DNA from: Flavobacterium sp. Sd200
GTDB taxonomy: Bacteria > Bacteroidota > Bacteroidia > Flavobacteriales > Flavobacteriaceae
NCBI RefSeq assembly: GCF_009826935.1
Contig: NZ_WUMN01000004.1
Location: 310,001-374,000, forward strand
Direction: 5' to 3'
Length of the DNA: 64,000 nucleotides
Shown: one piece after another, positions 1 to 64,000 of the stretch
Layout of the letters: every line of letters starts with the position of its first letter
Numbering within the stretch: position 1 is the first letter of the stretch
Translations under genes and position numbers: made by a program
Notes under the pieces: generated by a model
Database searches by the model: none
Seen by the model: the letters and a program-made list of their open reading frames with translations, nothing else
What the model was told of the DNA's origin: nothing

Positions 1-1370
1 CCGCCATGTTTGGTTCTAAGGCAACAGCACAGGATTTACCCGCAGTGCTTACTGTATTTGACGAAGTAGTATTTTACGGTATGTATGACGGCCCTGTAAA
101 CACGCCCGTTCCTGAAGGCACTGTACGCAGTAAAAACTGGTCGTATGGTAAAAAACTTACCGAAGAGCAAATAGCCGTTATAGGTAACAGACTTACCATA
201 AATGTATTGGCAGAGGCTTTGTGTGATGATTATGACCGTATTGGGAACGTAAACCTTGCTTTTGTACCTAAAAATTCAACTTCTTATGTATATGAAGATG
301 TAATGAGGATAGAAGTGGGCAGGTTTATTACACCGTTTATGAACAATATTACACAGACGCCAACGCAGGTGCCTTATACTTTTGAGGCAGATAATATTGC
401 ACAAATACTTCATGACCCTATTCTGGCAGCCGAATATGATTTTTGGTTTGAGCTTGAGATATATGGGCATCAGGGTGGGCCAAGTGCCGACCAGGGTGGT
501 GCGCAATGGGACTTTTTATCTACCGGCCTTTGCAACAACAGGAATGATGTTTATAAAGGAACTTTAGAGCTTGTTACTGAAAATGATCCTGATCTTGTAT
601 TGGGTGAGAATCATTTTGAATGGCTTTCTTATAAGTTTGAACTTAAAGATTATGTTCAGGCTACCGAAACGAACAACATGGGGCAGGGTACTGATGAATT
701 GGACGAAACTGTAAGAACCATAAATTTTGATTTTGGCGAAGAAGTGCAAAATGCAAAGTTTTATGTTGTAGTTTCTAACCACGGGTCTTTTTATTCTACC
801 AGCGAAGAATACAGGAACATCCTGCATTATGTTTATCTTGACAATGTAGAGAAACTTAGATTCAGACCGGGGAGGGATTGTGAACCTTACAGGGTGTATA
901 ATACCATGGGCAACGGAGTTTATGGTCCTTCTGTAAGACCACTTAACTACTGGACAGGACGTGCCTGGTGCCCAGGTGCAAAAATAGAAACCCGTGTGGT
1001 AGAACTTGGCACACTTGCAGCCGGACAACACAGCTATAAAATGAATGTACCATCGGCATTGTTTACAAACGACCATGGATATTTCCCAATGTCAGTATAC
1101 GTTCAGGGATATTCTGATAGCTCAATGAGCTCAAAAGGATTTAAAGCAAACAACATAAGCGTATATCCTAATCCGGTAAACAACATTGCTACCATTTCAG
1201 CAAACGGACAGCAAATAAAAAATGTATCGGTGATCAATGCTTTAGGGCAAACGGTATTGCAAACAAAATCTGATAAAGTAGATATGACTAATCTGCAAAA
1301 AGGTATTTATGTAGTACAGGTAGAATTTGATAATAATCAGATTGCTACTAAAAAAATTGTAAAGAACTAA
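1..1370 (+). CDS. PNGase F-like secreted protein with T9SS sorting domain (5' partial)
   Basis: Resembles peptide-N-glycosidase F, which releases N-glycans from glycoproteins. From the first ATG (base 6), residues 73-84 (CDDYDRIGNV) and 106-111 (GRFITP) match the PNGase F segment around its catalytic Asp60 (D77 here). SEEYRNILH (266-274) matches the region around Glu206 (E268 here), and RAWCPG (319-324) matches the conserved WCPG motif. Residues 384-454 form a type IX secretion sorting domain (VYPNP start, KKIVKN end). The visible start FGSKATAQ looks like the end of a signal peptide and the frame is open to base 1, so the true start lies upstream of the window. Family membership is fairly secure; deglycosylating activity is inferred from retained acidic residues. 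Confidence 0.8.
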   Translation, partial: AMFGSKATAQDLPAVLTVFDEVVFYGMYDGPVNTPVPEGTVRSKNWSYGKKLTEEQIAVIGNRLTINVLAEALCDDYDRIGNVNLAFVPKNSTSYVYEDVMRIEVGRFITPFMNNITQTPTQVPYTFEADNIAQILHDPILAAEYDFWFELEIYGHQGGPSADQGGAQWDFLSTGLCNNRNDVYKGTLELVTENDPDLVLGENHFEWLSYKFELKDYVQATETNNMGQGTDELDETVRTINFDFGEEVQNAKFYVVVSNHGSFYSTSEEYRNILHYVYLDNVEKLRFRPGRDCEPYRVYNTMGNGVYGPSVRPLNYWTGRAWCPGAKIETRVVELGTLAAGQHSYKMNVPSALFTNDHGYFPMSVYVQGYSDSSMSSKGFKANNISVYPNPVNNIATISANGQQIKNVSVINALGQTVLQTKSDKVDMTNLQKGIYVVQVEFDNNQIATKKIVKN

Positions 1371-1391
1371 ATTACAAATTCTTTGTAACAC

Positions 1392-1421
1392 AATCCGCTC
1401 ATTCAATGGGCGGATTTTTTG
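1392..1421 (+). terminator. intrinsic terminator of the PNGase F-like gene
   Basis: AATCCGC at 1392 pairs with GCGGATT ending at 1416, followed by a T-run. It begins 21 bases after the stop codon and lies between two convergent genes. Confidence 0.75.
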
Positions 1422-1440
1422 TTTAAAGGGAAATGAAATC

Positions 1441-3984
1441 CTAAAAAATGAGTTTTACCATGGCATTTGGGGTGCGCTCTAAAGCATAGGTATTGACCAT
1501 TTCGACACCATTCCGGTTACTGTTTATGCGATAGTAAGTATTGATGATATTTTTGCGGTCAAAAATATTCAGTACTGCGGCTCCAAATTGCAGGCTGGTT
1601 TTTTCGGAGAGTTTTAAAGTATATGACGCCGAAAAATCTGCCTGAAAGAAATTACCAAGATGGTCAGAATTAGGGTCTCTGTAAGCCACAGATGGAATGC
1701 CGCTACTGCTATATACAGGCACATTTATTAGCGGTGGCGTAACTGGCCTTCCGGTAAACCATTTGCCTCCTAAGGCTATTTTGAGGTTATTCCACTCATA
1801 TATAGCTGCACAGTTTATGGTGTGTGCCAACTCAAAATTACTGGGGAATTTTTTAGGTTCTACGCCGTTAAAGCTGTAGTTATTGTTGTTCCATGTATAG
1901 CTAAGCCAGGCATAAAAGTCTTTAAATTGTTTTTGTACTAAAAATTCAGTGCCATAAACGGTATAGCTTCCTGTGGTTTGCACCAGCTCAAGCTGATCCT
2001 GAAATGCCTGCCCGTTAGAGGTAATTCCTTTTACTTTCTTGTAAAAATTATCAACAGATACTAACCATCCTCTGTTTTTATAAGATATTCCTAAAGATAC
2101 CTGATTGCTGTGCTGTATAGGTATATCGGCATCATCGGCAAGTACCCAACGGCGTTTTTCTATGCCTAAAAAGTCTGCCTGCAATTCCACTACCTGAGAG
2201 GCTGTTTGGCTCTTTTTCTCGGCCAGTACTTCTACTTTCCAATTGTTTGCAATATCATAAGTAAACTGCATGCGGGGCTCGGTATAAACAGCACCCAACG
2301 GGTCAATGTAATTTAACCTTACGCCAAACCGGGAAAAGATCCTGCCGTTTTCCGGACTAAATTCAAGCTCGCCTATCAGGGCATGGGTGCGCAATACTTT
2401 TTTTACATTGCGGTTGTACTGTGGTTCGTTAATATTGTCGCTGTTCTTTATGCCTATTTCATTATACTGGTATCCGCTGTGCAGGGTAAATGTCTGAGTT
2501 AGTATGCGCCTGTCATAAAGTTTCAATCCTGCATCAAGTATGGTATTTTTTTGACTGGTGATCTGGTTAAATTCTATAGACTGGTTTATACCGTCAACAT
2601 TGTAGTAAGAACCATATATGCCCACTTCTGTGCTATGACTCTCGTTCCATTTAGTGCGCCACAAAGTGGTTGCTCCTAACGTCAGTTGGTCAAGCCCGCT
2701 TGCTTTGGTAACCACATTGGTTTGGGTAATGGTGCCTTGGGTAAAATCCAGTTTGTTGTTTATGCCTATTACATCGGTATAAAAGTGATGCCTTTTGCCT
2801 ATTTTTTGATGGTACTGTGCCGTAAAATCGTAGAAATAGAACTCTTTATCGCTTTTATAATTTACATCGGTACTGTTGCTAAGAGCAGTAACCACTGTAT
2901 TTTGGAAAATTCGCTTAGAATATTTATTATAGGCAGGAAAAGCCAAAACATCTGTAAAAGAGCGGCGCGCAGTTAGTTCTATATTAGCATTTTTGTTGGT
3001 TTTAATACGGGTATAAAAATCAGCACTTATCATGTTTGTGCCTATACTTGTAGTATTTGTTCCGATGTCTGCGGGGCGTGATGTAATATCTATGGCACTC
3101 GATACACTTTCGCCATAAAAGGCCGATGTTCCGTTTTTAGAGATTTTGATATTATGTGCAAGATTGGGACTAAGGGCAGATATAAGCCCAAAAAAATGCC
3201 CTGTTTGAAAAAGACGAAGACCATTCCACATAAACAGGTTTTGGTCATGAGATCCGCCACGCACATTGATATTGCTAACTGTTTCGTCTATGCTGTTTAT
3301 TCCGGGTAGTTGCTGCATAGCCTGCAATACGTCAGGCTCTATAAGTCCTGGCAGTATACCGAATTTTTTAGGCTTAATGCCAAACGAACCGTCTTTTAAT
3401 TTAGACATACCTGTTGTAAGATATCGCTCGGTGACCACTTCATCGAGCTGCTGAACGGTAAGCGGAAGTACTATTTCAAGACAGTCGTTGCTGTCGGGCA
3501 GTTTTGCAGGTACTATGGCAGCCTGATAGCCCAGTTGCGCTACATATACAGATTGTGTTTTTTTGGGAATCTCAAAATAGCCATCGGCAGCGGTTACTAC
3601 TTTTACACCACCGTCAAACTGAACAACCGCATTTTCTATTGGCTGTCCAAATTCGTCAATAACATAGGCGCATTGCAGGTGCTCTGTTTCGGTTTTTGTT
3701 GAGGTATATATAATGATATAACCGCCCGTTTCTCTAAATGTAAGACCCGTGCGGTTTGATAGATATATAAGTATTGCTTTTAGTGGGAGGTGTCGTGGGG
3801 GCGGAAAAATGGAGTGACCCACAACATCTTCCTCGGCATAATTAAACTTAACGTGATATTGATTTTTTATACTGTTCAGTATTTTTTTTAACTCAATACT
3901 TTTGTTCTCGTCCTGTCCAAAAGCATTGGAGGCGAAAAAAAAAAATAAAATGAGCACTAAAAAATGCCTGATGCCCTGCATCAT
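1441..3984 (-). CDS. TonB-dependent receptor with STN signalling domain
   Basis: 847-aa outer-membrane receptor. The order is signal peptide (about 1-23, ending AFGQ), STN/secretin-TonB N-terminal domain (about 30-95), carboxypeptidase regulatory-like beta domain (about 105-175), plug (about 205-300, with INVRGG and YGE motifs) and a 22-strand-type barrel ending in the aromatic residue F847. The STN domain is typical of receptors that pass a substrate signal to a FecR protein. Its start overlaps the stop of the fecR-like gene upstream by 4 bp, and an ECF sigma gene precedes that, so this is a cell-surface signalling unit. No SusD-like gene follows, so the ligand is more likely a siderophore or small compound than a polysaccharide, but it cannot be named from sequence. 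Confidence 0.9.
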   Translation of the reverse strand: MMQGIRHFLVLILFFFFASNAFGQDENKSIELKKILNSIKNQYHVKFNYAEEDVVGHSIFPPPRHLPLKAILIYLSNRTGLTFRETGGYIIIYTSTKTETEHLQCAYVIDEFGQPIENAVVQFDGGVKVVTAADGYFEIPKKTQSVYVAQLGYQAAIVPAKLPDSNDCLEIVLPLTVQQLDEVVTERYLTTGMSKLKDGSFGIKPKKFGILPGLIEPDVLQAMQQLPGINSIDETVSNINVRGGSHDQNLFMWNGLRLFQTGHFFGLISALSPNLAHNIKISKNGTSAFYGESVSSAIDITSRPADIGTNTTSIGTNMISADFYTRIKTNKNANIELTARRSFTDVLAFPAYNKYSKRIFQNTVVTALSNSTDVNYKSDKEFYFYDFTAQYHQKIGKRHHFYTDVIGINNKLDFTQGTITQTNVVTKASGLDQLTLGATTLWRTKWNESHSTEVGIYGSYYNVDGINQSIEFNQITSQKNTILDAGLKLYDRRILTQTFTLHSGYQYNEIGIKNSDNINEPQYNRNVKKVLRTHALIGELEFSPENGRIFSRFGVRLNYIDPLGAVYTEPRMQFTYDIANNWKVEVLAEKKSQTASQVVELQADFLGIEKRRWVLADDADIPIQHSNQVSLGISYKNRGWLVSVDNFYKKVKGITSNGQAFQDQLELVQTTGSYTVYGTEFLVQKQFKDFYAWLSYTWNNNNYSFNGVEPKKFPSNFELAHTINCAAIYEWNNLKIALGGKWFTGRPVTPPLINVPVYSSSGIPSVAYRDPNSDHLGNFFQADFSASYTLKLSEKTSLQFGAAVLNIFDRKNIINTYYRINSNRNGVEMVNTYALERTPNAMVKLIF

Positions 3985-4889
3985 TCAGTAGATAATATAA
4001 TAGTGTTGTTGTTTGATCTTGATGATTTTAAATGATATACAGCCTGGATAATATCTAAAGCCGTATCAAGATTTTTTGTGGGAATGGTACCTGTAAAACG
4101 CTTTGACGGTATTGTATTTCCTGTTACAGTTATCTTAACGTTATACTGGCGTTCCAGCTCACTGATTATATTTTCCAGATTTTCTTTATCAAAAGAAGTC
4201 TCATAGTTTATCCATCCCGGAGCAGCTTTTTTATCATCTCCAACATTAAGGTTTTTACCGTTTTCGTAGGCAACGCTTTTGCCCGGTGTTAAAAATACAA
4301 CCTCATTTCCTGAAGCAACTTTTACCTTACCCTCAAAACAGGTAACGTCTAAACGGCCGTTACGTACTTTAACATTAAACTGTGTGCCTATTACCGTTAC
4401 GGTTCCGTGTGGAGTTACCACATCAAAAGTCTTGCCTTTGGCAGCTTTAAAATAAGCTTCTCCTTCAAGTTGTAGTCTTCGGTTGTTGTTCCAGTTAAAT
4501 TGTTTGTAGTTGGCTTCAGATCCTGAGTTAAGCACAACTTCAGAGTAGTCAGGTAATAAAAAAGTGTTTCTTTGCCCATTAGCAGCCATTTGCTCTGTGG
4601 TGTGCGATGCATATAAAAAGAAAGCAGCGCCAAGCAAAACAACAAAAATTGCTGCCACACGTGGCATCCAGGTGTTTAATGTGCGAACCTTAGGTTGCTT
4701 CGCTCTGTTTTTATTACGGGTAATATTTTGATATAGTGTATCCATATCTGCCTCGGGTGCAGTTAGCTCCGCAGAATACTCTTTAATTTTATTATAAGTG
4801 GCATACTCAGGGGTTTGCATAAAATCATGCAGCTCCTTTTCGGTCATTTCGTTGTTTAGCCACTTTGCTAAGGTAACATCCTCGTTCAT
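3981..4889 (-). CDS. FecR-family anti-sigma factor
   Basis: 302-aa inner-membrane protein. It has a cytoplasmic N-terminal segment (1-73), one membrane helix (about 75-94, VAAIFVVLLGAAFFLY), then a periplasmic FecR beta domain (about 110-215, with GEAYFKA and GTQFNV) and a C-terminal DUF4974-type STN-like domain (about 228-300, LENIISELERQYNV). FecR proteins hold or activate their partner ECF sigma factor depending on contact with the receptor STN domain. It sits between the sigma gene (45 bp gap) and the receptor gene (4 bp overlap), consistent with one transcript. Confidence 0.92.
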   Translation of the reverse strand: MNEDVTLAKWLNNEMTEKELHDFMQTPEYATYNKIKEYSAELTAPEADMDTLYQNITRNKNRAKQPKVRTLNTWMPRVAAIFVVLLGAAFFLYASHTTEQMAANGQRNTFLLPDYSEVVLNSGSEANYKQFNWNNNRRLQLEGEAYFKAAKGKTFDVVTPHGTVTVIGTQFNVKVRNGRLDVTCFEGKVKVASGNEVVFLTPGKSVAYENGKNLNVGDDKKAAPGWINYETSFDKENLENIISELERQYNVKITVTGNTIPSKRFTGTIPTKNLDTALDIIQAVYHLKSSRSNNNTIILSTE

Positions 4890-4934
4890 TGTTTCCTTCT
4901 GTTTTTTGTTGTAACAGCCGGGTTGTAAAAAACC

Positions 4935-5456
4935 CTACCTAAAAGTATCAATTTCTTTTCTTAATTGCAACAGCGCACCATGTATTCTTTTTTCAACGGC
5001 CTTTATTCCAATGCCAAGGATTTCGGCAATTTCATGATATTTTTTTCCTTCTATGCGGTGCAGCAAAAATGCAGTGCGCTGCGCTTCGCTAAGGTTGGCA
5101 ATTGCATTTTGCAGTTTTGCTTTAAACTGTTCTTCCTCCAGTAAAAATTCGGGACTAAGATTATCGCTGCCATTCTGAGTGTTTTTTTTAGAATATTCTA
5201 AAACCACTTTTTGGTGCGCAATTTGGTTTAGCGTAGTGTTATTGGCAACGGTATATAAAAACGATTTTGCTTTTTCGGGCGGAACGTTCGCGCAGTTTTC
5301 CCAAAGTTTAATAAAAGCTTCCTGTGTTACATCGTCTGCCTGTTCCCGGTTGCCAAACTTATAATAAAGATAATTGCGCAAAGCCTTTGCATGGCTTGCA
5401 AAAAAGTTGGCAAAGGTTAGTTCTTCGCAAATTCCGGTTGGTTTATCGCTGCTCAT
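4935..5456 (-). CDS. ECF RNA polymerase sigma factor (FecI/Bacteroidota type)
   Basis: Sigma-70 family protein of about 173 aa. Region 2 contains DDVTQEAFIKLW and region 4 a helix-turn-helix with KKYHEIAEILGIGIKAVEKRIHGALLQL. I start it at the ATG at 5456 (MSSDKPTG); an in-frame ATG at 5516 would add 20 residues that do not look like part of the family. It is first of the sigma / FecR / TonB receptor set and probably directs transcription of the receptor operon. Divergent from the delta-60 repeat gene. Confidence 0.9.
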   Translation of the reverse strand: MSSDKPTGICEELTFANFFASHAKALRNYLYYKFGNREQADDVTQEAFIKLWENCANVPPEKAKSFLYTVANNTTLNQIAHQKVVLEYSKKNTQNGSDNLSPEFLLEEEQFKAKLQNAIANLSEAQRTAFLLHRIEGKKYHEIAEILGIGIKAVEKRIHGALLQLRKEIDTFR

Positions 5457-5561
5457 TCCGTGTTTTAAAACAGGGCGTAAATTATAAATTATTTTGACAG
5501 TAAATGCATAAGGCAAACTATTTTAAAATTTTGTACATGTGTCTTACAAAATAATTATGTG

Positions 5562-5596
5562 TTTTGTTAAAATATTTTAGCGTTTACTTATTTTTG
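5562..5596 (+). promoter_or_regulatory. promoter of the delta-60 repeat protein gene
   Basis: TTTTG at 5562-5566 and TATTTTTG at 5589-5596 match the Bacteroidota/Flavobacterium promoter pattern (TTG and TAnnTTTG) with a 22-nt spacer. The -7 box ends 25 bases before the ATG. Confidence 0.65.
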
Positions 5597-5621
5597 CGCA
5601 ATACACAAATAACCGATTTTT

Positions 5622-7145
5622 ATGAAAAGAACATTACATTTATTTTTATTATGCTGCTTACTGCCTCTTGGTGTATTTGGACAGCCGGGTAGTTTTGACC
5701 CTGATTTTGGTACAAATGGGCGGGTTGCTGCCAATATTGGCGCGGGGATTAGTGATATGGTGTTGCAGCCAGACGGAAAAATAGTGGCATCTGGGGGCTA
5801 TGGGGTTAATGTTGACACAAGTTTTATGATTGTGAGATATTTAGAGGATGGAACATTAGATGCTGAATTTGGTGATAACGGCAGGGTAATTACTCAAATT
5901 GGCGATAGTGCCGCAATAAACTCTATAGCGTTGCAGCCTGATGGAAAAATAGTTGCAGCCGGGTCATCGAGTATTATAATCAACGGTGTTACAACTATAG
6001 ATGTAGCTGTAGCGCGTTACAATACAGATGGATCTTTAGATACTACTTTTAATACAACCGGTTTTTTAACAATTCCTTTGGAAGGCACCAGTAATGCAAA
6101 CGTAGTTAAAATACAGCAGGATGGTAAAATACTTTTAGCGGGTATACGAGATTCTCAATTTTCTATAATTAGGTTATTTGAGGATGGAACTATAGATGAA
6201 TCCTTTAATATGAATGGTTATCCTCATGCTAACACGAACAGACGTAAAGAAATTACGGCAATGGAACTTTTACCTGATGGATCTATACTGGCTTCGGGCA
6301 GGATTAATAATACAATGAATGTTGTAAAGTATACTTCTACAGGTTTGCCTGATGAGAGTTTTGGTAATGCCGGCTGGGTGTCTCTTGCACATATAAGTGG
6401 TATTACCTATATGCCGGGTATAGTAGTATTAGAAAATGGCGATATCATAATTGCGGGTGGTATTATGCCATCAACTAAATATATTGGTATATTAGTAAAA
6501 CTATCGGCAAACGGCAGCCTTGTGGAAAGTTTTGGCGAAAATGGCATTTTGTATAATGATGTGGGGGCAAATCTTTCTTGCCAGGCGAGGGAAGTTGCCG
6601 TGAGCAGGGGTAAGTTAATAGTAGGTTATAGTTCCGGGCTAACAAGTAATTACGATTTTAATGTAAGTGCCTATGATATGAATGGTGTGCCCGATATTAC
6701 TTTTGCGGATAATGGCAGCAATATATTTACATTCGGAGGGCTTGGCCACGAATATCTTTGTGCCATAGTAATTCAGCCCGATGATAAAATTCTGGTCGGG
6801 GGTACGGGTCCCGTCATGATGGGCTTCAGAATGGCGCGTTTAATGCCGGTTGATGCAGTTGCCGATACAGAAAGTTTTGATAAAACCGTAAATAGGTTTA
6901 TGGTTTACCCTAATCCTGTTACGGCAAATTCGGTACTGATGCTGGATATTAAAAATAGTGGTCCGGTTACTCTGCAATTGTATGACGTAAAAGGTACCCT
7001 CATAAGCACAATTGCGCAGAGTAAATTTTTTGCAGCCGGAAAAACGGAGGTACCATTGCAGTTGCCCCAACTTGAAAAAGGTGTTTATTTTTTAAATATC
7101 AGGGAGGCAGATAAGCAAAGCAATGTTGTGAAAATTGTTAATTAA
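5622..7145 (+). CDS. delta-60 repeat protein with T9SS sorting domain
   Basis: 507 aa. A signal peptide (about 1-20, LLPLGVFGQ) is followed by about seven delta-60 repeats (about 22-400), recognisable from recurring units such as GSFDPDFGTNGRV, GTLDAEFGDNGRV, GTIDESFNMNG and GLPDESFGNAG, each with LQPDGKI-like strands. Such repeats fold as a beta-propeller-like array. Residues 424-507 form a type A type IX sorting domain (MVYPNPV start, KIVN end), so the protein is predicted to cross the outer membrane and be released or attached to the surface. No catalytic motif is seen; ligand or role unknown. Confidence 0.88.
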   Translation: MKRTLHLFLLCCLLPLGVFGQPGSFDPDFGTNGRVAANIGAGISDMVLQPDGKIVASGGYGVNVDTSFMIVRYLEDGTLDAEFGDNGRVITQIGDSAAINSIALQPDGKIVAAGSSSIIINGVTTIDVAVARYNTDGSLDTTFNTTGFLTIPLEGTSNANVVKIQQDGKILLAGIRDSQFSIIRLFEDGTIDESFNMNGYPHANTNRRKEITAMELLPDGSILASGRINNTMNVVKYTSTGLPDESFGNAGWVSLAHISGITYMPGIVVLENGDIIIAGGIMPSTKYIGILVKLSANGSLVESFGENGILYNDVGANLSCQAREVAVSRGKLIVGYSSGLTSNYDFNVSAYDMNGVPDITFADNGSNIFTFGGLGHEYLCAIVIQPDDKILVGGTGPVMMGFRMARLMPVDAVADTESFDKTVNRFMVYPNPVTANSVLMLDIKNSGPVTLQLYDVKGTLISTIAQSKFFAAGKTEVPLQLPQLEKGVYFLNIREADKQSNVVKIVN

Positions 7146-7300
7146 GTACGAAGCTTCTTAATTTTCAAAAAAAATAAAATTTTGAGGTAGGGTATTTTTT
7201 TTATTACCTGTTTTGATACTGTAATCTATTTTTTTGGAATTGATCATTTGTTTGGAATGTAATAGTATTTGAAAAAGAAAACTACACTAAAATTGCTCAA

Positions 7301-7328
7301 CCGACCCCTATAAAGGGTCGGTTTTTTT
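7301..7328 (+). terminator. intrinsic terminator after the delta-60 repeat gene
   Basis: CCGACCC (7301-7307) pairs with GGGTCGG (7315-7321), followed by seven T. The 249-bp gap after the delta-60 gene otherwise shows no clear feature. Confidence 0.8.
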
Positions 7329-7394
7329 ATAAAAAATAAAATATAGGTAGGGTAAATATTTACTGGGTTGTTATTATATTACAGAAAAAAATAA

Positions 7395-8762
7395 ATGGGC
7401 AGGTTTAAAAATATATTTGCAATAGCTTTACTGGTGGTGCTTGTTTATGCAGTGTCTTGTCAGAACGATGCTGTAAGCGAGAACAGCACGGCAGCCCTTA
7501 CTCAGGAGTCGGAGCTTACAGCATTGCTGACCTCAATATCTGTAAGCGACAATATTACACGTACAGTTATAGACAGTACAAGTTGTTTCTATGTAAAACT
7601 TCCGGTAGAGGTTATTGCTAACGGGCAGCATATTACGGTTAACAGCAGTAATGATTATGTACTTGTAGAAGAGGCTTTGCAGAATAATACTATTACTGCG
7701 GCAGATGTGCTGACGATTGTTTTTCCTGTAACCATTGTATATGCCAATCATACAGAGATTGTTGTAAACAATGAGGCACAATATAGAAGTCTTGTAGATG
7801 CCTGTAACGATAATGCACATTATATAAGGGATTGTGTTGCTATAAATTATCCTATAACGGTGTTTAGCTATAACAGCAGGCTGCAAAGAGAAAATACTTA
7901 TATGCTTAACAATGATGAAGAGTTGTATTCTGTTTTGTTAAATATAGGGGCTAACGAATACTATTCTATAAGCTATCCTGTAACGCTTACCGTTGCAGGA
8001 CAGGAAGTGGTTTCGGCTAACAGCAACATACAGCTGCAGCAGGTAATAACCACAGCTATAGATGCCTGCGACCAAGGGCCTGTAGACCCTGAAGAGCCAT
8101 GTGATAATCCGGCAATACTTACTGATGGGTTAAAACTTTACATGCCGTTTTCGGGTAATGTTAATGATCTTAAGGGAAGTGTGGTGACAGCACCTAACGA
8201 TACTGTTTTTGTTGACGACCGTAGCGGTAATTCCAGATGTGCTATTTCTTTTAACGGAAACCAATCGTTAAGGGTAACATCATCTGCTGATAATGCCATA
8301 AAAGATGGTGATGAGTTAAGTATCAGTCTTTGGTTCAGAATGCAAAATACCGACCAGAGTAATTTTGAAGTTCTTTTTGCAAAAGGTTCGGGTGGTACAA
8401 ACGGATTTTATTTATCGGTTTATGATGGTAACACTCCTATGTTCGGTGCCGCTAATTTTCAGCAGATATGGGATATTAACTGGAACCAGACTTCGGCATT
8501 GCATACCGATACAACCAACTGGCACCATGTTGTAATAACGCTTACCAGTACGTATGAAGCCAAAATATATCGTGATGGGGTGCTGCAAAATACACAACAG
8601 TTTGAATATACCAATATAGGCGCAAATGCACTTGATTATTACATAGGCCAGGATTTTAGGGGCTGGATAGACGACCTAAGGGTTTACAATAGAGTTCTTA
8701 GCCCTGCCGATGTGCAAACACTCTTTAATATTGAGGGCGAATGCAACACTTGTTTAGATTAG
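7395..8762 (+). CDS. lipoprotein with four internal repeats and a LamG domain
   Basis: 455 aa. A lipoprotein signal ends at VYAVSC (Cys22). Residues 64-221 hold four repeats of about 42 aa, each with a P-V/I core strand (KLPVEV, VFPVTIVY, NYPITVF, SYPVTLTV) followed by a helix-like stretch such as NNEAQYRSLV or NNDEELYSVL. Residues about 244-450 form a LamG/concanavalin A-like jelly-roll (SISLWFRMQ, YIGQDFRGWIDDLRVYNRVLS is the usual signature, read in parts). No T9SS domain is present. Probably exposed on the cell surface and binding carbohydrate or protein; the partner is unknown. It has its own terminator. Confidence 0.85.
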   Translation: MGRFKNIFAIALLVVLVYAVSCQNDAVSENSTAALTQESELTALLTSISVSDNITRTVIDSTSCFYVKLPVEVIANGQHITVNSSNDYVLVEEALQNNTITAADVLTIVFPVTIVYANHTEIVVNNEAQYRSLVDACNDNAHYIRDCVAINYPITVFSYNSRLQRENTYMLNNDEELYSVLLNIGANEYYSISYPVTLTVAGQEVVSANSNIQLQQVITTAIDACDQGPVDPEEPCDNPAILTDGLKLYMPFSGNVNDLKGSVVTAPNDTVFVDDRSGNSRCAISFNGNQSLRVTSSADNAIKDGDELSISLWFRMQNTDQSNFEVLFAKGSGGTNGFYLSVYDGNTPMFGAANFQQIWDINWNQTSALHTDTTNWHHVVITLTSTYEAKIYRDGVLQNTQQFEYTNIGANALDYYIGQDFRGWIDDLRVYNRVLSPADVQTLFNIEGECNTCLD

Positions 8763-8806
8763 TTGTTTTTTTTAATATTTCAAGTTTTTTTTCAAAAAGG
8801 AGAAAG

Positions 8807-8834
8807 CCGATCAGTTGTAGGGGTCGGTTTTTTT
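8807..8834 (+). terminator. intrinsic terminator of the LamG lipoprotein gene
   Basis: CCGATC (8807-8812) pairs with GGTCGG (8822-8827, one G-T pair), followed by a T-run. Confidence 0.7.
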
Positions 8835-8874
8835 ATTTTTAGGAGTGATTGGTTTTTAGTTCGCTACATTACAT

Positions 8875-8918
8875 AAAAAAAACAAACCCCGTCAGTGTTT
8901 ATATACCAACGGGGTTTG
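8875..8918 (-). terminator. intrinsic terminator of gpmI
   Basis: CAAACCCCGT (8883-8892) and ACGGGGTTTG (8909-8918) form a perfect 10-bp stem. The adjacent A-run at 8875-8882 is a T-run on the minus strand. It lies just after the gpmI stop. Confidence 0.85.
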
Positions 8919-8950
8919 CATTATTTAAAGTCTTTCAGCTTCTAAAAATC

Positions 8951-10477
8951 TTAGTAAACTAATGATGTCCTTGTCATTACCTCAGGTTTCTCTACTCCCA
9001 TAAGGTGCAGTATAGTAGGGGCAATGTCGCCAAGTATGCCGTCTTTTACATGCTTAATTTCTTTATCAACCAAAATAATAGGCACTGGGTTGGTAGTGTG
9101 TGCTGTATTAGGGCTGCCATCTGGGTTTATCATGGTTTCGCAGTTACCGTGATCGGCAATTACAATAGTGGTGTAGCCGTTTTCAAGAGCGGTTTCAATT
9201 ACCTCTTTAGCACAGGCATCTACAGCTTCACAGGCTTTAATTGCTGCCTCAAATACACCGGTGTGCCCCACCATGTCGCCGTTGGCAAAGTTAAGGCATA
9301 CAAAATCTACCTCTCCTTTTTTAAGTTCCTGTACCAAAGCGTCTTTTAGTTCAAACGCACTCATTTCAGGTTGTAGGTCATAAGTTGCGACTTTTGGAGA
9401 GTTGCGCAATATCCTTGTCTCTCCTTCAAAAGGTTCTTCGCGCCCTCCTGAAAAGAAAAATGTTACGTGAGGATATTTCTCAGTTTCGGCAATACGTATC
9501 TGTTTTTTGCCTGCTTTGCTAACTACTTCACCCAAAGTTTCAGTCAGGTTATCTTTATCATACACCACATGAACGTCTTTAAAGGTGTCGTCATAGTTGG
9601 TCAATGTTACAAAATACAGCTTAAGCTTGTGCATATTTTGCTCATGAATGTCGAACTGGCTAAGTACTTCTGTAAGTTCGCGCCCGCGGTCTGTACGGAA
9701 ATTAAAGAATATTACCACATCATCAGGCTCTACAATAGCAACCAGGGTAGTGCCATCAGTAGTCATTACTATCGGTTTAATAAACTCATCAGTAATACCT
9801 TCATTATAGTTTTGCTGTATGCTGTCTACCGCATTTGTAGATGGAGTGCCTGTACCATGTACTAACACGTCATAAGCCAGTTTAACGCGCTCCCAGCGTT
9901 TGTCGCGATCCATTGCATAGTAGCGGCCTGTAATAGAGGCCAGCTTTACATTGGTATCTTTAATATGGTTCTCTATATCGGCAATAAAACCAATGCCGGA
10001 TTTCGGGTCAACATCGCGTCCGTCGGTAAATGCATGTATATATACTTTATCAAGACCTGCTGCCTGAGTAGCATCTGCAAGGCCTTTAAGGTGGTCAATA
10101 TGGCTGTGTACGCCACCATTGGAAACAAGACCTAAAAGGTGTACTTTTTTGTTATTTTCTTTAGCGTAGGCAAATGCATCTACCAGTGCCTGCTCTTTTG
10201 CAATAGTATTATCCTGAACGGCAAGGTTGATTTTTACAAGATCCTGATATACAATACGACCTGCGCCAAGGTTCATGTGGCCTACTTCGCTGTTGCCCAT
10301 CTGGCCTTCGGGTAAACCAACGTTAAGGCCGTCTGTTCTTAGGGTTGCATTAGGATATTGTGTATAAAGGCTGTCAATAAAAGGAGTATTGGCATTGTCT
10401 ACGGCAGATACTTTTGGGTCTAGCGATTTTCCCCAGCCGTCAAGTATCATAAGGATAACTTTTTTATTCATTTTCAA
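8951..10477 (-). CDS. gpmI: 2,3-bisphosphoglycerate-independent phosphoglycerate mutase
   Basis: 508 aa, the normal length for this enzyme, which interconverts 3- and 2-phosphoglycerate in glycolysis and gluconeogenesis and uses two Mn ions. The N-terminal metal site is LMILDGWG, the catalytic serine is S63 in GNSEVGHMN, and the C-terminal metal motifs are IADHGNCE and NTAHTTNPVP. Start at MKMNKK; the second ATG (MNKK) two codons later is equally possible. Monocistronic, with a strong terminator downstream and a divergent L,D-transpeptidase gene 315 bp away. Confidence 0.97.
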   Translation of the reverse strand: MKMNKKVILMILDGWGKSLDPKVSAVDNANTPFIDSLYTQYPNATLRTDGLNVGLPEGQMGNSEVGHMNLGAGRIVYQDLVKINLAVQDNTIAKEQALVDAFAYAKENNKKVHLLGLVSNGGVHSHIDHLKGLADATQAAGLDKVYIHAFTDGRDVDPKSGIGFIADIENHIKDTNVKLASITGRYYAMDRDKRWERVKLAYDVLVHGTGTPSTNAVDSIQQNYNEGITDEFIKPIVMTTDGTTLVAIVEPDDVVIFFNFRTDRGRELTEVLSQFDIHEQNMHKLKLYFVTLTNYDDTFKDVHVVYDKDNLTETLGEVVSKAGKKQIRIAETEKYPHVTFFFSGGREEPFEGETRILRNSPKVATYDLQPEMSAFELKDALVQELKKGEVDFVCLNFANGDMVGHTGVFEAAIKACEAVDACAKEVIETALENGYTTIVIADHGNCETMINPDGSPNTAHTTNPVPIILVDKEIKHVKDGILGDIAPTILHLMGVEKPEVMTRTSLVY

Positions 10478-10792
10478 TTACTTAAGTTTTTTTGGCACAG
10501 TTTTAGATTATATTAACACGAAGTTGAGGGATAAAATTACTATAAATTAACCAATTATTGTATTGCAAACGCATTAAGATTAGTAAAGCAAAATTTAAAT
10601 TTTAATATAATTTTAGGTTTTACACAATTTGCATAGCTTTTGTCCCGTTATAGAGATATTATGAAGTGAGAACGGCACAGGAATGAGTCCCTGCCAAATG
10701 AAAATGTTAAATATTTGATTTTAACACAGTTGCTTTTTGGAAGTTTGGTTTTTCTTAACTTATTTAGCGGCTTTGTTAGAATGCACAACTAA
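10478..10792. other. intergenic region between gpmI and the YkuD_2 gene
   Basis: 315 AT-rich bases between divergent genes. It must carry the promoters of both, but I find no good TAnnTTTG match, no small gene and no stable hairpin. Confidence 0.5.
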
Positions 10793-11500
10793 ATGATTAC
10801 TATGGGTTACAACTTTTTTACGTCGGTTTTATTTTTGTTCTTTTCTTTTACCGCAACAACACCAAAACACAATGTAAAAGCCGCACCTGTGGCTAATGAA
10901 ATGACTGAAACAGAAACTGTTTACAGTACAATTAAATCGCACTCTGCATCTATGCCTGCCTTTGAATGTTTCTCTAACGCTATCAAGGGATATAACCAGC
11001 TAAAAGAGCAGGGAAAAATCAAAAAAGATTATCTTGCCGTTATTGATTTCAGCCTTTCTTCCAATTCTAAAAGACTTTGGATTATAGATATGGCTTCTAA
11101 AACTGTGGTTTACAACACCCTTGTGGCTCATGGCAGGAATAGTGGCAATGAGTTTGCTACTGCATTTAGTAATGCCAACAGCTCTAATCAAAGCAGCCTT
11201 GGATTTTATGCCACAGGCGAAATTTACAACGGCAAACACGGCCAAAGTTTAAAGCTTGACGGACTGGAAAATGGTATTAACAGTAATGCACGCAACAGGG
11301 GAGTGGTTATGCATGCTGCTGATTATGTTAGTGAAGCGTTTACAAAACAACATCACCGTTTGGGCAGGAGCCAGGGTTGCCCGGCATTGCCGGTAGCCCT
11401 TACGAAAGAAATTGTAACTTTATTACAGGGCAAAGCATGTTTGTTTATTTACCATCCTACTAAAAGCTACTTTGCAAAATCTAAATTATTAGCTTCTTAG
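10793..11500 (+). CDS. murein L,D-transpeptidase catalytic-domain protein (YkuD_2 type)
   Basis: 235 aa. A hydrophobic N-terminus (6-20, likely signal peptide) precedes a YkuD_2 catalytic domain (about 78-230). Key residues are H174 in VVMHAADY and C196 in GRSQGCPALP, the catalytic His/Cys arrangement of L,D-transpeptidases, which use a cysteine to make or edit 3-3 peptide links in peptidoglycan or attach proteins to it. Its last 12 bases overlap the 3' end of a second L,D-transpeptidase on the opposite strand. The ATG at 10802 is an alternative start. Confidence 0.85.
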   Translation: MITMGYNFFTSVLFLFFSFTATTPKHNVKAAPVANEMTETETVYSTIKSHSASMPAFECFSNAIKGYNQLKEQGKIKKDYLAVIDFSLSSNSKRLWIIDMASKTVVYNTLVAHGRNSGNEFATAFSNANSSNQSSLGFYATGEIYNGKHGQSLKLDGLENGINSNARNRGVVMHAADYVSEAFTKQHHRLGRSQGCPALPVALTKEIVTLLQGKACLFIYHPTKSYFAKSKLLAS

Positions 11501-13075
11501 TTTAGCATATAATATTTTGTCGAGGCTGTAAATGTCATTCCTAAATTGCAGCCCGTCTTTATCCATCCAGGCGGTCCAGTATAGCTGGTGCACCCGGATG
11601 GATTTTTTTATATCTACGTTTGTAGTTTCCCCGGTTTCCAGAATTTCATCTATTTTATCTTTGGTCCATCCTGCTTCCTGTTTTTCCAATACATAGCCGG
11701 CCAGTTTAAAAGGATTTTGAACCCTTACACAACCGCTGCTCAGTGCGCGGTAAGGCTTTGCAAAATTTTCTTTATGATTGGTGTCGTGTAGATACACGCT
11801 AAAGTTGTTCTGAAAATTAAACTTTATCCTTCCTAAAGCGTTGTGGTTGCCCGGTCCCTGAACATACCTGTAGCTTGTAGCCTTTTCAGGATCCCATTCC
11901 CATGGAGACACTTCTGCGTTATTAAGGTATATTTTCATGTTAAGGTCAATAAAATGGTTGCGGTCTTTAGTGGCAGTAGGGGTAAGATCTTCTTTTAAGA
12001 TGGTGGGAGGCACCGTCCATGTAGGGTTTATAATAAGGTTGCTTAAAGTAGATTGTAGTACCGGGGTGCGCCTGTCGGGCTTGCCTACCACAACTTTATA
12101 AGTTTGTATCGTGTCTTTATTGTTTTCTACTATAGCCAGTCCATAATCAGGAATGTTTATTACAATAGCCCGTTCGCCAAAGTCGTATGGAAACCATCTC
12201 CAGCGCTCCAGGTTGGCAATTACCTGTTCTTTTCGCTGGTTTCGGCTAAAGTTTAAAGCCTGTGCAGTGCGGCTGTTCACCACACCGTCTGCCACAATAC
12301 CATGGCGTTCCTGAAACTTTTTAACAGCCACTGCTGTTGCTGCGTTGTAAACATTATCGTTAAGATATATACTATCCAGATCCTGCCAATAGGCCAGTCT
12401 TTGTTTTATGCTGTGTACTGTAGAAGTACTATCGTTTAAAGTAATGGGTTTGACAATGACAATGCTGTTTATTGTATTGTCGTTAGGCAATGTGTTTAAA
12501 TAGGCAAGGCTTTTGCGCAGGCTGCCGTATATTTTATGGCGTGGCCTGCAACGATCTATAACTTCGGTTACGTTATGGTTTTGCAAAGCTTCGGTGAGCA
12601 GTTTATTGGTGTCGAGTTTTTTTGGTGTAAGTGCCCAGTCTGTATATACGCCATCGGGTTTTAATCTGCCCTTAAATAAGTGGTTGGTTACAGATGTAAA
12701 GGCTTCGGTGAGCATTAGGTCATAACGCATGCAGTCCTGCTCGGATATTGCCGTAAGTGTTTCAAATTCTTTTAAAAAAGTAAGACTGTAATCATCAGGC
12801 AGCAGTCCGTCATTTTCTACATCAGCAATAGTTTGCTGTAGTGCTTTACGGTCATCCTGAGTTGTCCATAAGGTAACGTTGCCATTAGCGGCATAAAATT
12901 CTTTGACAACTTCGGGAACATTTTGAAGTAGTATGGGATCTAAAGCTAAAGGAGTGTTTTTTAAGTGTGCTGTATTTTCGGGTTGTACAGGCAGTTGTTC
13001 TTTTAGCCGCCCGGTATTTTGGCAGGAAGCAACTATTAGCAACAATGCACATAATATGGTAGTTGGCCTGATCAT
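11489..13075 (-). CDS. L,D-transpeptidase, YcbB/LdtD-like lipoprotein
   Basis: 528 aa. A lipoprotein signal ends at VASC (C18). The order is an N-terminal scaffold (about 50-220), a peptidoglycan-binding domain (about 230-270, AAVAVKKFQERHGIVADG) and a YkuD catalytic domain (about 305-490) with NPTWTVPPTI, H430-region YLHDTNHK and SSGCVRV (catalytic C449). The arrangement matches E. coli LdtD (YcbB), which forms 3-3 cross-links in the periplasm. The 3' end overlaps that of the YkuD_2 gene on the other strand by 12 bp, so the two peptidoglycan genes are convergent. Confidence 0.9.
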   Translation of the reverse strand: MIRPTTILCALLLIVASCQNTGRLKEQLPVQPENTAHLKNTPLALDPILLQNVPEVVKEFYAANGNVTLWTTQDDRKALQQTIADVENDGLLPDDYSLTFLKEFETLTAISEQDCMRYDLMLTEAFTSVTNHLFKGRLKPDGVYTDWALTPKKLDTNKLLTEALQNHNVTEVIDRCRPRHKIYGSLRKSLAYLNTLPNDNTINSIVIVKPITLNDSTSTVHSIKQRLAYWQDLDSIYLNDNVYNAATAVAVKKFQERHGIVADGVVNSRTAQALNFSRNQRKEQVIANLERWRWFPYDFGERAIVINIPDYGLAIVENNKDTIQTYKVVVGKPDRRTPVLQSTLSNLIINPTWTVPPTILKEDLTPTATKDRNHFIDLNMKIYLNNAEVSPWEWDPEKATSYRYVQGPGNHNALGRIKFNFQNNFSVYLHDTNHKENFAKPYRALSSGCVRVQNPFKLAGYVLEKQEAGWTKDKIDEILETGETTNVDIKKSIRVHQLYWTAWMDKDGLQFRNDIYSLDKILYAKLRS

Positions 13076-13471
13076 AACATTTGTGTTTGGTTGTACAGAT
13101 CTTAAAATGGCGTTACTACTTAAGCCCTGTTTTGAACAGAAGGATAAGATAATCCGGGGTGCTTATAATGCTCCGTGAGCGGTTTTTATGGGGTCCGGAT
13201 TGTGATTTGCCGTCTTATAATTTACCTTAAAGATACAAAACCAATTTCTTGAATTGTTAAAATGAGATATAAAATTTTGTGAAATTATTACTTAACAGGA
13301 AAAATTTTATGTATTACATAATTGGTGGCTCTGTGTGGTTGCTGAGAGTGTTTTTGAAAAGTTTTCAGACTTAATTTTAATTTTTTTAAACCTAAACAGT
13401 TTAGTAACAAATTAGAGGCAAACGCTTTAGCTTTTGGGAAGAAAAAACACTGAAATTTTCTATAGAAAAAG
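13076..13471. other. intergenic region upstream of the L,D-transpeptidase and tRNA-Gly
   Basis: About 400 AT-rich bases without a credible coding region. A weak minus-strand -7 candidate, TATCTTTA (13226-13233, one mismatch), could serve the L,D-transpeptidase gene. Otherwise only the tRNA promoter at its right edge is recognisable. Confidence 0.4.
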
Positions 13472-13472
13472 C

Positions 13473-13504
13473 TTGCGCAAAAGAAATAAAATGTATTATA
13501 TTTG
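13473..13504 (+). promoter_or_regulatory. tRNA-Gly promoter
   Basis: TTG at 13473-13475, a 21-nt spacer and TATATTTG at 13497-13504, an exact TAnnTTTG box. Transcription would begin only a few bases before the mature tRNA at 13516. Confidence 0.75.
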
Positions 13505-13515
13505 CACTCACAAAA

Positions 13516-13588
<73 letters not shown>

Positions 13589-13596
13589 CAAAAAAA

Positions 13597-13628
13597 AACC
13601 GAAACAATAATGTTTCGGTTTTTTTGTT
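13597..13628. terminator. bidirectional terminator between tRNA-Gly and the small unknown gene
   Basis: AACCGAAACA (13597-13606) and TGTTTCGGTT (13611-13620) form a perfect 10-bp stem with a 4-nt loop, flanked by an A-run and a T-run. It can end transcription from both sides. Confidence 0.85.
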
Positions 13629-13643
13629 TTTATTCGTTTTCTA

Positions 13644-14009
13644 TTAATCATCATCGGGTGGAGTTTCAATATATTCCATGTAAAAAACCTGATATCCATG
13701 GTGGTTTTCCAATGGCCGTGCGTGGTTGGCATTTTTTAGCAGGTTTAATAATTCCGTTTTAAATTCGGTAGATGTGTTTGTTCCCACCGGAGCATTTTTG
13801 CCTATGGCTGCATAGCTGGTGTAGGTGTCGTGAATGTTCAGCTTTTCATGCAGGTCGGTTGAAAGCACAAAACCATCTTCATAAGTATCTACAATATCGT
13901 TAACGGTAACTTTTTGTATGGCGTCAAAAAATATATCAGGAACATATCCTTTATGGGCTTCAAGTTCTCTGCCGCCGGGCAGTTTAAACAGGGCTCTGTA
14001 ATATGGCAT
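13644..14009 (-). CDS. hypothetical protein, 121 aa
   Basis: I do not recognise this protein. It is soluble, with no signal peptide or membrane helix. It starts MPYYRALFKLPGGRE and ends in the acidic tail PPDDD. It appears real because it is the only long frame here, has a start preceded by A/T-rich sequence, ends just before a bidirectional terminator and shows codon use like its neighbours. It stands alone between tRNA-Gly and a divergent cupin gene. Confidence 0.6.
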   Translation of the reverse strand: MPYYRALFKLPGGRELEAHKGYVPDIFFDAIQKVTVNDIVDTYEDGFVLSTDLHEKLNIHDTYTSYAAIGKNAPVGTNTSTEFKTELLNLLKNANHARPLENHHGYQVFYMEYIETPPDDD

Positions 14010-14244
14010 AGAATTTTTATTTATAAAAATAACAAAAAAATTGTACTGTAGCTAATAGTTGGTGTTTGTGATATCTTACGGACTTTTTTGTGGTTGATAT
14101 GATTTTATAAAATTATTTTATGCGTCTAATATTTAGTATCTTAGTTTTTTATCGAGTGTGTTTTGGATGTAGGGTTATGCAAGGTTTTTTTGAGGCTTGC
14201 CTGTAATAAAAAGTAGTGGTATTCAATTTTACAAATAACTATTT

Positions 14245-14790
14245 ATGAAAAGACAAACATTTATTTCGACAATGCTGCTTGCCTTGCCTGCATTTTCTTT
14301 TGCAGGAGGATCTGTGTTTTATAGTAAAAGAAAAAGTTCAGAGAAGGTGGGTAAAAAACCTTTCATAGTAAAATCTGATGAAAGTCGTTACAGTGGTAAG
14401 CAAACGAAGCCTGGTAATAAGACTTTTTTGCATTGCAAGGTATCATCAACAGATACCAATGAGGAGTTGTTTATTCAAACATCAACACCAAATGTATTTA
14501 AATATAAAGGAGGGCCTCCTCCTCATATTCATGGATTGGAGGATGAAATTGTGTATGTTGTTTCAGGGGAGTTTATTGTAAGTATAGATGGCGTAGAATC
14601 GATGTTGAGAGCCGGAGATACCGCATTTATTCCAAAAGGAACTTTACATACAATTATTAATCCCATAGAAAATAACCCAGGTACTTTGATGACTATTTTT
14701 CAGCCTGCTCCCAAAAAGGTTGAAGATTTCTTTAGTTATATAAGTGAGCACGGAGAGGTTTCGCCGGATATTGTGCCAGAAGGCTGGTAG
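14245..14790 (+). CDS. cupin-domain protein with signal peptide
   Basis: 181 aa. A signal-like N-terminus (MKRQTFISTMLLALPAFSFAG) precedes a cupin_2 domain (about 80-160). Cupin motif 1 is PPHIHGLEDEIVYVVSGEF (read G(X)5HXH(X)3-4E(X)6G) and motif 2 is GDTAFIPKGTLHTI. The two His, Glu and third His suggest a metal site. The substrate is unknown; quercetinase-like or sugar-binding small cupins look similar. It is monocistronic with its own terminator. Confidence 0.82.
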   Translation: MKRQTFISTMLLALPAFSFAGGSVFYSKRKSSEKVGKKPFIVKSDESRYSGKQTKPGNKTFLHCKVSSTDTNEELFIQTSTPNVFKYKGGPPPHIHGLEDEIVYVVSGEFIVSIDGVESMLRAGDTAFIPKGTLHTIINPIENNPGTLMTIFQPAPKKVEDFFSYISEHGEVSPDIVPEGW

Positions 14791-14830
14791 TGTAAAAAAG
14801 CGATGTAAGGTTTTGTGTATAATTGCAAAA

Positions 14831-14864
14831 AAAAAGCCCTTTATCAAAAAAGATAAGGGCTTTT
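14831..14864. terminator. bidirectional terminator between the cupin gene and tRNA-Phe
   Basis: AAAAGCCCTT (about 14832-14841) pairs with AAGGGCTTTT (about 14855-14864), extended by ATC/GAT. It is flanked by A- and T-runs, so it serves the cupin gene (+) and the tRNA-Phe transcript (-). Confidence 0.85.
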
Positions 14865-14868
14865 AAAG

Positions 14869-14941
14869 TGGTACCTCCAGGAATCGAACCAGGGACACAT
14901 GGATTTTCAGTCCATTGCTCTACCAACTGAGCTAAGGTACC
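14869..14941 (-). tRNA. tRNA-Phe (anticodon GAA), copy 2 of transcript
   Basis: 73-nt cloverleaf on the minus strand. The acceptor stem is GGTACCT with AGGTACC, discriminator A. The anticodon loop CTGAAAA gives GAA, closed by ATGGA/TCCAT. CCA is not encoded. It is identical in sequence to the copy 41 bp upstream. Confidence 0.97.
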
Positions 14942-14958
14942 GGCAATATTTTAAGATA

Positions 14959-14976
14959 AAATCCCATGTGGGATTT
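14959..14976. repeat. palindrome in the tRNA-Phe spacer
   Basis: AAATCCCA (14959-14966) and TGGGATTT (14969-14976) form a perfect 8-bp inverted repeat in the 41-bp spacer between the two tRNA-Phe genes. It is probably a hairpin of the precursor RNA, near where it must be cut. Confidence 0.6.
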
Positions 14977-14982
14977 GTTTTG

Positions 14983-15055
14983 TGGTACCTCCAGGAATCG
15001 AACCAGGGACACATGGATTTTCAGTCCATTGCTCTACCAACTGAGCTAAGGTACC
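14983..15055 (-). tRNA. tRNA-Phe (anticodon GAA), copy 1 of transcript
   Basis: Same 73-nt sequence as the copy at 14869-14941, including the GAA anticodon. It is transcribed first, from the promoter at 15119-15149. Confidence 0.97.
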
Positions 15056-15118
15056 ATTGCAAAATTTACCGTACAAATCTTAATTTTATTAAGAGATCAG
15101 TAAACTTGTTAGCGGGTG

Positions 15119-15149
15119 CAAATATAGAACCTTTTTTAACTTATGCAAA
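15119..15149 (-). promoter_or_regulatory. promoter of the tRNA-Phe pair
   Basis: On the minus strand, TTTG (15146-15149), a 19-nt spacer and TATATTTG (15119-15126). This is an exact match to the flavobacterial pattern, about 64 bases before the first tRNA-Phe. Confidence 0.75.
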
Positions 15150-15174
15150 GCAAAGGTTAAAAAAAATGTATTAC

Positions 15175-15182
15175 TATCTTTG
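15175..15182 (+). promoter_or_regulatory. -7 box for coaX
   Basis: TATCTTTG is an exact TAnnTTTG box, 19 bases before the coaX ATG. No clear TTG is seen at the expected upstream distance. Confidence 0.55.
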
Positions 15183-15201
15183 CAGCACTAAAAACCGCAA
15201 A

Positions 15202-15933
15202 ATGCTTTTAGCTGTAGATGTAGGCAATACAAAAATTAAAGCCGCTGTATTTGAGGATACTGCCCTTGTTGAGAAATTTGTTTTTAATCCGGAAGAGGGT
15301 GTTTTCGGGGTTGAAAAAATTTTAAAAAAAATTCCTGATGCCACCCAAAGTATTATGAGTGTGGTAGGCAAAGAAGATAATGAACTGCTTTTATGGCTGC
15401 AGCAGAACACTAAGCTGACTGCCGTAAACCACGATTTGGTTTTTCCTTTTATTAACGATTATGCCACACCTGCCACTCTTGGAATAGACCGTATGGTGCT
15501 GGCTGCCGGGGCGGTACTTAAATATCCTGCAAGAAACCGACTCGTTATAGATGCGGGTACCTGCGTTACCTATGATTTTGTTACCAATGGTAACCACTAT
15601 TTAGGAGGCGCAATTTCGCCCGGATTGCAGCTAAGATATAATGCAATGCATAATTTTACGGCAAAACTTCCGTTGTTATATCCGGAAATGCCACAAAATT
15701 ATATTGGCAACAGCACAAAATCAGCCATGCACAGTGGGGTGGTAAACGGCCTTTTACATGAAGTTGAGGGTTTTACACAACAGTATAATCAACAGTATCA
15801 GGATGTAATGGTGATATTAACGGGAGGAGATGCTGATTTTTTGGCTAAAAGATTAAAAAGCACCATATTTGCCAATTCAAATTTCTTATTGGAAAGTTTG
15901 AACCTTTTATACCTATATACGAATCAAAAATGA
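15202..15933 (+). CDS. coaX: type III pantothenate kinase
   Basis: 243 aa. It phosphorylates pantothenate in the first step of coenzyme A synthesis. ASKHA-fold motifs are DVGNTKIKAAVF (phosphate 1), TLGIDRM (about 95) and DAGTCVTYDF (phosphate 2), then GGAISPGLQLR and LTGGDA. The reading frame is open much further upstream through both tRNA-Phe genes, so I use the ATG at 15202 (MLLAVDVGNT), where the family begins and which fits the -7 box at 15175. Its stop overlaps the next gene by 4 bp (ATGA). Confidence 0.93.
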   Translation: MLLAVDVGNTKIKAAVFEDTALVEKFVFNPEEGVFGVEKILKKIPDATQSIMSVVGKEDNELLLWLQQNTKLTAVNHDLVFPFINDYATPATLGIDRMVLAAGAVLKYPARNRLVIDAGTCVTYDFVTNGNHYLGGAISPGLQLRYNAMHNFTAKLPLLYPEMPQNYIGNSTKSAMHSGVVNGLLHEVEGFTQQYNQQYQDVMVILTGGDADFLAKRLKSTIFANSNFLLESLNLLYLYTNQK

Positions 15934-17213
15934 TTAAAAAAATTATTGCAGGCCTTTGCCTTATATTTTCGGTAGTTGCATCAGCACAGCAAAATAATGC
16001 TTCTCCCTACTCTTTTTATGGCGTGGGCGATGTTAAGTTTAAAGGCACTGTAGAGAACAGGTCGATGGGCGGGCTTAGTATAGTGCCCGACAGTATTCAC
16101 TTAAACCTGCAAAACCCTGCTTCATACAGTGGTTTAAAGTTTACCACATTCTCGGTTGGAGGTACTACTTCTAAAACAACTTTAAAAACCAATGATGCAA
16201 AAGACAATGCAGGACGTACCACTTTTGATTATTTGGCTGTAGCGCTTGCTTTTAAAAAAGTAGGTGTTTCTTTTGGTTTAATGCCATATACAGCGGTAGG
16301 GTATAAAGTGAAAGATTCTGTACAGGACAGCTCGGATAATCTTTACCGTAAGAGAGAGTTTTTAGGTGATGGAGGCTTAAACCGTGTTTTTATTGGAGGT
16401 GCCTACCAAATAACAGATAAATTAAGCATTGGTGCCGACTTTCAGTATTACTTTGGAGATATAGAGACTAAATCGGTAGTGTCTGTTGCCTCTGGAAGCG
16501 GAGGTACTTCGACACAATACAGAAGCCGCGAAATAAATACTTCGGATTATAAAGGTGTTGGGGTTAATATTGGAGCTATGTATCAAACGCTTATCAATAA
16601 AAAATACATGTGGGTGGCGAGCGCAACCTATTCGCCTGAGACGACCCTAAAAAATACTACAGTAAGAAATATCGCTGCAATAACCGTTTCGTCTTCTGAT
16701 ACAGAAACCGTTAACGACGAGGTAACCATCAACGTGTCTGATGTAGATGTTGCAATTCCGTCTAAACTCGCAGTGGGTACAGGTTTTGGACAGGCCAGGA
16801 AATGGTTTGCCGGAGTAGAATATACGTATCAGCAAAATAGCAAATTAAGCAACCGTTTTGCGAATATGACGGCATCGGGCTTTGAAAATTCGCATAAAAT
16901 ATCTTTAGGAGGTTATTATACACCTAAATACATGTCTTATACCAGTTACCTGAGCAGGATTACTTACAGAGCAGGTTTGAAATATGAGAAAACGGGTCTT
17001 GTAATTGCGGGTCAGGATATTAACGATTATGGCGTTAGCCTTGGTCTTGGTTTTCCGTTGAGCGGAACTATAGGAGGGTCTAATATAAACGTTGGCGCAG
17101 AGTTTGGCAAACGCGGTACTACTAATGCTAACCTTGTTCAGGAAAACTATGTTAACCTGTTTATTGGCATCTCTCTAAACGACAGATGGTTTGTTAAGAG
17201 AAGATACGAATAG
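15930..17213 (+). CDS. predicted outer-membrane beta-barrel protein
   Basis: 427 aa. A signal peptide (about 1-20, VVASAQQ) precedes NNASPYSFYGVGDVKFKG and repeated amphipathic beta strands through to the end, in the style of the FadL/OmpP1-related barrels common in Bacteroidota. No enzymatic motif. It overlaps coaX by 4 bp and leads the TPR and lptC genes by 9 bp, so it is in an operon with envelope genes. Exact role unknown. Confidence 0.8.
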   Translation: MIKKIIAGLCLIFSVVASAQQNNASPYSFYGVGDVKFKGTVENRSMGGLSIVPDSIHLNLQNPASYSGLKFTTFSVGGTTSKTTLKTNDAKDNAGRTTFDYLAVALAFKKVGVSFGLMPYTAVGYKVKDSVQDSSDNLYRKREFLGDGGLNRVFIGGAYQITDKLSIGADFQYYFGDIETKSVVSVASGSGGTSTQYRSREINTSDYKGVGVNIGAMYQTLINKKYMWVASATYSPETTLKNTTVRNIAAITVSSSDTETVNDEVTINVSDVDVAIPSKLAVGTGFGQARKWFAGVEYTYQQNSKLSNRFANMTASGFENSHKISLGGYYTPKYMSYTSYLSRITYRAGLKYEKTGLVIAGQDINDYGVSLGLGFPLSGTIGGSNINVGAEFGKRGTTNANLVQENYVNLFIGISLNDRWFVKRRYE

Positions 17214-17222
17214 ACTTAAAAA

Positions 17223-18659
17223 ATGTGCGGCATGAAAATTAAAAAGGCACTTATACTATTGCTGGCTGTAACAACTTGCTTTACTGCTTTTGCTCAAACG
17301 AAAGCAAAAACTAAAACTACCACAAAGCCAAAGGCGAAAGTTGCGCAGGCTCCGGCTTTTAAATGCGAACCGGCTTTTGCACTTCTTGAAGAAAAGGCTA
17401 AAGACAAGAGTTATGACGATGTTGTAAAGCAGTTGCCGGACTTAATGAAGCACTGCCCGAAATTTAATGAGCAGCTTTATGTATATGGCGAAACTGCCTT
17501 TAAAGATAAAGAGGTTAAAACCAAAGATGAGGCTGAGAAGAAAAAGTTTGTTCAGGATCGAATAGCGCTTTATGATGCCTGGCAAAAAAACTATCCGGCA
17601 TCCGGTGCTGATATAAAAAGGGCTTTGCTGTTAAATGAAAAGTCTTTAGCTAAAGAGGGAGAAGTATATAAGTTGCTGAACGACGCTTTTAATGCCAATC
17701 CTCAGTTGTTTATGGATTATACTGCGCTTGAACTGTATTTTAATTTGTACTTAAAAGAATATGAAGCAGCAAAAGGTATAACTCAGGATGAATTTATCCG
17801 TAAAGTAGGTGATATTGCCGCCCAAATAGCTTTTGCGAAAAATACTATTGAAGATAAAAGGGCCGTCCTTCACAAAAAGCGCGATGATAATTCGCTGGTT
17901 CTTGAGCAGGAAGAATTGGCATATCTTAGTGATACACGAACACTTTCAGGCACTTTTGATGCGGTAGCCGAAAATATGTTTAGGGCAGCGTCTAAATATT
18001 TTAGCTGCGAAAAACTAGAGACCTATTACAGTGCTAATTTTGAGAAAAACAAAGGCAATGTTGCATGGATAGATTCGATGGTTCATGTGCTTACTTTTAA
18101 TAAATGCAACCGAAGTGATGTTTTGTATAATGGTGCAGTTGTGTTAAACGAATTGCGACCAGGGTATAAAAGCGCTTTGCAGTTGGGTTATCTTTCTCAA
18201 AAAAGAAATAAAACTGACGAAGCTATTGCCTATTATGAACAAGCTGTTGCATTGCAGGAAGATTCTGTGCAAAAAGCCAACCTGTATAACGATATTGCAG
18301 CAATATATAGGGTTACAGACAGGGCTAAGGCTAAAGAGTTTGCTTTAAAATCGGCTGCGGTTAACCCCAATTCAGGAAAGCCTTATTTGTTTATAGCGGG
18401 TTTGTATGCATCGCCTCCAAAAGATTGCGGCCTTGGCGATTTTGAGGTTAAAGCGCTAAAACTTTTGGCTATAGAAACGCTCAAAAAAGCAGAGCTTGCA
18501 GAGCCTAAGTATAAGCCTACTGTAGCTTCGTTGACAGAAGAATACACAAAAGGCTTGCCCACTAAAAAAGAGGCGAAGGCAGTTAAAAAAGGTAAGGGAG
18601 ATATTATTACTTACGGCTGCTGGATAAATGAAAGTGTTACATTGCCAAAGCTAAAATGA
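17223..18659 (+). CDS. exported tetratricopeptide-repeat protein
   Basis: 478 aa. A signal peptide (about 4-26, LAVTTCFTAFAQ) precedes a Lys-rich linker and TPR-like helices, clearest at about 315-385 (KSALQLGYLSQKRNKTDEAIAYYEQAV). Secreted TPR proteins act as scaffolds in the periplasm. The ATG at 17232 (MKIKK) is an alternative start that puts the positive residues at the N-terminus. It overlaps lptC by 4 bp, so a link with LPS export or outer-membrane assembly is likely but not shown. Confidence 0.85.
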   Translation: MCGMKIKKALILLLAVTTCFTAFAQTKAKTKTTTKPKAKVAQAPAFKCEPAFALLEEKAKDKSYDDVVKQLPDLMKHCPKFNEQLYVYGETAFKDKEVKTKDEAEKKKFVQDRIALYDAWQKNYPASGADIKRALLLNEKSLAKEGEVYKLLNDAFNANPQLFMDYTALELYFNLYLKEYEAAKGITQDEFIRKVGDIAAQIAFAKNTIEDKRAVLHKKRDDNSLVLEQEELAYLSDTRTLSGTFDAVAENMFRAASKYFSCEKLETYYSANFEKNKGNVAWIDSMVHVLTFNKCNRSDVLYNGAVVLNELRPGYKSALQLGYLSQKRNKTDEAIAYYEQAVALQEDSVQKANLYNDIAAIYRVTDRAKAKEFALKSAAVNPNSGKPYLFIAGLYASPPKDCGLGDFEVKALKLLAIETLKKAELAEPKYKPTVASLTEEYTKGLPTKKEAKAVKKGKGDIITYGCWINESVTLPKLK

Positions 18660-19210
18660 TAAAATTTCAGAAATATATAATGCTGTCAGTGTTGGCAATT
18701 ATTGGGCTGCTAACATCATGCGAAAGTAATTTTAAAGATGTGCAGCGCATTAACAGTGTTGCTTTTAGCCCTGTGGGCAGGAGTGAGAACATCAATCTTA
18801 AATATACCGACAGCGGTAAGGTAAAGGCTATTTTAGTAAGTCCGTTAATGCTCGATTACAGCCAGCTTGAATATGGCTTTAATGAATTCCCTAAAGGGGT
18901 AGATGTAACGTTGATAGACAATCAGCAAAAAAACAGCTACATAAAATCAGACTATGCCATTACTTATGCAAATACTGACATTATAGATCTTCAGGGTAAC
19001 GTAAAGATTACTTCTAACGACGGTAAAGTGCTTGAAACTGATCAGTTGTATTACGACCAGAAGAATGAGTGGTTTTATACCGAAAAATATTTTAAATTTA
19101 CAGATGGTCAGGGTGGCTTTCTGGAAGGGCCCGGCATAGATTTTAGTAAAGATTTTAAGATCTTTAATATGCAAAGTAATAAAGGTCAGATTAATAAAGT
19201 TGAAGATTAG
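18656..19210 (+). CDS. lptC: LPS export protein LptC
   Basis: 184 aa. LptC passes lipopolysaccharide from the LptBFG ABC transporter to the periplasmic LptA bridge. A lipobox (LLTSC, C22) suggests lipid anchoring here rather than the transmembrane helix of E. coli LptC. The beta-jellyroll segments TDIIDLQGNVKI and LETDQLYYDQKNEWFYTEKYFKF are typical of the LptC/OstA fold. It overlaps the TPR gene by 4 bp. Confidence 0.88.
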   Translation: MIKFQKYIMLSVLAIIGLLTSCESNFKDVQRINSVAFSPVGRSENINLKYTDSGKVKAILVSPLMLDYSQLEYGFNEFPKGVDVTLIDNQQKNSYIKSDYAITYANTDIIDLQGNVKITSNDGKVLETDQLYYDQKNEWFYTEKYFKFTDGQGGFLEGPGIDFSKDFKIFNMQSNKGQINKVED

Positions 19211-19214
19211 TACT

Positions 19215-19406
19215 ATGGGTTACTTAAAATATATGGCGTATGTTTACCTTATTATGGCAGCTGTATTTGCTATAGATGGTGTTGTAAGGTTAAACAATGG
19301 CGAAGACTCCCTGATAAGTTTTCTTTTTGCGGGTGTAGCTGTTTTTATGTTCTTTTTCAGGAAAAGTTCGCATAAAAAATATCACAACAGGCAACCTAAA
19401 AACTAA
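19215..19406 (+). CDS. small two-helix membrane protein
   Basis: 63 aa from the ATG at 19215 (MGYLKYMAYVYL). Two hydrophobic stretches (about 4-22 and 34-47) are followed by a basic tail KSSHKKYHNR. An in-frame ATG at 19200 would overlap lptC by 11 bp and is less likely. I know no function. Tight spacing (4 bp after lptC, 5 bp before the CNNM gene) supports it as a real operon member. Confidence 0.7.
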   Translation: MGYLKYMAYVYLIMAAVFAIDGVVRLNNGEDSLISFLFAGVAVFMFFFRKSSHKKYHNRQPKN

Positions 19407-19411
19407 GCGTT

Positions 19412-20416
19412 ATGGAAGCAGCAATAATCATAGGATGTCTGTTGCTTTCTGCTTTTTTTTCGGGCATGGAAATAGCCTATGTTGCTTCTAACAAGGTATA
19501 TCTCAGTATTGAGAAACGGCAGTCTACCGTTATTTCCAAATTTCTTACCCGTCTTACCCAAAATCCTTCACAATTTTTAACATCCATGCTTGTGGGTAAC
19601 AGCATTGTGCTGGTTATTTACGGTTACCACATGGGCAATGTTACGCTGCGCTGGCTCGCAGGGGCAGGTTTTTACTTGCCAAATGTCTGGCAGTTTATAG
19701 TCCAGGCTATACTCTCGGTTTTTATTATACTGGTCACCGCAGAGTTTATTCCTAAAGTGCTGTTTCAGGTATATGCCAATACCCTTATAAAAGCATTGAC
19801 TGTGCCGGCTTACTTTTTCTATATGCTTTTTTATAGTTTTTCTAAAGCTGTAATGAAGGTGTCTGATTTTATTCTTGTAAAGCTGTTTAACACCGGGGCA
19901 GATACACGTAAAGACCTTTTTAGCAGGCACGAGCTTGATGATTATCTAAAAGAGCAGCTAACGGGCGACAATAAACAGGAAGAAGTAGATGCAGAGATAC
20001 AGATCTTTAAAAATGCACTTGATTTTCCAAATCTGACAGCTTCAGAGATCATGACTAACCGCAAAGATATTGCTGCCATAGATGCAGGAAATACTGTTGC
20101 AGGTTTAAAACAGCTTTTTATAGATACGGGATACAGTAAGATTGTTATTTATAAAGAAGACTTGGATAATATAATTGGCTATGTAGATTCGTTTTCTTTA
20201 TTCAAAAAGCCGCAAACTATTGAGGAGGTAATGATATCTATTGAGCATGTTACGTCTACTATTTACATTAAAGATTTGTTAACTCAGCTTACCCATAAAA
20301 AAAAGAGTATGGCGGTAGTCCAGGATGATAATGCAATAACGTTAGGTATCATTACAGTTGAAGATATTATTGAAGAATTATTTGGGGAAATAGAGGATGA
20401 GCATGATAATGAGTGA
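19412..20416 (+). CDS. CNNM/CBS-domain membrane protein (hemolysin-family, short form)
   Basis: 334 aa. An N-terminal DUF21/CNNM domain (about 1-180, four hydrophobic segments; SAFFSGMEIAYVASN) is followed by a CBS pair (about 205-325, EIMTNRKDI and LGIITVEDIIEELFGEI). CNNM/CorC proteins are linked to divalent-cation (Mg, Co) export. It stops right after the second CBS domain, so the CorC_HlyC transporter-associated domain usual at the C-terminus is absent. The reading frame is intact, so this is a short variant rather than a visible break. Confidence 0.87.
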   Translation: MEAAIIIGCLLLSAFFSGMEIAYVASNKVYLSIEKRQSTVISKFLTRLTQNPSQFLTSMLVGNSIVLVIYGYHMGNVTLRWLAGAGFYLPNVWQFIVQAILSVFIILVTAEFIPKVLFQVYANTLIKALTVPAYFFYMLFYSFSKAVMKVSDFILVKLFNTGADTRKDLFSRHELDDYLKEQLTGDNKQEEVDAEIQIFKNALDFPNLTASEIMTNRKDIAAIDAGNTVAGLKQLFIDTGYSKIVIYKEDLDNIIGYVDSFSLFKKPQTIEEVMISIEHVTSTIYIKDLLTQLTHKKKSMAVVQDDNAITLGIITVEDIIEELFGEIEDEHDNE

Positions 20417-20637
20417 TTTATCTCTGTGTAATGGCTAAATATAATTAGCGGTTACTCTAAACGTTTTCGTTAATAATACCGCATTGATTTTATATATGTA
20501 GATGATAAAGCTTAACGAAATATTCATATCTGAAAATAAATAAACGAAAACTTGGCAAAAAATAAGTATAGTATTTTTATTATTACATAGATAATTGTAT
20601 TTTCGCCCACTGAATTAAAATTTTAACAACAAAACAA

Positions 20638-22743
20638 ATGGCGGTTTTATCAAAAATAAGGGAGCGCTCAATACTACTCATAGGAGTTATTGGTTTCTGT
20701 TTACTGGCGTTTATAATAGGTGATATTATAAACAGTGGCGGTTTTGGCGTAACTAAAAATGTGGGAAGTGTAAACGGTACAGATATTCCCGTAAAAGAAT
20801 TTTTAGAAAAAGTAAACAATACCCAGCAACAACAGCAGGGAGCATCTTCTACGCAGGCTGCAAACTATGTTTGGAACACAGAGGTTAACCGTATTCTTTT
20901 AGAAGAAAGATTTGAGAAAGCCGGTATTCGTGTGGGCAGAGAGCACGTGCTTGATGTTTATGCACAGATGCTTGGGCAAAACCCTCAGTTTATGAATGCG
21001 TTGGGCAAATTTGATAAAGGTAAGTTTAATGAGTTTCTTGCAAACTTAAAAACTACTAACCCGCAGCAATTCCAAGCTATCGAAAAAGAAAGGCCAAGCA
21101 TCGAGTCTTCTGCAAAAAGCCAGTTGTATGGCACTATGCTGAAGGCAGGATACTTTACAACTAACTTGGAAGGTAAAGCACGTTTTGCTCAGGAAAACAA
21201 CAAAGCTACATTTGACTATGTACTTGTTCCTTATACAACGATCAATGACGATCAGGTAAAAGTTTCTGATGAGGAGCTTACTGCTTACATGAAGAAAAAC
21301 GAGAAAAAATATAAGGCAGAGGCTTCACGCGATATAGAGTTCGTTCTTATAGACAATAAACCGTCTGCAGCAGATGAGGCAGAGGTTAAGAAAAATGTTG
21401 AGAGCCTGCTTACTCCTAAAGTTGTTTATAACGAAACAACAAAGGCTAACGATACTGTTCCAGGTTTTGCCGGAGTTACAAATAATGAAGAGTTTGTAAA
21501 CCTAAACTCTGAAATTAAATTTGACAGTACTTACGTAAACAAAAAGCAACTGCCTGTAGAGCATTCTCAGCAAATTTACAGTCTTGCTCCTGGTCAGATC
21601 TATGGCCCTTATGTAGATAATGGCTATTATAAAGTTACTAAAATGGTAGGTAAAAAGCCGGGTGCAAGTGTTAAGGCAAGCCACATACTTATTGCTTACA
21701 AAGGTGCGCAAATGGCAGATCCTACTGTTACACTTACTAAAGAAGAAGCTAAAGCTAAAGCAGACGGACTTCTTTCTCAGGTAAGGTCAAACCCTGATTC
21801 TTTTACTCAATTGGTAGCTCTTAACTCAAATGATAAAGGGTCGTTGGGTACAGGCGGTGTTTATGATGATATCGTTCCAAATCAAATGGTAAAACCATTT
21901 AACGATTATATTTTTAATAACAGTGTAGGTTCTACAGGTGTTGTTGAAACTGATTTTGGTTTCCACGTGATTAAAGTTCTTGATAAATACGAAGGCGTAC
22001 AGCTTGCTACAATAGCTCAAAAAATACAGCCTACAGAGGCTACTACTGATGCTAACTTTGTAAAAGCAACTAAACTAGAAATGGATGCAAGAGACAGTAA
22101 AAAATCTTTTGCAGACCTTGCTAAAGCGGCTAATCTTACTGTAACCCCGGCTAACGGTCTTGGTGTTAACGATGAGAACATTCCTGGTGTTGGTGCTCAA
22201 AGGGCTATTGTTCGTTGGGCTTACGAGAACGGTACTAAAATAGGCGATGTTAAGAAATTCGATACTCCTCAGGGTAGTGTTGTTGCAAGACTTAAAACAA
22301 TAAACGAAAAAGGATTACTTCCTTTAGAAGAAGCTAGAATATCTGTACTTCCGTTAGTACGTAACGAGAAAAAAGCTGAGCTTATCCGTAAAAAAATGAC
22401 TGGCTCTACACTTGAGGCTGTTTCTAAAGCATCTGGATCAAGCATTGCGACGGCAACAGGCGTTAGCTTTGCAAGCCCAATGGTTCCAAGTGTTGGTCCT
22501 GAACTTAAAGTTGTAGGTAAAGCATTTGGTCTTGCTGCAGGAAAAACATCAGGTCTTATAGATGGTACTGCAGGTGTATTTATGATAAAAGCTACCAGCG
22601 TTGAAAAAGCAGCAGCTCCTCAAAACTATACAGCTATAACCACAAGGCTTATGGCTGAAGGACGTGGAAGCGTACAAGGCAGAATTACAAATGCTCTTAA
22701 AGATGCCGCTGATATTGAAGATAACCGTTACGAGTTTAATTAA
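20638..22743 (+). CDS. PpiD/SurA-like peptidyl-prolyl isomerase
   Basis: 701 aa. One N-terminal membrane anchor (about 13-32, LLIGVIGFCLLAFIIGDII) is followed by a SurA_N chaperone region (about 40-200) and a parvulin rotamase domain (about 342-445, KASHILIAYKGA to DFGFHVIKV). The rest is a C-terminal chaperone region. It is anchored to the inner membrane facing the periplasm and helps fold outer-membrane proteins. A PpiD-type layout fits better than soluble SurA. The 221 bp upstream gap and own terminator suggest an independent transcript after the lptC operon. Confidence 0.9.
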   Translation: MAVLSKIRERSILLIGVIGFCLLAFIIGDIINSGGFGVTKNVGSVNGTDIPVKEFLEKVNNTQQQQQGASSTQAANYVWNTEVNRILLEERFEKAGIRVGREHVLDVYAQMLGQNPQFMNALGKFDKGKFNEFLANLKTTNPQQFQAIEKERPSIESSAKSQLYGTMLKAGYFTTNLEGKARFAQENNKATFDYVLVPYTTINDDQVKVSDEELTAYMKKNEKKYKAEASRDIEFVLIDNKPSAADEAEVKKNVESLLTPKVVYNETTKANDTVPGFAGVTNNEEFVNLNSEIKFDSTYVNKKQLPVEHSQQIYSLAPGQIYGPYVDNGYYKVTKMVGKKPGASVKASHILIAYKGAQMADPTVTLTKEEAKAKADGLLSQVRSNPDSFTQLVALNSNDKGSLGTGGVYDDIVPNQMVKPFNDYIFNNSVGSTGVVETDFGFHVIKVLDKYEGVQLATIAQKIQPTEATTDANFVKATKLEMDARDSKKSFADLAKAANLTVTPANGLGVNDENIPGVGAQRAIVRWAYENGTKIGDVKKFDTPQGSVVARLKTINEKGLLPLEEARISVLPLVRNEKKAELIRKKMTGSTLEAVSKASGSSIATATGVSFASPMVPSVGPELKVVGKAFGLAAGKTSGLIDGTAGVFMIKATSVEKAAAPQNYTAITTRLMAEGRGSVQGRITNALKDAADIEDNRYEFN

Positions 22744-22762
22744 TCAGTAGCGTTAGTATATA

Positions 22763-22797
22763 CAAAAAGTCCTCCAATTTGGAGGACTTTTTGTTTT
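22763..22797. terminator. bidirectional terminator after the isomerase gene
   Basis: AAAAAGTCCTCCAA (22764-22777) pairs with TTGGAGGACTTTTT (22779-22792), a perfect 14-bp stem that ends in T-rich sequence on both strands. It separates the isomerase gene from the GHMP kinase gene that ends at 22857. Confidence 0.88.
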
Positions 22798-22856
22798 AGT
22801 AAGTCTTTAGGAATTGGTTGAATTCTAAAGACCTCTATTTTTATTCTCAGTTAAGT

Positions 22857-23768
22857 TTACAATATCATATCATGATAAGATACAATAGTATCATATCCTT
22901 TAGCTTTGAAATACCCGATAGGGTTTTCTTCCGATACGGCCAAAACAAAATCGCCACCCCATGCACCAAGGCTTTTGACTACACCTTTAAATTCGGGGAA
23001 CAGGCGTTCCTGGACAGGTGCAATGCCTAAAACCCCAGACAGTAAGGCTTCGTGCTTTTCTAATGCCGATCCGAATTCCTGTGCATCTTTGGCTTGTATT
23101 GCATCTTGAGTGAGGGCGTTTATGCGGGTAATCACAGGTGCTATATTTTGACGTTGGGCACGGTATGCTGCTATGGCTTCCCGGCTGTTTTGTTTTTGGT
23201 TAAGGTATACAAACCATAGTTTATTGGCATACGTTGGATAAAAGTCTACGGGAGCTATATAAGGATCATTGCCATTGATGCGGTAAATTACAGGGGTGTT
23301 GTTTTGTGCACAGGCAATATCATAGCCACTGCCTCCAAAACTGTCTGCCAGTAGTTGAAATGCATTTATTTTAAACCATTGCGCAACGTTATTTATAAAA
23401 GTAGAGGAGGTGCCCAAGCCCCATTTTCTTGAAAATGTAAGCCTTGTTTCTACATCAAATCCTGTGTTTTTTTTTAATAAGTTTGGATTAGAAAGGTGTG
23501 CATGATGCAGTACTTCTATGAGCGTATCAGCTTCTGGTGATATACCGGTCGGTATATTTTCTGTAACTGATTTTACAGGCAGGGAACATTCCAGCCAAAC
23601 AGAACCATCAGCATCATAACTTTTCCAGTTTATAATGCCGCTGTTGGTTTCTTCAACTTCGAGATACTGTCCCTGCTTTGTGGGCAGCGCAAAAGCATCG
23701 GCACCGTCGAGTACGGTATATTCTCCTGTAATAAACAGCTTTCCGTTACTGTAAAAAGTCTTCTTCAA
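22857..23768 (-). CDS. GYDIA-family GHMP kinase
   Basis: 303 aa. GHMP-fold kinase with the N-terminal ITGEYTVLDGADAFALP, an ATP loop in RKWGLGTSSTFINNVA and the family signature GSGYDIACAQ. It overlaps the HMG-CoA reductase gene by 23 bp, so a step in mevalonate metabolism, such as mevalonate or phosphomevalonate phosphorylation, is the natural guess. The exact substrate is not settled by sequence. Confidence 0.87.
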   Translation of the reverse strand: MKKTFYSNGKLFITGEYTVLDGADAFALPTKQGQYLEVEETNSGIINWKSYDADGSVWLECSLPVKSVTENIPTGISPEADTLIEVLHHAHLSNPNLLKKNTGFDVETRLTFSRKWGLGTSSTFINNVAQWFKINAFQLLADSFGGSGYDIACAQNNTPVIYRINGNDPYIAPVDFYPTYANKLWFVYLNQKQNSREAIAAYRAQRQNIAPVITRINALTQDAIQAKDAQEFGSALEKHEALLSGVLGIAPVQERLFPEFKGVVKSLGAWGGDFVLAVSEENPIGYFKAKGYDTIVSYHDMIL

Positions 23769-25098
23769 TGCGTGCTTTATCTATGGTTCGTAGTTGGGTT
23801 ACAAATTCTGCTGCCGCACTGTGGCTCACGGTGTTTTTTTCAAAATGCTTTACAGCCTGTTGTTTTTCGGTTTCGGTAGCCTCAAGTTGGTTCAGGATAT
23901 TCATAAGGTGCATTTTCATGTGCCCCTGTTGTATCCCTGTGGTAGTCAAAGATCGCAGTGCACCAAAGTTTTGAGCCAGTCCGGCCACGGCTACTATTTG
24001 CATAAGCTCCTGGGCAGATGGATTGCCAAGCATTTGGAGGCAAAGTTTTACAAGTGGGTGCAATGTAGTTAAACCTCCTACTGTACCTAATGCTAATGGC
24101 ACGTCGAGCCAAAATGTAAACTGACCATCTTCAATTTTTGCGTGAGACAGACTTGTGTAATGACCGTTTTTGGCTGCATAGGCATGTACTCCGGCTTCAA
24201 CCGCACGAAAATCGTTTCCGGTAGCTACAACCACTGCATCAATACCATTCATAATGCCTTTGTTGTGGGTAACGGCACGATAGGTTTCTACTTCGGCTAT
24301 CTTTACGGCGGCAACAAACTTGTCTGCAAACTCTTCAGGGCTGATGTTTTTATCTTCATTAAGTGCCTCAACGGGGCACGATACTTCAGCACGAACCACA
24401 CATTCCGGCACGTAGTTAGAAAGGATACTCATTACCACTTTAATATCTTTTTCTTCTTCGGTAAAAGCGGTATATAGCTGGGCTTCCTCACGCAAAGTTT
24501 TAGAAAACTGTTCTAAACATGAGTTTATAAAATTGGCTCCCATGCTGTCTATGGTTTCAAAAGTTGCATGGAGCTGGTAATAGTTTGGTATAAGATGGGT
24601 TTTATCGCGCAGTTCAATATTTAAAATACCCCCGCCGCGTTTTTGCATGTTTTTGGTTATGGTCTCGGTATCGGTAAAAAACTCATTCTTAGTCTCTTCA
24701 AAAAAAACTTTGAGTTTGTCAGCATTCCCATTATACATAAAGTGTACCTGACCAATTTTTTCGGTATTAAGTACGGTGGCTTTAAAACCTCCTCGTGTTG
24801 ACCAAAATTTTGCGGCCTTGCTGGCTGCTGCAACTACCGAACTTTCTTCGATAGCCATCGGAATGGTGTATTCTTTTCCGTTTATAATAAATCCGGGAGC
24901 TATACCCAACGGCAGGTAAAAATTAGTAACAGTATTTTCTATAAATTCGTCGTGCAACTTTTGCACTTCGGCATCGGTATTCCAGTAGCTTTGCAAAAGT
25001 GTTGTGGCAGCCTCAGGGTCGGCAAAATGCTGTTGTGCCAGCCAATTAATTTTTTCCTGTTTGCTAAGTTTACTAAATCCCAGAATTGCTTTGCTCAT
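23746..25098 (-). CDS. hydroxymethylglutaryl-CoA reductase, class II
   Basis: 450 aa. It converts HMG-CoA and mevalonate and has the size and start (KLSKQEKINWLAQ) of the bacterial class II enzyme. Catalytic features are the Glu in PMAIEESSVVAAA, the Lys in THNKGIMNGIDAVVVATGND and the C-terminal His region (AVKHFEKNTVSHSAA). In flavobacteria this enzyme feeds isoprenoid synthesis through mevalonate, and pairing with the GYDIA kinase fits that. A good promoter precedes it at 25128-25159. Confidence 0.94.
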   Translation of the reverse strand: MSKAILGFSKLSKQEKINWLAQQHFADPEAATTLLQSYWNTDAEVQKLHDEFIENTVTNFYLPLGIAPGFIINGKEYTIPMAIEESSVVAAASKAAKFWSTRGGFKATVLNTEKIGQVHFMYNGNADKLKVFFEETKNEFFTDTETITKNMQKRGGGILNIELRDKTHLIPNYYQLHATFETIDSMGANFINSCLEQFSKTLREEAQLYTAFTEEEKDIKVVMSILSNYVPECVVRAEVSCPVEALNEDKNISPEEFADKFVAAVKIAEVETYRAVTHNKGIMNGIDAVVVATGNDFRAVEAGVHAYAAKNGHYTSLSHAKIEDGQFTFWLDVPLALGTVGGLTTLHPLVKLCLQMLGNPSAQELMQIVAVAGLAQNFGALRSLTTTGIQQGHMKMHLMNILNQLEATETEKQQAVKHFEKNTVSHSAAAEFVTQLRTIDKARIEEDFLQ

Positions 25099-25127
25099 TT
25101 TCAGTAGCTTAAAATAATAATTTAACG

Positions 25128-25159
25128 CAAAGATAAGCTTTACCTTTAGCTTATGCCAA
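25128..25159 (-). promoter_or_regulatory. promoter of the HMG-CoA reductase / GYDIA kinase pair
   Basis: On the minus strand, TTG (25157-25159), a 21-nt spacer and TATCTTTG (25128-25135). This is an exact TAnnTTTG box, 30 bases before the start codon. Confidence 0.75.
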
Positions 25160-25264
25160 AAATACTGTTTTATAAAGAAAGGTTGCTTAATGCATTTAAC
25201 AAAAAAAAGGTCTTATAAGTCATAAAAAATTACTAAAATTGAAAGTTTTTTACCCTAACTAAAA

Positions 25265-27436
25265 ATGAAATACATTAAAACCCCGGTTTTATTCTTTTTA
25301 CTGGCAGTTATGCCGGCAATAGCCCAGCAAAAAATAACCCTTCAGGAAATATGGGGAGGTGCTTTCAGGGCAAAAGGTATGGCAGAACTTACTGCTATGC
25401 AAAACAGCAACCAGTACACCGTTCTAAACGTCTATGATAAAAATGGCAATGCAGCGGTAGATTTGTACGATTTTTCTACGCTTAATAAGGTAGGCACACT
25501 TATAGATTCTAAAAACCATAATGGTTTAGACGGAATAGACAGTTACAGTTTTAGCCATGACGAAAAAAAGATGCTGATTGCCAATAACAGCAACCCTATT
25601 TTCCGTCATTCTTTTGTTGCCGATTTTTATATTTATGATGTTGCCTCTAAAAGTTTGGTTAAGCTTTCTGATAATAAAGTAATGGAGCCAACTTTTAATG
25701 CCGATGGCAGTAAAGTAGCTTATGCAAAAGATAATAACTTATATGTGTATGATGCCATTGCGAAAACTACAAAGCAAATTACAACCGATGGTAAAAAGAA
25801 TGCTGTTATAAATGGTATTACTGATTGGGTGTATGAAGAAGAGTTTGCTTTTGTAAGAGCCTATGAGTGGAATAAAGCCGGAGATAAAATTGCCTATATT
25901 CGTTTTGACGAAACAGATGTGCCTGAATTTACCATGGATGTTTACAACCAGGGACTGTACCCAAAACAGGAGACTTTTAAATATCCTAAAGCAGGCGAAA
26001 AGAACGCAACGGTTAGTTTGCACATATATGATTTAAAATCGGGTACAAATAAGGAGATTGCTTTAGGTAGTTATAATGATTTTTACATTCCGCGTATTAA
26101 GTGGACTAACGATGCCCAAACACTGAGCGTGCAGGTTATAAACCGCCACCAAAATAATCTTGACCTTATTTTTGTTGATGCAAATTCAGGGACAGCAAAG
26201 GTGGTGCTTAACGAAAAAGATAATGCCTATGTTGAAGTTACCGATAATCTTACTTTTTTAAACGACAACAGTTTTATATGGACCAGTGAAAAAGACGGCT
26301 ATAACCATATTTATCATTACAGTAAAACAGGGAAATTATTGCATCAGGTAACCAAAGGCAAGTGGGAGGTAACTGCCTATTATGGCTTTGACGATAAAAC
26401 TGGCAACATTTTTTACCAGTCTGTAGAGAATGGTAGTATTAACCGAGATGTGTACCGTATCAGTATCAACGGAAAAAATAAGGTTAGACTAACTACACAA
26501 ACCGGAACCAATGAGGCAACGTTTAGTCCCAATTTTGAATATTTCATAAACCAATATTCAAGCAGCACTATAGCCACAAACTACAAGCTGCATAGTGCCA
26601 AAGACGGTAAGCTTGTGAAAGATATTGTGAGTAATGATCTTTTGATGGAGAGATTGAGCAAGTATGATCTTCCGGCAAAAGAGTTTACTACAATAACCAC
26701 AGCTAAAGGCCATGAACTTAATACATGGTTTATTAAACCAAAAGATTTTGATCCTGCAAAAAAATATCCTGTATTGATGTACCAATATAGCGGACCAGGA
26801 AGTCAAAAAGTCGCTAATACATGGAATACGAGCGATGACTACTGGTTTTATATGCTGTCTCAACAAGGCTATATTATTGCCTGCGTAGACGGGCGCGGTA
26901 CAGGATTTAAGGGGGCAGCCTTTAAAAAGGTTACTTATAAAGAGCTTGGTAAGTTTGAGGTAGAAGACCAGATAGATGCAGCTAAGGTTATAGCACAATA
27001 TCCGTATGCAGATGCCTCGCGCATTGGTATATGGGGATGGAGCTATGGTGGTTTTATGAGTGCCAACTGTATTTTAAAAGGAGCCGATGTATTTAAGACA
27101 GCCATTGCTGTTGCTCCGGTTACCAACTGGCGTTTTTATGACAGTGTTTATACCGAGAGGTATTTGCAAACTCCACAGGAAAACCCATTGGGTTATGACG
27201 ATAATTCGCCTATAAACCACGTGTCTAAACTAAAAGGAAACTTCCTGCTTGTACACGGTACTGCCGACGATAATGTGCATGTACAAAACAGTATGCTGAT
27301 GATAGAGGCACTTATTCAGGCAAATAAACAATTCGACTGGGCTATTTATCCGGATAAAAACCACGGTATATTTGGTGGCTATACAAGGCTGCAGCTATAT
27401 ACAAAAATGACCAACTTTATTAAAGAAAAACTATAA
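25265..27436 (+). CDS. dipeptidyl peptidase IV (S9 family)
   Basis: 723 aa. A signal peptide (about 1-20, MPAIAQQ) is followed by a DPP IV N-terminal beta-propeller (about 90-440, with the EE motif in DWVYEEEFAF) and an alpha/beta-hydrolase catalytic domain (about 500-723). The catalytic triad is S593 (GWSYGG), D668 (TADDNVH) and H700 (KNHGIFGG). It removes X-Pro dipeptides from peptides in the periplasm or outside. Its stop overlaps the next start (TAATG). Two peptide transporters follow, so the products are probably imported. Confidence 0.95.
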   Translation: MKYIKTPVLFFLLAVMPAIAQQKITLQEIWGGAFRAKGMAELTAMQNSNQYTVLNVYDKNGNAAVDLYDFSTLNKVGTLIDSKNHNGLDGIDSYSFSHDEKKMLIANNSNPIFRHSFVADFYIYDVASKSLVKLSDNKVMEPTFNADGSKVAYAKDNNLYVYDAIAKTTKQITTDGKKNAVINGITDWVYEEEFAFVRAYEWNKAGDKIAYIRFDETDVPEFTMDVYNQGLYPKQETFKYPKAGEKNATVSLHIYDLKSGTNKEIALGSYNDFYIPRIKWTNDAQTLSVQVINRHQNNLDLIFVDANSGTAKVVLNEKDNAYVEVTDNLTFLNDNSFIWTSEKDGYNHIYHYSKTGKLLHQVTKGKWEVTAYYGFDDKTGNIFYQSVENGSINRDVYRISINGKNKVRLTTQTGTNEATFSPNFEYFINQYSSSTIATNYKLHSAKDGKLVKDIVSNDLLMERLSKYDLPAKEFTTITTAKGHELNTWFIKPKDFDPAKKYPVLMYQYSGPGSQKVANTWNTSDDYWFYMLSQQGYIIACVDGRGTGFKGAAFKKVTYKELGKFEVEDQIDAAKVIAQYPYADASRIGIWGWSYGGFMSANCILKGADVFKTAIAVAPVTNWRFYDSVYTERYLQTPQENPLGYDDNSPINHVSKLKGNFLLVHGTADDNVHVQNSMLMIEALIQANKQFDWAIYPDKNHGIFGGYTRLQLYTKMTNFIKEKL

Positions 27437-28923
27437 TGGCCGAGACTACTGACGTTACTTTAGAACAAATACAAAATTTTGAAGGCAAATATCCTAAGCA
27501 GTTATGGTATTTGTTTTTAGTGGAAATGTGGGAGCGCTTTTGCTTTTATGGCATGCGTGGCGTACTTACCTTTTTTATGGTAGACCAGCTTTTGCTTAAA
27601 GACGATGAGGCCAACCTGCAATATGGAGCCATACAGGCATTTGTATATGCCTTTACATTTATAGGCGGTATCTTTGCCGATAAGGTTCTGGGCTTTAAAA
27701 AATCATTGGTATTTGGTGGTATAGTAATGATATTGGGTAATTTTCTTATTGCTTTCTCTCCGCAGGAAATGTTCTATTATGGTATAACGCTTTCTATTAT
27801 AGGCACTGGCTTTTTTAAACCGAATATCAGTTCGATGGTAGGGGAGCTGTATCATGAAAAAGACAGCCGCCGCGATGCCGGCTACGGATTGTTTTATGCC
27901 GGTATAAACGTAGGCGGACTTTTAGGCGGCGCATTGTGTATTTATTTAGGTAAATACCACTCATGGTCGTTGTGTTTCCTTTCTGCCGGATTAGTAATGC
28001 TTTTCGGGCTTATTACATTTTTGTTCACCAAAAAACATTTGGGGCCTATAGGCAATTCGCCACTTTTAGGTATAACACCTTCCAGCAGAAAATTAAAAGA
28101 AATATTGGTATATGCAGGTTCTATACTAAGCATACCATTCATATTCCTTATGGTAAAGAACAGCGATTATACTGATTATTTTATGTACACCATTGGCATA
28201 ATCGCAGTTTTATATTTTTGTTACGAGGCGTTTAAACTGGAATCTTCACTGAAAAAGAAACTTATAGCAGCATTCCTTTTCATATTCTTTTACTTTTTAT
28301 TTAATGCCATTTTTGAGCAGAGCGGAGGATCTTTATCTCTATTTGCTAAAGACAACCTAAACGATTCGTTACTATTTTTCCATATCGATCCTAACGTAGT
28401 AAACAACAGTTCTAATTCACTGTTTGTAATAATATTCAGCCCATTGGTAGGGCTTTTATGGCTATGGCTGGCTAAAAAGAAAATAGAGCCTAATACTGTA
28501 ATTAAATTTGGTATTGGTTTTCTTTTCCTTTCGGCATCATTCTATGTTTTTTATTACACAAGGTTTTTTGCCAATGCAGAGGGTATTACTTCACTAAATG
28601 TGTTTACCTTTGGCTACCTTGTAACAACCCTGGGTGAATTGTGCCTTGGGCCTATAGGAATGTCGATCATTACGAAGCTGTCGCCAAAGCGTTTGTTCGG
28701 AATGATGATGGGGCTTTGGTTCCTGGCAAGTGCCTTTGGGCAGTTTGCTGCAGGCAAGCTTGGAGCCGAAATATCGAGGTCAAATACAGGTACAACATTA
28801 GTGTCTAAGCTACAATCTTATACAGAGGGCTATTATCAGTTGGCTATCTATTCGCTTATTGCCGGAGTTATATTAATAGCACTAACACCGCTGATTAGAA
28901 AACTAATGCAGGAAGTAAAGTAA
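27436..28923 (+). CDS. POT-family proton-dependent peptide transporter (first)
   Basis: 495 aa, about 12-14 membrane segments. POT/PTR motifs include EMWERFCFYGMRGVLTFF near the N-terminus (the ExxERFxYY-like proton site), GGIFADKVLG, and GTGFFKPNISSMVGELY. It imports di- and tripeptides with protons. It shares one base with the DPP IV stop codon, indicating translational coupling, and is followed 28 bp later by a second, related transporter. Confidence 0.93.
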   Translation: MAETTDVTLEQIQNFEGKYPKQLWYLFLVEMWERFCFYGMRGVLTFFMVDQLLLKDDEANLQYGAIQAFVYAFTFIGGIFADKVLGFKKSLVFGGIVMILGNFLIAFSPQEMFYYGITLSIIGTGFFKPNISSMVGELYHEKDSRRDAGYGLFYAGINVGGLLGGALCIYLGKYHSWSLCFLSAGLVMLFGLITFLFTKKHLGPIGNSPLLGITPSSRKLKEILVYAGSILSIPFIFLMVKNSDYTDYFMYTIGIIAVLYFCYEAFKLESSLKKKLIAAFLFIFFYFLFNAIFEQSGGSLSLFAKDNLNDSLLFFHIDPNVVNNSSNSLFVIIFSPLVGLLWLWLAKKKIEPNTVIKFGIGFLFLSASFYVFYYTRFFANAEGITSLNVFTFGYLVTTLGELCLGPIGMSIITKLSPKRLFGMMMGLWFLASAFGQFAAGKLGAEISRSNTGTTLVSKLQSYTEGYYQLAIYSLIAGVILIALTPLIRKLMQEVK

Positions 28924-28951
28924 TTAGAAAATATTATTTTAATTTATATAT

Positions 28952-30502
28952 ATGTCTACAACCGCTACAACTACAAAAAGCGATTTTTTTGAATCAAGTG
29001 TACTTGGTCAGCCGGCCGGGTTATTTGTAATGTTCTTTACCGAGATGTGGGAGCGTTTTTCGTATTATGGCATGCGTGCCTTATTGGTAATATTCCTTGT
29101 TTCCGGAATTGATAAAGGAGGCTGGGGATGGACTACCGAAAAGGCTATGGCATTGTATGGAACCTATACTATGGGTGTTTATCTTACTCCGGTTATTGGA
29201 GGGCTTATTGCAGATAAACTTTTGGGCTATAGATGGGCTGTTTTACTTGGAGCATTAATAATGACACTTGGGCATGCAAGTATGGCTCTTGAAACGGAGA
29301 CATTTTTATATATTGGTCTAGGTTGCCTTATGGCTGGTAATGGTTTATTCAAGCCCAATATGACATCAATGATCAGTAATTTGTATAAAGACCATCCGGA
29401 AAAAAAAGACGGTGCTTATTCAATTTTCTACATGGGTGTAAATGCAGGTGCTTTCCTTGGTATTTTACTTTGTGGTTATATAGGCGAAAAAGTATCTTAT
29501 AGCTGGGGATTTGGCCTTGCGGGTATTTTTATGTTCCTTGGATTATTGCAGTTTTATTTTACTCAGGGCATCTTTGGAGAAGTTGGTTTGGCTCCTAAAA
29601 AAGAAAAAGCATCGAAAGCAGAGCAGGCTGTAGACAATACACCTCAAAAAATCATTATAGATAGATTAATTGTTGTATTTATATTCTCTGTATTTACCAT
29701 TTTTTTCTGGGCAGCATTTGAACAGGCAGGAGGATCGATGACTATTTTCGCCGATCGCTATACACAAAGGGTGTTAACAGGGAATGCAGGTATGACTTAT
29801 AAAATTATAGACGCAATACTTACAATTGCTCCTGTAGGAATAATTACTTATGTACTTATAAGTCTTTTTGGTAAGACGTTTAAAAAATACTCTATTGGTA
29901 ACATTATTTTGGCACTAAGTTTTGTTGCTATATGGGGGCTTGTGATTTGGAGGGTAAACAGAGAATTCTCTGCTGAGACTACTGAGGTTGCCGCTACATG
30001 GTTTGGTATTCTCAATTCATTGTTCATTATAACCCTTGCCCCGTTGTTTTCTAAATGGTGGGAAAGTAAATACAACCTTCCGGGAGCAGTAAAATTTGGT
30101 CTTGGTCTCGTGCTTTTAGGATTAGGCTTTGGCTTCCTTGCCTATGGCTCTATGCCTATTGTACAGGGCGCGGAAGAAACGGTACGTGTGAGTATGGTGT
30201 GGCTTATACTGGCTTATCTGTTTCACACAATGGGAGAGCTTTGTATCTCTCCGGTAGGATTATCTTATGTAAGTAAACTTGTTCCTGCTGCATGGATTGG
30301 GATGATGTTTGGCGTTTATTACCTGTTTATAGCTATGGGCAACAAAATTGCCGGATCTATGGGAGGAATGATAGAAGAAATCACGGCAAAATATTCATTA
30401 ACAACATTTTTCCTTATATTTACAGCAGTGCCTATTGGGTTAGGTATTATTATTACAGCGCTTCATCCGCTTGTAAAAAAACTAATGCATGGCGTTAAAT
30501 AG
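28952..30502 (+). CDS. POT-family proton-dependent peptide transporter (second)
   Basis: 516 aa. It has the same family motifs: EMWERFSYYGMRALLVIF, GGLIADKLLGYRWA and GNGLFKPNMTSMISNLY. It is related to but clearly diverged from the first transporter (longer linker, different N-terminus), so it is an old duplication that may differ in peptide preference. It sits in one operon with DPP IV. Confidence 0.93.
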   Translation: MSTTATTTKSDFFESSVLGQPAGLFVMFFTEMWERFSYYGMRALLVIFLVSGIDKGGWGWTTEKAMALYGTYTMGVYLTPVIGGLIADKLLGYRWAVLLGALIMTLGHASMALETETFLYIGLGCLMAGNGLFKPNMTSMISNLYKDHPEKKDGAYSIFYMGVNAGAFLGILLCGYIGEKVSYSWGFGLAGIFMFLGLLQFYFTQGIFGEVGLAPKKEKASKAEQAVDNTPQKIIIDRLIVVFIFSVFTIFFWAAFEQAGGSMTIFADRYTQRVLTGNAGMTYKIIDAILTIAPVGIITYVLISLFGKTFKKYSIGNIILALSFVAIWGLVIWRVNREFSAETTEVAATWFGILNSLFIITLAPLFSKWWESKYNLPGAVKFGLGLVLLGLGFGFLAYGSMPIVQGAEETVRVSMVWLILAYLFHTMGELCISPVGLSYVSKLVPAAWIGMMFGVYYLFIAMGNKIAGSMGGMIEEITAKYSLTTFFLIFTAVPIGLGIIITALHPLVKKLMHGVK

Positions 30503-30542
30503 GTTGGTACTGAATTTGGTTTAACGTTTAAAAATACAGTTT

Positions 30543-31013
30543 ATGAAAAAAGCTATTTTACTGCTGTTTATTGCCTTTAGTGCAGTTAGCCTTCAGGCAC
30601 AGGAACTGGAGTGGCAAACCGATATTACTAAGGCAGTGGCACTTTCTGAAAAGACTAAAAAGCCATTGCTTATGTTCTTTACAGGATCTGACTGGTGTGG
30701 TTGGTGTATGCGCTTGCAAAAAGAAGTGCTTAAAACCCCTGAGTTTGCCAAATGGGCACAGGAAAATGTAGTGCTGGTAGAACTTGATTTCCCAAGGCGT
30801 ACCCCCCAAAGTGAAGAGCTTAAGTCGCAAAATGCGCAGCTTAACCAGTTCTTTCAGGTTAGGGGATATCCAACAGTATGGTTTGCACATGGTGCAAAAG
30901 GTGCTGATGGTAAAATAAGCTTCGATGCGTTAGGCAGTACCGGATATGTTGCAGGTGGGCCTGCTGCATGGCTGGATGGAGCCAATAAGATCCTTAAAAA
31001 TAAGAAAGCGTAA
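30543..31013 (+). CDS. periplasmic thioredoxin-fold protein
   Basis: 156 aa. A signal peptide (about 1-20, SAVSLQAQ) precedes a thioredoxin-like domain with C52-G-W-C55 (GSDWCGWCMRLQKEV) and the cis-proline segment GYPTVWF. It resembles the thioredoxin_7/DUF255-type disulfide proteins of Bacteroidota. Last in the DPP IV / transporter run (40 bp gap). It may reduce or protect exported proteins; a direct link to peptide use is only positional. Confidence 0.85.
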   Translation: MKKAILLLFIAFSAVSLQAQELEWQTDITKAVALSEKTKKPLLMFFTGSDWCGWCMRLQKEVLKTPEFAKWAQENVVLVELDFPRRTPQSEELKSQNAQLNQFFQVRGYPTVWFAHGAKGADGKISFDALGSTGYVAGGPAAWLDGANKILKNKKA

Positions 31014-31032
31014 TAAAGTCATAAAGTTTTAA

Positions 31033-31086
31033 AGTCATAAAGTCGAAAGAACTTGTGGTGTTCTAATACCTTTTGACTTTACGACT
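31033..31086. repeat. imperfect palindromic repeat between convergent genes
   Basis: AGTCATAAAGTC (31033-31044) pairs with GACTTTACGACT (31075-31086, one G-T pair), with inner AGAAC/GTTCT pairing. A second AAAGTCATAAAGT unit lies just before it (31015-31027). The right arm ends in the first base of the comEC stop codon. It is probably a dispersed repeat acting as a terminator for both genes. Confidence 0.6.
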
Positions 31087-33125
31087 CATTTGAGTATATA
31101 ATATCCCTTTTCGGCAGTAGCATGAAAAGGGATATTTTTTTTGCGGCAGCTTTCTGCCCAAAGGGTAATATAGGTTTTATAGTTTGTGGCATCGGCAACT
31201 ACCTGTTTGGGGTGTAGCTGTTGCAGCATGCGGTCTAAATTTACTTTGGGCGATTGTGTAAGTACTACCACATCGGGTTTTATGTTTTCAGGGTAAACAC
31301 CAATGCTGTCTATGATCAGGACTTTATGGTTGTTATGCCAAACTAAATTACGCAATGGCCTCAATTGCAAATTACGATTAAAATTGCCCTTGTTATAGGC
31401 CTTTATGATTCTGTTTTCTAAGGCAAGTGTATCTGCACTAAGTACGGTTATATTGTTATTCTGTTTTTCTACCATTAATGTTGCATTACGGTTATGAAAA
31501 ACCAGCAATTCACTGCCATTTTTTGCCTGCCATGCCGTTGCCATATAGCTTACCTGAAATACAAACAATAGGCTAAGCACTGCAACTATTCTTTTAAAAC
31601 TTTGCTTATATAAAAACAGGACTGTTGCTGCAAGCAGGGCATACATGCAAAGGTTAAGCAAAAGGCTAAACGGAATATTTTTTATTACAAAACTTTCAAA
31701 TGAAGCAACCCATTTTATAAAGCCGTTCATTATTTGTATAGTAAATTGCAGGATGTATCCTAACCATATAGCTCCCTGTGGAAAAACAAAATTGAGCACC
31801 AACACTGTAATCCCTAATCCAAGAACAACGTTGGAAAGTGGTATTACGACCACATTTGCTATTAAAAATAATAGTGGGAATTGGTTAAAGTAATACAGGC
31901 TTAACGGCAGCACGCCTATTTGTGCGGCCAGCGATATTACAACAGTGTCTTTAGCAAAGTTTATCAGCCAGTATTTAGAGTGTATCAGGCGGCCGTAAAT
32001 GGGTTGTAGCCATACTATGGCAAACACGGCAAGATAGCTTAGCTGAAAGCCTGCATCGAACAAAAAAGAGGGTTTACATAACAGTATGCAAAGCATAGAG
32101 GCTGCTAATGAGTTGTAAATATTTGCCCTGCGGTTTAACAGTTGCCCTGCCAGTACAAAACTGAACATAACCACAGCACGCACTACTGATGCTGACAAGC
32201 CCGTAATACAGGCAAATAACCACATGAGTGCAAGAGTAATTATACAATGCCCTATGGCACCTATATGCTTTACTCTTTTTAAAGGTTCTAGGATATAATT
32301 TAGTGCAATAAATAACAGTGTAAAATGCAGTCCCGATATTGCCAGTATATGTACCACACCTGCATTGGTGTAGCTGTCGTTGGTTTCCTTATCCATATCC
32401 TGGCGTTGTCCAAAAAGAAGGGCATTAATAAGGTTCATGGTTTTAGCATCATAATTATGGATACTAAAACTGTTTATCAATGCATTTCTTAACTGCTCTA
32501 TGTAGTAGTTAAAATTCTTTTCCTGTCCGTTTAAAATATAATTGTCTTTTAACCGTATCTGGTGAAAAACATCCTGTTTTTTCATGTAAGCAGCATAATC
32601 AAACTGATAGGGATTCAATGCAGGTGTTATTGGCTGTGGAATATCGGCAATTATAAGTTTATCGCCGGCATGCAGTATTTTCGACAGACTGTCTTTAGGT
32701 ACTGTTACTAACAATTTACCGGAAGCACTCTGCCTGAAAAAGCCGATAGCCTCTAAATAATACTTTTCAGAATATTCATTAGGTTTTAGCCTTTCGGTAA
32801 TTACACCACTAAATACAGGTAACGCTGGAGCATCATCTCTTGTATTATCGAGGAAATGTGAGTAATGATAGTTACTATTCGGGCCATAATGCAAAGCCTG
32901 AACTGCAGTGCCGGAGAAAAACGCAAAAATGGCAATGCCTACAGCAAAATTAGGTTTTTGTATAAACGCTTTATTTGCATAATAAAATGTGAGTCCTACA
33001 AAAACAGTTGATACAAAAAGCAGGTAAGGAATTATCCGATACAGCCACGGAATGTAATATCCTCCGGTAATGCCAAGGGAAAAAAATAAGGTGAAAGGAA
33101 TAAGGGGATATTTCAATAACTTCAT
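31086..33125 (-). CDS. ComEC/Rec2-family DNA-uptake channel protein
   Basis: 679 aa. It has an N-terminal membrane segment, a DUF4131/OB-like soluble region (about 75-210), then the Competence domain (about 225-500) with many helices and the motif VVHILAISGLHFTLLF. ComEC forms the inner-membrane channel for single-stranded DNA in transformation. The C-terminal region (about 540-679) occupies the place of the metallo-beta-lactamase domain, but I see no HxHxDH motif, so it is degenerate or reduced, as in many Bacteroidota ComEC proteins. Confidence 0.88.
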   Translation of the reverse strand: MKLLKYPLIPFTLFFSLGITGGYYIPWLYRIIPYLLFVSTVFVGLTFYYANKAFIQKPNFAVGIAIFAFFSGTAVQALHYGPNSNYHYSHFLDNTRDDAPALPVFSGVITERLKPNEYSEKYYLEAIGFFRQSASGKLLVTVPKDSLSKILHAGDKLIIADIPQPITPALNPYQFDYAAYMKKQDVFHQIRLKDNYILNGQEKNFNYYIEQLRNALINSFSIHNYDAKTMNLINALLFGQRQDMDKETNDSYTNAGVVHILAISGLHFTLLFIALNYILEPLKRVKHIGAIGHCIITLALMWLFACITGLSASVVRAVVMFSFVLAGQLLNRRANIYNSLAASMLCILLCKPSFLFDAGFQLSYLAVFAIVWLQPIYGRLIHSKYWLINFAKDTVVISLAAQIGVLPLSLYYFNQFPLLFLIANVVVIPLSNVVLGLGITVLVLNFVFPQGAIWLGYILQFTIQIMNGFIKWVASFESFVIKNIPFSLLLNLCMYALLAATVLFLYKQSFKRIVAVLSLLFVFQVSYMATAWQAKNGSELLVFHNRNATLMVEKQNNNITVLSADTLALENRIIKAYNKGNFNRNLQLRPLRNLVWHNNHKVLIIDSIGVYPENIKPDVVVLTQSPKVNLDRMLQQLHPKQVVADATNYKTYITLWAESCRKKNIPFHATAEKGYYILK

Positions 33126-33197
33126 ACCGTGGCTATTGAAACAAACATAAGCCTTTTTTTAGATTATAAATTGAGGTTTTCCTTATTATTGGGTAGA

Positions 33198-33323
33198 TTA
33201 ATGGCAACCGCAATCATCGCTACCACAATTGCCTGCTTTCTTTTTTTTGAAGAAATATTTTTTAATCAGGAAGGCGACCGACGCTGTTACAAGTATGTAT
33301 ACTATTATCTGTTGAATATCCAT
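33198..33323 (-). CDS. FeoB-associated Cys-rich membrane protein
   Basis: 41 aa from the ATG at 33323 (MDIQQIIVYILV). One membrane helix (about 4-20), a basic stretch KKYFFKKKK and a cysteine cluster CGSDDCGC (C33, C38, C40). It starts 5 bp after feoB, and this layout is typical of the small Cys-rich partner placed after feoB, possibly a FeoC-like helper in ferrous iron transport. It is easily missed by gene finders. Confidence 0.85.
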   Translation of the reverse strand: MDIQQIIVYILVTASVAFLIKKYFFKKKKAGNCGSDDCGCH

Positions 33324-33328
33324 AGCGT

Positions 33329-35440
33329 TTACTTTAATAATTGGTAAGCCAATAACGATACTATATAAGCAAAACCACTCATTCCTATTAGTTGTATTAT
33401 GGGCCACTTCCATGAGTTAGTCTCTTTTTTGGTAATGGCAAGCGTGCTTATGCATTGCATTGCAAAAGCATAGAACAGCAATAATGATACCCCGGTTGCA
33501 AAATTGAAAACTTTTTCTCCTGTGGCAGGTTTTATTTCGGCGGCCATTCGTTGTCGAATAGTGCCCTCGTCTTCACTTTCGGCACTGCTTCCAATGTTGT
33601 ATATTGTCGCCAATGTACCCACAAATACCTCACGTGCTGCAAAGGAACCTACAATGGCAACGCCAATTTTCCAGTCGTAACCTAACGGGCGTATAACCGG
33701 TTCTATAGTTTTACCCATAATACCAATATACGAATTTTCAAGCTGGTAAGCTGCGATCATATCTTCCCAATGAGCAGGATTTACCTGACGTTCAATAGCA
33801 TCTTTTTTTACGATCTCTTCAGCATTATCAAAATTGCTACCGGGTCCGTGCGAACCCAAGAACCATATAATAATAGATAATGCCAGTATTATTTTACCTG
33901 CACCATATACAAAAGCCTTGGTTTTTTCTAACACATTAAGACCGATATTTTTAAATAACGGAAGTTTGTAGTTTGGCATTTCTGCCACAAAAAAGCTCTT
34001 GTATTTTGTTTTAAGTATTTTATTTAGCACCCATGCCGAGAGTATTGCCCCGGCAAACCCAAGTAAATACAATCCCATTAGCGTTAGCCCCTGTAGGTTA
34101 AAAATACCAAATACATACCTGTCCGGTATTATGAGAGATATGAGTATAGTATAAACAGGAAGCCTTGCAGAACATGTTGTAAACGGCGTTACCAGTATAG
34201 TTATAAGTCTTTCCCGCCAGTTCTCTATATTTCGTGCTGCCATAATAGCAGGAATGGCACAGGCTGTACCCGATATTAACGGAACTACACTTTTGCCGCT
34301 AAGCCCGAAGCGTTTCATTATATTGTCCATAAGGAAAACCACACGGCTCATATACCCGGTTTCTTCGAGTACAGATATAAAGAGGAACAAAAATGCAATT
34401 TGAGGAATAAATATTACTACACCACCTATTCCGGGAATGATGCCCTGAGTGATGAGGTCGGTCAGTTTGCCCGGTTGTATGTGTTCTGCCGTAAACGAGG
34501 CCAGCCAAGCAAAGCTCTCATCTATAAAGTTCATAGGTATTTCGCTCCATGAAAATATAGACTGAAATATGAGCATCAATATTCCGAAGAAAATAACGTA
34601 GCCAAAAACTTTATGGGTAAGCACGCGGTCTAATTTGGCACGCAGGTCTTTTGCACCCGATGTATCTATAGTTTGACCAACCTTTAATACATCGTTTATA
34701 AACTGGTAGCGTTTTATGGTCTCTTTTTGTTGAAGCCTTTTTAACTCAGGTTTTGTTTTGGTAAACGACGTGCCCTGAAGCTCCTTCATGTCTATAATGC
34801 CAAAGTTAGCATCCTGGGTTATTACCAGCCAAAGTTTGTACAGCAACTGGTTAGGGAAGGCTTGTCTTAGCTTATTGAAATAATCAGGATCTATGGTAGA
34901 CGCATTGAGGCATGGCTCATGCGAAAGATCTTTATAGTTTACTATAAGCTCTTTTAGATGATCTATTCCTGTACCCTTGCGCGAACTGATAAGCGCAATA
35001 CGCGTTTTTAAATGTTCTTCAAGATAAGGGATATCCAGTGAAATGCCTTTCCTGTCCATCCTATCGGCCATATTTATAACCAGTATGGTGGGTATTTCAA
35101 GATCTTTTATCTGTGTATAGAGCAACAGGTTGCGTTTAAGGTTCTCTACATCGGTAACTACTACAGCCACGTCCGGATAGTCTTTATCCGTTTTGTTCAT
35201 CAATAGCTCTATAACCACATTCTCGTCCATAGAGCTGGCATTAAGGCTGTAGGTGCCCGGAAGGTCGAGTATAAGTCCTTTTGAGTTATCGGGCAGCTTG
35301 CAATAGCCGCTTTTGCGCTCTACAGTAATTCCCGGATAGTTGCCCACCTGCTGGTTGAGGCCTGTAAGGAGGTTAAAGACAGATGTTTTACCGGTATTAG
35401 GGTTGCCTATTAAGGCTATTTTCAGGGTATGGCCAGCCAT
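33329..35440 (-). CDS. feoB: ferrous iron transporter FeoB
   Basis: 703 aa. A cytosolic G-protein domain (about 1-165) contains the P-loop GNPNTGKTSVFN, TVERKSG, DLPGTYSL (G3) and NMADR (G4). A FeoB-type helical linker follows, then two Gate domains with about 9-11 membrane helices (SGTACAIPAIMAAR, CSARLPVYTILI). It imports Fe(II) across the inner membrane. It follows feoA by 3 bp and precedes the Cys-rich partner by 5 bp, making one feoABC-like operon with the promoter at 35704-35736. Confidence 0.97.
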   Translation of the reverse strand: MAGHTLKIALIGNPNTGKTSVFNLLTGLNQQVGNYPGITVERKSGYCKLPDNSKGLILDLPGTYSLNASSMDENVVIELLMNKTDKDYPDVAVVVTDVENLKRNLLLYTQIKDLEIPTILVINMADRMDRKGISLDIPYLEEHLKTRIALISSRKGTGIDHLKELIVNYKDLSHEPCLNASTIDPDYFNKLRQAFPNQLLYKLWLVITQDANFGIIDMKELQGTSFTKTKPELKRLQQKETIKRYQFINDVLKVGQTIDTSGAKDLRAKLDRVLTHKVFGYVIFFGILMLIFQSIFSWSEIPMNFIDESFAWLASFTAEHIQPGKLTDLITQGIIPGIGGVVIFIPQIAFLFLFISVLEETGYMSRVVFLMDNIMKRFGLSGKSVVPLISGTACAIPAIMAARNIENWRERLITILVTPFTTCSARLPVYTILISLIIPDRYVFGIFNLQGLTLMGLYLLGFAGAILSAWVLNKILKTKYKSFFVAEMPNYKLPLFKNIGLNVLEKTKAFVYGAGKIILALSIIIWFLGSHGPGSNFDNAEEIVKKDAIERQVNPAHWEDMIAAYQLENSYIGIMGKTIEPVIRPLGYDWKIGVAIVGSFAAREVFVGTLATIYNIGSSAESEDEGTIRQRMAAEIKPATGEKVFNFATGVSLLLFYAFAMQCISTLAITKKETNSWKWPIIQLIGMSGFAYIVSLLAYQLLK

Positions 35441-35443
35441 TAA

Positions 35444-35677
35444 TTATTCCGTTATAATTGTAACGTCTATTTCGGCAGCAGTATCTTTTCTAATGGCCAC
35501 ATGGCTGTCGTTAACGTTAATGTAAATAGGGTCGCCCAACGGCGCAATTTGCAACAATTCAACCTCATTGCCCGGCAGGCAGCCCATTTCCAGTAACTTT
35601 AGCGGAATAGCTTCTACGTTAAATTCGGTTATAATGGCGCGCTGGCCTTTTTTTAATGTTGCGAGTGTAGCCTTCAA
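35444..35677 (-). CDS. feoA: FeoA-domain protein
   Basis: 77 aa, SH3-like FeoA domain (LEMGCLPGNEVELLQ; GDPIYINVNDSHVAIRK). It interacts with FeoB in ferrous iron uptake. There is no ATG: the plausible start is TTG at 35675-35677, directly before KATLATLKKGQ. A weak start could keep FeoA below FeoB; that is only a suggestion. Confidence 0.92.
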   Translation of the reverse strand: MKATLATLKKGQRAIITEFNVEAIPLKLLEMGCLPGNEVELLQIAPLGDPIYINVNDSHVAIRKDTAAEIDVTIITE

Positions 35678-35703
35678 TGCTTATTTAGAATAAGTTTAGA
35701 TTG

Positions 35704-35736
35704 CAAAAGTAACTAATTATAATTTAAATGCGCCAA
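35704..35736 (-). promoter_or_regulatory. feo operon promoter
   Basis: On the minus strand, TTG (35734-35736), a 22-nt spacer and TACTTTTG (35704-35711), an exact TAnnTTTG box, 27 bases before the feoA TTG start. Confidence 0.7.
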
Positions 35737-35774
35737 TTTTTCTTTTTCAAACATTGTGTTTGTGTTATAATTAT

Positions 35775-37079
35775 TTAAGCATTTTGTTCAGGAAAGCGCA
35801 CTGTAAAGCTATGCTGGCCGTTAAAGCTGTAGCTTACAGTAAGTTTGTAGCTGTTTACAATAGACTGCACTATCGATAATCCTAAACCTGTAGATTGCTC
35901 GTTGTCAGAATTTCTGTAAAAGCGGTCAAATACCTGGGCTTTATCAAGAGGTTTATTATTACCGGTGTTTTGTATGGTAAAGCTTTTACTATTGAGGGTT
36001 ATTACTATCGACCCGCCTTTATGGTTATGTACCATAGCATTTTTTAAAAGATTGGTTAAGAGTGTTAACGCCAAACCTTTATTCATTTTATATTCTAGCT
36101 GCGCTTCTTCAAGAATATCAATTTTAATTTCTTTATACTCTGCAATGTCAGCAAGATCTTCGGCAAGCTGAGCAGCAAGGCTGTTAAAATTTACGATTTC
36201 TTCATCAGCATACTGTCTGTTCTCTATTTTAGAAAGCAGCAGCAGTGATTTGTTTAAGCGTACCAATCGGTTAAGGGTATCGCTCACTTTGCCAATTTCA
36301 GCCATTTGCTCGTCGGGTAGGTTACTGCTTTCGGCAAACAGTTCAAGTTTGTTAAGGCTAATAGCTAAAGGGGTTTGCAATTCGTGCGATGCATTTTCTA
36401 TAAACTGTTTCTGGCTGGCATAGATGGTTTCGTTGCGGTGCAGCAGGTCTTCGAGTTCGCGGCCCAATACTTCAAATTCCGAAACATGCGATTGTGGTGC
36501 CTCAAAACTTTTACCTGTGCCTAATTTATAATTTTTGAGCTTATCCAAAAGCTGATAAAAAGATTTCCATACCCTTCGCAATACAAAACGGTTGAGTAGC
36601 GCAATGCTTACTACCAGCATAATGTATAGTGCCACAAGTGCTGTTAGCAGGTCTTCCAGCAATTCGTCTTCTTCTACCATGCTGGCGCGAATGGTTAGTT
36701 TATGCGGATTGCCTTGAGCATCGTTAAATACTGTTTCGAGCAGTCGTATGGGTTCATCATCATCATCATACTCCATAAATTCAAACGTGCTGGTAAACTT
36801 ATTTGAGAAATCATAAGTACCTTTAGGCAGGGGCTCTATTTTAAACTGATTAATGCCAAATTCGGGTGTGTTGAGTATTGCAGGATTGGCAAAGGCTTCG
36901 CGCTCTATAAGTATTTTGGAGTTTTTAAGCCCATCGTCTATATTATCATAAACCTCTTCTAAAATAATAGCATAAAACAGTCCTGCCCACAAAGCTATTA
37001 TAAACAGCAACGCCACCACTATATATTTTAGCGTGTAGTTTTGCAGCGAACTGGTTTTTTTGTCTTTTGGCTTATCCAT
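35775..37079 (-). CDS. sensor histidine kinase
   Basis: 434 aa. Two membrane helices (about 17-40 and 145-165) enclose a periplasmic sensor of about 100 residues. A HisKA helix contains the phospho-acceptor H232 (ENASHELQTPLAISLNKLELF), and the ATPase domain has LLTNLLKNAMVHN (N box) and STGLGLSIVQSIV (G box). It partners with the response regulator gene 36 bp upstream. The signal is unknown. The neighbouring feo operon has its own promoter, so a regulatory link is only a guess. Confidence 0.94.
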   Translation of the reverse strand: MDKPKDKKTSSLQNYTLKYIVVALLFIIALWAGLFYAIILEEVYDNIDDGLKNSKILIEREAFANPAILNTPEFGINQFKIEPLPKGTYDFSNKFTSTFEFMEYDDDDEPIRLLETVFNDAQGNPHKLTIRASMVEEDELLEDLLTALVALYIMLVVSIALLNRFVLRRVWKSFYQLLDKLKNYKLGTGKSFEAPQSHVSEFEVLGRELEDLLHRNETIYASQKQFIENASHELQTPLAISLNKLELFAESSNLPDEQMAEIGKVSDTLNRLVRLNKSLLLLSKIENRQYADEEIVNFNSLAAQLAEDLADIAEYKEIKIDILEEAQLEYKMNKGLALTLLTNLLKNAMVHNHKGGSIVITLNSKSFTIQNTGNNKPLDKAQVFDRFYRNSDNEQSTGLGLSIVQSIVNSYKLTVSYSFNGQHSFTVRFPEQNA

Positions 37080-37100
37080 ATTTTTCGTTAGAGTGAGAAT

Positions 37101-37125
37101 TCCCCCTTCGGGGGGTTAGGGGGCA
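37101..37125. repeat. CCCCC(TTC)GGGGG-type dispersed repeat containing a stop codon
   Basis: CCCCCTTCGGGGGGTTAGGG begins at 37102; its hairpin is CCCCC-TTCG-GGGGG. It fills most of the 36-bp gap between regulator and kinase genes. The regulator stop codon (TAA on the minus strand, 37116-37118) and its last codons lie inside it. Confidence 0.65.
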
Positions 37126-37793
37126 GTCATTTTATAACCCATACCATATACCGCAGTAATATCCGTTTCCGCGCCTGCATCTTTAAGCTTTTTGCGTAGG
37201 TTTTTTATTTGGGAATATACAAAGTCAAGATTATCAGCCTGGTCTATATAATCGCCCCAAACCGATTCTGCTAAGGCAGTTTTATTAACCAACCGATTAG
37301 GATTGATCATAAAATAATAGAGCAGGTCAAATTCTTTCCTGTTTAATGCAAGGTCTGTACCATCTACAGTAACTGTGCGCATTTCAGGAGATAGTTTTAT
37401 ATTGCCCAGTGTAACAAAGGTATCACCATTGTGATTTTTTCGTCGTATGGCCGATTTTATCCTGGCGTGCAACTCGGCTAAATGAAAAGGTTTGGCAAGA
37501 TAATCGTCAGCACCAAGGTCAAGGCCAATAACCTTATCGTCTACACTGTCTTTGGCAGAAATAATTATAACGGCTTCTTTTTTATTGAGGCTTTTAAGTT
37601 CGCGTACCAAATTTAATCCGCTGCCGTTAGGGAGCATAATGTCTATAAGCACACAGTCGTAATCATAAGAACCTATTTTGTCTATACCACTTGTATAATC
37701 GTGAGCGGTTTCTACAATATACTTTTCTTTTTCAAGCGATTCTCTAATTACCTCCCTAAGCCTTTGCTCGTCTTCCACAATAAGGATCTTCAT
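37116..37793 (-). CDS. OmpR/PhoB-family response regulator
   Basis: 225 aa. A receiver domain (1-115) has acidic residues VEDEQ, phospho-acceptor D51 (LIDIMLP) and K102-region DDYLAKPF. A winged-helix DNA-binding domain (about 130-225) contains LNRKEFDLLYYFM and VYSQIKNLRKKL. It is cognate to the histidine kinase gene downstream. Its final codons (Ala-Pro-stop) are contributed by a dispersed repeat, so the C-terminal few residues may differ from orthologues. Confidence 0.95.
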   Translation of the reverse strand: MKILIVEDEQRLREVIRESLEKEKYIVETAHDYTSGIDKIGSYDYDCVLIDIMLPNGSGLNLVRELKSLNKKEAVIIISAKDSVDDKVIGLDLGADDYLAKPFHLAELHARIKSAIRRKNHNGDTFVTLGNIKLSPEMRTVTVDGTDLALNRKEFDLLYYFMINPNRLVNKTALAESVWGDYIDQADNLDFVYSQIKNLRKKLKDAGAETDITAVYGMGYKMTAP

Positions 37794-37884
37794 TGCTGTA
37801 CTTTTTAGCGTATATCAAATATACCAATTAACGCAGCAAGAAAAACCTTCATTCTGGAAACATTTGGGAACGATTTTATTTTGG

Positions 37885-37933
37885 ACACGAATTATACAAA
37901 TCTTAGCTAATTTCATTTGTCAATGATTCGTGT
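37885..37933. repeat. palindromic repeat in the gap before the response regulator gene
   Basis: ACACGAAT (37885-37892) with ATTCGTGT (37926-37933), plus inner ACAAAT/ATTTGT pairing. It lies between the peptide-binding protein gene and the response regulator gene on the same strand and could act as a terminator hairpin, though no long T-run follows. Confidence 0.5.
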
Positions 37934-37949
37934 AATTTGGTGCAAAAAA

Positions 37950-39551
37950 TTAATCCTTCTTTGTATGTTTCAATACCAATAAATTCAATGGATTGATACC
38001 TAAACCCATAACATTGCTGCGGGTAAATCGCGAAGCCTTGTCATAAAACAGCGGCACAACAGGAGCTTCTTCCATTACAAGAGCATCCATTTTTTTGTAG
38101 AGTTCCTGGCGTTTGGTGTCGTCGGTTTCAAGAAAAGCGGCCTCATAAAGCCTGTCAAATTCAGGATTGCTGAAATGCGTATAATTAGGCCCACCCGGCG
38201 AAAAATTCTTGCTGTAAAAAAGCGAAAGGTAGTTTTCGGCATCGGGGTAGTCGGCAATCCAGCTGGCCTTAAAAAAGCCAACCTTTCCGTTAGATATAGA
38301 CTGTGTTAATGTACTTGGCGGGTTAACATCTACCTGAATATTAAGCCCTAATTTTTGCCACTCGCGCTGCAAATATTCGGCAATATCAAGATACGATGCA
38401 CTGGTGCTAAGCTGTATCGCCGGGTTGTTGTCTCCGGTTTGTTTTTTGTATCCTGCGATAAGCTCACGGGCTTTTACAGGATTATAATCATAGCCCTTTG
38501 CGCCAAAGCCGGGCAGTCCGTTAGGTATCATGCCTCCGGTAGCAGCCGTGCCCCTACCGTTGCGCAAAAACAATATCATTTTTGCACGGTCAAACCCGTA
38601 GTTGAGTGCCTGACGGATGCGTTTGTCCTTAACCGCTTTATCAGCACCGTCGAGCCTGAAACCCAGGTATTCGGTGTTAAGGTATGGCCCGGTGATCATT
38701 TTCACATCTTTACTGTACTTTGGAGCCAATTCACCTTTTGGGGTAAGAATTTCATCTTTATATGACGGGTCTAAACCCGAAACAAAATCCAGTTTTCCCT
38801 GTACGAACTGTAAAAATCCACTTTGCTTATCGGGTAAAAAAGTAATGGCAACCGCTTCAAGATAGGGGAGTTGTACACCTTTATCGTCCTTTTCAAAGTA
38901 GAGCGGGTTTTTGCGCAGTACCAGTTTTACATTCTCTTCCCAAATTTTAAATTGGAAGGGGCCAGTGCCAACAGGGTTTGCCCTAAAGTCATACCCGGGT
39001 TTGTCGAACGCTTCGTGCGGCACTACCGATGCATATTTCATGGTCAGCAGCCCTAAAAAAGCAGGAAAGGTTTTGTTCAGTTTAATCTGGAAAACCGAAT
39101 CGTTAACGGCCTCGAACTTTTCAACACTTTGCAGTATCCAACGGCCAGGAGCTGCAATTTTTTCGTCGAGCAGGCGGTTTAAACTATATGTAAAATCAGA
39201 AGCTACCACGGTTCGGGTACTGTCTTTACCAAAGAGGATATTTTTATGGAAATAGACATCCTTTCGGAGGTTGAAGGTGTAGGTTTTACCATCTGGGGAA
39301 ACAGTCCACGAACGGGCAATATCGGGTTTAATGTGCAGGCTGTCGTCAAGTTGCACAAGGCCGTTAAAAAGCTGGTTACATACCCAAATAGAAGGTCTTA
39401 TCTTGGCAAATGCCGGATCGAGAGAGTTAACGGCGGCGTTTTCATTATATCTAAATACCAATACATCTTTGTTTTCCTCTTCTTTTTTTGAACAGGAAAC
39501 AAAAAGTAACAAAAATGAGATAGAATACAGATATTTTAAAAATAAACGCAT
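37950..39551 (-). CDS. peptide/oligopeptide ABC-type substrate-binding lipoprotein (SBP family 5)
   Basis: 533 aa. The lipoprotein signal ends at LLFVSC (C20). The SBP_bac_5 fold is recognisable from ARSWTVSPDGKTYTFNLRKDV, NPVGTGPFQFKIWEENVKLVLRKNP, RIRQALNYGFDRAKMI and LFYSKNFSPGG. The DppA/OppA family binds peptides for ABC import. No ABC permease or ATPase gene is adjacent, so its transporter must be encoded elsewhere, or it acts as a stand-alone binder. Confidence 0.92.
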   Translation of the reverse strand: MRLFLKYLYSISFLLLFVSCSKKEEENKDVLVFRYNENAAVNSLDPAFAKIRPSIWVCNQLFNGLVQLDDSLHIKPDIARSWTVSPDGKTYTFNLRKDVYFHKNILFGKDSTRTVVASDFTYSLNRLLDEKIAAPGRWILQSVEKFEAVNDSVFQIKLNKTFPAFLGLLTMKYASVVPHEAFDKPGYDFRANPVGTGPFQFKIWEENVKLVLRKNPLYFEKDDKGVQLPYLEAVAITFLPDKQSGFLQFVQGKLDFVSGLDPSYKDEILTPKGELAPKYSKDVKMITGPYLNTEYLGFRLDGADKAVKDKRIRQALNYGFDRAKMILFLRNGRGTAATGGMIPNGLPGFGAKGYDYNPVKARELIAGYKKQTGDNNPAIQLSTSASYLDIAEYLQREWQKLGLNIQVDVNPPSTLTQSISNGKVGFFKASWIADYPDAENYLSLFYSKNFSPGGPNYTHFSNPEFDRLYEAAFLETDDTKRQELYKKMDALVMEEAPVVPLFYDKASRFTRSNVMGLGINPLNLLVLKHTKKD

Positions 39552-39788
39552 GTGGTTTTAAGAATATAACGATTGGTGGTTTTTTTGATTTTTTTATTGA
39601 CGATTATTTAAAACATTCTATTTTACGTGTGTAAAACGGCGTATTTGGATTTGTTTCTAAATAATGGTGTTGTTGTTTTAACATTTGTTATGTAAATTTT
39701 TCATAATTTAACCGCCCGCTTTTACAAATAGCTTTTATATATGCGGTTGCGGTATAAAGGTATTGTATTTAGGATAAATAATGAAGTA

Positions 39789-42700
39789 ATGGAAAAATTA
39801 ATGAAGAACGGACAGCAAGGGCTATATAATCCCGACCATGAGCACGACGCCTGTGGTATAGGGCTCGTGGCTAATATAAAAGGACGAAAATCGCATCAGA
39901 ACATATCAGATGCTTTAACCATATTAGAAAATTTAGAGCACCGTGGTGCGTGTGGCTGTGAAGATAACACAGGAGATGGAGCAGGTATATCGTTTCAGGT
40001 ACCCCATGAATTTCTGGTAAGCGAGTGTGTAAAAATTGGCATCCGTCTGCCTGAGGCCGGGTATTATGGCGTGGGCATGGTTTTCTTTCCTAAAGGGAAG
40101 GACTTTAACGAAGAGTGTAAAGAAATATTTGGCAGCGCAGCCGAGCAGTTGGGACTTGATATTTTAGGTTACCGTAAAGTTCCGGTAAACCGCCACGACA
40201 TTGGTGACACAGCCCTGAGCGTAGAGCCAGAAATTGAACAGGTGTTTGTAAAACGCCCTGAGAGCATGGTAACAGCTATTGAGTTTGAACGCAAACTTTT
40301 TGTACTACGCAATTATGCATCGCATACTATAAACAGTACCATACGTAAAAATGAAACAGGTTTTTATATAGCCTCACTTTCGGCGGCTACCATAATATAT
40401 AAGGGGCAGCTTACCAGCAATCAGGTGCGCCGTTATTTTCCCGACCTGCAAAACAAAAGGCTTACAAGTGCCTATGCCTTGGTGCATTCGCGTTTTGCAA
40501 CCAATACATTTCCGTCATGGGCATTGGCTCAGCCATTTAGGTACATAGCCCACAATGGCGAAATAAATACGCTACAGGGTAACCTTAACTGGTTGCGTAC
40601 TAACGAGCAGCGTTTTGCATCGCCCCACTTTACGCGTGAGGAGTTTGATATGCTCCTGCCGCTGGTACCGGGTAAACAGTCAGACTCTGCCAGCCTTGAT
40701 AATATGGTCGAAATGCTCATGCTTTCGGGGCGTTCGTTGCCACACGTATTAATGATGCTTGTACCCGAGGCCTGGGACGGTAATGAGGCCCTCGACTCTG
40801 TACAAAAAGCCTTTTACGAATACCATTCGTGCTTAATGGAACCGTGGGACGGCCCGGCAGCCATTTGTTTTAGCGATGGCAAAACTATTGGTGCCACATT
40901 AGACCGTAACGGTCTTCGACCAATACGCTACAGCATTACAGCTGATGGGCGCATGATACTGGCATCTGAAACAGGTGTGTTAGGTTTACATGCCTCGCAG
41001 GTGGTAAAAAAAGGCAGGCTCCGTCCGGGCAAAATGCTCGTGATAGATTTGGAACAGGGAAAAATTATCTTTAATGATGAGCTTAAAAAGGAAATATGCT
41101 CGCAGCAGCCGTATGCAGAATGGCTTGAAAAATACAAGATAACCCTGGGTAAAGTGCCCGAGCCGCGTACTACATTTACAGCACTGGCACACGACCAGGT
41201 ATTTAAATACCAAAAGGCTTTTGGCTATACTACCGAAGCCATAGAAGATATAATAATGCCAATGGCTCTAAGTGGCAAAGAGCCCGTAGGCTCGATGGGT
41301 ACTGATACGCCTTTGGCCGTATTGAGTAAAGAACCGCAACACCTCAGCAGTTACTTTAAACAATTGTTTGCTCAGGTTACCAATCCGCCCATAGACCCTA
41401 TACGCGAAAAGCTCGTAATGTCTTTAGCAAGTTTTGCAGGAACAAGCGGTAACATACTCGAAGAAGATCCTCTGGCTGCGCACTGTATTGTGCTGCGCCA
41501 TCCTATATTAGATAACTATTATTTGGAAAAAATACGCAGTGTAGATACGGGCACTTTTCAGAGCAAGACCATTCAGTGTTATTTTAGGGCAGATGGCAGC
41601 CCCGATGCACTTAAAAAAGCACTTGACCGTGTGTGCCGCTATGCTGTAGATGCAGTGGAAGACGGTTACCGTATGCTCATCCTTCAGGACAGGGCTATAG
41701 ACAGCCGTCATGCACCTATACCATCATTACTCTCTGCATCTGCAGTGCACCACCACCTCATCCGTAAAGGATTGAGGGGGGAGGTAGGTATTATTGTAGA
41801 AGCCGGAGATGTTTGGGAAGTGCAGCATGCGGCCTGTCTTATTGCTTTTGGAGCCACGGCTATTAATCCCTACATGGCTTTTGCCACCATACGCGATCGT
41901 ATTGCCGAAGAATTGAGCGATACATCATTGTCGGTGGATGAATTAAAAGATAACTACATCGCTGCGCTGAACGGAGGATTGTTAAAGGTATTCTCTAAAA
42001 TGGGTATATCTACATTCCAGTCTTATCAGGGAGCGCAAATATTCGAAATACTCGGTCTTAATCGCGAAGTGGTAAACCAGTATTTTACAGGGGCTACCTC
42101 TAACATAGAAGGACTTGGGCTTGATGATATTGCCGAAGAAGCCCTAATAAAACACCGCTTTGCTTTCAGTACTAAACAAATCCCGTCAGACAGGCTGCCT
42201 GTGGGCGGCGAACTGCAATGGAAACGAAAAGGGGAGTTTCACCTCTTCAATCCGCAAACCATACATTTATTGCAGCTTTCAACCCGTACTAACGATTACG
42301 ACCTGTTTAAAAAATACTCCAAATTGGTTAACGAGCAGGGCGAAAAAGCCTGTACGCTGCGAAGCCTGCTTACTTTCGATAAAAAACAAAAATCAATTTC
42401 TATAGATGAGGTAGAACCTGCCGAAAACATATACAGGCGTTTTTCCACCGGAGCTATGAGCTTTGGCTCTATCTCTTGGGAAGCCCATACTACTTTGGCA
42501 TTGGGTATGAACAAACTGGGTGCAAAAAGCAATACCGGTGAGGGTGGCGAAGACGAAGCACGTTATGAAATTGCCGAAGACGGCAGCAGTATGCGCAGTT
42601 CGATTAAACAGGTGGCAAGCGGGCGTTTTGGCGTTACCAGCCGCTACCTTACCGAGGCCGATGAACTACAGATAAAAATGGCTCAGGGTGCAAAACCAGG

Positions 42701-44318
42701 TGAAGGCGGACAGCTGCCCGGCGAAAAGGTAGACGACTGGATAGGCCGCACGCGCCACGCCACACCGGGGGTTGGATTAATTTCTCCGCCACCGCACCAT
42801 GATATTTATTCTATCGAAGATTTGGCACAGCTTATTTTCGACCTTAAAAATGCCAACCGCAAGGCACGTATCAGTGTCAAGCTTGTAAGCAAGGCAGGTG
42901 TGGGTACCATAGCATCGGGGGTTACAAAGGCTAAGGCCGATGTGGTGTTGGTATCCGGTTTTGACGGAGGTACGGGTGCATCGCCCCTAAGCTCGGTAAA
43001 ACATGCCGGGCTGCCGTGGGAACTTGGCCTTGCCGAAACCCATCAAACCCTGATTAAAAATAAACTGCGCAGCCGCGTGGTGGTTCAGGCCGACGGGCAA
43101 ATGAAAACCGGCCGCGACATTGCCATTGCGGCACTTTTAGGTGCCGAAGAATGGGGTGTGGCTACGGCTGCCCTTGTGGTGGAAGGCTGTGTGCTGATGC
43201 GCAAATGCCACCTTAATACCTGCCCCGTAGGCGTTGCCACACAGGATAAAGAACTGCGCAACCGCTTTACCGGCGAGGTAGACCATGTGGTAAACCTGTT
43301 TAAATTTATTACCGAAGAGCTGCGCGAAATTATGGCCGAGCTTGGCTTTAGGACCATTGATGAAATGATAGGCCAGAGCGACAACCTGAAACAGCGCGAT
43401 GATATTGAGTTTTGGAAACATAAAAATATAGACCTATCGCGTGTGTTGTACAAAGAACCGAACCCGGATAATGTAAGCCTGTTTTGTACTGAAGAGCAGG
43501 ACCATGGGCTAAGCGATATATTAGACTGGCAGCTGCTTGAAAAGGCACAGCCTGCCCTGCAAAACGGCCAAAAAGTGGAAGCCGTATTTAAAATTAAAAA
43601 TACCGACAGGGCAGTGGGAACGCTGCTAAGCAACGAAATTACCAAGCTGTATAAAAGCGACGGACTGCCGCAGGACACGCTTAACTTCCAGTTTTATGGT
43701 GCCGCCGGGCAAAGCTTTGGCGCATTTGCCACTAAAGGCTTAACCATGCGTGTAGAGGGCGATGCCAACGATTATTTTGGCAAGGGCCTTAGCGGTGCAA
43801 AACTGGTTATCTGTCCGCCGCAAAATGCAGGCTTTAAGCCCGAGGCCAACAGTGTTGTGGGCAACGTGGTGCTGTATGGCGCAACCAGTGGCGAAGCCTA
43901 TATATATGGGCGTGCAGGAGAGCGTTTTGCCGTGCGAAACTCGGGTGCAACGGTGGTTGTTGAGGGTATTGGCGACCATGGTTGCGAGTACATGACCGGC
44001 GGCAGGGTAGTGGTGCTGGGTAAAATAGGCCGCAACTTTGGTGCAGGTATGAGCGGGGGTATCGCATTTATATATGATGTTTATAAAGACTTTGCCGAAC
44101 GCTGTAACCCCGAAATGATAGACTTGGAGCAGTGCAATGATGCCGACCGCGAAGAGCTTTTCGGCCTGTTGCAAAAACATTTGGAATATACGGGCAGTGC
44201 CACGGCTAATTTTATCCTTAAAGATTTTGATAACCAACTGGACAACTTTGTGAAGGTATTTCCTAAAGATTATAAAAAGGCATTGCAGAGGCTGGAGGAA
44301 GCGAAGAAGGAGTATTAG
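39789..44318 (+). CDS. gltB: glutamate synthase large subunit
   Basis: 1509 aa from the ATG at 39789; an in-frame ATG at 39741 would add 16 unlikely residues. It makes two glutamates from glutamine and 2-oxoglutarate. A class II glutamine amidotransferase (about 22-420) begins after a short propeptide, with C22 in DACGIG as the expected processed N-terminal nucleophile. Then come a central domain, an FMN-binding synthase domain (SFGSISWEAH, GEGGEDEAR) with a 3Fe-4S cysteine motif C-x5-C-x4-C (CVLMRKCHLNTC), and the C-terminal GXGXG beta-helix. gltD follows after 387 bp filled with repeats. Confidence 0.97.
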   Translation: MEKLMKNGQQGLYNPDHEHDACGIGLVANIKGRKSHQNISDALTILENLEHRGACGCEDNTGDGAGISFQVPHEFLVSECVKIGIRLPEAGYYGVGMVFFPKGKDFNEECKEIFGSAAEQLGLDILGYRKVPVNRHDIGDTALSVEPEIEQVFVKRPESMVTAIEFERKLFVLRNYASHTINSTIRKNETGFYIASLSAATIIYKGQLTSNQVRRYFPDLQNKRLTSAYALVHSRFATNTFPSWALAQPFRYIAHNGEINTLQGNLNWLRTNEQRFASPHFTREEFDMLLPLVPGKQSDSASLDNMVEMLMLSGRSLPHVLMMLVPEAWDGNEALDSVQKAFYEYHSCLMEPWDGPAAICFSDGKTIGATLDRNGLRPIRYSITADGRMILASETGVLGLHASQVVKKGRLRPGKMLVIDLEQGKIIFNDELKKEICSQQPYAEWLEKYKITLGKVPEPRTTFTALAHDQVFKYQKAFGYTTEAIEDIIMPMALSGKEPVGSMGTDTPLAVLSKEPQHLSSYFKQLFAQVTNPPIDPIREKLVMSLASFAGTSGNILEEDPLAAHCIVLRHPILDNYYLEKIRSVDTGTFQSKTIQCYFRADGSPDALKKALDRVCRYAVDAVEDGYRMLILQDRAIDSRHAPIPSLLSASAVHHHLIRKGLRGEVGIIVEAGDVWEVQHAACLIAFGATAINPYMAFATIRDRIAEELSDTSLSVDELKDNYIAALNGGLLKVFSKMGISTFQSYQGAQIFEILGLNREVVNQYFTGATSNIEGLGLDDIAEEALIKHRFAFSTKQIPSDRLPVGGELQWKRKGEFHLFNPQTIHLLQLSTRTNDYDLFKKYSKLVNEQGEKACTLRSLLTFDKKQKSISIDEVEPAENIYRRFSTGAMSFGSISWEAHTTLALGMNKLGAKSNTGEGGEDEARYEIAEDGSSMRSSIKQVASGRFGVTSRYLTEADELQIKMAQGAKPGEGGQLPGEKVDDWIGRTRHATPGVGLISPPPHHDIYSIEDLAQLIFDLKNANRKARISVKLVSKAGVGTIASGVTKAKADVVLVSGFDGGTGASPLSSVKHAGLPWELGLAETHQTLIKNKLRSRVVVQADGQMKTGRDIAIAALLGAEEWGVATAALVVEGCVLMRKCHLNTCPVGVATQDKELRNRFTGEVDHVVNLFKFITEELREIMAELGFRTIDEMIGQSDNLKQRDDIEFWKHKNIDLSRVLYKEPNPDNVSLFCTEEQDHGLSDILDWQLLEKAQPALQNGQKVEAVFKIKNTDRAVGTLLSNEITKLYKSDGLPQDTLNFQFYGAAGQSFGAFATKGLTMRVEGDANDYFGKGLSGAKLVICPPQNAGFKPEANSVVGNVVLYGATSGEAYIYGRAGERFAVRNSGATVVVEGIGDHGCEYMTGGRVVVLGKIGRNFGAGMSGGIAFIYDVYKDFAERCNPEMIDLEQCNDADREELFGLLQKHLEYTGSATANFILKDFDNQLDNFVKVFPKDYKKALQRLEEAKKEY

Positions 44319-44705
44319 GTACAAAGTATCAAGTATTAAGTATTAAGATGGGAGTTGACCTCCTGCAAGGTTTTAAAACATGAGGGTTCGGAAGATAATT
44401 AAAGTGTCATTTTCATTTGTGTAGAAAGTAAGTCCCGGAGGGACGAAATGTTTATAGTAAAGAAACAGAGCGATTTTTTTAAGCCCCGGAGGGGCGACAT
44501 GTTATTTTTACATGCCGCTTCTACGAAGCTCACAGAAATCCCGTACTTTTTTCTATAAACATGTCGCTCCTAACGGAGCTAAAAACATATTGTTTTCGTT
44601 TTCCGAAAACCTGTGTTTTTAAAACCTTGTAGGTATATAATAATTGGTTAAATTAAACCTACAAGGTTTTAAAAACCTTGCAGGTTAGGTAAGAAAGAAG
44701 AAATA
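44319..44705. repeat. repeat cluster between gltB and gltD
   Basis: The 387-bp gap has no gene. In order: AAGTATT-type direct repeats just after the gltB stop (about 44324-44347); a half copy of the CCTGCAAGGTTTT element (44362-44378); two direct copies of a CCCGGAGGG(G/A)CGA(A/C)ATG unit (44431-44456 and 44482-44510) and one inverted, diverged copy (44554-44586); a decayed (44610-44634) and a nearly perfect (44657-44686) copy of the ACCTGCAAGGT palindrome. Confidence 0.75.
44657..44686. repeat. ACCTGCAAGGT-type palindrome upstream of gltD
   Basis: AACCTACAAGGTTTT pairs with AAAACCTTGCAGGTT (one G-T pair). It is the best-preserved copy in the gltB-gltD gap, ending 19 bases before the gltD start. 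Same family as 59424-59454 and 59496-59522. Confidence 0.75.
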
Positions 44706-46220
44706 ATGAAGCAGGAAAAAATAATAGGATTTAAAGAATACAACCGCGAGCTTCCGGCTACAGAGCCTGTGGCTGCGCGTATAAAACATTATGGCGAGTT
44801 TACGGCAGGCTATTCAGCAGAAAAATTGGGTCAGCAGTCGTCGCGCTGTATGGATTGCGGTGTGCCGTTTTGCCACAGCGGCTGTCCGCTGGGCAATGTA
44901 ATACCCGAGTTTAACGATGCGGTGTATAACAAACAGTGGGAAGAAGCGTACGAGATACTTACATCTACCAATAACTTTCCGGAATTTACTGGCAGGATAT
45001 GCCCTGCACCCTGCGAATCGGCTTGTGTGCTGAACATTAACCGCCCTGCTGTGGCCATTGAAGCCATAGAAAAACACATTATAGAAATAGCTTTTGAAAA
45101 AGGTTTTGTAAAACCCTTCCTGCCTGAAAACCGCACCGGTAAAAAAGTGGCTGTTGTGGGCAGTGGCCCGGCAGGCCTTGCTGCTGCCGACCAACTGAAT
45201 GCTGCCGGGCACTGGGTTACCGTTTTTGAAAAAGACGATGCCGCAGGTGGGCTTTTGCGCTACGGTATCCCTGATTTTAAGCTTGAAAAAAAGGTTATAG
45301 ACAGGCGCGTTGCCGTAATGGAGCAAAGTGGTATTGTGTTTAAATACCATGCGCATGTGGGTATTAATGTATTCCTGTCGGATATATTGCAGGACTTTGA
45401 TGCCGTGGTAATGGCGGGCGGCAGTATGGTGCCGCGCGATTTGCCTATTCCGCGGCGCGAACTTAAGGGTATTTACTATGCCATGGAGTTTTTAAAGCAA
45501 CAGAACAAGCGTGTGGCGGGTGCCGACCCATTGGCTTTTTCCGATATTGAAAGCAATATTATAAATGAGGAAATAACCGCTACAGGAAAGGATGTGGTAA
45601 TCATTGGCAGTGGTGATACTGGGTCTGACTGTATTGGCACGAGTGTAAGGCAGGGCGCAAAATCAATCACGCAACTGGCACTTATGCAGCAGCCGGGAAC
45701 CGAAAGGCCTTTATATACACCATGGCCGCAATATCCGCAAATACATAGGGTGTCATCATCTCAGGAGGAGGGTGCAGAACGTTTGTTTGCCACGGTTAGT
45801 AAAGAGTTTATCAGCGATGGCAACGGTAAACTTGCAGGCCTTAAGGTAGCCGACCTTGAATGGGAATTTGGCCCTAACGGAAGGGCGGTAAGCTCTAAAG
45901 AAAAAGAAGGTTCGGAAAGGATTATACCGTGCGATATGGCTTTAATTTCCATTGGGTTTTCAAAACCGGAGCAGTTACTCATAGATCGTTATGATATGGC
46001 TACGGATGCTAAAGGCAATCTTTTAGCCGACGAAAAAACATATAAAACAAGTTATCCTAAAGTGTTTGCCTGTGGCGATATGCGTCGCGGACAAAGCCTT
46101 GTAGTGTGGGCTATTAGCGAAGGCCGTGAGTGTGCCCGTAATGTAGATGAGTTTCTGAATAAAGAAGCATCGGTGTTAGAAAATAGGGATGCGAGTTTGG
46201 AGACAGAGGCTTTTAGTTAA
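44706..46220 (+). CDS. gltD: glutamate synthase small subunit
   Basis: 504 aa. It supplies electrons from NAD(P)H to GltB. The N-terminal 4Fe-4S domain has CMDCGVPFCHSGCPLGN and CPAPCESAC; the FAD site is VVGSGPAGLAAA (about 150) and the NADPH site is VIIGSGDTGSDCIG. The C-terminal FAD motif is VFACGDMRRGQSLVVWAI. It follows gltB, but the gap is long and repeat-filled, so expression may need processing or read-through. Confidence 0.96.
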   Translation: MKQEKIIGFKEYNRELPATEPVAARIKHYGEFTAGYSAEKLGQQSSRCMDCGVPFCHSGCPLGNVIPEFNDAVYNKQWEEAYEILTSTNNFPEFTGRICPAPCESACVLNINRPAVAIEAIEKHIIEIAFEKGFVKPFLPENRTGKKVAVVGSGPAGLAAADQLNAAGHWVTVFEKDDAAGGLLRYGIPDFKLEKKVIDRRVAVMEQSGIVFKYHAHVGINVFLSDILQDFDAVVMAGGSMVPRDLPIPRRELKGIYYAMEFLKQQNKRVAGADPLAFSDIESNIINEEITATGKDVVIIGSGDTGSDCIGTSVRQGAKSITQLALMQQPGTERPLYTPWPQYPQIHRVSSSQEEGAERLFATVSKEFISDGNGKLAGLKVADLEWEFGPNGRAVSSKEKEGSERIIPCDMALISIGFSKPEQLLIDRYDMATDAKGNLLADEKTYKTSYPKVFACGDMRRGQSLVVWAISEGRECARNVDEFLNKEASVLENRDASLETEAFS

Positions 46221-46260
46221 TGTAATAATTCATTAATTGTTTAATGTAGTAATTAGTTTA

Positions 46261-46509
46261 TGGAACGCGGATGACACGGATGCTGCGCAATCGCGAATTT
46301 ATGCGGATTTTTTCACGTGGTGTCTTTGCGGGCAAAGTGAAATGGAGTATGGCAATCTTTTTAGATTGCTTCGTCGTTCCTCCTCGCAAAGACGGTACGT
46401 GAAGAAAGGAATCGGAGCAAGGTTTACTAAGAATTATAAATTATTAAAGCGAGTGAAGCTAATCTGTGAAAATCCGTGCTTGCGTAGCATCCGCGTCATC
46501 CGCGTTCCA
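46261..46509. repeat. 249-bp nested palindromic element with 30-bp terminal inverted repeats
   Basis: The left end (46261-46290, TGGAACGCGGATGACACGG...) and the right end (46480-46509) match as inverted repeats in 28 of 30 positions. Inside are further nested pairs: CGGATTTTTTCAC with GTGAAAATCCG, a GTCTTTGCG / CGCAAAGAC pair with flanking ACGTG(A), and a central hairpin GCAATCT (46352-46358) / AGATTGC (46363-46369). There is no real coding capacity. It fills most of the gltD-mtaB gap and looks like a non-coding mobile or dispersed element. Confidence 0.75.
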
Positions 46510-46557
46510 TTCTTCGTGTTGTATAAAACAACAATTTTTTAAATCATTTTTTGTTCG

Positions 46558-46565
46558 TAACTTTG
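46558..46565 (+). promoter_or_regulatory. -7 box for mtaB
   Basis: TAACTTTG, an exact TAnnTTTG box, 25 bases before the ATG at 46591. It lies just right of the nested palindromic element. No TTG is found at the ideal spacing. Confidence 0.55.
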
Positions 46566-46590
46566 CAGGCTTATTTATAAGGCTTTAGAA

Positions 46591-47967
46591 ATGATCATGG
46601 AAGCAAGAAAAAAAGTCGCTTTTTATACGCTGGGATGTAAACTGAATTTTTCGGAGACATCTACCATTGCGCGCAATTTTCAGGAGGAAGGTTTTGACCG
46701 TGTGGATTTTGAGGAAGTTGCCGATATTTATGTTATCAATACCTGTTCGGTTACAGAAAATGCCGATAAGCAGTTTAAACAGATTGTAAAAAAAGCACTT
46801 AAGCATAATGATAAAGCCTTTGTAGCTGCTGTGGGCTGCTATGCCCAGCTTAAACCCGAAGAACTTGCCGCTGTAGATGGCGTAGACCTTGTTCTTGGCG
46901 CTACCGAAAAATTTAAAATCACTGACTACATAAATGACCTGAGCAAAAACGATTTGGGCGAGGTACACTCGTGCGAAATATCGGAGGCTGATTTTTATGT
47001 GGGCAGTTATTCTATTGGCGACCGTACCCGTGCATTCCTTAAAGTTCAGGACGGCTGCGATTATAAATGTACGTATTGTACCATTCCGCTGGCGCGCGGA
47101 ATTTCGCGAAGCGATACGTTAGAAAATGTATTGAGAAACGCAGCCGAAATATCTGCTCAGAATATCAAAGAAATTGTACTTACCGGTGTAAACATAGGCG
47201 ACTATGGTAAAGGGGAATTTGGTAACAAAAAGCACGAGCATACGTTTTATGAGCTGGTTCAGGAACTTGATAAAGTGGAGGGTATAGAGCGTTTGCGTAT
47301 ATCGTCTATAGAGCCTAACCTGCTTAAAAACGAGACTATTGAATTTGTTTCTCAAAGCCGCACTTTTGTGCCGCATTTTCATATTCCATTACAGTCGGGC
47401 AGTAATGATATTTTAAAGCTAATGCGCAGGCGTTATTTGCGAGAAGTATATACTGAGCGTGTAAACAAAATACGTGAGGTGATGCCACATGCATGTATTG
47501 GGGTAGATGTAATTGTAGGCTTTCCGGGCGAGACCGATGAGCACTTTTTAGAAACCTACAACTTTCTTAACGAAATGGAAATTTCGTACCTGCACGTGTT
47601 TACCTATAGTGAGCGCGATAATACCCCTGCTGCAAGCATGGGCGGTGCCGTGACTATGAATGTGCGTAATAAACGCAGCAAGATGCTTCGTGGCCTATCG
47701 GTTAAAAAGCGCAGGGCATTTTATGAAAGTCAATTGGGTACTACCCGTACCGTACTTTTTGAAGGCGAAAACAGGGAGGGCTACATTACCGGTTTTACAG
47801 AAAACTACGTAAAAATAAAAATGCCGTGGAACCCGGAGCTTGTAAATACATTACAGGAAGTAAAGCTTCTTTCTATTGATGAAGATGGACTTGTTAAAGC
47901 AGAATTTACCGATGCTACTCTTGCAAATAATGGGATAGCTAAGGCTTTTGAGGCATTTTTGGCATAG
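46591..47967 (+). CDS. mtaB: tRNA t6A37 methylthiotransferase MtaB
   Basis: 458 aa radical-SAM enzyme that adds a methylthio group to t6A at position 37 of tRNAs reading ANN codons. The N-terminal UPF0004 domain (FYTLGCKLNFSET, NTCSVTENADKQ, VGCYAQ) supplies three cysteines for one cluster. The radical-SAM motif CDYKCTYCTIPLARG (CxxxCxxC) binds the other, and a TRAM-like tail (about 390-450) follows. The FYTLGCKLN and NTCSVT wording favours MtaB over MiaB or RimO. Start MIMEARKK, or the second ATG. Confidence 0.94.
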   Translation: MIMEARKKVAFYTLGCKLNFSETSTIARNFQEEGFDRVDFEEVADIYVINTCSVTENADKQFKQIVKKALKHNDKAFVAAVGCYAQLKPEELAAVDGVDLVLGATEKFKITDYINDLSKNDLGEVHSCEISEADFYVGSYSIGDRTRAFLKVQDGCDYKCTYCTIPLARGISRSDTLENVLRNAAEISAQNIKEIVLTGVNIGDYGKGEFGNKKHEHTFYELVQELDKVEGIERLRISSIEPNLLKNETIEFVSQSRTFVPHFHIPLQSGSNDILKLMRRRYLREVYTERVNKIREVMPHACIGVDVIVGFPGETDEHFLETYNFLNEMEISYLHVFTYSERDNTPAASMGGAVTMNVRNKRSKMLRGLSVKKRRAFYESQLGTTRTVLFEGENREGYITGFTENYVKIKMPWNPELVNTLQEVKLLSIDEDGLVKAEFTDATLANNGIAKAFEAFLA

Positions 47968-48054
47968 TTACTATATAAAATTAAAGACTTATTATATCTT
48001 TAGCGTTTTGAGAGAATGGAGAAATCTCAATATAAACTCCTTTCTTCTCGTATT

Positions 48055-48128
48055 GTCTTTGCAAGGAGGAGGGGCGAAGCAATCTAAAGCGGAAAAGATT
48101 GTCATACTTCGTTGTACTTTGTCCGTAT
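48055..48128. repeat. repeat related to the core of the 46261-46509 element
   Basis: GTCTTTGCAAGGAGGAGGG at 48055, then GCGAAGCAATCTAAA and AAGATTGTCATAC, matches the reverse complement of 46342-46394 (GTCTTTGCGAGGAGGAACG, GACGAAGCAATCTAAAAAG, ATTGCCATAC). The copies are in opposite orientation and flank mtaB. The rest of the 187-bp gap (47968-48154) holds no gene. Confidence 0.7.
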
Positions 48129-48154
48129 GACTAATCTATATGAATAGATAGGTG

Positions 48155-48790
48155 TTAAAGCCCCAAAACTACCAGTCTTTTATTCAACGAAATTGTTTTG
48201 AATTCAAACTCCTGTTGTATCCACTCAAAAGCTTTTTCATGATACAGAAAAACATGGGTTGGATCAGTTTTATAGAACCAGGTTGCAAAATCGCGGTTAG
48301 GGTCAAACCTGTCGGTCATAATATATAGTTTGCCGTTAGGTTTAAGCAGGTTTTTAAGTTGCTCAAATTCACGATAAGGCTCTTTAAAATGTTCTGCCGT
48401 TTCGCTACAGGCTATGTAGTCATATTTTTGCAGAAGTAACTTTGGGTTATTATGAAAAAACAGGTCAAATTCAACTACATCATAATCATTATCTCTTAAA
48501 ACTTTCATGATCGGCGAGCCTGTTCCTGACCCAAAATCAAGGCCGTTGTGTTGCGGACTAAAATCGTTTAATATCGCATTGGTAACAGGGCTTACAAAAT
48601 TTTGATAACGCTCATCCTTGGGGTCGTTATTATGGCAAAGGTAATGTGCCTTTTCAGCTTCTGCAGAAAGATAATCTTTAGGGTGCGTAAAAACCGAAAG
48701 GCAAAGGGTACATTGTAAAAATTCCCTTTGCCCTTGTGTGTAATAATGTTGCGATGCTGAGCCACAAAGCGGGCATGCAATATTCTCCAT
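48155..48790 (-). CDS. SAM-dependent methyltransferase with N-terminal zinc-ribbon-like motif
   Basis: 211 aa. Cysteine pairs C6/C9 (CPLC) and C27/C30 (CTLC) suggest a zinc ribbon, followed by a class I methyltransferase core (about 80-190) with the SAM loop LDFGSGTGSPIMKVL, acidic VEFDLFF and ETAEHFKEP. This architecture is common in methyltransferases found with surface-sugar or natural-product genes, but no such cluster is here. The substrate is unknown. It ends the run started by the SDR gene (6 bp gap). Confidence 0.85.
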   Translation of the reverse strand: MENIACPLCGSASQHYYTQGQREFLQCTLCLSVFTHPKDYLSAEAEKAHYLCHNNDPKDERYQNFVSPVTNAILNDFSPQHNGLDFGSGTGSPIMKVLRDNDYDVVEFDLFFHNNPKLLLQKYDYIACSETAEHFKEPYREFEQLKNLLKPNGKLYIMTDRFDPNRDFATWFYKTDPTHVFLYHEKAFEWIQQEFEFKTISLNKRLVVLGL

Positions 48791-48796
48791 GTATTT

Positions 48797-49513
48797 TTAC
48801 GGATTAGTAGACCAAATGCCGCTTTCTTTTATAAACACACGCTTGTTTAGTTTAAGCTGTGCAACAATAAGTTCGGCTACGTCTTCTGCCTGCATTACTT
48901 TTTCAGGGTTGCCGTCAGTAAGGTTTAAGTCTTTAGCCATATCGGTAGCAACGGTACTTGGTGTAAGCGATGTTACACGGATGTTATGTTTTCTAACTTC
49001 CTGCATAAGCGATTCCGTTAAGCCAATCACCGCAAATTTAGAGGCGCTGTAAGCACTTGTGGCGGCTGCACCACGCAAACCTGCCGTAGATGATATATTG
49101 ATGATGTCGCCGCTCTGTGTTTCGATCATGGTTGGCAATACTGCGCGCGTAGCATAGTAAATTCCGAACAGGTTAACTTTAATGATATTTTCAAACTCGG
49201 CCGGAGTAAGGTCAAGGAATTTACCAAACTTACCTATACCTGCATTGTTGATTAAAATATCTATGGTTTTAAATTCGTCAATTGCTTTGGTAACCGCATT
49301 ATTAACCGAATCTATATCGGCAATATCTGCAGTTATCGCTAAAGCTTTTACACCAAAAGCCTCTGCTTCTTTAGCAACAGACTCAATGTCGGCAGCGGTG
49401 CGTGCGAGTAATATAACGTTAGTACCTTCGGCAGCAAGGGCAAGAGCTACTGCTTTACCTATTCCTTTACCAGCACCTGTAATAAGTGCATTCTTTCCTT
49501 TTAAACTTTGCAT
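48797..49513 (-). CDS. short-chain dehydrogenase/reductase (FabG-like 3-oxoacyl reductase family)
   Basis: 238 aa. Classical SDR with the cofactor loop [15 protein letters not shown] (11-25), NNAGIG (89-94), S141/S142 in [11 protein letters not shown] and the catalytic Y155-x3-K159 ([12 protein letters not shown]). NADP(H) use is suggested by the family. It may reduce 3-oxoacyl groups, but the separate location from other fab genes makes FabG itself less likely. Confidence 0.88.
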
Positions 49514-49546
49514 TCCTGTATTAATTTATTGTGTTTTTTTGACCCT

Positions 49547-49596
49547 AATTTCACAAATTTTCACCAACCAATTTGTGATAATCTGTGAAATTAGTG
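49547..49596. repeat. palindromic repeat upstream of the SDR gene
   Basis: CTAATTTCACA (49547-49557) with TGTGAAATTAG (49586-49596), plus inner CACAAATT/AATTTGTG pairing. It lies in the 91-bp gap before the SDR gene and 9 bases after the end of the GNAT gene on the minus strand, so it may terminate that transcript. Confidence 0.55.
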
Positions 49597-49604
49597 TGTG
49601 TAAA

Positions 49605-49889
49605 TTATAATCGTATTCCCGGAGGGAGCATATCTTTATAACCCGGATTCTTCCTGAAAAAAGCCGCTACCTTTGGGTGGGTAGGCACTACGCGCTGGCG
49701 GCGTTCTTCGGCTAATGATAATATCTCTTTTAAAAAGTCGGTTAGCAAGGGTTCTTCTTCAACTCCTTCGGGTATATTTACTTTTGTAAGAAACAGTTTG
49801 CGCTCCTGAACAGAATATTCTATTGCTACTGTTTTTCCGTCTGTGGTGGTTTCAAACTGCCTTGAGAATTCATTGTCTTTAATTTCCAT
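49605..49889 (-). CDS. small GNAT-family N-acetyltransferase (Acetyltransf_CG type)
   Basis: 94 aa. It resembles the short GNAT-like family that covers only the CoA-binding half of the fold: VAIEYSVQERKLFLTKVNIPEGVEEEPLLTDFL (in parts) then RQRVVPTHPKVAAFFRKNP, in which the V-P-x-C/T-P-x-V motif is typical. It overlaps the pirin gene by 11 bp, so the two are translated together. The acetyl acceptor is unknown. Confidence 0.82.
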   Translation of the reverse strand: MEIKDNEFSRQFETTTDGKTVAIEYSVQERKLFLTKVNIPEGVEEEPLLTDFLKEILSLAEERRQRVVPTHPKVAAFFRKNPGYKDMLPPGIRL

Positions 49890-50616
49890 AGCTGTCGTTA
49901 AATTGCATTGGTACTTCTATAATAAGTATTTTTGATGGTTTTATGATCTTAATGGGAAGGCTTTCAAATTCAACAGCTCCATAGGCATCACGCTCGTTTA
50001 TGGTTTCGCCATTAATTTCCAGTGCGCCTTCTATAAGAAAAAGATAAATGCCGTTACCGGGTATTTTTATGTCATAAGTTAGAGGTGCATCATTATCAAA
50101 AAGGCCAAGGTGCAAAAAAGCCTGCTGGTGTATCCATAAAGCATTGCCATCATTTTTATCCTGTGGCGTTACTATAGTTACCAAACGGTTGCGGTTGCCT
50201 TCAAGGTCAAAACCTTTTTGGTCGTACCGAGGCGTAACTCCCTGCCGCTCCGGAAAGATCCATAACTGTAGTGTTTTTGCACGTTCGGTAGCGCTCGCAT
50301 TCATTTCGCTGTGCTGTATACCGGTGCCTGCGCTCATAACCTGTACTTCGCCAAAACTTACAGTAGCCTGGTTACCCATACTGTCACGGTGTGTCAGGCC
50401 ACCTTCAAGGGGTATGGTTATAATTTCCATATTGTCGTGCGGGTGCGTGCCAAAGCCCATACCGGCAGCAATGGTATCGTCGTTTAGTACGCGCAGCATG
50501 CCAAACTGAGCCATGTCCGGGTTGTAGTAGGGACCAAATGAAAACGAGAAATTGGCCTGCAGCCAGCCATGATTAGCCGTACCGCGTTCGTTTTTAGGGA
50601 ATAGTCGTGTCCTCAT
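49879..50616 (-). CDS. pirin-family protein
   Basis: 245 aa, two cupin domains. The N-terminal metal site is HPHDNMEIITIPLEGGLTHRDS with the second half GTGIQHSEMN, as in pirin/YhaK proteins, some of which have quercetinase activity or act as redox sensors. The C-terminal cupin (about 160-240) is less conserved. First gene of a two-gene run with the small GNAT gene. Confidence 0.9.
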   Translation of the reverse strand: MRTRLFPKNERGTANHGWLQANFSFSFGPYYNPDMAQFGMLRVLNDDTIAAGMGFGTHPHDNMEIITIPLEGGLTHRDSMGNQATVSFGEVQVMSAGTGIQHSEMNASATERAKTLQLWIFPERQGVTPRYDQKGFDLEGNRNRLVTIVTPQDKNDGNALWIHQQAFLHLGLFDNDAPLTYDIKIPGNGIYLFLIEGALEINGETINERDAYGAVEFESLPIKIIKPSKILIIEVPMQFNDSYGN

Positions 50617-50734
50617 AACTTTATTGATAAATTAAAATTTAAAGCGGCGTGGTGCTCCGTTAAAAACTTTAATTTTATACAAATTTCGGAATAAATTTTG
50701 ATTGTTCCCTTATTTGTACGTTAAATCATACGTT

Positions 50735-51394
50735 ATGCAGAAGATACCTGTATATTTTATGCCCGGCCTTGCTGCCAGCCCTAAGATATTCGAAAATATA
50801 AAATTGCCTGAAGATCAGTTTGAATGTTTCTACCTGGAGTGGCTCCTGCCCGAAAAAGATGAACCATTGGCAAATTACATAAAAAGGCTGTGTGATAATG
50901 TCAGGCATCAGGATCCTGTACTTATAGGGGTTTCTTTTGGAGGGGTTATTGTACAGGAAATGGCAAAGGTTATCAGGGCACGCAAGGTTATAATAATATC
51001 GAGTGTGCGTTGCAATGCAGAGTTCCCAAGGCGCATGCGGTTTGCTAAGGCTATTGCTGCTTACCGTTTTTTTCCTACAACAATGATGCAAAAGGTAGAC
51101 TGGCTGGCAAAATTTGCAAAGGGCAACAGTATTATTGCACGGAGGCTTAAATTGTATGAACTTTATCTTTCGGTAAGAGATAAGAAATATCTCGACTGGG
51201 CGTTTAAGACAATAATATTATGGGACAGGACAGAGCCTGAACCCGAAGTGATACATATACATGGCGATGCCGATGAGGTTTTTCCTGCAAAGTATTTAAA
51301 AAATTATATTCCTGTAAAAGGAGGAAAACATGTAATGATAATAGACAGGGCTAAGTGGCTTAATGAACATTTGCCAGAGTTGATATTAAAATAG
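50735..51394 (+). CDS. alpha/beta hydrolase
   Basis: 219 aa from the ATG at 50735 (MQKIPVYFMPGLAASPKIF); a longer frame begins at a TTG at 50702 but looks untranslated. The nucleophile elbow is GVSFGG (Ser), the acid Asp is probably in HGDADEVFP and the His is in GGKHVMI. Cytosolic, no signal peptide. The substrate is unknown; it may be an esterase. It precedes the lytic transglycosylase gene by 24 bp. Confidence 0.83.
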   Translation: MQKIPVYFMPGLAASPKIFENIKLPEDQFECFYLEWLLPEKDEPLANYIKRLCDNVRHQDPVLIGVSFGGVIVQEMAKVIRARKVIIISSVRCNAEFPRRMRFAKAIAAYRFFPTTMMQKVDWLAKFAKGNSIIARRLKLYELYLSVRDKKYLDWAFKTIILWDRTEPEPEVIHIHGDADEVFPAKYLKNYIPVKGGKHVMIIDRAKWLNEHLPELILK

Positions 51395-51418
51395 ATAACC
51401 AAATAAAAAAGATGAACA

Positions 51419-52306
51419 ATGGAATGGATTAAGAAAACGGGTGTAATGGCCTCGATGGTATTATTTGGTGGTGTAATGATGCATACCATTGACGGTAAAA
51501 AAGATGAGGTTAAGGTTAGCAAAGAACGCTACTTTCCTTCTAAAATAGATTTTGCAGGAGAAAATGCGCCTTTAAATATTGCCGATGTGCGCGAAAGGCT
51601 GGACAGGGAACTATTGGTTAATGCCAACCTTGATGCTACCACACTGCTTATTATTAAACGTGCCAACAGGGCTTTTCCGGTTATAGAGCCTATACTTAAA
51701 AAATATGGTGTGCCCGACGATTTTAAATATCTGGCGGTTATAGAAAGTGGCCTGGTAAATGTAGTATCTCCGGCCGGAGCAAGGGGAGTGTGGCAGTTTA
51801 TGCCCGATACAGGCAAAGAGCGTGGTCTTGAAATTAACGATGTGGTAGACGAACGTTACCATCTTGCCAAGTCTACAGAGGCTGCATGTAAATATTTAAT
51901 ATCGGCTTATGCTAAGTTTGGCTCATGGACACTTGCTGCTGCCTCATACAATGGCGGAGTGGGCGGTGTAAATAAGCAGATAACGTTTCAGGGTGTAAAT
52001 AACTATTATGATCTGCTACTGACAGATGAAACCGCGCGTTATGTTTTCAGGATACTGGCTTTAAAAGAAATTATGCAGCACCCTGCACAATATAGTTTTA
52101 GCATACAGCCTTCTGAACTTTATGCACCAATACCTGTAAAAACTGTTGAGGTTACCACTACTGTGCCGGATCTTGCTGTATTTGCTAAAGAACAGGGTAT
52201 TAACTACAAAGTATTAAAAATACACAATCCATGGCTCCGCGACCGCAAACTTACAGTGGCGGAAGGTAAAAAATATACTATAGAGATACCTCTTTCCGGA
52301 TATTAA
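51419..52306 (+). CDS. lytic transglycosylase (SLT domain, MltD-like)
   Basis: 295 aa. A hydrophobic N-terminus (about 8-21) suggests export. The SLT domain (about 90-225) has the catalytic Glu in LAVIESGL, then SPAGARGVWQFMPDTG, and AAASYNGGVGGVN. It cleaves peptidoglycan glycan strands to 1,6-anhydro products. The C-terminal part (about 240-295) ends in a short LysM-like stretch (VFAKEQGINYKVLKIHNPWL). A strong terminator follows. Confidence 0.9.
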   Translation: MEWIKKTGVMASMVLFGGVMMHTIDGKKDEVKVSKERYFPSKIDFAGENAPLNIADVRERLDRELLVNANLDATTLLIIKRANRAFPVIEPILKKYGVPDDFKYLAVIESGLVNVVSPAGARGVWQFMPDTGKERGLEINDVVDERYHLAKSTEAACKYLISAYAKFGSWTLAAASYNGGVGGVNKQITFQGVNNYYDLLLTDETARYVFRILALKEIMQHPAQYSFSIQPSELYAPIPVKTVEVTTTVPDLAVFAKEQGINYKVLKIHNPWLRDRKLTVAEGKKYTIEIPLSGY

Positions 52307-52327
52307 TAGCCAGTAATTTATTAATCA

Positions 52328-52372
52328 ACACTTCCGTATGTTCTGAGATGAACATACGGAAGTGTTTTTATT
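52328..52372 (+). terminator. strong intrinsic terminator after the lytic transglycosylase
   Basis: ACACTTCCGTATGTTC (52328-52343) pairs with GAACATACGGAAGTGT (52350-52365) in a perfect 16-bp stem, followed by a T-rich tail. It isolates the ilv operon leader from upstream transcription. Confidence 0.9.
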
Positions 52373-52586
52373 TTATATATGCTCAAATAATTATAATATA
52401 AAGATGATTATTTGGGCATGTCTGTATTTTTTAAGTATTCTAATCATTAAGGTTAAAACGGTAATTAAAATTTAAAAAATAGTTGAAGGAAAATACTTCA
52501 TTGAGGATAGTGTAATTTTATTAAGATATTTTTGTAATTATGTTTGTTAATAAAACGTTATTGCTTTAAAAAGTTTAAACTAATTG

Positions 52587-52617
52587 TTGTTTTGTTGAAA
52601 AAATGTTTTTACATTCG
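52587..52617 (+). promoter_or_regulatory. candidate promoter of the ilv operon
   Basis: TTG (52587-52589), a 20-nt spacer and TACATTCG (52610-52617), one mismatch to TAnnTTTG. Transcription would start within about 10 bases before the first leader ATG (52628), giving an almost leaderless mRNA. The 200 bases upstream (52373-52586) are AT-rich with nothing else recognised. Confidence 0.5.
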
Positions 52618-52627
52618 CTACATCAAT

Positions 52628-52693
52628 ATGAAAACAAACAACAACATAGCAGTGGTTCTCATCAGCATTATTGTCATTAGCAATAGAGCCTAA
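52628..52693 (+). CDS. ilv leader peptide 1 (21 aa)
   Basis: A short open frame, ATG AAA ACA AAC to TAA. It begins MKTNNNIAVVL, continues ISIIVIS and ends NRA. Nine of 21 residues are branched-chain: five Ile (including the rare ATA), three Val and one Leu, clustered at positions 7-17. It lies just after the candidate promoter and 30 bases before an intrinsic terminator, so it fits a ribosome-stalling attenuator peptide that senses charged tRNA for Ile, Val and Leu, as known for enterobacterial ilv operons. Too short for standard gene calling. Confidence 0.8.
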   Translation: MKTNNNIAVVLISIIVISNRA

Positions 52694-52723
52694 GGGATGC
52701 TGTTTATTTGTATAAAGATATTT

Positions 52724-52762
52724 TAAGCCGTTCCCACATTAAAGGAGCGGCTTATTTTTTTT
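52724..52762 (+). terminator. attenuator terminator 1
   Basis: TAAGCCGTTCC (52724-52734) pairs with GGAGCGGCTTA (52744-52754), 11 bp with one G-T pair and a 9-nt loop, followed by eight T. It lies between leader peptides 1 and 2. A competing antiterminator is not obvious: only GGGA (52694-52697) with TCCC (52732-52735), and a CAGCAT/ATGCTG hairpin (52663-52668 with 52697-52702) over the leader end. Confidence 0.85.
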
Positions 52763-52769
52763 AAGGTCT

Positions 52770-52817
52770 ATGAAAACAAAAGTTAACATTATCGTCATTC
52801 TCTGCTTGCATACGTGA
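52770..52817 (+). CDS. ilv leader peptide 2 (15 aa)
   Basis: A short open frame from ATG 52770 to TGA 52815: MKTKVNIIVILCLHT. Seven of 15 residues are branched-chain (three Ile, two Val, two Leu). It aligns without gaps to the first 11 residues of leader 1 (7 identical), so the two probably arose by duplication. It begins 7 bases after the T-run of terminator 1. Its stop codon lies inside the left arm of the antiterminator described at 52814-52858. Confidence 0.8.
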   Translation: MKTKVNIIVILCLHT

Positions 52818-52858
52818 GAAGGTACCCTGCACACTAAAATATCTACGGCCCTTCTCAC
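52814..52858 (+). promoter_or_regulatory. attenuator 2 antiterminator hairpin
   Basis: GTGAGAAGG (52814-52822) pairs perfectly with CCTTCTCAC (52850-52858). The left arm contains the leader 2 stop codon TGA. The right arm overlaps the left arm of terminator 2. So a ribosome that stalls earlier at Ile/Val codons leaves this pairing free and prevents termination, while a ribosome that reaches the stop codon blocks it. Confidence 0.8.
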
Positions 52859-52876
52859 TACGAGCAGGGCTTTTTT
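52848..52876 (+). terminator. attenuator terminator 2
   Basis: GCCCTTCTC (52848-52856) pairs with GAGCAGGGC (52862-52870) in eight pairs with one T-C mismatch and a 5-nt loop, followed by six T. It ends 21 bases before the ilvE start codon. It is mutually exclusive with the antiterminator at 52814-52858. Confidence 0.85.
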
Positions 52877-52897
52877 GTATAAAATCATCAATAACTT

Positions 52898-53794
52898 ATG
52901 TACTATAACAGTAATACCATCATCTATTTTAACGGAAGCTTTGTTAAGGCTTCTGAAGCTTCAACAGACCTTTACGGACAATCTCTTCACTATGGTTACG
53001 CCATTTTCGAGGGCATAAAATCATATAAGACCGATGAGGGAACAAAAATATTCAAGGCAAAAGAACATTACGACCGCCTTCGTCGTTCGGCAGAATTAAT
53101 GCATATGCCTTTTAACTACACCTCAGAAGAATTGACGGCGTTGACTTATGAAGTGCTGGAAAAAAATGGCTTTAGGGATGCTTATATCAGGCCATTAGTG
53201 TTTTGTTCCCCTAACATGTCGCTTTCTAAAGGTAAGGAAAGCTATCTTGCCATACAGGCCTGGGAGTGGACAAATGGTTACATGGCCAATAAAATGCGTA
53301 TCATGACATCGTCTTTTGAGCGCCCTAATCCTAAAGCATTTAAAGTTGAGGCAAAAGTTAGTGGTCATTACGTAAATTCAATACTGGCGTGTCAGGAGGC
53401 TAAAGATGCCGGCTATGATGAAGCCCTTGTGTTAGACAGTAATGGTAATGTGGCTGAAAGCAGTGGTGCTAATGTATTCTATGAAAAAGACGGCAAACTG
53501 TACACTCCTGCAAAAGGCAGCATACTGCCGGGCATTACGCGTGCTACCGTATTGGATATATGTGCCCAATTTGAAATTCCGGTAGAGGAAAAATTCTTTA
53601 CTCCTGAGGAAATGCGCGGTGCCGATGCGGCTTTCTTTTGTGGAACAGCAGCAGAAATTTTAGCGTTAGACTCGCTGGACAATGTTCCTTTTACCAAAGA
53701 GTGGGACACAACCCTTAGCGCAACCATACAAAAAGCATATCAGAATTTAGTAGTAGGCAAAACACTGGAAGAGTTCAAGCTGCAACTAGGTTAA
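52898..53794 (+). CDS. ilvE: branched-chain amino acid aminotransferase
   Basis: 298 aa, class IV PLP aminotransferase. It performs the last step of Ile, Val and Leu synthesis with glutamate as amino donor. The PLP-binding Lys is K153 (EAKVSGHYVNSILACQEA), followed by the ExxGxN loop (VAESSGANVF) and PAKGSILPGITRATVLD. It is the first gene behind the double attenuator. ilvD follows after 203 bp that hold two copies of a palindromic repeat. Confidence 0.96.
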   Translation: MYYNSNTIIYFNGSFVKASEASTDLYGQSLHYGYAIFEGIKSYKTDEGTKIFKAKEHYDRLRRSAELMHMPFNYTSEELTALTYEVLEKNGFRDAYIRPLVFCSPNMSLSKGKESYLAIQAWEWTNGYMANKMRIMTSSFERPNPKAFKVEAKVSGHYVNSILACQEAKDAGYDEALVLDSNGNVAESSGANVFYEKDGKLYTPAKGSILPGITRATVLDICAQFEIPVEEKFFTPEEMRGADAAFFCGTAAEILALDSLDNVPFTKEWDTTLSATIQKAYQNLVVGKTLEEFKLQLG

Positions 53795-53796
53795 TG

Positions 53797-53816
53797 GTTG
53801 TTAGTTGTTGGTTGAC
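53797..53816 (+). repeat. GGTTGTTAG-type short direct repeat after ilvE
   Basis: GGTTGTTAGTTGTTGGTTG at about 53798, directly after the ilvE stop; the preceding GGTTAAT, which holds the stop codon, continues the pattern. A low-complexity TTG/GGTT tract. Confidence 0.4.
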
Positions 53817-53872
53817 GGAAATAACAGAACAAAAAAATAATTAAATAGTCTCACCTTATCTGAGTGAAGCTC

Positions 53873-53910
53873 GCTCCCCTCTCCTTTGGAGAGGGGCTGG
53901 GGGTGAGGCC
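53873..53910. repeat. CCCCTCTCCTTTGGAGAGGGG palindromic repeat, copy 1
   Basis: A hairpin CCCCTCTCC-TTT-GGAGAGGGG followed by CTGGGGGTGAGGCC. The bases before it (GAGTGAAGCTC) also match copy 2, so the unit is about 50 bp. Confidence 0.75.
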
Positions 53911-53951
53911 AAACAAACAAATACCCTTTGCTAACTCGCAGGAGTGTAGCT

Positions 53952-53990
53952 GCTCCCCTCTCCTTTGGAGAGGGGTTGGGGGTGAGGCTT
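53952..53990. repeat. CCCCTCTCCTTTGGAGAGGGG palindromic repeat, copy 2
   Basis: Same hairpin and tail as copy 1 (GTTGGGGGTGAGGC). It ends only 7 bases before the ilvD start codon, so it may affect ilvD translation. Confidence 0.75.
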
Positions 53991-53997
53991 AAATATA

Positions 53998-55677
53998 ATG
54001 GAATTAAACAAATATTCAAGGGTTTTTACCCAAGACGAAACACAACCTGCAGCACGGGCAATGCTGTACGGAATAGGATTTGACGACGACGATATGAAAA
54101 AGGCACAGGTGGGCATAGCCAGTATGGGCTATGACGGCAACACCTGCAACATGCACCTTAACGAACTTGCTGCCATAGTTAAAAAAGGCACCTGGGATAC
54201 TGGTCTTGCGGGCCTAATTTTTAATACAATTGGAGTAAGCGATGGTATGAGCAACGGTACCGACGGTATGCGCTACAGCCTTGTAAGTCGCGATGTAATT
54301 GCCGACAGTATTGAAGCCATCTGCGGCGCACAGTATTATGACGGACTTATAACCCTGCCGGGCTGCGACAAGAACATGCCAGGCAGCATTATAGCCATGG
54401 GCAGGCTTAACCGCCCGTCGATAATGGTATATGGCGGCACTATAGCACCCGGATGTTATAAGGGAGAGAATTTAAACATAGTATCGGCATTTGAGGCTTT
54501 AGGGCAAAAGATAGCAGGTACAATGAGCAACGAAGATTTTAATGGCGTTATACGCAATGCCTGCCCGGGTGCGGGTGCCTGTGGCGGCATGTACACGGCT
54601 AACACTATGGCGGCAGCTATAGAGGCACTGGGCATGAGTTTGCCGTACTCATCGAGCAACCCGGCATTGAGCTCTGAAAAAAAACAGGAATGCCTTGATG
54701 CAGGCGAATATATAAAGCTGCTCCTTGAAAAAGATATTAAGCCTACCGACATTATGACCCGTAAGGCGTTTGAAAATGCTTTGCGTATAATCGTGATATT
54801 GGGCGGAAGCACCAATGCCGTACTGCATTTTATAGCCATGGCAAAAAGTGTGGGTGTCGAGGTTACGCAGGACGATTTTCAGCGCATGAGTGATGTAACG
54901 CCTGTATTGGCTGATTTCAAACCAAGCGGTAAATACTTAATGCAGGATTTGCACAACAACGGCGGCATTCCTGCCGTTATGAAATATCTGCTGAAAGAAG
55001 GATTGCTGCATGGCGACTGCCTTACCGTTACCGGAAAAACAGTTGCCGAGAACCTTGAAAATGTGCCCGACCTTGACTTTGAAATCCAAAAAATAATCCA
55101 GCCGCTAAGCAACCCTATAAAAGAAACCGGACACCTGCGTATCATGTATGGCAATCTGGCATCAGGTGGTAGTGTGGCAAAGATTACAGGTAAAGAGGGC
55201 GAACGCTTTAAAGGCCCTGCACGTGTTTTTGATGGCGAGAAACACCTCATAGAGGGAATCTCGACGGGCAGGGTGCAGCACGGCGATGTAATTGTTATCC
55301 GCAACGAAGGCCCTAAGGGCGCACCGGGCATGCCCGAAATGCTTAAGCCTACCAGTGCGCTTATTGGCGCAGGCCTCGGCAAAACGGTTGCCCTTATTAC
55401 CGATGGACGTTTTAGCGGAGGCACCCACGGTTTTGTGGTGGGGCACATTACCCCCGAAGCTTATGAGGGCGGAGTAATAGGCCTTGTAAATGATAATGAT
55501 ATTATTGAAATAGACGCAGTAAACAATACGCTGAATGTATTGCTTAGCGACGACGAACTTGAAAAAAGAAAACAGGCCTGGCAGCAGCCTAAACTAAAGG
55601 TGAGCAGAGGGCTTTTATATAAATATGCCAGAACGGTATCATCGGCGGCAGAAGGTTGTGTTACTGATGAGTTTTAA
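53998..55677 (+). CDS. ilvD: dihydroxy-acid dehydratase
   Basis: 559 aa, the normal length. It dehydrates 2,3-dihydroxy acids to 2-oxo acids in Ile and Val synthesis and uses a Fe-S cluster. Cluster motifs are [10 protein letters not shown] and [17 protein letters not shown]; also [14 protein letters not shown] and [15 protein letters not shown] near the end. ilvB begins 5 bp after its stop. Confidence 0.97.
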
Positions 55678-55682
55678 AAACG

Positions 55683-57449
55683 ATGCGTATGGAAAAGACA
55701 ATTGAAAAAGCAGCCTCGGCTGCACAGCCGGAAATTAAAGAAGAACCCAAAACCCACAGCGGTGGCCAGGTAGTGCTTGAGGCATTGCTTGCCGAGGGTG
55801 TTTCTACCATTTTTGGTTATCCCGGTGGGGCTATAATGCCCATTTATGATTCGCTGTATGATTATAACGATAAGCTAAAACACATATTGGTGCGCCACGA
55901 GCAGGGTGCCATTCACGCGGCACAGGGCTTTGCAAGGGTATCGGGTAAAACAGGCATTGTGTTTGCCACCAGTGGCCCCGGTGCTACAAACCTTGTTACC
56001 GGACTTGCCGATGCCATGATAGACAGTACACCGCTGGTATGCATAACCGGACAGGTATTTGCGCACCTGTTGGGTACGGATGCCTTTCAGGAAACCGATG
56101 TGGTAAACATTACCATGCCGGTTACCAAATGGAATTACCAGGTTACCGATGCCGAAGAGATTCCTGCAATATTGGCTAAGGCATTTTATATAGCTTCATC
56201 AGGTAGGCCGGGGCCGGTACTTATTGATATTACCAAAAATGCCCAGCTACAGAAAATAGCTTTTAAGGGCTATGAAAAATGCGATTTTATTCGCAGTTAC
56301 AGGCCGAAGCCTGTAGTGCGCAACGAATATATAGAACAGGCTGCAAAGCTTATCAACGCTGCCGAACGTCCGTTTGTGGTGTTTGGGCAGGGCGTCCTTT
56401 TAGGTAATGCCGAGCAGGAGTTTAAAGAGTTTATCGAAAAGGCAGGCATTCCAAGCGCGTGGACTATATTGGGCATGAGCGCCATCCCTACAGACCACCC
56501 GCTGGGTGTGGGCATGGTGGGCATGCACGGCAACTATGGTCCTAATAAACTTACTAACGAGTGCGATGTGCTTATTGCTATAGGTATGCGCTTTGATGAC
56601 CGCGTTACAGGCAGGCTCGACAAATATGCCACTCAGGCAAAAATCATTCACCTTGATATAGACCCTGCCGAGGTAGACAAAAACGTAAAAGCCGATGTGC
56701 CGGTGTGGGGCGACTGTAAAGAAACCCTGCCTTTGCTTACTGCCCTTGTAGAAAAGAAAACGCATGGCGCATGGCACCGAAAGTTTACCGATTGTGCCAA
56801 ACGCGAGCAGGAGAAAGTTATTCAGGATGAGGTTTACCCAACCGATGCAGTGCTTACCATGGGAGAGGTTATCCGTAACCTGAACGAACTTACCAATGGC
56901 AATGCCATTATTGTGACTGATGTGGGGCAGCACCAAATGGTGGCCTGCCGTTATGCGCAATATGTACATTCGCGCAGCAACGTTACCAGTGGCGGGCTTG
57001 GCACTATGGGGTTTGCACTTCCGGCTGCTATAGGCTCTGCCTATGGCGACCCGAGTCGTACTACCGTTGCCATTATAGGCGATGGTGGTGTACAGATGAC
57101 CATACAGGAACTGGGTACTATTATGCAGTTTAAGCCAAACGTAAAAATACTGATACTAAACAACAGCTTTTTAGGAATGGTGCGCCAGTGGCAGCAGCTT
57201 TTCCATGAAAAACGCTACTCGTTTGTAGATATACAAAGCCCTGATTTTGTTCAGGTAGCCAAAGGATACGGCATACCGGGCAACAGCGTTTCAGAAAGGG
57301 AAAATCTTCGCGACGCTCTTAAAACCATGTTAGACCATGACGGCAGCTACCTGCTGGAAGTTATGGTAGGAAAAGAAAATAATGTATTCCCAATGGTTCC
57401 GCAGGGCAAAAGCGTAAGCGAGATTGTGCTGGGAAGAGATGAAATGTAA
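55683..57449 (+). CDS. ilvB: acetolactate synthase large subunit
   Basis: 588 aa. It condenses pyruvate with pyruvate or 2-oxobutyrate. ThDP-enzyme features are the catalytic Glu in LVRHEQGAIHAAQGFAR, a central FAD-linked domain (about 215-355) and the ThDP/Mg motif GDGGVQMTIQELG to ILNNSFLGMVRQWQ. The alternative start is the ATG two codons later. Followed by the regulatory subunit gene after an 84-bp gap filled by a long palindrome. Confidence 0.97.
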   Translation: MRMEKTIEKAASAAQPEIKEEPKTHSGGQVVLEALLAEGVSTIFGYPGGAIMPIYDSLYDYNDKLKHILVRHEQGAIHAAQGFARVSGKTGIVFATSGPGATNLVTGLADAMIDSTPLVCITGQVFAHLLGTDAFQETDVVNITMPVTKWNYQVTDAEEIPAILAKAFYIASSGRPGPVLIDITKNAQLQKIAFKGYEKCDFIRSYRPKPVVRNEYIEQAAKLINAAERPFVVFGQGVLLGNAEQEFKEFIEKAGIPSAWTILGMSAIPTDHPLGVGMVGMHGNYGPNKLTNECDVLIAIGMRFDDRVTGRLDKYATQAKIIHLDIDPAEVDKNVKADVPVWGDCKETLPLLTALVEKKTHGAWHRKFTDCAKREQEKVIQDEVYPTDAVLTMGEVIRNLNELTNGNAIIVTDVGQHQMVACRYAQYVHSRSNVTSGGLGTMGFALPAAIGSAYGDPSRTTVAIIGDGGVQMTIQELGTIMQFKPNVKILILNNSFLGMVRQWQQLFHEKRYSFVDIQSPDFVQVAKGYGIPGNSVSERENLRDALKTMLDHDGSYLLEVMVGKENNVFPMVPQGKSVSEIVLGRDEM

Positions 57450-57452
57450 TAA

Positions 57453-57527
57453 TTTGTTTCAGGTTTAAAGTTTCAGGTTGTTTTAACGTTCAGAACCTGA
57501 AACTTTAGACTTGAAACCTGAAACAAA
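57453..57527. repeat. 27-bp-arm palindrome between ilvB and ilvN
   Basis: TAAAGTTTCAGGTT (57466-57479) pairs with AACCTGAAACTTTA (57494-57507), and TTTGTTTCAGGTT (57453-57465) pairs with AACCTGAAACAAA (57515-57527). All 27 bp match, with a 7-nt bulge (GACTTGA) in the right arm. It fills the ilvB-ilvN gap. Confidence 0.85.
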
Positions 57528-57533
57528 AAACAA

Positions 57534-58121
57534 ATGAAAAAGGAATTTACCATAACCGTATATACAGAAAACCATGTGGGGTTGTTAACCCGCATTGCGA
57601 TTATATTTTCGAGGCGAAAAATAAACCTTGAAAGCGTTAACGTCGGACCAAGTGAGGTAGAAGGCATAAGCCGTTTTACGCTTGTAATTACCGAAGCCGA
57701 AGAAGTGGTGCAAAAAGTTGTGCGCCAGATAGAAAAGCAGGTTGAGGTGCTCAAAGTATTTTTTAATACCGACGATGAAATTGTATGGCAGGAAATGGCC
57801 ATGTATAAAGTGCCTACCAAGGTTATAGCCGAACAGGTAAAGGTAGAGCGATTGTTGCGCCAGTATGGGGCAAACACAGTTGTAATCCGTAATGATTATA
57901 CGGTTTTTGAAACCACCGGGCACAAAGAAGAAATTGATGCTTTGGCAGAAGCCTTACAGCCCTGGGGGCTTATAGAGTTTGTACGCAGTGCACGTATTGC
58001 CATTATTAAGGCAAGCGAAGGCACACACAAAGCAGTGTTGGAATTTGAAGCGGCGATGCCAAGCGAACCTGCTGCCGAAAATGAATTCCTTGATAAAAGG
58101 GATGGGGTTTTTACTATGTAG
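57534..58121 (+). CDS. ilvN: acetolactate synthase small (regulatory) subunit
   Basis: 195 aa. An N-terminal ACT domain (about 3-75; TITVYTENHVGLLTRIAIIFSRRKINLESVNVG, in parts) binds valine for feedback inhibition, and the C-terminal domain (about 85-170) belongs to the ALS_ss_C type. It partners with IlvB and is called ilvN here because only one small subunit gene is seen. A degraded repeat follows. Confidence 0.94.
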   Translation: MKKEFTITVYTENHVGLLTRIAIIFSRRKINLESVNVGPSEVEGISRFTLVITEAEEVVQKVVRQIEKQVEVLKVFFNTDDEIVWQEMAMYKVPTKVIAEQVKVERLLRQYGANTVVIRNDYTVFETTGHKEEIDALAEALQPWGLIEFVRSARIAIIKASEGTHKAVLEFEAAMPSEPAAENEFLDKRDGVFTM

Positions 58122-58122
58122 C

Positions 58123-58190
58123 AGCCTCACCCCAGCCCTCTCCACCCGAGGCTTTAGCCGAACTGGCGAAGCAAAGGAGTGGGAGCAGCT
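58123..58190. repeat. inverted, interrupted copy of the CTCTCC/GGAG repeat after ilvN
   Basis: GCCTCACCCCAGCCCTCTCC (about 58124-58143) and AAAGGAGTGGGAGCAGC (about 58173-58189) match the reverse of the 53873-53910 repeat, but about 30 extra bases containing GAGGCTTTAGCCGAAC sit at the loop. It begins 2 bases after the ilvN stop. The 229-bp gap continues with three CTAAG motifs (58296-58324) and no gene. Confidence 0.6.
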
Positions 58191-58350
58191 TCCTCGGTTG
58201 TTAAAGTGCAGGTGTATAATGCCTGATAATTTATCCTTTCAAAGGAAAGATTGTCAAATAAAAAGATAAGAAATAATATAGCTGGGTAATATAGGCTAAG
58301 AACCTAAGTGCTTCAGCATCTAAGAAACTTAATAAATTAAACAAACAAAA

Positions 58351-59397
58351 ATGGCAAAATTAAATTTTGGCGGGGTAGAAGAAAACGTAGTAACCCGCGA
58401 TGAATTCCCGTTACAAAAAGCACAGGAAACATTACAAAACGAAGTTGTTGCGGTAATTGGCTATGGCGTTCAGGGGCCGGGCCAGGCGCTAAACCTTAAA
58501 GATAACGGCATTAGCGTTATTGTAGGTCAGCGTAAAAATTCTAAATCGTGGGATAAAGCTGTTGCCGATGGCTTTGTACCGGGCGAAACCCTTTTTGAAA
58601 TTGAAGAAGCCCTGCAAAAAGGCTCTATTATATGTTACCTGCTTAGCGATGCCGCACAGATTGAATACTGGCCATTGGTTAAAGAAAACCTTACAGCCGG
58701 CAAAGCACTTTATTTCTCTCACGGGTTTGGTGTAACGTTCAACAGCCAGACAGGCATTGTTCCGCCGGAAAATGTAGACGTGTTTTTAGTTGCGCCTAAA
58801 GGTTCGGGTACTTCATTGCGCCGCATGTTCCTTCAAAACCGCGGGCTTAACAGCAGCTTTGCCATTTTCCAGGATGCTACGGGCAAGGCCTGGGATAGGG
58901 TAGTATCGTTAGGCATTGCCATAGGCAGTGGTTATTTATTTGAAACGGATTTCCAGAAAGAAGTGTACAGCGACCTTACTGGAGAGCGCGGAACGCTTAT
59001 GGGGGCCATACAGGGTATTTTTGCAGCACAGTATGATGTGCTTCGTAGAAAAGGCCACAGCCCGAGCGAGGCGTTTAACGAAACAGTGGAAGAACTTACA
59101 CAGTCGCTTATGCCACTGGTTGCAGAAAACGGTATGGACTGGATGTATGCCAACTGCAGTACTACCGCACAACGTGGCGCACTTGACTGGTGGAAGCGTT
59201 TCCGCGATGCTACGGCTCCAATTTTTGAAGAGCTTTATGACAGTGTTGCCACAGGTAAAGAGGCCGGATATTCTATAGAGAGTAACAGTAAAGAAGATTA
59301 TCGCGTTGGTCTTGATGCCGAACTTGCCGAACTTCGCGACAGCGAAATGTGGCAGGCCGGTAAAACCGTGCGCAGCCTGAGGCCGGAGAATAACTAG
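58351..59397 (+). CDS. ilvC: ketol-acid reductoisomerase
   Basis: 348 aa. It isomerises and reduces 2-acetolactate and 2-aceto-2-hydroxybutyrate with NADPH and Mg. The Rossmann motif is VIGYGVQGPGQALNLKDNG, followed by GQRKNSKSW. The C-terminal knotted domain contains SDLTGERGTLMGAIQG and the metal Glu in NETVEELTQ. It resembles the fungal Ilv5-like form found in Bacteroidota rather than the long enterobacterial form. ilvA follows after two palindromic repeats. Confidence 0.96.
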   Translation: MAKLNFGGVEENVVTRDEFPLQKAQETLQNEVVAVIGYGVQGPGQALNLKDNGISVIVGQRKNSKSWDKAVADGFVPGETLFEIEEALQKGSIICYLLSDAAQIEYWPLVKENLTAGKALYFSHGFGVTFNSQTGIVPPENVDVFLVAPKGSGTSLRRMFLQNRGLNSSFAIFQDATGKAWDRVVSLGIAIGSGYLFETDFQKEVYSDLTGERGTLMGAIQGIFAAQYDVLRRKGHSPSEAFNETVEELTQSLMPLVAENGMDWMYANCSTTAQRGALDWWKRFRDATAPIFEELYDSVATGKEAGYSIESNSKEDYRVGLDAELAELRDSEMWQAGKTVRSLRPENN

Positions 59398-59423
59398 GCA
59401 TTCGATGCCAGCGTTTTATTACT

Positions 59424-59460
59424 AACCTGCAAGGTCTCCAAGACCTTGTAGGTTTATTTT
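59424..59460. repeat. ACCTGCAAGGT-type palindrome, first copy after ilvC
   Basis: AACCTGCAAGGTCT (59424-59437) pairs with AGACCTTGTAGGTT (59441-59454), 14 bp with one G-T pair and a 3-nt loop, followed by TATTTTAT, which could allow weak termination. Confidence 0.8.
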
Positions 59461-59495
59461 ATAACAATCTGTCAGTCATATTGGCTGACCAAATA

Positions 59496-59522
59496 CCTGC
59501 AAGGTTTTTAAAACCCTGCAGG
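59496..59522. repeat. ACCTGCAAGGT-type palindrome, second copy before ilvA
   Basis: CCTGCAAGGTTTT (59496-59508) pairs with AAAACCCTGCAGG (59510-59522), one mismatch. It ends 13 bases before the ilvA start. Same family as the copies in the gltB-gltD gap. Confidence 0.8.
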
Positions 59523-59535
59523 ATAAATAAGTACG

Positions 59536-60801
59536 ATGAATATTCAACCCACAACATATTTTCCTTCTTTAGATGATGTAAAGCATGCAGCCGAGCGATT
59601 AAAACACATTGTTTATAAAACCCCGCTTGCTGTAAACCGCACAACATCTGAACTGTATGAAGCCAATATTTTTTTTAAGAGGGAAGACCTGCAACAGGTA
59701 CGCTCTTATAAAATTCGTGGAGCTTACAATAAAATGGCGACACTCAACCAAGCCGAAAGGGCACAGGGTGTAGTTTGTGCCAGTGCAGGAAACCATGCAC
59801 AGGGTGTAGCACTTGCCTGCAATAAAATGGAGGTTAAGAGCACTATATTTATGCCCACGCCTACGCCGGGGCAAAAGCTGGATCAGGTAAAAATGTTTGG
59901 CGGAGAGTTTGTTGAGGTAGTTTTAGCAGGCGATACCTTTGATGAAGCTAAAGAAGCGGCCTTAAAATATTGCAATGAACAGGGGGCGGTTTTTATACAC
60001 CCGTTTGACGACCCTAAAATTATTGAAGGCCAAGCAACTATAGCCCTCGAAATTTTAGAACAGGCACAGCAACCCATAGACTATATTTTTGTGCCCATAG
60101 GCGGTGGCGGTCTTGCTGCCGGGCTTAGCAGTGTTTTTAAACAACTATCGCCCAATACAAAGATAATTGGGGTAGAGCCCACAGGCGCGCCCAGCATGAA
60201 AAAAGCACTTGAAGCAGGGCAGGCAACCCATTTAGAGCGTATTAATAAGTTTGTAGACGGTGCTGCCGTGCAAAAAGTGGGCGACTACACTTTTGATATC
60301 TGCCGCAACACGCTGCACGATATGCTTTTGGTAGACGAAGGGCTTATCTGTCAGGTAATACTGTCGCTTTATAATAAAGATGCCATTGTGGTAGAACCCG
60401 CCGGAGCATTATCAATAGGGGCTTTGGCACAATATGCAGAAAAGATAAAAGGTAAAAATGTGGTTTGCATTATATCGGGTAGTAATAACGATATTACCCG
60501 TATGGAGGAAATTAAGGAGGGCGCGCTGCTGTATGCCGGGCTTAAGCATTACTTCCTTGTAAAATTTCCGCAAAGGCCGGGTGCATTGCGCGAGTTTGTA
60601 ATGAATGTTTTAGGCCCTACCGACGATATTGCCCATTTTGAATATACCAAAAAGAACAGTAAAGAAAAAGGTACGGCTGTAGTAGGTATTGAACTTAAAA
60701 CGGCATCTGATTATGATGCGCTGTTAAGTAATATGAAAAACTTAGGCTTTTATGTAGATTATCTTAACGACAAACCACATTTGTTGAATTTATTGGTGTG
60801 A
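59536..60801 (+). CDS. ilvA: threonine ammonia-lyase (threonine dehydratase)
   Basis: 421 aa. It deaminates threonine to 2-oxobutyrate, the entry step for isoleucine. The PLP Lys is K59 in RSYKIRGAYNKM, and the Gly-rich loop is PIGGGGLAAGLSS. A C-terminal ACT-like regulatory domain (about 335-420, YFLVKFPQRPGALREFVMN) supports the biosynthetic form controlled by isoleucine. It is the last gene of the operon. The 34 bases to the convergent gene show no clear terminator. Confidence 0.95.
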   Translation: MNIQPTTYFPSLDDVKHAAERLKHIVYKTPLAVNRTTSELYEANIFFKREDLQQVRSYKIRGAYNKMATLNQAERAQGVVCASAGNHAQGVALACNKMEVKSTIFMPTPTPGQKLDQVKMFGGEFVEVVLAGDTFDEAKEAALKYCNEQGAVFIHPFDDPKIIEGQATIALEILEQAQQPIDYIFVPIGGGGLAAGLSSVFKQLSPNTKIIGVEPTGAPSMKKALEAGQATHLERINKFVDGAAVQKVGDYTFDICRNTLHDMLLVDEGLICQVILSLYNKDAIVVEPAGALSIGALAQYAEKIKGKNVVCIISGSNNDITRMEEIKEGALLYAGLKHYFLVKFPQRPGALREFVMNVLGPTDDIAHFEYTKKNSKEKGTAVVGIELKTASDYDALLSNMKNLGFYVDYLNDKPHLLNLLV

Positions 60802-60835
60802 TATTTTAATAGCGAGTTACAGTAATTTTATGTTG

Positions 60836-61288
60836 TTAAATCGAGAGATAAATGTCTACTGTAGCATTTTCCCAATCAGCACTTAATTCGTTGTACACTT
60901 CAAAATCATAACCATAAGCCCTTTCGGTGTCAGATTTCCATATTTCCTGCCATGCATTGGCAACACAATCGGGCATTTTTCCTTTGGCTGTAATTACGGT
61001 GCAATTTTGTTCGGGTATACTTATACTATCTAAACGTTCAGGTATTGTTGCATCATTGCTTACTTTACATCCTATAAAAAAAGAATAGGGTTTAGTATGA
61101 TCGCCCTCATAATCAAAATAGACGGCATAAACGTCATTTGATAATTTACCGGTTATTTTATTAGCAATGTCTTCACTAATAAACTGTTGCCAAAGGCTTC
61201 CACAATCTATAGCCGATTGACCTTTTGCATTATACGTTTTTTTGCCAAGCTCAATACCAATTAGTGTGAAGCCTTCTGTTTTAATCAT
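60836..61288 (-). CDS. GyrI-like small-molecule-binding (effector-binding domain) protein
   Basis: 150 aa from the ATG at 61288 (MIKTEGFTLIGIELGKKT); the upstream in-frame extension runs through the operator region and is rejected. The AraC effector-binding/GyrI-like fold is suggested by the FTLIGIELGKKT start, YAVYFDYEGDHTKPYSFFIGCKV and YGYDFEVYN. No DNA-binding domain is seen. It may bind a toxic or signal molecule. Divergent from an arsR-srpbcc pair, with a palindrome between them. Confidence 0.8.
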   Translation of the reverse strand: MIKTEGFTLIGIELGKKTYNAKGQSAIDCGSLWQQFISEDIANKITGKLSNDVYAVYFDYEGDHTKPYSFFIGCKVSNDATIPERLDSISIPEQNCTVITAKGKMPDCVANAWQEIWKSDTERAYGYDFEVYNELSADWENATVDIYLSI

Positions 61289-61363
61289 TTCGATTATATT
61301 TTGGTTGATTTGTAAAGAATCAAATATAGAAATATTTCTTAAAAATATTGCGCAACCAAATAA

Positions 61364-61381
61364 TTGCATATATATATGCAA
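61364..61381. promoter_or_regulatory. 18-bp perfect palindrome, candidate ArsR operator
   Basis: TTGCATATATATATGCAA is its own reverse complement. It lies in the 114-bp gap between the divergent GyrI-like and arsR genes, 21 bases before the arsR start codon. ArsR-family repressors bind such AT-rich inverted repeats. Confidence 0.65.
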
Positions 61382-61402
61382 CTGATTGATTGCTTATTTA
61401 AA

Positions 61403-61732
61403 ATGAAACATGATATATTTAATGCTATTGCCGATCCAACACGCAGGGCTATAATAATGCTTATAGCTGCACAGCCCATGACCCCGGGTGCAATTGCAGA
61501 GCATTTTGACAGCAGCAGGCAGGCAGTTTCCAAGCACATTAAAATGCTTACCGATTGCCAGTTATTAAAGCAAGAGCGACAGGGTAGGGAAATACTTTAT
61601 CATTTTAATCAGGATAAAATAGATGAAGTAGAAGTATGGCTAAAGAAGCTTAAAGAAAATTGGGAAACCCGTTTTAGCCAGTTAGATGAGGTATTGAGAA
61701 ACAACTTTAAAAACGATAATGATGAAAAGTAA
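61403..61732 (+). CDS. ArsR-family winged-helix transcriptional regulator
   Basis: 109 aa from the ATG at 61403 (MKHDIFNAIADPTRRAII), the usual start of the ArsR class that is found with SRPBCC proteins. The helix-turn-helix is TPGAIAEHFDSSRQAVSKHIKML and the wing is LLKQERQGREILYHF. It lacks the CxC metal site of arsenic sensors. It overlaps the SRPBCC gene by 14 bp and probably regulates it and perhaps the divergent gene through the palindrome at 61364. Confidence 0.92.
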   Translation: MKHDIFNAIADPTRRAIIMLIAAQPMTPGAIAEHFDSSRQAVSKHIKMLTDCQLLKQERQGREILYHFNQDKIDEVEVWLKKLKENWETRFSQLDEVLRNNFKNDNDEK

Positions 61733-62222
61733 TCTATTGATGAATTTTACTGTTGACAAAGACAGTAAGAAAGTAAAGGTTGAAAGAGAGTTTGCGGCAT
61801 CTGTTGAAAAGGTTTGGGCTGCATGGACACAAAAAGAGATTTTAGACCAATGGTGGGCACCAAAGCCATGGAAAGCCGAAACCAAAACCCTTGATTTTAC
61901 TGTGGGTGGCTATTGGCTGTATGCTATGGTAGGGCCGGAAGGCGAAAAACATTGGGCAAGGGCCGATTATAAAACTATAGATATTCAAAAAAGTTTCTCT
62001 GCACAGGATGCCTTTTGTGATGAAGATGGCAATGTGAATACAGAATGGCCACGATCTGTATGGACAAATACGTTTAACGGATCTGGTGATCTGACAAATG
62101 TTACCATTGAAATTACGTATGATGAATTAGCCGATTTAGAGAAAACAATAGAAATGGGCTTTAAAGAAGGCTTTACTGCCGGGCTTGAAAACCTTGATGA
62201 GGTTTTGGAAAGGCAGGTTTAA
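61719..62222 (+). CDS. SRPBCC/AHSA1-domain protein
   Basis: 167 aa. START-like fold seen in VEREFAASVEKVWAAWTQKEILDQWWAPKPW, GGYWLYAMVGPEG and EMGFKEGFTAGLENLDEVL (each in part). AHSA1-type SRPBCC proteins bind hydrophobic ligands and often follow an ArsR regulator, as here. The first codons overlap arsR by 14 bp; the ATG at 61722 is the alternative start. Ligand unknown. Confidence 0.9.
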   Translation: MMKSNLLMNFTVDKDSKKVKVEREFAASVEKVWAAWTQKEILDQWWAPKPWKAETKTLDFTVGGYWLYAMVGPEGEKHWARADYKTIDIQKSFSAQDAFCDEDGNVNTEWPRSVWTNTFNGSGDLTNVTIEITYDELADLEKTIEMGFKEGFTAGLENLDEVLERQV

Positions 62223-62231
62223 ACTAAAAAT

Positions 62232-62262
62232 AAAAGCGGTTAATTAAACTTTAACCGCTTTT
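62232..62262. terminator. bidirectional terminator between the SRPBCC gene and mscS
   Basis: AAAAGCGGTTAA (62232-62243) pairs perfectly with TTAACCGCTTTT (62251-62262), 12 bp with a 7-nt loop. It serves the convergent SRPBCC (+) and MscS (-) genes. Confidence 0.9.
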
Positions 62263-62266
62263 AAAA

Positions 62267-63097
62267 CTATTTCTTTTCTTCATTTTTTACATGGACTTCC
62301 CGTTGAGGGAAAGGTATTTCGATCTCCGCTTTGTCAAAGGCAGTTTTTATGTTTTCATAAAAATCAGACACCATTGCACCATATTTGGATCTTTCTGCCC
62401 AAATAAAAACCATTAGGTCTACTGAGTTTTCTGCAAGATTCTTGATCTCAATATTTGGGGCAGGTTCCGTTAATATCTTCTCATCACTTTTAATAACGCT
62501 GTATATAACTTCTTTTACTTTTTTAAGATCGCTGTTATAGCCAACCCCCAATAGTATTTCTGCACGGCGTAAAGGCTCCTGCGAAAAGTTTTTTATGGTA
62601 TTGTTGGACAGTGTGCCGTTAGGTAAATAAACTACCTGATTATTTGGAGTAATAATGCGTGTGCTGAATATCTGTATGCTGTTAACAGTGCCTCCCTGTC
62701 CCTGTGCTTCAATATAATCGCCAATACGGAAAGGTTTAAATAATATAATAAGAATACCTCCTGCAAAATTGCTTAACGACCCCTGTAATGACAGACCGAT
62801 GGCAAGACCCGCAGCAGCAATGGCTGCTGCAAAAGTGGTGGTTTCTACACCCAGTGCCTGAATAATGAGTACAAAAAGAAATACACGTAGTATCCAGGTT
62901 ACAACGTCCAGTATAAACTTAAGCAGGGTAGGGTCGTGGTCGGTATTTTTGGTTATTATGGTTGTAATTATTCTTCTGAACAACTTAATAATAATAAGCC
63001 CAATTATAAAGAACAGTATAGCTTTTAATACGTTTGGTATATAACCAATAAGTCCTTCTACCGCCCAGTCGATATATGCATCTGCTTTGCTTTCCAT
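62267..63097 (-). CDS. small-conductance mechanosensitive channel (MscS family)
   Basis: 276 aa. Three N-terminal membrane helices (about 18-38, 60-80, 85-115) are followed by the MscS beta domain and a C-terminal alpha/beta domain. The pore-lining signature is GLSLQGSLSNFAGGILIILFKPF and the following segment FRIGDYIEAQGQGG. It opens on membrane tension to release solutes during osmotic downshock. It starts 1 bp after the preceding gene on the same strand, so the two are cotranscribed. Confidence 0.93.
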   Translation of the reverse strand: MESKADAYIDWAVEGLIGYIPNVLKAILFFIIGLIIIKLFRRIITTIITKNTDHDPTLLKFILDVVTWILRVFLFVLIIQALGVETTTFAAAIAAAGLAIGLSLQGSLSNFAGGILIILFKPFRIGDYIEAQGQGGTVNSIQIFSTRIITPNNQVVYLPNGTLSNNTIKNFSQEPLRRAEILLGVGYNSDLKKVKEVIYSVIKSDEKILTEPAPNIEIKNLAENSVDLMVFIWAERSKYGAMVSDFYENIKTAFDKAEIEIPFPQREVHVKNEEKK

Positions 63098-63098
63098 A

Positions 63099-64000
63099 TT
63101 ATATATTTAAATCGTTTATTACTTTTTCTATTGATGCGTCCGGCAATTGGCACGCTTTATTTTGGCAAACATAAAACAATAAGTTGTCCTGTACAAAGCG
63201 GTCTTTTAAAAAGGGTATTATAGAGGCTAAATTGCATCCGGCAACAATAACATGAGGCAAATACAGACTGTTTATTTTTTTAATATTATCTACCGCTTCT
63301 TTGCCACATACGGCTAATTCTTTATTATCTGAAGAGAGATTGAGCCATAAATTGAGCCAGTTGCTGAACGCAGAGGCATAATCCATATTGGGTATCATTC
63401 TGTAAAGCATCTGTAACGCTACCCTTTCATAATATTCATTATCATAAAGCAGGCTTAGCTTATAAAGTACATTAGACATTACAGAGTTTGATGCCGGGAT
63501 TACATTGTCTTCGGTCTCATAATGAGATGCTATGAGTTGCTCGCCCTTTACAGATGTGTACCTGAAAAATTGTTGCTCTTCATCATAAAAATTTTCCAGG
63601 CAATAATCAGTTAGTTGTTTGGCAAAAGTGAGCCATTTTTCCTCCAAAGTAGCTTCATAAAGAGCTATAAATGCTTCGGCAACATGTGTATAATCTTCTA
63701 AAAAGCCATCAATTTTGGCTGTGCCATTTTTATATGTGCGCCATAAATTTCCGTTTACATCCCATAATATTTCAGATATAAAGCCCGCATTGCGACGGGC
63801 AGCGGTAAGGTAAACTTCATCTTCCAATGCTTTGTAGGCATCAATATATCCTTTTAGCATTATGGCATTCCAGGATGTAAGTATTTTATCATCAAGGCGT
63901 GGTTTTGCCCTTAGTTCTCTAACCTCATACAATAGCTTCTCCCAAGAAGTTTTTTTAATGAGTAAGTTTTCTAAAGAAATCCCGGCACTTAGAGCAATTT
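63099..64000 (-). CDS. DUF255/YyaL-family protein, C-terminal part (cut by window end)
   Basis: About 300 residues are visible and the frame is open to base 64000. The sequence before the TTG at 63932 reads ISLENLLIKKTSWEKLL, continuous with the family, so the true start lies beyond the window. The visible part matches the alpha/alpha-barrel C-terminal region of the spermatogenesis-associated protein 20 / YyaL family (RAKPRLDDKILTSWNAIMLKGY, DGFLEDYTHVAEAFIALYEAT, NSVMSNVLYKLSLLY). The N-terminal thioredoxin domain would be upstream. Function is poorly known. Cotranscribed with mscS. Confidence 0.85.
   Translation of the reverse strand, partial: IALSAGISLENLLIKKTSWEKLLYEVRELRAKPRLDDKILTSWNAIMLKGYIDAYKALEDEVYLTAARRNAGFISEILWDVNGNLWRTYKNGTAKIDGFLEDYTHVAEAFIALYEATLEEKWLTFAKQLTDYCLENFYDEEQQFFRYTSVKGEQLIASHYETEDNVIPASNSVMSNVLYKLSLLYDNEYYERVALQMLYRMIPNMDYASAFSNWLNLWLNLSSDNKELAVCGKEAVDNIKKINSLYLPHVIVAGCNLASIIPFLKDRFVQDNLLFYVCQNKACQLPDASIEKVINDLNI

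Follow-up and report, generated by a model that had tools for sequence, protein, structure and literature searches.

The enterobacterial ilvGMEDA and ilvBN operons, like the trp operon, are each preceded by a single leader-peptide attenuator. The leader of the ilvEDBNCA operon of Flavobacterium sp. Sd200 resembles these systems, as a short open reading frame (ORF) rich in the regulated amino acids is combined with mutually exclusive antiterminator and terminator structures, and the position of the ribosome would decide between them. It differs from the enterobacterial ilv and trp leaders, which have one unit per operon, in that two complete units, and in some relatives three, stand in series. 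A further difference is suggested by folding, which predicts for some of our loci no hairpin hiding segment 2 when the ribosome is absent. Leaders with two regulatory units have been described in other contexts. According to the sections of the source considered here, the Salmonella mgtCBR leader has two short ORFs which each act on transcription; these units respond to different signals, ATP and proline, and act additively, and the stem–loops do not resemble intrinsic terminators (PMC3641672). As far as these sections go, the mgtCBR leader shares with our locus the two short ORFs in one leader, whereas here both are Ile/Val leaders and two intrinsic terminators are present. The same sections describe tandem riboswitches upstream of Bacillus clausii metE, with two sensing units and two intrinsic terminators in one leader (PMC3641672). 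The metE units are presented there as ligand-binding RNAs for two different signals, while the leaders reported here are of the translated type. The transcriptome of Flavobacterium psychrophilum gives strong indications that operons for amino-acid biosynthesis are preceded by leader-peptide attenuators, and a tandem arrangement of these leaders is not mentioned in the part of that study considered here (PMC9723704). Single leader attenuators of the same unit design are found in Bacteroidota upstream of ilv, ilvA, ilvD and hisG (genes named by eye), one per operon. The openly accessible papers searched yielded no description of tandem ilv attenuators; an earlier description elsewhere is possible. 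Each unit is of an ordinary, known kind; what appears to be new is the conserved stacking.

In our view it is very probable that the 5′ region of ilvEDBNCA consists of two complete ribosome-mediated transcription attenuators of the trp/ilv type, arranged in series behind one promoter. The basis of this reading is the sequence with its conservation, the terminator helices and the single promoter box, together with mutually exclusive structures predicted by folding; from these we infer translation of the ORFs, stalling and a multiplicative read-through. In the window, that is, the whole 64 kb stretch of DNA that was analysed, the order from 5′ to 3′ is promoter box, ORF1, terminator 1, ORF2, terminator 2 and ilvEDBNCA, all on the forward strand. 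Further upstream, a 17-pair terminator-like hairpin (52327-52366) lies directly 3′ of a 295-aa frame and sets the ilv promoter region apart from this frame.

Leader ORF1 (52628-52693) has 21 codons and a stop codon and would be translated as MKTNNNIAVVLISIIVISNRA, with Ile, Leu or Val at nine of the 21 residues. Its control codons are ATC AGC ATT ATT GTC ATT; the stretch ATTATTGTCATT is invariant in an alignment of eight sequences (A3), and a hairpin within the ORF (52668-52686, TTATTG / CAATAG) covers the control codons. Directly 3′ of the stop codon lies segment 2 of attenuator 1 (A1), GGGATGCT at 52694-52701, as delineated by folds with ribosome positions; its antiterminator partner is predicted by folding at 52726-52735. 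Terminator 1 (52724-52762) is made up of a stem (52725-52734 / 52744-52753) and a T-run at 52755-52762. Leader ORF2 (52770-52817) has 15 codons and a stop codon, the translation MKTKVNIIVILCLHT with seven of 15 residues being Ile, Leu or Val, and the control codons ATT ATC GTC ATT (CTC). In attenuator 2 (A2), segment 2, GTGAGAAGG at 52814-52822, overlaps the ORF2 stop codon and could form nine perfect pairs in the window with its predicted partner CCTTCTCAC at 52850-52858. Terminator 2, GGCCCTTCTCACTACGAGCAGGGCT followed by a T-run, extends from about 52847 to 52876, with the stem 52848-52852 / 52866-52870 plus an inner part and the T-run at 52871-52876. The first gene of the operon, ilvE, encodes a branched-chain aminotransferase (52898-53794; our search query) and is followed by open frames for ilvD (53998-55677), ilvB (55683-57449), ilvN (57534-58121), ilvC (58351-59397) and ilvA (59536-60801). 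These gene names come from recognisable sequence and not from a family search; the searches used IlvE and IlvD only.

The earlier note had described two leader ORFs rich in Ile, Val and Leu. Both ORFs and their Ile and Val codons stand, yet Leu is minor (1/21 and 2/15 residues), and we regard both leaders, from their sequence, as mainly Ile/Val leaders. The note had also placed an intrinsic terminator with a T-run after each ORF. A simple terminator scan which considers only loops of 3-8 reports neither of them, but a separate hairpin search finds both, with −16.3 kcal/mol for terminator 1 and −12.8 kcal/mol for terminator 2, and the helices are conserved (see below).

We suggest that the leader operates in the following way. 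A ribosome which finishes the leader ORF would cover segment 2, so that segment 3, the 5′ arm of the terminator, pairs with segment 4 and transcription terminates. A ribosome stalled at the Ile/Val codons would leave segment 2 free to capture segment 3 as antiterminator, and the polymerase would pass. Beyond A1 the polymerase would meet an equal test at leader 2, which is loaded with a fresh ribosome, and the operon would only be transcribed after two successive ribosome stalls. Both units would read Ile and Val, with the rare codon GTC within the decisive stretch. An AND logic would follow from this arrangement. As the decisive stretch of either leader contains codons for Ile as well as Val, the leader seems to check one signal twice and not to combine different ones.

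The clustered regulated codons and the intrinsic terminator by which leader-peptide attenuators are recognised are present in both units. For both units, folding predicts in 36 of 36 tandem loci an antiterminator that makes use of the 5′ arm of the terminator and that a ribosome located at the stop codon would block. In the window, with the RNA masked to 12 nt beyond the start of the A-site codon, the upstream pairing of A1 segment 3 is 0.8 throughout the Ile/Val codons and falls to 0.4 at AGA, 0.3 at GCC and 0.1 at the stop codon; for A2 it is 0.9 throughout the Ile/Val codons, 0.7 at TTG, 0.2 at CAT and 0.0 at the stop codon. Averaged over the 36 loci, and with the stalled value taken as the highest among the final six Ile/Val codons, the pairing is 0.82 stalled against 0.04 at the stop codon for A1 and 0.70 against 0.07 for A2. 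The stalled value exceeds the stop-codon value in every locus and for both attenuators, and with the ribosome at the stop codon the terminator is predicted to form in all 36. When the full RNA is folded, the antiterminator loses to the terminator in nearly all stalled states; the switch must therefore be kinetic. Compared with dinucleotide shuffles, the antiterminator pairing lies above the shuffle mean in 31/32 A1 and 36/36 A2 sequences. At least four of 60 shuffles reach the observed pairing in 5/32 A1 and 18/36 A2 sequences (five of 60 for A1 of the window, 37 for A1 of L001), and many antiterminators taken singly are unexceptional.

The Val codons of the leaders are unusual. In the seven divergent tandem loci listed below, GTC makes up 22 of the 29 leader Val codons (12/15 and 10/14), compared with 28 of 1206 (2.3%) in 37 ORFs of the window, a baseline taken from the Sd200 genome only. 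The assembly has two tRNA-Val genes, both with the anticodon TAC. A tRNA-Val with GAC was not found in the assembly; tRNA-Ile(GAT) is likewise unseen, which means that the assembly lacks one tRNA region or more, and the absence of the GAC tRNA is uncertain. The rare GTC is apparently decoded by tRNA-Val(UAC) only.

The Leu codons raise the question of a second input. It is conceivable, though unlikely, that the leader is a two-input gate in which A1 senses Ile and Val and A2 senses Leu as well, via a conserved Leu codon near the stop codon of leader 2. This leader ends in P-L-R-L/W or similar in most loci, the conserved codon falls in the transition zone of the folding profile, and in the seven divergent loci a ribosome at this position still leaves segment 3 with an upstream pairing of 0.4-0.8; in the window, moreover, a Leu codon CTC is located in the open stretch of both leaders. 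In Chryseobacterium, however, the pairing at this codon is only 0.2-0.4 and drops to near zero within 1-3 codons. The codon is also part of a helix arm paired in 98.8% of the alignment cells, a possible cause of its conservation, and among the open frames of the window the ilvEDBNCA operon includes no leu genes. A Leu input to A2 is possible in the folding model but unneeded to explain the conservation of the Leu codon.

The helices were examined in alignments of 36 tandem loci (A5/A6), from which L131, having the same leader as L006, and the single-attenuator locus L004 were left out. The hairpin over the ORF1 control codons is paired in all 216 of 216 cells (100%) with two pairs changed on both sides; the terminator 1 helix is paired in 99.7% of the cells, again with two such pairs, and the terminator 2 helix in 95.3% with three. 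For these three helices none of 500 shuffles reaches the observed covariation score or the observed count of cells with changes on both sides, while the number of pairs changed on both sides does not exceed all 500; as the loci are closely related, the shuffle controls overstate the significance. The A1 antiterminator is paired in 91.3% of the cells with one pair changed on both sides, counted in the register of the Chryseobacterium sequences, to which the Flavobacterium sequences conform less closely. Eight of the nine pairs of the A2 antiterminator were counted; in 32 distinct sequences they are paired in 89.5% without compensatory changes. The helix counts support both terminators, and the antiterminators are predicted from folding. 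In other groups antiterminators of different sequence can be read by eye, for example GGAGG/CCTCC in single attenuators of Chitinophagaceae. RNAalifold proposed another helix of 5 bp in A2, which is conserved (98.8% of cells paired) but nearly invariant; when the window is folded the antiterminator prevails over it, and it was set aside.

Could such a pair arise by chance? The hairpin search gives 58 terminators on both strands of the window, and upstream of 15 of them an ATG ORF of 12-45 codons ends at a distance of 5-60 nt. The ORF is rich in Ile, Leu and Val in three of these 15 cases, two of which are the ORF1/ORF2 pair, 123 nt apart. Covariance models of Rfam return three tRNAs in the window and no match at gathering score to a T-box or another leader RNA. 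Conservation is decisive: both leader ORFs, with translation predicted, are present in 90 of 90 tandem loci checked, and each leader has at least six Ile, Leu or Val codons in all 83 loci where ORFs were searched for. The two-unit arrangement is confirmed as real and not due to chance.

A search for relatives of IlvE in genome contigs yielded 22 loci (L001-L022). Two units precede ilvE in seven divergent loci, namely the window, F. subsaxonicum (L001), F. zepuense (L002), F. rivuli (L003), a Flavobacterium MAG (L005), Chryseobacterium potabilaquae (L006) and L027; besides the window, five of these are Flavobacterium loci (L001, L002, L003, L005, L027). One unit is present in F. akiainvivens (L004), in Chryseobacterium sp. 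SN22 (L009; L267 of genome G632 encodes the same leader) and in 14 loci mostly from Chitinophagaceae or unclassified Bacteroidota (L007, L008, L010-L020, L022); L021 comes without upstream DNA. A single unit also precedes an ilvE-like gene in three more own-genus loci (L102, L110, L235). IlvE of the window type (E ≤ 1e-120) is encoded in three of 398 genomes of the genus, Sd200 included. The window and L027 are tandem, and the third, L028, has no detectable attenuator unit. From 61 genomes drawn within the genus, 29 ilvD loci were fetched (L030-L058, window excluded); a single attenuator lies immediately upstream of ilvD in 18 of them, and a pair in none. The pair is therefore unusual in Flavobacterium and goes with the ilvE-first operon. 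Other leaders of the genus were met on the way: 23 of 29 own-genus loci fetched from other genomes with the A1 model carry a single Ile-rich leader attenuator before an ilvA-like gene, judged by eye (among them L103-L105, L107, L109 and L112-L114), and in three own-genus genomes (L106, L111, L125, at about 1470-1735) tandem Ile-rich attenuators precede a stand-alone gene with an IlvN-like product of ACT type, again named by eye.

In Chryseobacterium, the covariance model of A1 (R1) matches in 160 of 173 genomes at E ≤ 0.01, and 84 genomes form a separate strong group at E ≤ 9.5e-7. Two units stand before ilvE in all 84 of these, the 30 best (L131-L160, 30/30) as well as the other 54 (L161-L214, 54/54), and both ORFs were found in every locus from L132 to L214. 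These loci were picked by their A1 match; the independent fact is that A2 follows in all 84. L131 (genome G595) encodes the same leaders as C. potabilaquae L006, and in L193, which was read by eye, the A1 terminator is degenerate. IlvE at E ≤ 1e-120 is found in 118 Chryseobacterium genomes, 82 of which belong to the 84 strong tandem ones; one more (G651) has a weaker R1 match and a readable A2. A single attenuator is present in 25 of the 118 (23 in one survey, plus L215 and L091), and in seven no attenuator was detected within 450 nt; two loci are cut by a contig end and one (G642) was not fetched. With 25 single leaders and seven without a detected unit among 118, the single state is common and two attenuators are therefore not essential. 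Of 20 Chryseobacterium loci read among the weaker R1 matches, 16 are leaders with a terminator upstream of a hisG-like gene, as judged by eye (L216, L217, L219-L229, L231, L232, L234).

Beyond these two genera, the A2 model (R2) matches in 18 of 148 genomes of family f5, which we take to be Weeksellaceae. Seven f5 loci outside Chryseobacterium (L250-L253 and L255-L257, from genera g92, g102, g103 and g118) have two units of different sequence before ilvE-ilvD, one unit being read by eye in five of them; L254 is not readable as an attenuator. In the own family, Flavobacteriaceae, R2 matches in five of 299 genomes, that is, the window, L337 and L338, which are tandem before ilv genes, and L339 and L340. 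The latter two, from two genera of the family, have three Ile-rich leader attenuators in series before ilvE (L339, 1344-1759 in reverse-complement count; L340, 1333-1762), and in L340 the second and third units are near-duplicates. Among 29 ilvD loci from 60 genomes drawn within the family, four have two units (L070, L076, L079 and L083 among L059-L087, window excluded). Taken together, an arrangement of two or more units occurs in 14 genera including Flavobacterium and Chryseobacterium; the 12 further genera have pairs of other sequence, two of them triples. Both models were built from the type of the window, so that other attenuator types are undercounted.

In genome G697 two attenuator groups lie about 1.8 kb apart on contig 21 (L258 and L259). 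One is a tandem pair upstream of an unrelated 483-aa frame, the other a single unit upstream of ilvE, which looks like the result of a gene insertion between the two groups. The IlvD of the window (ilvE-ilvD, 52898-55677) is 84% identical to that of Chryseobacterium L088 and L089 and 72% to L091, and 69-72% identical to the own-genus copies listed. As it is nearer to L088 and L089 than to its own genus, the ilvE-first operon together with its leaders may have moved between lineages.

The number of attenuators varies from zero to three among relatives, which could mean that only one unit is a working attenuator, while the leader of the other is vestigial and its terminator is decaying or constitutive. 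The degenerate A1 terminator of L193 and the many antiterminators that do not stand out singly from shuffles would fit such decay. Nevertheless we consider it very unlikely, as both leaders keep the ORF, the Ile/Val codons, the terminator and the ribosome-dependent fold in 36 of 36 loci, and the A1 hairpin and terminator keep their both-side changes.

The Bacteroidetes promoter has the −7 consensus TAnnTTTG plus a −33 element. A putative promoter of this kind is located at 52585-52617 of the window, where the −7 box TACATTCG (52610-52617) follows a −33 region of the TTTTGTTG type. All 36 aligned loci and 50 of 54 further tandem loci (86/90) have a TAnnTT(T/C)G box at most 45 nt before ORF1. 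In most of the Chryseobacterium loci checked for spacing, this box ends 4 nt before the ATG of ORF1, and leader 1 may therefore be almost leaderless there. It is extremely unlikely that the upstream unit belongs to the end of a gene of its own, for a short RNA or peptide, and that a second promoter between terminator 1 and ORF2 drives the operon: only 7 nt separate the first T-run from ORF2, where a promoter overlapping terminator 1 is conceivable, and one box pattern was searched, but this pattern occurs within 60 nt before ORF2 in 0/36 and 0/54 loci (0/90). Two attenuators in series before ilvE, as proposed in the earlier note, are found in conserved order with one promoter box upstream of both; and conservation in relatives, set beforehand as a test, was borne out in five Flavobacterium loci and 84 of 84 Chryseobacterium loci.

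A last point is the behaviour of the two units in the absence of a ribosome. At the stage preceding synthesis of segment 4, the antiterminator pairing reaches at least 0.5 in 30/36 A1 and 14/36 A2 sequences and stays below 0.5 in 6/36 and 22/36, which bears on a 1:2 protector hairpin. All six loci with A1 below 0.5 have A2 above 0.5. In the folds one unit is off and one on in 28 of the 36 loci, both are on in eight and both off in none; of the 28, six (the window, L001, L002, L003, L005 and L150) have A2 on with A1 off, and the reverse holds in 22. The A1 sequence of the window, folded by itself, forms a large hairpin which hides segment 2, and A2 folds as antiterminator. The motif CTCTGC in ORF2 (52800-52805) could base-pair with 52864-52869 in the 3′ arm of terminator 2, and in the fold this favours read-through of an untranslated leader. 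The pattern of one unit off and one on may be due to shared ancestry. Tentatively, and with some doubt, we put forward from these folds that the pair could be a proofreading device whose units have complementary failure modes and are gained or lost as modules, zero to three per operon. If so, it would pass only leaders on which a ribosome has stalled at Ile/Val codons twice and would reject well-fed translation as well as the absence of ribosomes, and the response would be steeper and less leaky.

Attenuation is usually viewed as one decision per transcript. Here an equal decision would be taken two or three times; the stacking is kept across two families and the copy number varies between close relatives. 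Leaders with zero, one, two and three units form a natural genotype series in which one may ask whether stacking brings sensitivity, reduces the leak or filters noise. Reliance on the rare codon GTC would further make ideas on the codon sensitivity of attenuation testable outside the Proteobacteria.
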